DNA of 5,965 bases, taken from assembly GCA_017523185.1 (NCBI GenBank), contig JAFWXB010000112.1, forward strand, positions 1 to 5,965. The letters are read 5' to 3'. Under the pieces are notes generated by a model that was not told where the DNA came from, ran no database searches, and saw only the letters and a program-made list of their open reading frames with translations. This document shows, piece after piece, positions 1 through 5,965 of the stretch. The stretch comes from Lachnospiraceae bacterium. Lineage in GTDB: Bacteria > Bacillota_A > Clostridia > Lachnospirales > Lachnospiraceae. Every line of letters begins with the position of its first letter. Positions within the stretch are counted from its first letter, which is position 1. A program made the position numbers and the translations under genes.

Positions 1-1043
1 AATTTTTGCTTTGTCTGACCTTCAAATTGTGGTTCGCTGATTTTAATACTAATAATTGCTGTTAATCCTTCACGAATATCTTCACCTGATAATGCAGGGT
101 CAGATTCTTTTAATAATTTTTTATCTCTTGCATATGCATTAAAAGTTTTTGTAATTGCATTTTTAAAGCCTGTTAAATGTGTACCACCTTCGGGTGTGAT
201 GATATTGTTGACATAACCATAACAGTTATCACTAAATGAATCATTGTGTTGCATAGCAACTTCCACATAAACGTTATCACGATTTCCTTCACAATAAATC
301 ACACTATTGTATAAAGGCTCACTTCCACGATTTAAGAATGTAACAAATTCTTTAATTCCACCTTCATAATGAAATTCATGTCTGCGCGGTACTTCTCCTC
401 TGTCATCAAGTAACACAATACGAAGTCCTTTTGTTAAAAATGCAGTTTCTCGTAATCTTTTTTTTAGTATATCATAATCAAAAATGGTAGTTTCAAATAT
501 CGTATCGTCTGGAAGAAATTTTACTTTTGTACCATGGTCTTGTAAATCACATGTTCCAATGATTTTTACATCTTCTTTGGCTTTTCCACGTGTATAACTT
601 TGTGAATAAATATTGCCATCTTTACGCACTTCTACAGTAAGCCAATTGGAAAGTGCATTTACAACAGATGCACCTACACCATGGAGCCCACCGGATACTT
701 TATATCCTCCACCACCGAATTTCCCACCTGCATGAAGAACAGTAAATACCACTTCAAGAGCAGATTTTCCGGCTTTTTTATTTACACCAACAGGAATTCC
801 ACGCCCATCATCTTTTACTGTAATGGAATTATCTTTTTCTATGATGACATCAATATTTTTACAATATCCTGCAAGTGCTTCATCAACAGAGTTATCCACA
901 ATTTCATAAACAAGATGATGTAATCCTCTTTCTGATGTACTTCCTATGTACATACCAGGTCTTTTTCGAACTGCTTCTAAGCCTTCTAAAATTTGAATCT
1001 GGTCTGCACCATAATCTTGACCGTTTTTTAATTCTTCACTCAT
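1..1043 (-). CDS. gyrB: DNA gyrase subunit B, N-terminal part (truncated by window edge)
   Basis: GyrB is the ATPase subunit of the cytoplasmic A2B2 gyrase, which introduces negative supercoils using ATP. The reading frame gives 347 complete codons starting MSEELKNGQDYGADQIQILE and runs off the left edge; a full GyrB is about 640 residues, so the TOPRIM and C-terminal parts are missing. Visible GHKL ATPase motifs are YEIVDNSVDEA (about 46-56, with the catalytic Glu47 and Mg-binding Asn51), DDGRGIPVG (78-86) and the glycine-rich ATP lid GGKFGGGGYKVSGGLHGVG (106-124). The transducer domain follows, ending in the QTK loop (343-345) within EPQFEGQTK. The ATG overlaps the recF stop as ATGA, and an AGGGGAGG-type Shine-Dalgarno lies 7 nt upstream inside recF. 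ParE is the alternative identity, but position directly after recF strongly favours GyrB. No frameshift is seen. Confidence 0.96.
   Translation of the reverse strand, partial: MSEELKNGQDYGADQIQILEGLEAVRKRPGMYIGSTSERGLHHLVYEIVDNSVDEALAGYCKNIDVIIEKDNSITVKDDGRGIPVGVNKKAGKSALEVVFTVLHAGGKFGGGGYKVSGGLHGVGASVVNALSNWLTVEVRKDGNIYSQSYTRGKAKEDVKIIGTCDLQDHGTKVKFLPDDTIFETTIFDYDILKKRLRETAFLTKGLRIVLLDDRGEVPRRHEFHYEGGIKEFVTFLNRGSEPLYNSVIYCEGNRDNVYVEVAMQHNDSFSDNCYGYVNNIITPEGGTHLTGFKNAITKTFNAYARDKKLLKESDPALSGEDIREGLTAIISIKISEPQFEGQTKQK
892..900 (+). promoter_or_regulatory. DnaA box sequence inside gyrB (probably coding coincidence)
   Basis: A perfect TTATCCACA on the plus strand. On the coding strand it is part of the codons for Ile-Val-Asp-Asn-Ser in the conserved GyrB motif EIVDNS, where GTG GAT AAC reproduces the box. 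The match is therefore explained at least partly by protein conservation. Confidence 0.25.
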
Positions 1044-2155
1044 GAACTAGCCTCCCCTTCATGTTTATAAGAATGATTATCATATACATTTCCACTTACA
1101 ACGTGGAAAACTTTATTGATATGAAATCTGTTTTTTACAAATTCTTCCAAACCTGTACATGTAATAATTGTTTGTATATCGCAAATACTGTTTAAAAGAT
1201 AATTTTGCCTGTTACTATCCAATTCAGACAATACATCATCTAACAATAATACAGGTGTATTGTGAATGGATTTTTTTACTATCTCTATTTCTGCTAATTT
1301 TAAAGACAATGCAGATGTTCTCTGTTGTCCTTGTGAACCAAACTTACGAATATCTATACCATTCACAGAAAATAACATATCATCTCTGTGAGGTCCAACC
1401 GTTGTTTGACACAATTTTAAATCTTTTTGCCTTGCTTTTGCAAGTTGTGTATCAAATATTATATCGTCTGCATTTGGCTCATATTTTAAGATAAATTGTT
1501 CTTTTCCACCAGAAATATTAGAATGAATTTCTGTTACCACACTATTTAATTCCTCAATAAATGTTTTTCTTCTGTGGATAATTCTTTTTCCTGTTTCTAA
1601 AAGTTGTATATCCCATACAGAAAGTGTATCCACAAGTTCCGGTTTGTAGACAATATCTTTCAACAATTTATTTCTTTGATTTAAAATTTTATGGTATGTG
1701 GATAAGTCTGCTAAATACAACTTATCGAGTTGACAAAGTTCTGCATCTAAAAATCTTCTTCGTTCTGCCGGACCATTTTTTATTATATTCAAATCTTCAG
1801 GCGAAAAAAACACAATATTTAAAATCCCAAAAAGCTCACTAGCCTTTTTTATGGGTATTTTGTTAATAGCAATTCCTTTCGAACCATGCATTTTTAAATG
1901 CATATCAATTTGATATTCTTTTTGATTTTTTTCCACAATAGTACGAATATGAGCTTCTTTACAATTAAATCGAATCAGCTCTTTATCTTTACTGCCTTTA
2001 TGGGATTTGGTTGTCCCAGTCAAATATACAGCTTCTAAAATATTTGTTTTCCCTTGTGCATTATCCCCATACAAAATATTGGTATTTTTATCAAATTGTA
2101 TATGCAAACGTTCATAGTTACGAAAATTGCTTAATTCAATGGATTTTATAATCAT
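1040..2155 (-). CDS. recF: DNA replication and repair protein RecF
   Basis: RecF is an SMC/ABC-like ATPase that, with RecO and RecR, helps load RecA at single-strand gaps and stalled forks. The 371-residue product has normal family length. The N terminus MIIKSIELSNFRNYERL is typical. Walker A is GDNAQGKT (30-37), the RecF signature region FSPEDLNIIKNGPAERRRFL is at 117-136, the ABC signature SQGQQRT is at 274-280, and Walker B with the D-loop is VLLLDDVLSELD (302-313). The start codon overlaps the upstream S4 gene stop as ATGA, and no Shine-Dalgarno is visible before it, so translation is probably coupled to yaaA. Its own stop overlaps gyrB in the same way. Two perfect DnaA boxes lie within the gene. 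No sign of damage. Confidence 0.97.
   Translation of the reverse strand: MIIKSIELSNFRNYERLHIQFDKNTNILYGDNAQGKTNILEAVYLTGTTKSHKGSKDKELIRFNCKEAHIRTIVEKNQKEYQIDMHLKMHGSKGIAINKIPIKKASELFGILNIVFFSPEDLNIIKNGPAERRRFLDAELCQLDKLYLADLSTYHKILNQRNKLLKDIVYKPELVDTLSVWDIQLLETGKRIIHRRKTFIEELNSVVTEIHSNISGGKEQFILKYEPNADDIIFDTQLAKARQKDLKLCQTTVGPHRDDMLFSVNGIDIRKFGSQGQQRTSALSLKLAEIEIVKKSIHNTPVLLLDDVLSELDSNRQNYLLNSICDIQTIITCTGLEEFVKNRFHINKVFHVVSGNVYDNHSYKHEGEASS
1051..1057 (-). promoter_or_regulatory. gyrB ribosome binding site inside recF
   Basis: On the minus strand GGGGAGG lies 7 nt before the gyrB ATG (1043-1041) and inside the last codons of recF. It fixes the gyrB start. It also means gyrB can initiate on its own as well as by re-initiation at the ATGA overlap. 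Confidence 0.85.
1573..1581 (-). promoter_or_regulatory. DnaA box inside recF
   Basis: A perfect TTATCCACA on the minus strand (TGTGGATAA on plus). It sits within codons of recF, so it may be incidental, but a second perfect copy lies 124 bp away at 1697-1705. Confidence 0.4.
1697..1705 (-). promoter_or_regulatory. DnaA box inside recF
   Basis: A second perfect TTATCCACA on the minus strand inside recF. One-mismatch forms also lie nearby on the plus strand (GTATCCACA at 1626-1634, TTTTCCACA at 1929-1937). Function is uncertain because the sequence is constrained by coding. Confidence 0.4.
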
Positions 2156-2367
2156 TTTACAATACGGATTGTTTCGCCATCAAAAGAAACAATATCTCCA
2201 TCATGAAGTTTTTTTCCTCTTTGTAGCTCTACTTCCCCATTCACTGTTACAAGACCATCTAAAATAATCATTTTGGCATCTAAACCAGAACCAACAACAC
2301 CTGCTTTTTTCAATGCCTGACCTAATTTAATAAATTCTTCTTCTTCTCGAATATTTACTGTTATCAT
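2152..2367 (-). CDS. yaaA: S4-domain RNA-binding protein YaaA/RlbA
   Basis: This small protein (71 residues) is a single S4-type RNA-binding fold. The core is EFIKLGQALKKAGVVGSGLD (11-30), then AKMIILDGLVTVNGE, then RGKKLHDGDIVSF. This matches the conserved small ORF between dnaN and recF in Bacillota (B. subtilis yaaA, also called rlbA), which is linked to large ribosomal subunit assembly; that role is from family knowledge. The ATG has a good Shine-Dalgarno (AGGAG, 5 nt upstream), and the stop overlaps the recF ATG by 4 bp, so it probably leads a coupled yaaA-recF-gyrB unit. The 217-bp gap to dnaN holds DnaA boxes and a possible promoter. Confidence 0.92.
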   Translation of the reverse strand: MITVNIREEEEFIKLGQALKKAGVVGSGLDAKMIILDGLVTVNGEVELQRGKKLHDGDIVSFDGETIRIVK

Positions 2368-2372
2368 AATTT

Positions 2373-2377
2373 CTCCT
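2373..2377 (-). promoter_or_regulatory. yaaA ribosome binding site
   Basis: AGGAG on the minus strand, 5 nt before the ATG at 2367-2365. It supports the 71-residue start. Confidence 0.8.
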
Positions 2378-2402
2378 AAAAATAATATGATTTTGGTTAA
2401 AA

Positions 2403-2447
2403 TATTATAAAATAAATCAATATTGTTGATAACGTATTATAAAATAA
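2403..2447. repeat. 13-bp AT-rich direct repeat upstream of yaaA
   Basis: TATTATAAAATAA occurs at 2403-2415 and again at 2435-2447, 32 bp apart (about three helical turns). A shorter copy, TATTATAAA, is at 2461-2469. A one-mismatch DnaA box (TTATCAACA, minus strand, 2424-2432) lies between the two full copies. In DNA this AT-rich the repeat could be chance, or it could mark a regulatory or easily melted stretch. Confidence 0.45.
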
Positions 2448-2476
2448 CATATAAAGTGGATATTATAAACTAAATA

Positions 2477-2505
2477 TTTATAATTTACTACTTTCTTACA
2501 GTTAA
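2477..2505 (-). promoter_or_regulatory. Possible sigma-A promoter for yaaA-recF-gyrB
   Basis: On the minus strand, TTAACT (2505-2500) and TATAAA (2482-2477) are 17 nt apart, about 110 nt upstream of the yaaA ATG and downstream of two DnaA boxes. The match is 4/6 and 5/6. The region is so AT-rich that other -10-like sequences exist, so this is only a candidate. Confidence 0.3.
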
Positions 2506-2535
2506 ATAAACTCTTTATCGTTTATTATGAGAAAC

Positions 2536-2574
2536 TTATCCACAAGCAATCATTTATACAAAAAGTTATCCACA
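2536..2574 (+). promoter_or_regulatory. Two DnaA boxes between dnaN and yaaA
   Basis: Two perfect plus-strand TTATCCACA boxes lie at 2536-2544 and 2566-2574, in the same orientation and starting 30 bp apart (about three helical turns). They are just downstream of the dnaN stop and upstream of the possible yaaA promoter. This is outside the two lobes flanking dnaA, so the pair may be a DnaA-responsive operator for yaaA-recF-gyrB or a third origin sub-cluster. Confidence 0.7.
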
Positions 2575-2584
2575 TTTTTATCGT

Positions 2585-3694
2585 TTATGAAATGTTACTA
2601 AAATTTACAGGTAAAATGAGATAAATAAATTTTCCCTCATCATCTTTAATAAAACATGGTGCTTTCGGATTTACCATGTAAAGACAAATTTCTTCGTTGT
2701 CAATTACACGAAGTGCATCAATAAAGAATTTTGGATTAAAACCAATTAAAATATCTTTGCCGTCTTTTTCAATGTCAATATCTTCATTCATAGAACCACT
2801 AAGAGAAGTCATTTTTAATGACATATTATGGTCTGTAATGTGCATAATAATTGGTTTTTTATCACCCTCTTTTACAAGAAGTGTAGAACGGTCAATACAG
2901 TTTAATAATTCCTTTTTGTTAATTCTAACTTTTGTTTCATAGTCAGAAGAAAGCATTTGGTCGATTTTAAAATAATCTCCTTCAATTAAGCGAGAAACAA
3001 CTGTTGTGGATTCAAAATCAAATACTACATGATTGTGTGAAAAATACATAATTACATCATCTTCTATGCTACTTGAAATAATTTTACTAATTTCTTGTAG
3101 TGTTTTTCCAGGAACAATCACTCGTTTAAATGCATAATTATCTTTTAAAGCAATATTACGAATAGAAATACGATGTCCATCCAAAGAAACAACTCTCAAT
3201 TCATTTTCGTTAATTTCAAATAATTCACCTGCCATAATTTTATTATTATCATTGTCGGAAATAGAAAAAATAGTTTGTCGAATTACTTCTTTCAACGTAA
3301 ATTGACTCATTACAACGGAATCATTTTTTTCAATGTATGGTAAAACAGAAAAATCATCTCCTGCTTTTCCAAGAATGGTAAATTGTGCTTTTTCACAAGA
3401 AATTGTTGTTTGGAATGTTTCGTTTGTTTCGATTGTAACATCATTATCCGGAAGTTTTCTAACAATTTCAGAAAAAATCTTTGCATCTAACGCAATAATT
3501 CCTCGTTCTAAAATATTACCTTCAATTCTTGTTTCTATACCTAGTTCCATATCGTTTGCAATTAATTTTATTTCATGTGTAGAAGCATCTACTAAGATGC
3601 ATTCTAAGATAGGCATAGTCGTTCTTGTAGGTACTGCCTTAGAAACAATATTTACTCCACGAAGTAAGTGTGATTTTGAACAAATAAATTTCAT
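2585..3694 (-). CDS. dnaN: DNA polymerase III beta subunit (sliding clamp)
   Basis: DnaN forms the ring-shaped homodimeric clamp that tethers the replicative polymerase and recruits repair and regulatory proteins. I place the start at the ATG at 3694, giving 369 residues beginning MKFICSKSHLLRGVNIVSKA, the normal length and N terminus. AAAGGAG lies 6 nt upstream. The frame is open to an ATG at 3784, but those 30 extra codons translate the DnaA boxes and the trio run (five leucines from CTA x5) and are not real protein. Three clamp domains of about 120 residues each fit the length. The C-terminal region GFNPKFFIDALRVIDNEE and the terminal LPV (361-363) are typical. After LPV the tail is NFSNIS, where Arg or Lys is common; this is probably harmless. 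Confidence 0.97.
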   Translation of the reverse strand: MKFICSKSHLLRGVNIVSKAVPTRTTMPILECILVDASTHEIKLIANDMELGIETRIEGNILERGIIALDAKIFSEIVRKLPDNDVTIETNETFQTTISCEKAQFTILGKAGDDFSVLPYIEKNDSVVMSQFTLKEVIRQTIFSISDNDNNKIMAGELFEINENELRVVSLDGHRISIRNIALKDNYAFKRVIVPGKTLQEISKIISSSIEDDVIMYFSHNHVVFDFESTTVVSRLIEGDYFKIDQMLSSDYETKVRINKKELLNCIDRSTLLVKEGDKKPIIMHITDHNMSLKMTSLSGSMNEDIDIEKDGKDILIGFNPKFFIDALRVIDNEEICLYMVNPKAPCFIKDDEGKFIYLILPVNFSNIS

Positions 3695-3700
3695 GAGAAA

Positions 3701-3707
3701 CTCCTTT
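3701..3707 (-). promoter_or_regulatory. dnaN ribosome binding site (decides the start)
   Basis: AAAGGAG on the minus strand, 6 nt before the ATG at 3694-3692. The longer alternative start at 3784 has only origin repeats upstream and no comparable site. Confidence 0.9.
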
Positions 3708-3715
3708 CGGTTTGG

Positions 3716-3740
3716 ATATAATATATTAATTAATTTATTT
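3716..3740. other. DNA unwinding element (A/T tract)
   Basis: Twenty-five consecutive A/T bases, including the palindrome ATTAATTAAT, lie directly beyond the DnaA-trios and before the dnaN ribosome binding site. Position relative to trios and boxes matches the unwinding site characterised in B. subtilis. That melting starts here is inferred. Confidence 0.8.
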
Positions 3741-3754
3741 AGTAGTAGTAGTAG
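3740..3754 (-). other. DnaA-trio array (five perfect trios)
   Basis: The plus strand reads TAG five times in a row; the minus strand is CTACTACTACTACTA. Read 3' to 5' this is GAT x5, the DnaA-trio motif on which the DnaA AAA+ domain assembles along single-stranded DNA. It is separated from the nearest DnaA box (3759-3767) by only GTCC on the minus strand, the geometry known from B. subtilis. Five uninterrupted identical trios is a very clean example. Confidence 0.9.
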
Positions 3755-3758
3755 GGAC

Positions 3759-3775
3759 TGTGGATAAGTGGATAA
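3759..3775 (-). promoter_or_regulatory. Two abutting DnaA boxes adjoining the trios
   Basis: On the minus strand a one-mismatch box TTATCCACT (3775-3767) runs into a perfect TTATCCACA (3767-3759), sharing one base. The pair points at the GTCC spacer and the trios. By analogy with B. subtilis boxes 6 and 7, it would position the DnaA filament for strand opening. Confidence 0.85.
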
Positions 3776-3778
3776 GTG

Positions 3779-3807
3779 CCTCAAACCCTTGATTTTACAG
3801 GGTTTTC
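3779..3807 (-). repeat. Boxless origin element, copy A (minus strand)
   Basis: Read on the minus strand, this starts GAAAACCCTGTAAAATCAA and continues GGGTTTGAGG. It contains no DnaA box but is nearly identical to two plus-strand copies in the upstream lobe (5707-5735 and 5909-5937), differing by one substitution and two single-base gaps up to GGGTTT. AAACCCT and AGGGTTT can form a 7-bp stem around a 9-nt loop (GTAAAATCA on the minus strand). It lies between box 3810-3818 and the abutting pair next to the trios. There is no T-run suited to termination of dnaA. I do not recognise a binding protein. Confidence 0.8.
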
Positions 3808-3809
3808 AT

Positions 3810-3852
3810 TGTGGATAACTATGTGGATAAAATGTGGATAACTTGTGGATAA
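3810..3852 (-). promoter_or_regulatory. Four closely spaced minus-strand DnaA boxes
   Basis: Perfect boxes at 3810-3818, 3822-3830, 3833-3841 and 3844-3852 start 12, 11 and 11 bp apart, roughly one helical turn. DnaA molecules bound here would lie on the same DNA face and point towards the trios. The last box pairs with the plus-strand box at 3870 to form an inverted repeat. Confidence 0.9.
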
Positions 3853-3878
3853 CTAAATAGAAAAAAAAGTTATCCACA
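3844..3878. repeat. Inverted repeat where box orientation switches
   Basis: TGTGGATAACT (3844-3854) and AGTTATCCACA (3868-3878) are perfect 11-bp inverted arms around a 13-bp A-rich centre. This is the point where the minus-oriented group meets the plus-oriented tandem array. Confidence 0.8.
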
Positions 3879-3912
3879 TAGTTATCCACAATTTTTTCTG
3901 AGTTATCCACAA
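3869..3912 (+). repeat. 44-bp block shared with upstream lobe, dnaN-side copy
   Basis: This block matches 5769-5812 in the same orientation with 3 mismatches (3877/5777, 3898/5798, 3899/5799) at an offset of exactly 1900 bp. It spans three boxes of this lobe (3870, 3882, 3903). The identity covers the inter-box bases, so it is more than shared box sequence. Confidence 0.88.
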
Positions 3913-4001
3913 TTTTTTCTGAGTTATCCACAATTTTTTCTGAGTTATCCACAATTTTTTCTGAGTTATCCACAATTTTTTCTGAGTTATCCACAATTTT
4001 T
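3882..4001 (+). repeat. 21-bp tandem DnaA-box array (5 perfect units plus partial)
   Basis: Units start at 3882, 3903, 3924, 3945 and 3966 and are identical: TTATCCACA, then A, six T, then CTGAG. A sixth, starting at 3987, keeps the box but has T5 followed by CCC. The 21-bp period is two helical turns, so all boxes and T-tracts lie on one face, and the phased T-tracts should bend the DNA. Perfect identity suggests recent expansion. A minus-strand frame across it reads as a repeating SEKIVDN peptide, but this is an artefact of the 7-codon period. Confidence 0.95.
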
Positions 4002-4007
4002 CCCTTT

Positions 4008-4016
4008 TGTGGATAA
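4008..4016 (-). promoter_or_regulatory. DnaA box directly after dnaA stop
   Basis: A perfect minus-strand TTATCCACA lying 1 bp beyond the dnaA TAA (4020-4018). It faces the plus-strand tandem array. Confidence 0.85.
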
Positions 4017-4017
4017 C

Positions 4018-5361
4018 TTAATTTGGATTAATTTTCTTTTTAATCGTATCAATTAGTGATTTTGTTACTAAGTTATTTTTATATTCGTCACTAATTTTAT
4101 TAATACCATGGATAATGGTGGAATGGTCTCGACCTCCTAAAAAAGAACCAATGGAGTCGAGAGGCATATTTGTCATTGTTTTACACAAATACATGGCAAT
4201 TTGACGAGGTTTTACGATATTATTACTTCTTTTTTTGGAAATCATTTGTTCCATAGAGATATGAAAATGTTCTGTAACTACTTCAATAATCAATTGTGGT
4301 GTTACTTCTCTTGGTTTATCAGGAGTAATGATGTTTTGTAGTTCCTGACAAGCAATTTTCATTGTAATAGGCGTATTTACTAGGTTGTGATACGCAAATA
4401 ATTTATTTAATGCCCCCTCTAATTCACGAATATTGGATTTAATATTGTTTGCAATATAATGAAGAATATCATCATCAATATCAAATCCATCCATTTCAGA
4501 TTTTTTCCGTAAAATAGCCATACGTGTTTCATATTCCGGGATTCCGATATCAGCCATAAGTCCCCATTCAAAACGAGAACGAATGCGTTCTTCTAATATT
4601 CCTATTTCTTTTGGTGGTTTATCAGAAGTTAAAATGATTTGTTTTCCTTGTGTTTGCAATGCATTAAAGGTGTGAAAAAATTCTTCTTGTGTACTTTCTT
4701 TTCCAATAATAAATTGGATATCATCAATCATAAGTACGTCTACTTTGCGATATTTATCGCGAAATTTTGTCATAGAAGAAGCATTTCCGTTACGAATAGA
4801 TTCAATGACTTCGTTTGTAAAATCTTCAGAAGTAACATAAAGTACCTTTGCATCAGGGTCATGATTTAAAATAAAATGTCCGATAGAATGCATTAAATGG
4901 GTTTTTCCCAAGCCTGGACCACCATATATATAGAGAGGATTATAAGTTTCTCCAGGTGATTCAGCAACAGCTAAAGCAGCAGAATGAGCAAAACGATTGT
5001 TATTTCCTACAATAAATGTTTCAAATGTATAATTTTGATTTAAATTTGCACGTTCTGCTTGTATCGTAATGGGTTTTTTTATTGGTTTTTTGATAACTTT
5101 TGCTTGTTCTGGGAGAATAAATCGAATATCATATTCTTCGCCTGTAATTTCTGCAATACTTACTTTTATAGGAAGTGCATATTTTCTTTTTATAAAGCTT
5201 AATGCCATCTGTTCGGATGGTACTAATAAATAAAGAATATTGCCCTCTTTTGCATAAATTTCTAAAGGACGTAGCCATGTATCAAAGGAAATATTGGAAA
5301 TATCGTATTCTTCTTTTATGGTATTTAGGATTTTATCCCAATTATTGATTAATTTTTCCAT
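4018..5361 (-). CDS. dnaA: Chromosomal replication initiator protein DnaA
   Basis: DnaA binds TTATCCACA boxes, assembles with ATP at oriC and opens the duplex. I place the start at the ATG at 5361 (447 residues, MEKLINNWDKILNTIKEEYD), because GGAGAA lies just upstream. An in-frame ATG at 5406 would add 15 residues without a Shine-Dalgarno. Domain I covers about 1-85, followed by a short linker. Domain III (AAA+) has Walker A GGPGLGKTH (147-155), Walker B VLMIDD (209-214), GKESTQEEFFHTFN after it, the Arg-finger region RIRSRFEWG (259-267) and sensor 2 NIRELEGAL (310-318). Domain IV has the DNA-binding signature GGRDHSTIIHGINKI (409-423). DnaA-box lobes flank it on both sides, and DnaA boxes near its promoter suggest autoregulation. 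All key motifs are intact. Confidence 0.98.
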   Translation of the reverse strand: MEKLINNWDKILNTIKEEYDISNISFDTWLRPLEIYAKEGNILYLLVPSEQMALSFIKRKYALPIKVSIAEITGEEYDIRFILPEQAKVIKKPIKKPITIQAERANLNQNYTFETFIVGNNNRFAHSAALAVAESPGETYNPLYIYGGPGLGKTHLMHSIGHFILNHDPDAKVLYVTSEDFTNEVIESIRNGNASSMTKFRDKYRKVDVLMIDDIQFIIGKESTQEEFFHTFNALQTQGKQIILTSDKPPKEIGILEERIRSRFEWGLMADIGIPEYETRMAILRKKSEMDGFDIDDDILHYIANNIKSNIRELEGALNKLFAYHNLVNTPITMKIACQELQNIITPDKPREVTPQLIIEVVTEHFHISMEQMISKKRSNNIVKPRQIAMYLCKTMTNMPLDSIGSFLGGRDHSTIIHGINKISDEYKNNLVTKSLIDTIKKKINPN

Positions 5362-5366
5362 GAAAG

Positions 5367-5372
5367 TTCTCC
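5367..5372 (-). promoter_or_regulatory. dnaA ribosome binding site (decides the start)
   Basis: GGAGAA on the minus strand, with GGAG ending 7 nt before the ATG at 5361-5359. The upstream alternative ATG at 5406-5404 is preceded by TCGTAGAAA, which is not a convincing site. Confidence 0.8.
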
Positions 5373-5379
5373 ATATCTT

Positions 5380-5388
5380 TGTTGATAA
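5380..5388 (-). promoter_or_regulatory. One-mismatch DnaA box in dnaA leader
   Basis: TTATCAACA on the minus strand, between the candidate promoter and the dnaA ribosome binding site. The same variant is found upstream of yaaA at 2424-2432. It could contribute to DnaA feedback, but one-mismatch matches are common in this AT-rich DNA. Confidence 0.35.
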
Positions 5389-5420
5389 ATAAGGACAGTT
5401 TTCCATTTTCTACGAATATA

Positions 5421-5449
5421 ATAGTACACTATTTTTAATGTTTAAGCAA
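5421..5449 (-). promoter_or_regulatory. Possible dnaA promoter
   Basis: On the minus strand, TTGCTT (5449-5444) and TACTAT (5426-5421) are 17 nt apart, placing transcription start about 50 nt before the ATG at 5361. A one-mismatch DnaA box (TTTTCCACA, 5457-5465) lies just upstream of the -35, and a perfect box is at 5497-5505. This fits DnaA autorepression. The hexamers are only moderate matches. Confidence 0.4.
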
Positions 5450-5542
5450 CTTGGAATGTGGAAAAAAGGTTTTGGAAGAATTATTTTAAAAAAAAATGTG
5501 GATAAAAAATGAAAATTTTTATAAAATAAAAGGACGAAAAGG

Positions 5543-5567
5543 AGTTATCCACAAATTGTGGATAACT
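5543..5567. repeat. Near-perfect palindromic DnaA-box pair
   Basis: AGTTATCCACAA (5543-5554) and TTGTGGATAACT (5556-5567) are 12-bp inverted arms around one base. This is the tightest of several head-to-head box pairs in this lobe. Confidence 0.9.
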
Positions 5568-5597
5568 TGTATGTAAGTTATCCACAGACTTATCCAC

Positions 5598-5635
5598 AAG
5601 TTATCCACAATGAAAAATTTCGTTGTGGATAACTT
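5598..5635. repeat. Inverted DnaA-box pair, 13-bp arms
   Basis: AAGTTATCCACAA (5598-5610) and TTGTGGATAACTT (5623-5635) flank 12 bp. The diverged counterpart in the second 202-bp period is at 5801-5835, with arms AGTTATCCACAAT and ATTGTGGATAACT around 9 bp. Confidence 0.85.
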
Positions 5636-5660
5636 AAAAAAAGGGTTAAAAAATGACCCC

Positions 5661-5763
5661 AAAAAGCAAAATTGTGGATAACTGTGTAAAAAAGTTATCC
5701 ACAAAAGAAAACCAGTAAAATCAAGGGGTTTAGAGATTGTAAAAAAGTTATCCACAAGTTATC
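5661..5763 (+). repeat. 103-bp origin repeat, copy 1
   Basis: Identical to 5863-5965 apart from position 5684 (G) versus 5886 (A), at a 202-bp offset. It contains an inverted box pair (5672-5683 and 5693-5704), the boxless element and one further complete box. Sequence to its left (5601-5660) is a weaker match to 5803-5862, so the duplicated unit is probably about 200 bp with uneven divergence. Confidence 0.95.
5707..5735 (+). repeat. Boxless origin element, copy B (plus strand)
   Basis: This reads GAAAACCAGTAAAATCAAGG and then GGTTTAGAG. It matches copy A (3807-3779, minus strand). It lies between a box at 5695-5703 and paired boxes at 5748-5756 and 5759-5767, the same order as around copy A. 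AAACC and GGTTT could pair, but less strongly than in copy A. Confidence 0.8.
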
Positions 5764-5768
5764 CACAG

Positions 5769-5812
5769 GTTATCCAAATAGTTATCCACAATTTTTTGGG
5801 AGTTATCCACAA
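5769..5812 (+). repeat. 44-bp block shared with dnaN-side lobe, upstream copy
   Basis: Matches 3869-3912 with 3 mismatches, one of which turns a box into TTATCCAAA (5770-5778). Boxes at 5782 and 5803 keep the 21-bp spacing and T6 tract of the tandem array, with GGGAG in place of CTGAG. Confidence 0.88.
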
Positions 5813-5862
5813 TGAAAATGAGATTGTGGATAACTTATGAAAAAAGTGGAAAAATTGCTCTT

Positions 5863-5965
5863 AAAAAGCAAAATTGTGGATAACTATGTAAAAAAGTTAT
5901 CCACAAAAGAAAACCAGTAAAATCAAGGGGTTTAGAGATTGTAAAAAAGTTATCCACAAGTTATC
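5863..5965 (+). repeat. 103-bp origin repeat, copy 2 (reaches window edge)
   Basis: The second copy of 5661-5763 with one substitution. It is still matching at the last base of the window, so the repeat may be longer and more copies may follow. Confidence 0.95.
5909..5937 (+). repeat. Boxless origin element, copy C (plus strand)
   Basis: Identical to copy B, within the second 103-bp repeat. It is again preceded by a box (5897-5905) and followed by a box at 5950-5958 and a box cut off by the window edge. Confidence 0.8.

Follow-up and report, generated by a model that had tools for sequence, protein, structure and literature searches.

The window, that is, the whole stretch of 5,965 nucleotides analysed here, comes from a Lachnospiraceae bacterium and carries on its minus strand gyrB, recF, a gene with an S4 domain (Pfam S4_2), dnaN and dnaA. 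The names gyrB and recF were given by inspection and the S4 gene was assigned through Pfam; dnaA and dnaN have search support. The closest DnaA proteins found, with up to 79% identity, belong to Roseburia, Agathobacter and other Lachnospiraceae. Arrays of DnaA boxes flank dnaA on both sides, and among these boxes a distinct element occurs three times, once in the dnaA-dnaN lobe beside the unwinding system (copy A) and twice in the rpmH-dnaA lobe (copies B and C; Table 1). The original prediction described these three copies as devoid of a DnaA box yet having boxes on both sides. The coordinates confirm both the positions and strands it gave and this description for A, B and C, and no TTATCCACA-like 9-mer is present inside any of the three copies. 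Copies B and C had been ascribed to a duplication, which is indeed there as a 202-bp tandem repeat (5638-5763 and 5840-5965, identical at 116 of 126 positions) inside which the window ends. The duplicated unit in the rpmH-dnaA lobe (5638-5965) is a block of DnaA boxes together with the element.

Table 1. Replication genes, copies of the element and neighbouring DnaA boxes, with positions counted from the first letter of the window.
Feature	Positions	Strand	Remarks
dnaN	2585..3694	-	ORF and similarity
DnaA-trio run	3740..3754	-	five CTA triplets on the dnaA strand; adjoins the spacer 3755-3758 and the AT-rich region towards dnaN
Tandem DnaA boxes of the basal unwinding system	3759..3775	-	TTATCCAC-TTATCCACA; first base 3775, 19 bases from the centre of copy A
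Copy A	3779..3807	-	exact core CCTGTAAAATCAAGG at 3787-3801, centre 3794; dnaA strand GAAAACCCTGTAAAATCAAGGGTTTGAG; flanked by DnaA boxes at 3810-3818 and 3759-3775
Distal DnaA boxes	3810..3852	-	at 3810, 3822, 3833 and 3844, about one per helical turn
dnaA	4018..5361	-	ORF and similarity
DnaA box before copy B	5695..5703	+	16 bases from the centre of copy B; next box starts 53 bases on, at 5748
Copy B	5707..5735	+	core CCAGTAAAATCAAGG at 5712-5726, centre 5719; sequence of B and C GAAAACCAGTAAAATCAAGGGGTTTAG
First DnaA box after copy B	5748..5756	+	followed by a box at 5759-5767
DnaA box before copy C	5897..5905	+	next box 5950-5958
Copy C	5909..5937	+	core 5914-5928; within the second unit of the 202-bp tandem duplication

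At about 3715-3775 we found the components of a basal unwinding system, namely tandem DnaA boxes, a GC-rich spacer, repeated DnaA-trios and AT-rich DNA, and the tandem boxes are taken as the equivalent of boxes 6 and 7 of Bacillus subtilis. The dnaA strand reads [TTATCCACA]-ATG-AAAACCCTGTAAAATCAAGGGTTTGAGGCAC-[TTATCCAC][TTATCCACA]-GTCCC-[TACTACTACTACTA] around copy A. Because of this order (box, copy A, tandem boxes), copy A fills the gap between the distal DnaA box and the unwinding boxes, after which come the GC spacer, the DnaA-trios, the AT-rich DNA and dnaN. From the centre of copy A it is 16 bases to the end of the nearest distal box, whose start precedes the first unwinding-system box by 43 bases; the spacing between boxes is 43 bp across copy A and 53 bp across copy B. 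The arrangement resembles the incC/BUS of B. subtilis, where tandem boxes, a spacer, DnaA-trios and AT-rich DNA lie before dnaN; the distal phased box is given there as about 44 bp upstream, against 43 bp in the window (from the accessible parts of PMC6669920 and PMC8287927). Between dnaA and copy A lie six further DnaA boxes with an exact 21-bp pitch (3882, 3903, 3924, 3945, 3966 and 3987), a pitch that corresponds, within 3882-3995, to about two helical turns. Taken alone, the window is weaker evidence than it looks. The similarity between its box-masked lobes is not beyond chance: their longest shared word has 13 bases, whereas 500 shuffles gave 10.3 on average and up to 16. The significance of the element comes from the comparative work.

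We gathered a related set of 170 distinct dnaA-dnaN intergenic regions, mostly from Lachnospiraceae, in 168 of which a scoring search placed the unwinding system. Identical intergenic duplicates were left out, as were L025 and L077 (unwinding-system call far from dnaN) and L110, L051, L067, L069, L079, L087, L100 and L197 (no usable match to dnaA or dnaN). In the 132 loci retained after thinning the 168, the 34-base loop upstream of the first unwinding box had a mean information content of 0.304 bits per column, against 0.046 for the upstream baseline, and 19 of its 34 columns exceeded the highest baseline column. Across the 168 related origins this conservation is centred 18 bases upstream of the unwinding-system DnaA boxes. 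The pattern consists of AAA-(C/T)CC at about -30 to -24, an AT core at about -18 and AGG at -13 to -11, followed nearer the box by TT at -9/-8 and by GGG adjoining the box. A wider clostridial set of 60 loci was drawn from the phylum, apparently outside the family to judge from DnaA identities of 44-51%; in the 56 usable loci (four scored below 18) the loop was weakly conserved (0.128 vs 0.068 bits). An active exclusion of DnaA boxes from the loop was not borne out, depletion being no greater than chance (20 loci against 18.7 expected). Some of the related origins, among L043-L061 and L074-L080, have a conserved AAATAGTATAATAG where the others have the element (16 loci with TATAAT), which is possibly a promoter inside the unwinding region.

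The distance of the distal DnaA box proved to follow the helical repeat. Counted from the first unwinding box, the main start positions of distal boxes in the thinned loci are -43, -53 to -55 and -63 to -66. The test of phasing needed the nearest box to lie 35-80 bases upstream, which left out 24 of the 132 related and 12 of the 56 wider loci (box nearer, farther or absent). At a period of 10.5, the nearest distal boxes were phased to the first unwinding box with R 0.74 in 108 of 132 related loci, related genomes being treated as independent, and with R 0.80 in 44 of 56 loci of the wider clostridial set, where the peaks were at -43/-44 and -54 to -56; the p values likewise count kin genomes as independent. 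A recurrent reverse-strand box was also noticed in the wider set, near -75 to -73. In B. subtilis incC, a distal box is needed at least 44 bp away and must be helically phased, which was read as a DNA loop (PMC6669920, as far as that text was available). The natural phasing in relatives matches these genetic data and thus lends independent evolutionary support to the looping model. The same source, in its available part, describes the native DNA upstream of box 6 as replaceable by artificial sequence plus a distal box, in contrast to the conserved element found in the loop here; such an element is therefore dispensable in some bacteria.

The frequency of the element genome-wide was taken from 62 related genomes, all of the genus of G003 (the genome of L004, Roseburia porci). 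A search with a 22-base consensus found the specific core of copies A-C at many places, and six of the 20 matches that were fetched sit between murC and dnaD, beside tandem DnaA boxes; Pfam supports a DnaD-type protein (DnaB_2) at L270 and a Mur ligase domain at L265. There are 75 occurrences of the exact core CCHGTAAAATCAAGG, spread over 37 of the 62 genomes, whereas the reversed control gave three; by coordinates 13 of these 75 are at dnaD. When a DnaA half-box was required together with the core within 5-34 bases, 17 places were obtained in 17 of the 62 genomes, 15 of them at dnaD, and none with the control.

We then considered dnaD loci gathered by protein similarity, irrespective of the element. 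Matches were obtained in 58 of the 62 genomes, and 50 loci were examined, 49 with a usable upstream region (L312 was left out for its short one). Tandem DnaA boxes are present at all 49 dnaD promoters at a score of at least 15 of 19 (0.1 expected), and 38 score at least 18, which suggests at the level of sequence that DnaA may control the helicase-loader gene. The core is matched at 11 or more of 15 bases in 31 of the 49 promoters (1.0 expected from shuffles), and a clear element is absent from 12 of the 49 in this first genus. Alignment shows the element flanked by the boxes on one side and by an extended -10-like promoter on the other. Its centre is found 9-10 (three sites), 18-19 (18 sites), 27-29 (nine sites) or 38 (one site) bases from the first base after the boxes. 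These offsets are phased with R 0.91 at a period of 10 (31 sites) and with R 0.90 after thinning (27 of 43), related genomes being treated as independent. Origin loops with the element mostly show distances of 16-17, 26-29 or 37-38 bases between its centre and the closest upstream box edge, so that the spacings at origins are within 1-3 bases of those at dnaD. The dnaD promoters of a second genus (20 of 20, from 20 genomes) retain the tandem boxes but lack the element, the best matrix score there being 6.6, and the dnaD module is therefore lineage-bound. Across L311-L381, the boxes before dnaD are tandem TTATCCACA-TTATCCACA or close variants in both genera (49/49 and 20/20 regions).

The origins were scanned with a matrix derived solely from the dnaD elements (31 sites, reduced to 18 by thinning). 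At a threshold of at least 12 bits it gave 24 matches in 7 kb of unwinding-system loop, or 3.3 per kb against 0.04 in shuffled sequence, and 21 matches in 85 kb of the rpmH-dnaA lobe, or 0.247 against 0.025 per kb; coding sequence gave four matches in 225 kb of dnaA and one in 157 kb of dnaN. At 11 bits or more, 28 of the 29 dnaA-dnaN matches were centred at -18 or -19. Copy A, with 35.4 bits, is at the top of the 29 dnaA-dnaN matches listed, and copy B, with 28.3 bits, is second to L184 (30.1) among the rpmH-dnaA matches; the scan covered 480 bases of the latter lobe, and copy C lay outside it. Some rpmH-dnaA matches are the -35 sequences of rpmH, and rpmH-promoter-like matches (TTGACTT/AAGTCAA) were removed from this lobe before distances to boxes were counted. 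There remained 14 sites of at least 13 bits; a box is in range at 12 of them, and for 10 the distance from the centre to the nearest box edge is 15-19 bases; at 11 bits (19 sites) this holds for 12 of 17. Box edges at 16-20 bases numbered 15 of 50, against a control mean of 4.2 and a maximum of 14 in 300 draws. An iterated motif of the EM style shifted towards AT-rich sequence and absorbed the rpmH -35 region, and its counts were not used.

The element also occurs apart from origins and dnaD. Tandem DnaA boxes are lacking nearby at 27 of the 40 distinct exact-core sites that were fetched. Exact cores lie about 85-135 bp from Phage_integrase genes (Pfam) in L292, L288 and L308, and a near-exact one lies by an integrase-like gene in L272. 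Others are near htpG (Pfam HSP90) and near prfA, lysS or rdgB (named by inspection), and cores are also found at gene 3' ends. Such sites may be used by mobile elements as well, or they may have functions beyond replication. Near the cores in L281, L305 and L309 there are short direct repeats similar to arm sites. Upstream of htpG, in L293, L296 and L304 (and L275), the core is close to a CIRCE-like inverted repeat. The original prediction called the sequence an origin element and expected related origins to carry it and the rest of the chromosome to be poorer in it. Related origins do carry and conserve it, for the most part as a degenerate version, and across whole genomes it is rare, with 75 exact cores in the 62 genomes. 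However, it is not confined to origins, and the name is too narrow for a sequence that also stands before dnaD and elsewhere, at several places by integrase genes.

What was observed at these loci is conservation, a set position, helical phasing and, in one genus, recurrence at dnaD. On this basis we think it probable that the element is a duplex recognition site for a further protein, one that cooperates with DnaA. The site (X site) would be the double-stranded pseudo-palindrome AAACCC(T/A)GTAAAATCAAGGGTTT, which we infer to be bound by a protein X distinct from DnaA. It would form a composite module in which about 16-20 bp, or this distance plus whole helical turns, separate the X-site centre from the edge of a DnaA box, and this set spacing would keep X and DnaA each on a fixed face of the DNA. 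Indeed, it is the fixed register with DnaA at three kinds of place that leads us to propose two proteins on one duplex face. In the dnaA-dnaN lobe, where the X site would occupy the short loop from the distal DnaA box to the first unwinding box, X would most likely bend or bridge this loop, thereby delivering DnaA from the distal box to the unwinding site and affecting initiation. At dnaD, the same module upstream of the promoter would tie expression, and so transcription, of the helicase-loader gene to DnaA and X. The proposal of a site for an additional origin-binding factor, which the original prediction had made, is thus well supported, by conservation at origins and by a helical phase with DnaA boxes that is kept at two types of locus. 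As to the identity of X, we put forward only tentatively that the Lachnospiraceae of the Roseburia/Agathobacter group possess a dedicated, undescribed sequence-specific factor, phased with DnaA at the origin and the dnaD promoter, whose sites are exploited by mobile elements.

Several other explanations were considered. X might be the single HU-type protein, with the element serving as an IHF-like site that bends the loop lying between DnaA boxes. In E. coli oriC, IHF binds between DnaA boxes, near the unwinding region, and copy A holds an exact WATCAANNNNTTR (window 3782), the IHF consensus; moreover, the dnaD-derived matrix conserves its reverse, YAANNNNTTGATW, in register, the AT content across the loop oscillates with a period of about 10.5-11 bp, and sites of the element beside integrase genes are a classical setting of IHF. 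We nevertheless regard this explanation as unlikely. Copies B and C miss the consensus by one base, and the exact consensus occurs in only two of 168 unwinding-system loops (0.23 expected) and in none of the 56 further clostridial loops. Unlike the E. coli site, the core is longer, pseudo-palindromic and common to the dnaD promoter. Among 30 genomes searched for HU-family genes, 27 have one, two have two and one has none; in the genus that carries the dnaD element, each of the 16 genomes searched contains a single such gene, which looks like ordinary HU, and no second, IHF-type DNABII protein was found in these 16. The B. subtilis protein HBsu is described as required for DUE melting but is also called sequence-independent in the same review (PMC13220808, in the portion available). 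A still less likely reading is that the element is the core of attachment sites of tyrosine recombinases, the copies at oriC and dnaD being scars or free targets. The cores near integrase genes and at gene 3' ends speak for it, and a conserved core with variable flanks would suit an overlap region. On the other hand, attachment sites predict neither the helical register in 31 of 49 dnaD promoters nor the fixed place beside the unwinding system, and neither the window nor the surroundings of the dnaD sites inspected showed an integrase-like ORF. It appears to us very unlikely that the binder is DnaD, which would then regulate its own gene and be positioned next to DnaA at oriC. The element is present at both dnaD and oriC beside DnaA boxes, and DnaD is reportedly recruited to DnaA-bound regions in B. 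subtilis, to go by the title of a 2011 paper by Smits; but the second genus has dnaD with no element at the dnaD promoters, and the DnaD of B. subtilis shows poor interaction with duplex DNA and a preference for single strands, according to the available part of PMC10201434.

The original prediction also allowed for a structured DNA or RNA element and noted that the AAACC/GGTTT arms are able to pair. The pairing is confirmed: as single-stranded DNA, copy A forms a stem of 7 bp (-5.2 kcal/mol, z -2.3) and copy B one of 5 bp (-2.0 kcal/mol, z -1.6). Complementarity in the origins is clearly in excess solely about the centre at -18 (z 4.0), an effect that is real but modest, and a stem of at least 6 bp in any register is found at 11 of 40 exact-core sites, where about 0.7 were expected. 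A hairpin, whether a cruciform or an RNA structure such as a terminator or processing site, is nonetheless very unlikely in our view. A terminator-like match is present on the plus strand at 3787-3802 (0.2 expected), but an intrinsic terminator with GC stem and T run is limited to copy A on that strand, with none at B or C, and Rfam gave no match at gathering thresholds. At 21 of the 40 exact-core sites the best stem in any register is 4 bp or less, there is no excess of G-U pairs (183 vs 176 expected), and no excess of dyads exists within the closest group (z -0.5) or in the wider clostridial set (z -1.9); generic palindromes in the rpmH-dnaA lobe have no clear preferred distance to DnaA boxes. 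A dyad at -18 that is not in excess in the closest group and comes without a G-U excess fits a dyad-symmetric duplex site better than an RNA hairpin, and the helical phasing likewise favours a duplex protein site acting with DnaA over a hairpin. The 11 sites with stems of at least 6 bp keep a structural role open as the less favoured reading, and the interpretation given in the original prediction is, as a whole, partly supported.

The protein site acting together with DnaA that we prefer can also be compared with the DnaD recognition element (DRE), likewise a non-DnaA element of Firmicutes oriC and tied to helicase loading. The DRE consists of single-stranded TnnT repeats opposite the trios, whereas the element of the window is a longer conserved sequence on the other side of the DnaA boxes (comparison with the available part of PMC10201434). 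Indeed, the position of the element upstream of the DnaA boxes does not correspond to TnnT repeats opposite DnaA-trios. A non-DnaA element in this loop is not described in the parts available to us of PMC6669920, PMC8287927, PMC7561715, PMC10201434, PMC13220808, PMC11019786 and PMC4447404. Among the top papers listed for the core sequence and for Lachnospiraceae, Roseburia or Agathobacter origins none looked relevant, most subscription journals lying outside the coverage. The papers listed for BUS and DnaA-trios, for cruciform or conserved origin elements, for DnaA-box phasing and for dnaD promoters with DnaA boxes likewise included none that, by its listing, described the element. Absence from the literature searched is not proof of being unpublished.

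Sites for accessory proteins are well known in E. coli origins. If a dedicated factor of this kind exists, origin firing and the supply of helicase loader would answer to one two-protein switch in the bacteria that carry it. A DnaA-phased element common to the origin and the dnaD promoter offers a direct way to a missing partner of DnaA. Apart from the element, the phasing seen in 108 mostly Lachnospiraceae and 44 further clostridial origins supports the looping model drawn from B. subtilis genetics. The named carriers of the element include common gut anaerobes, for example Roseburia.
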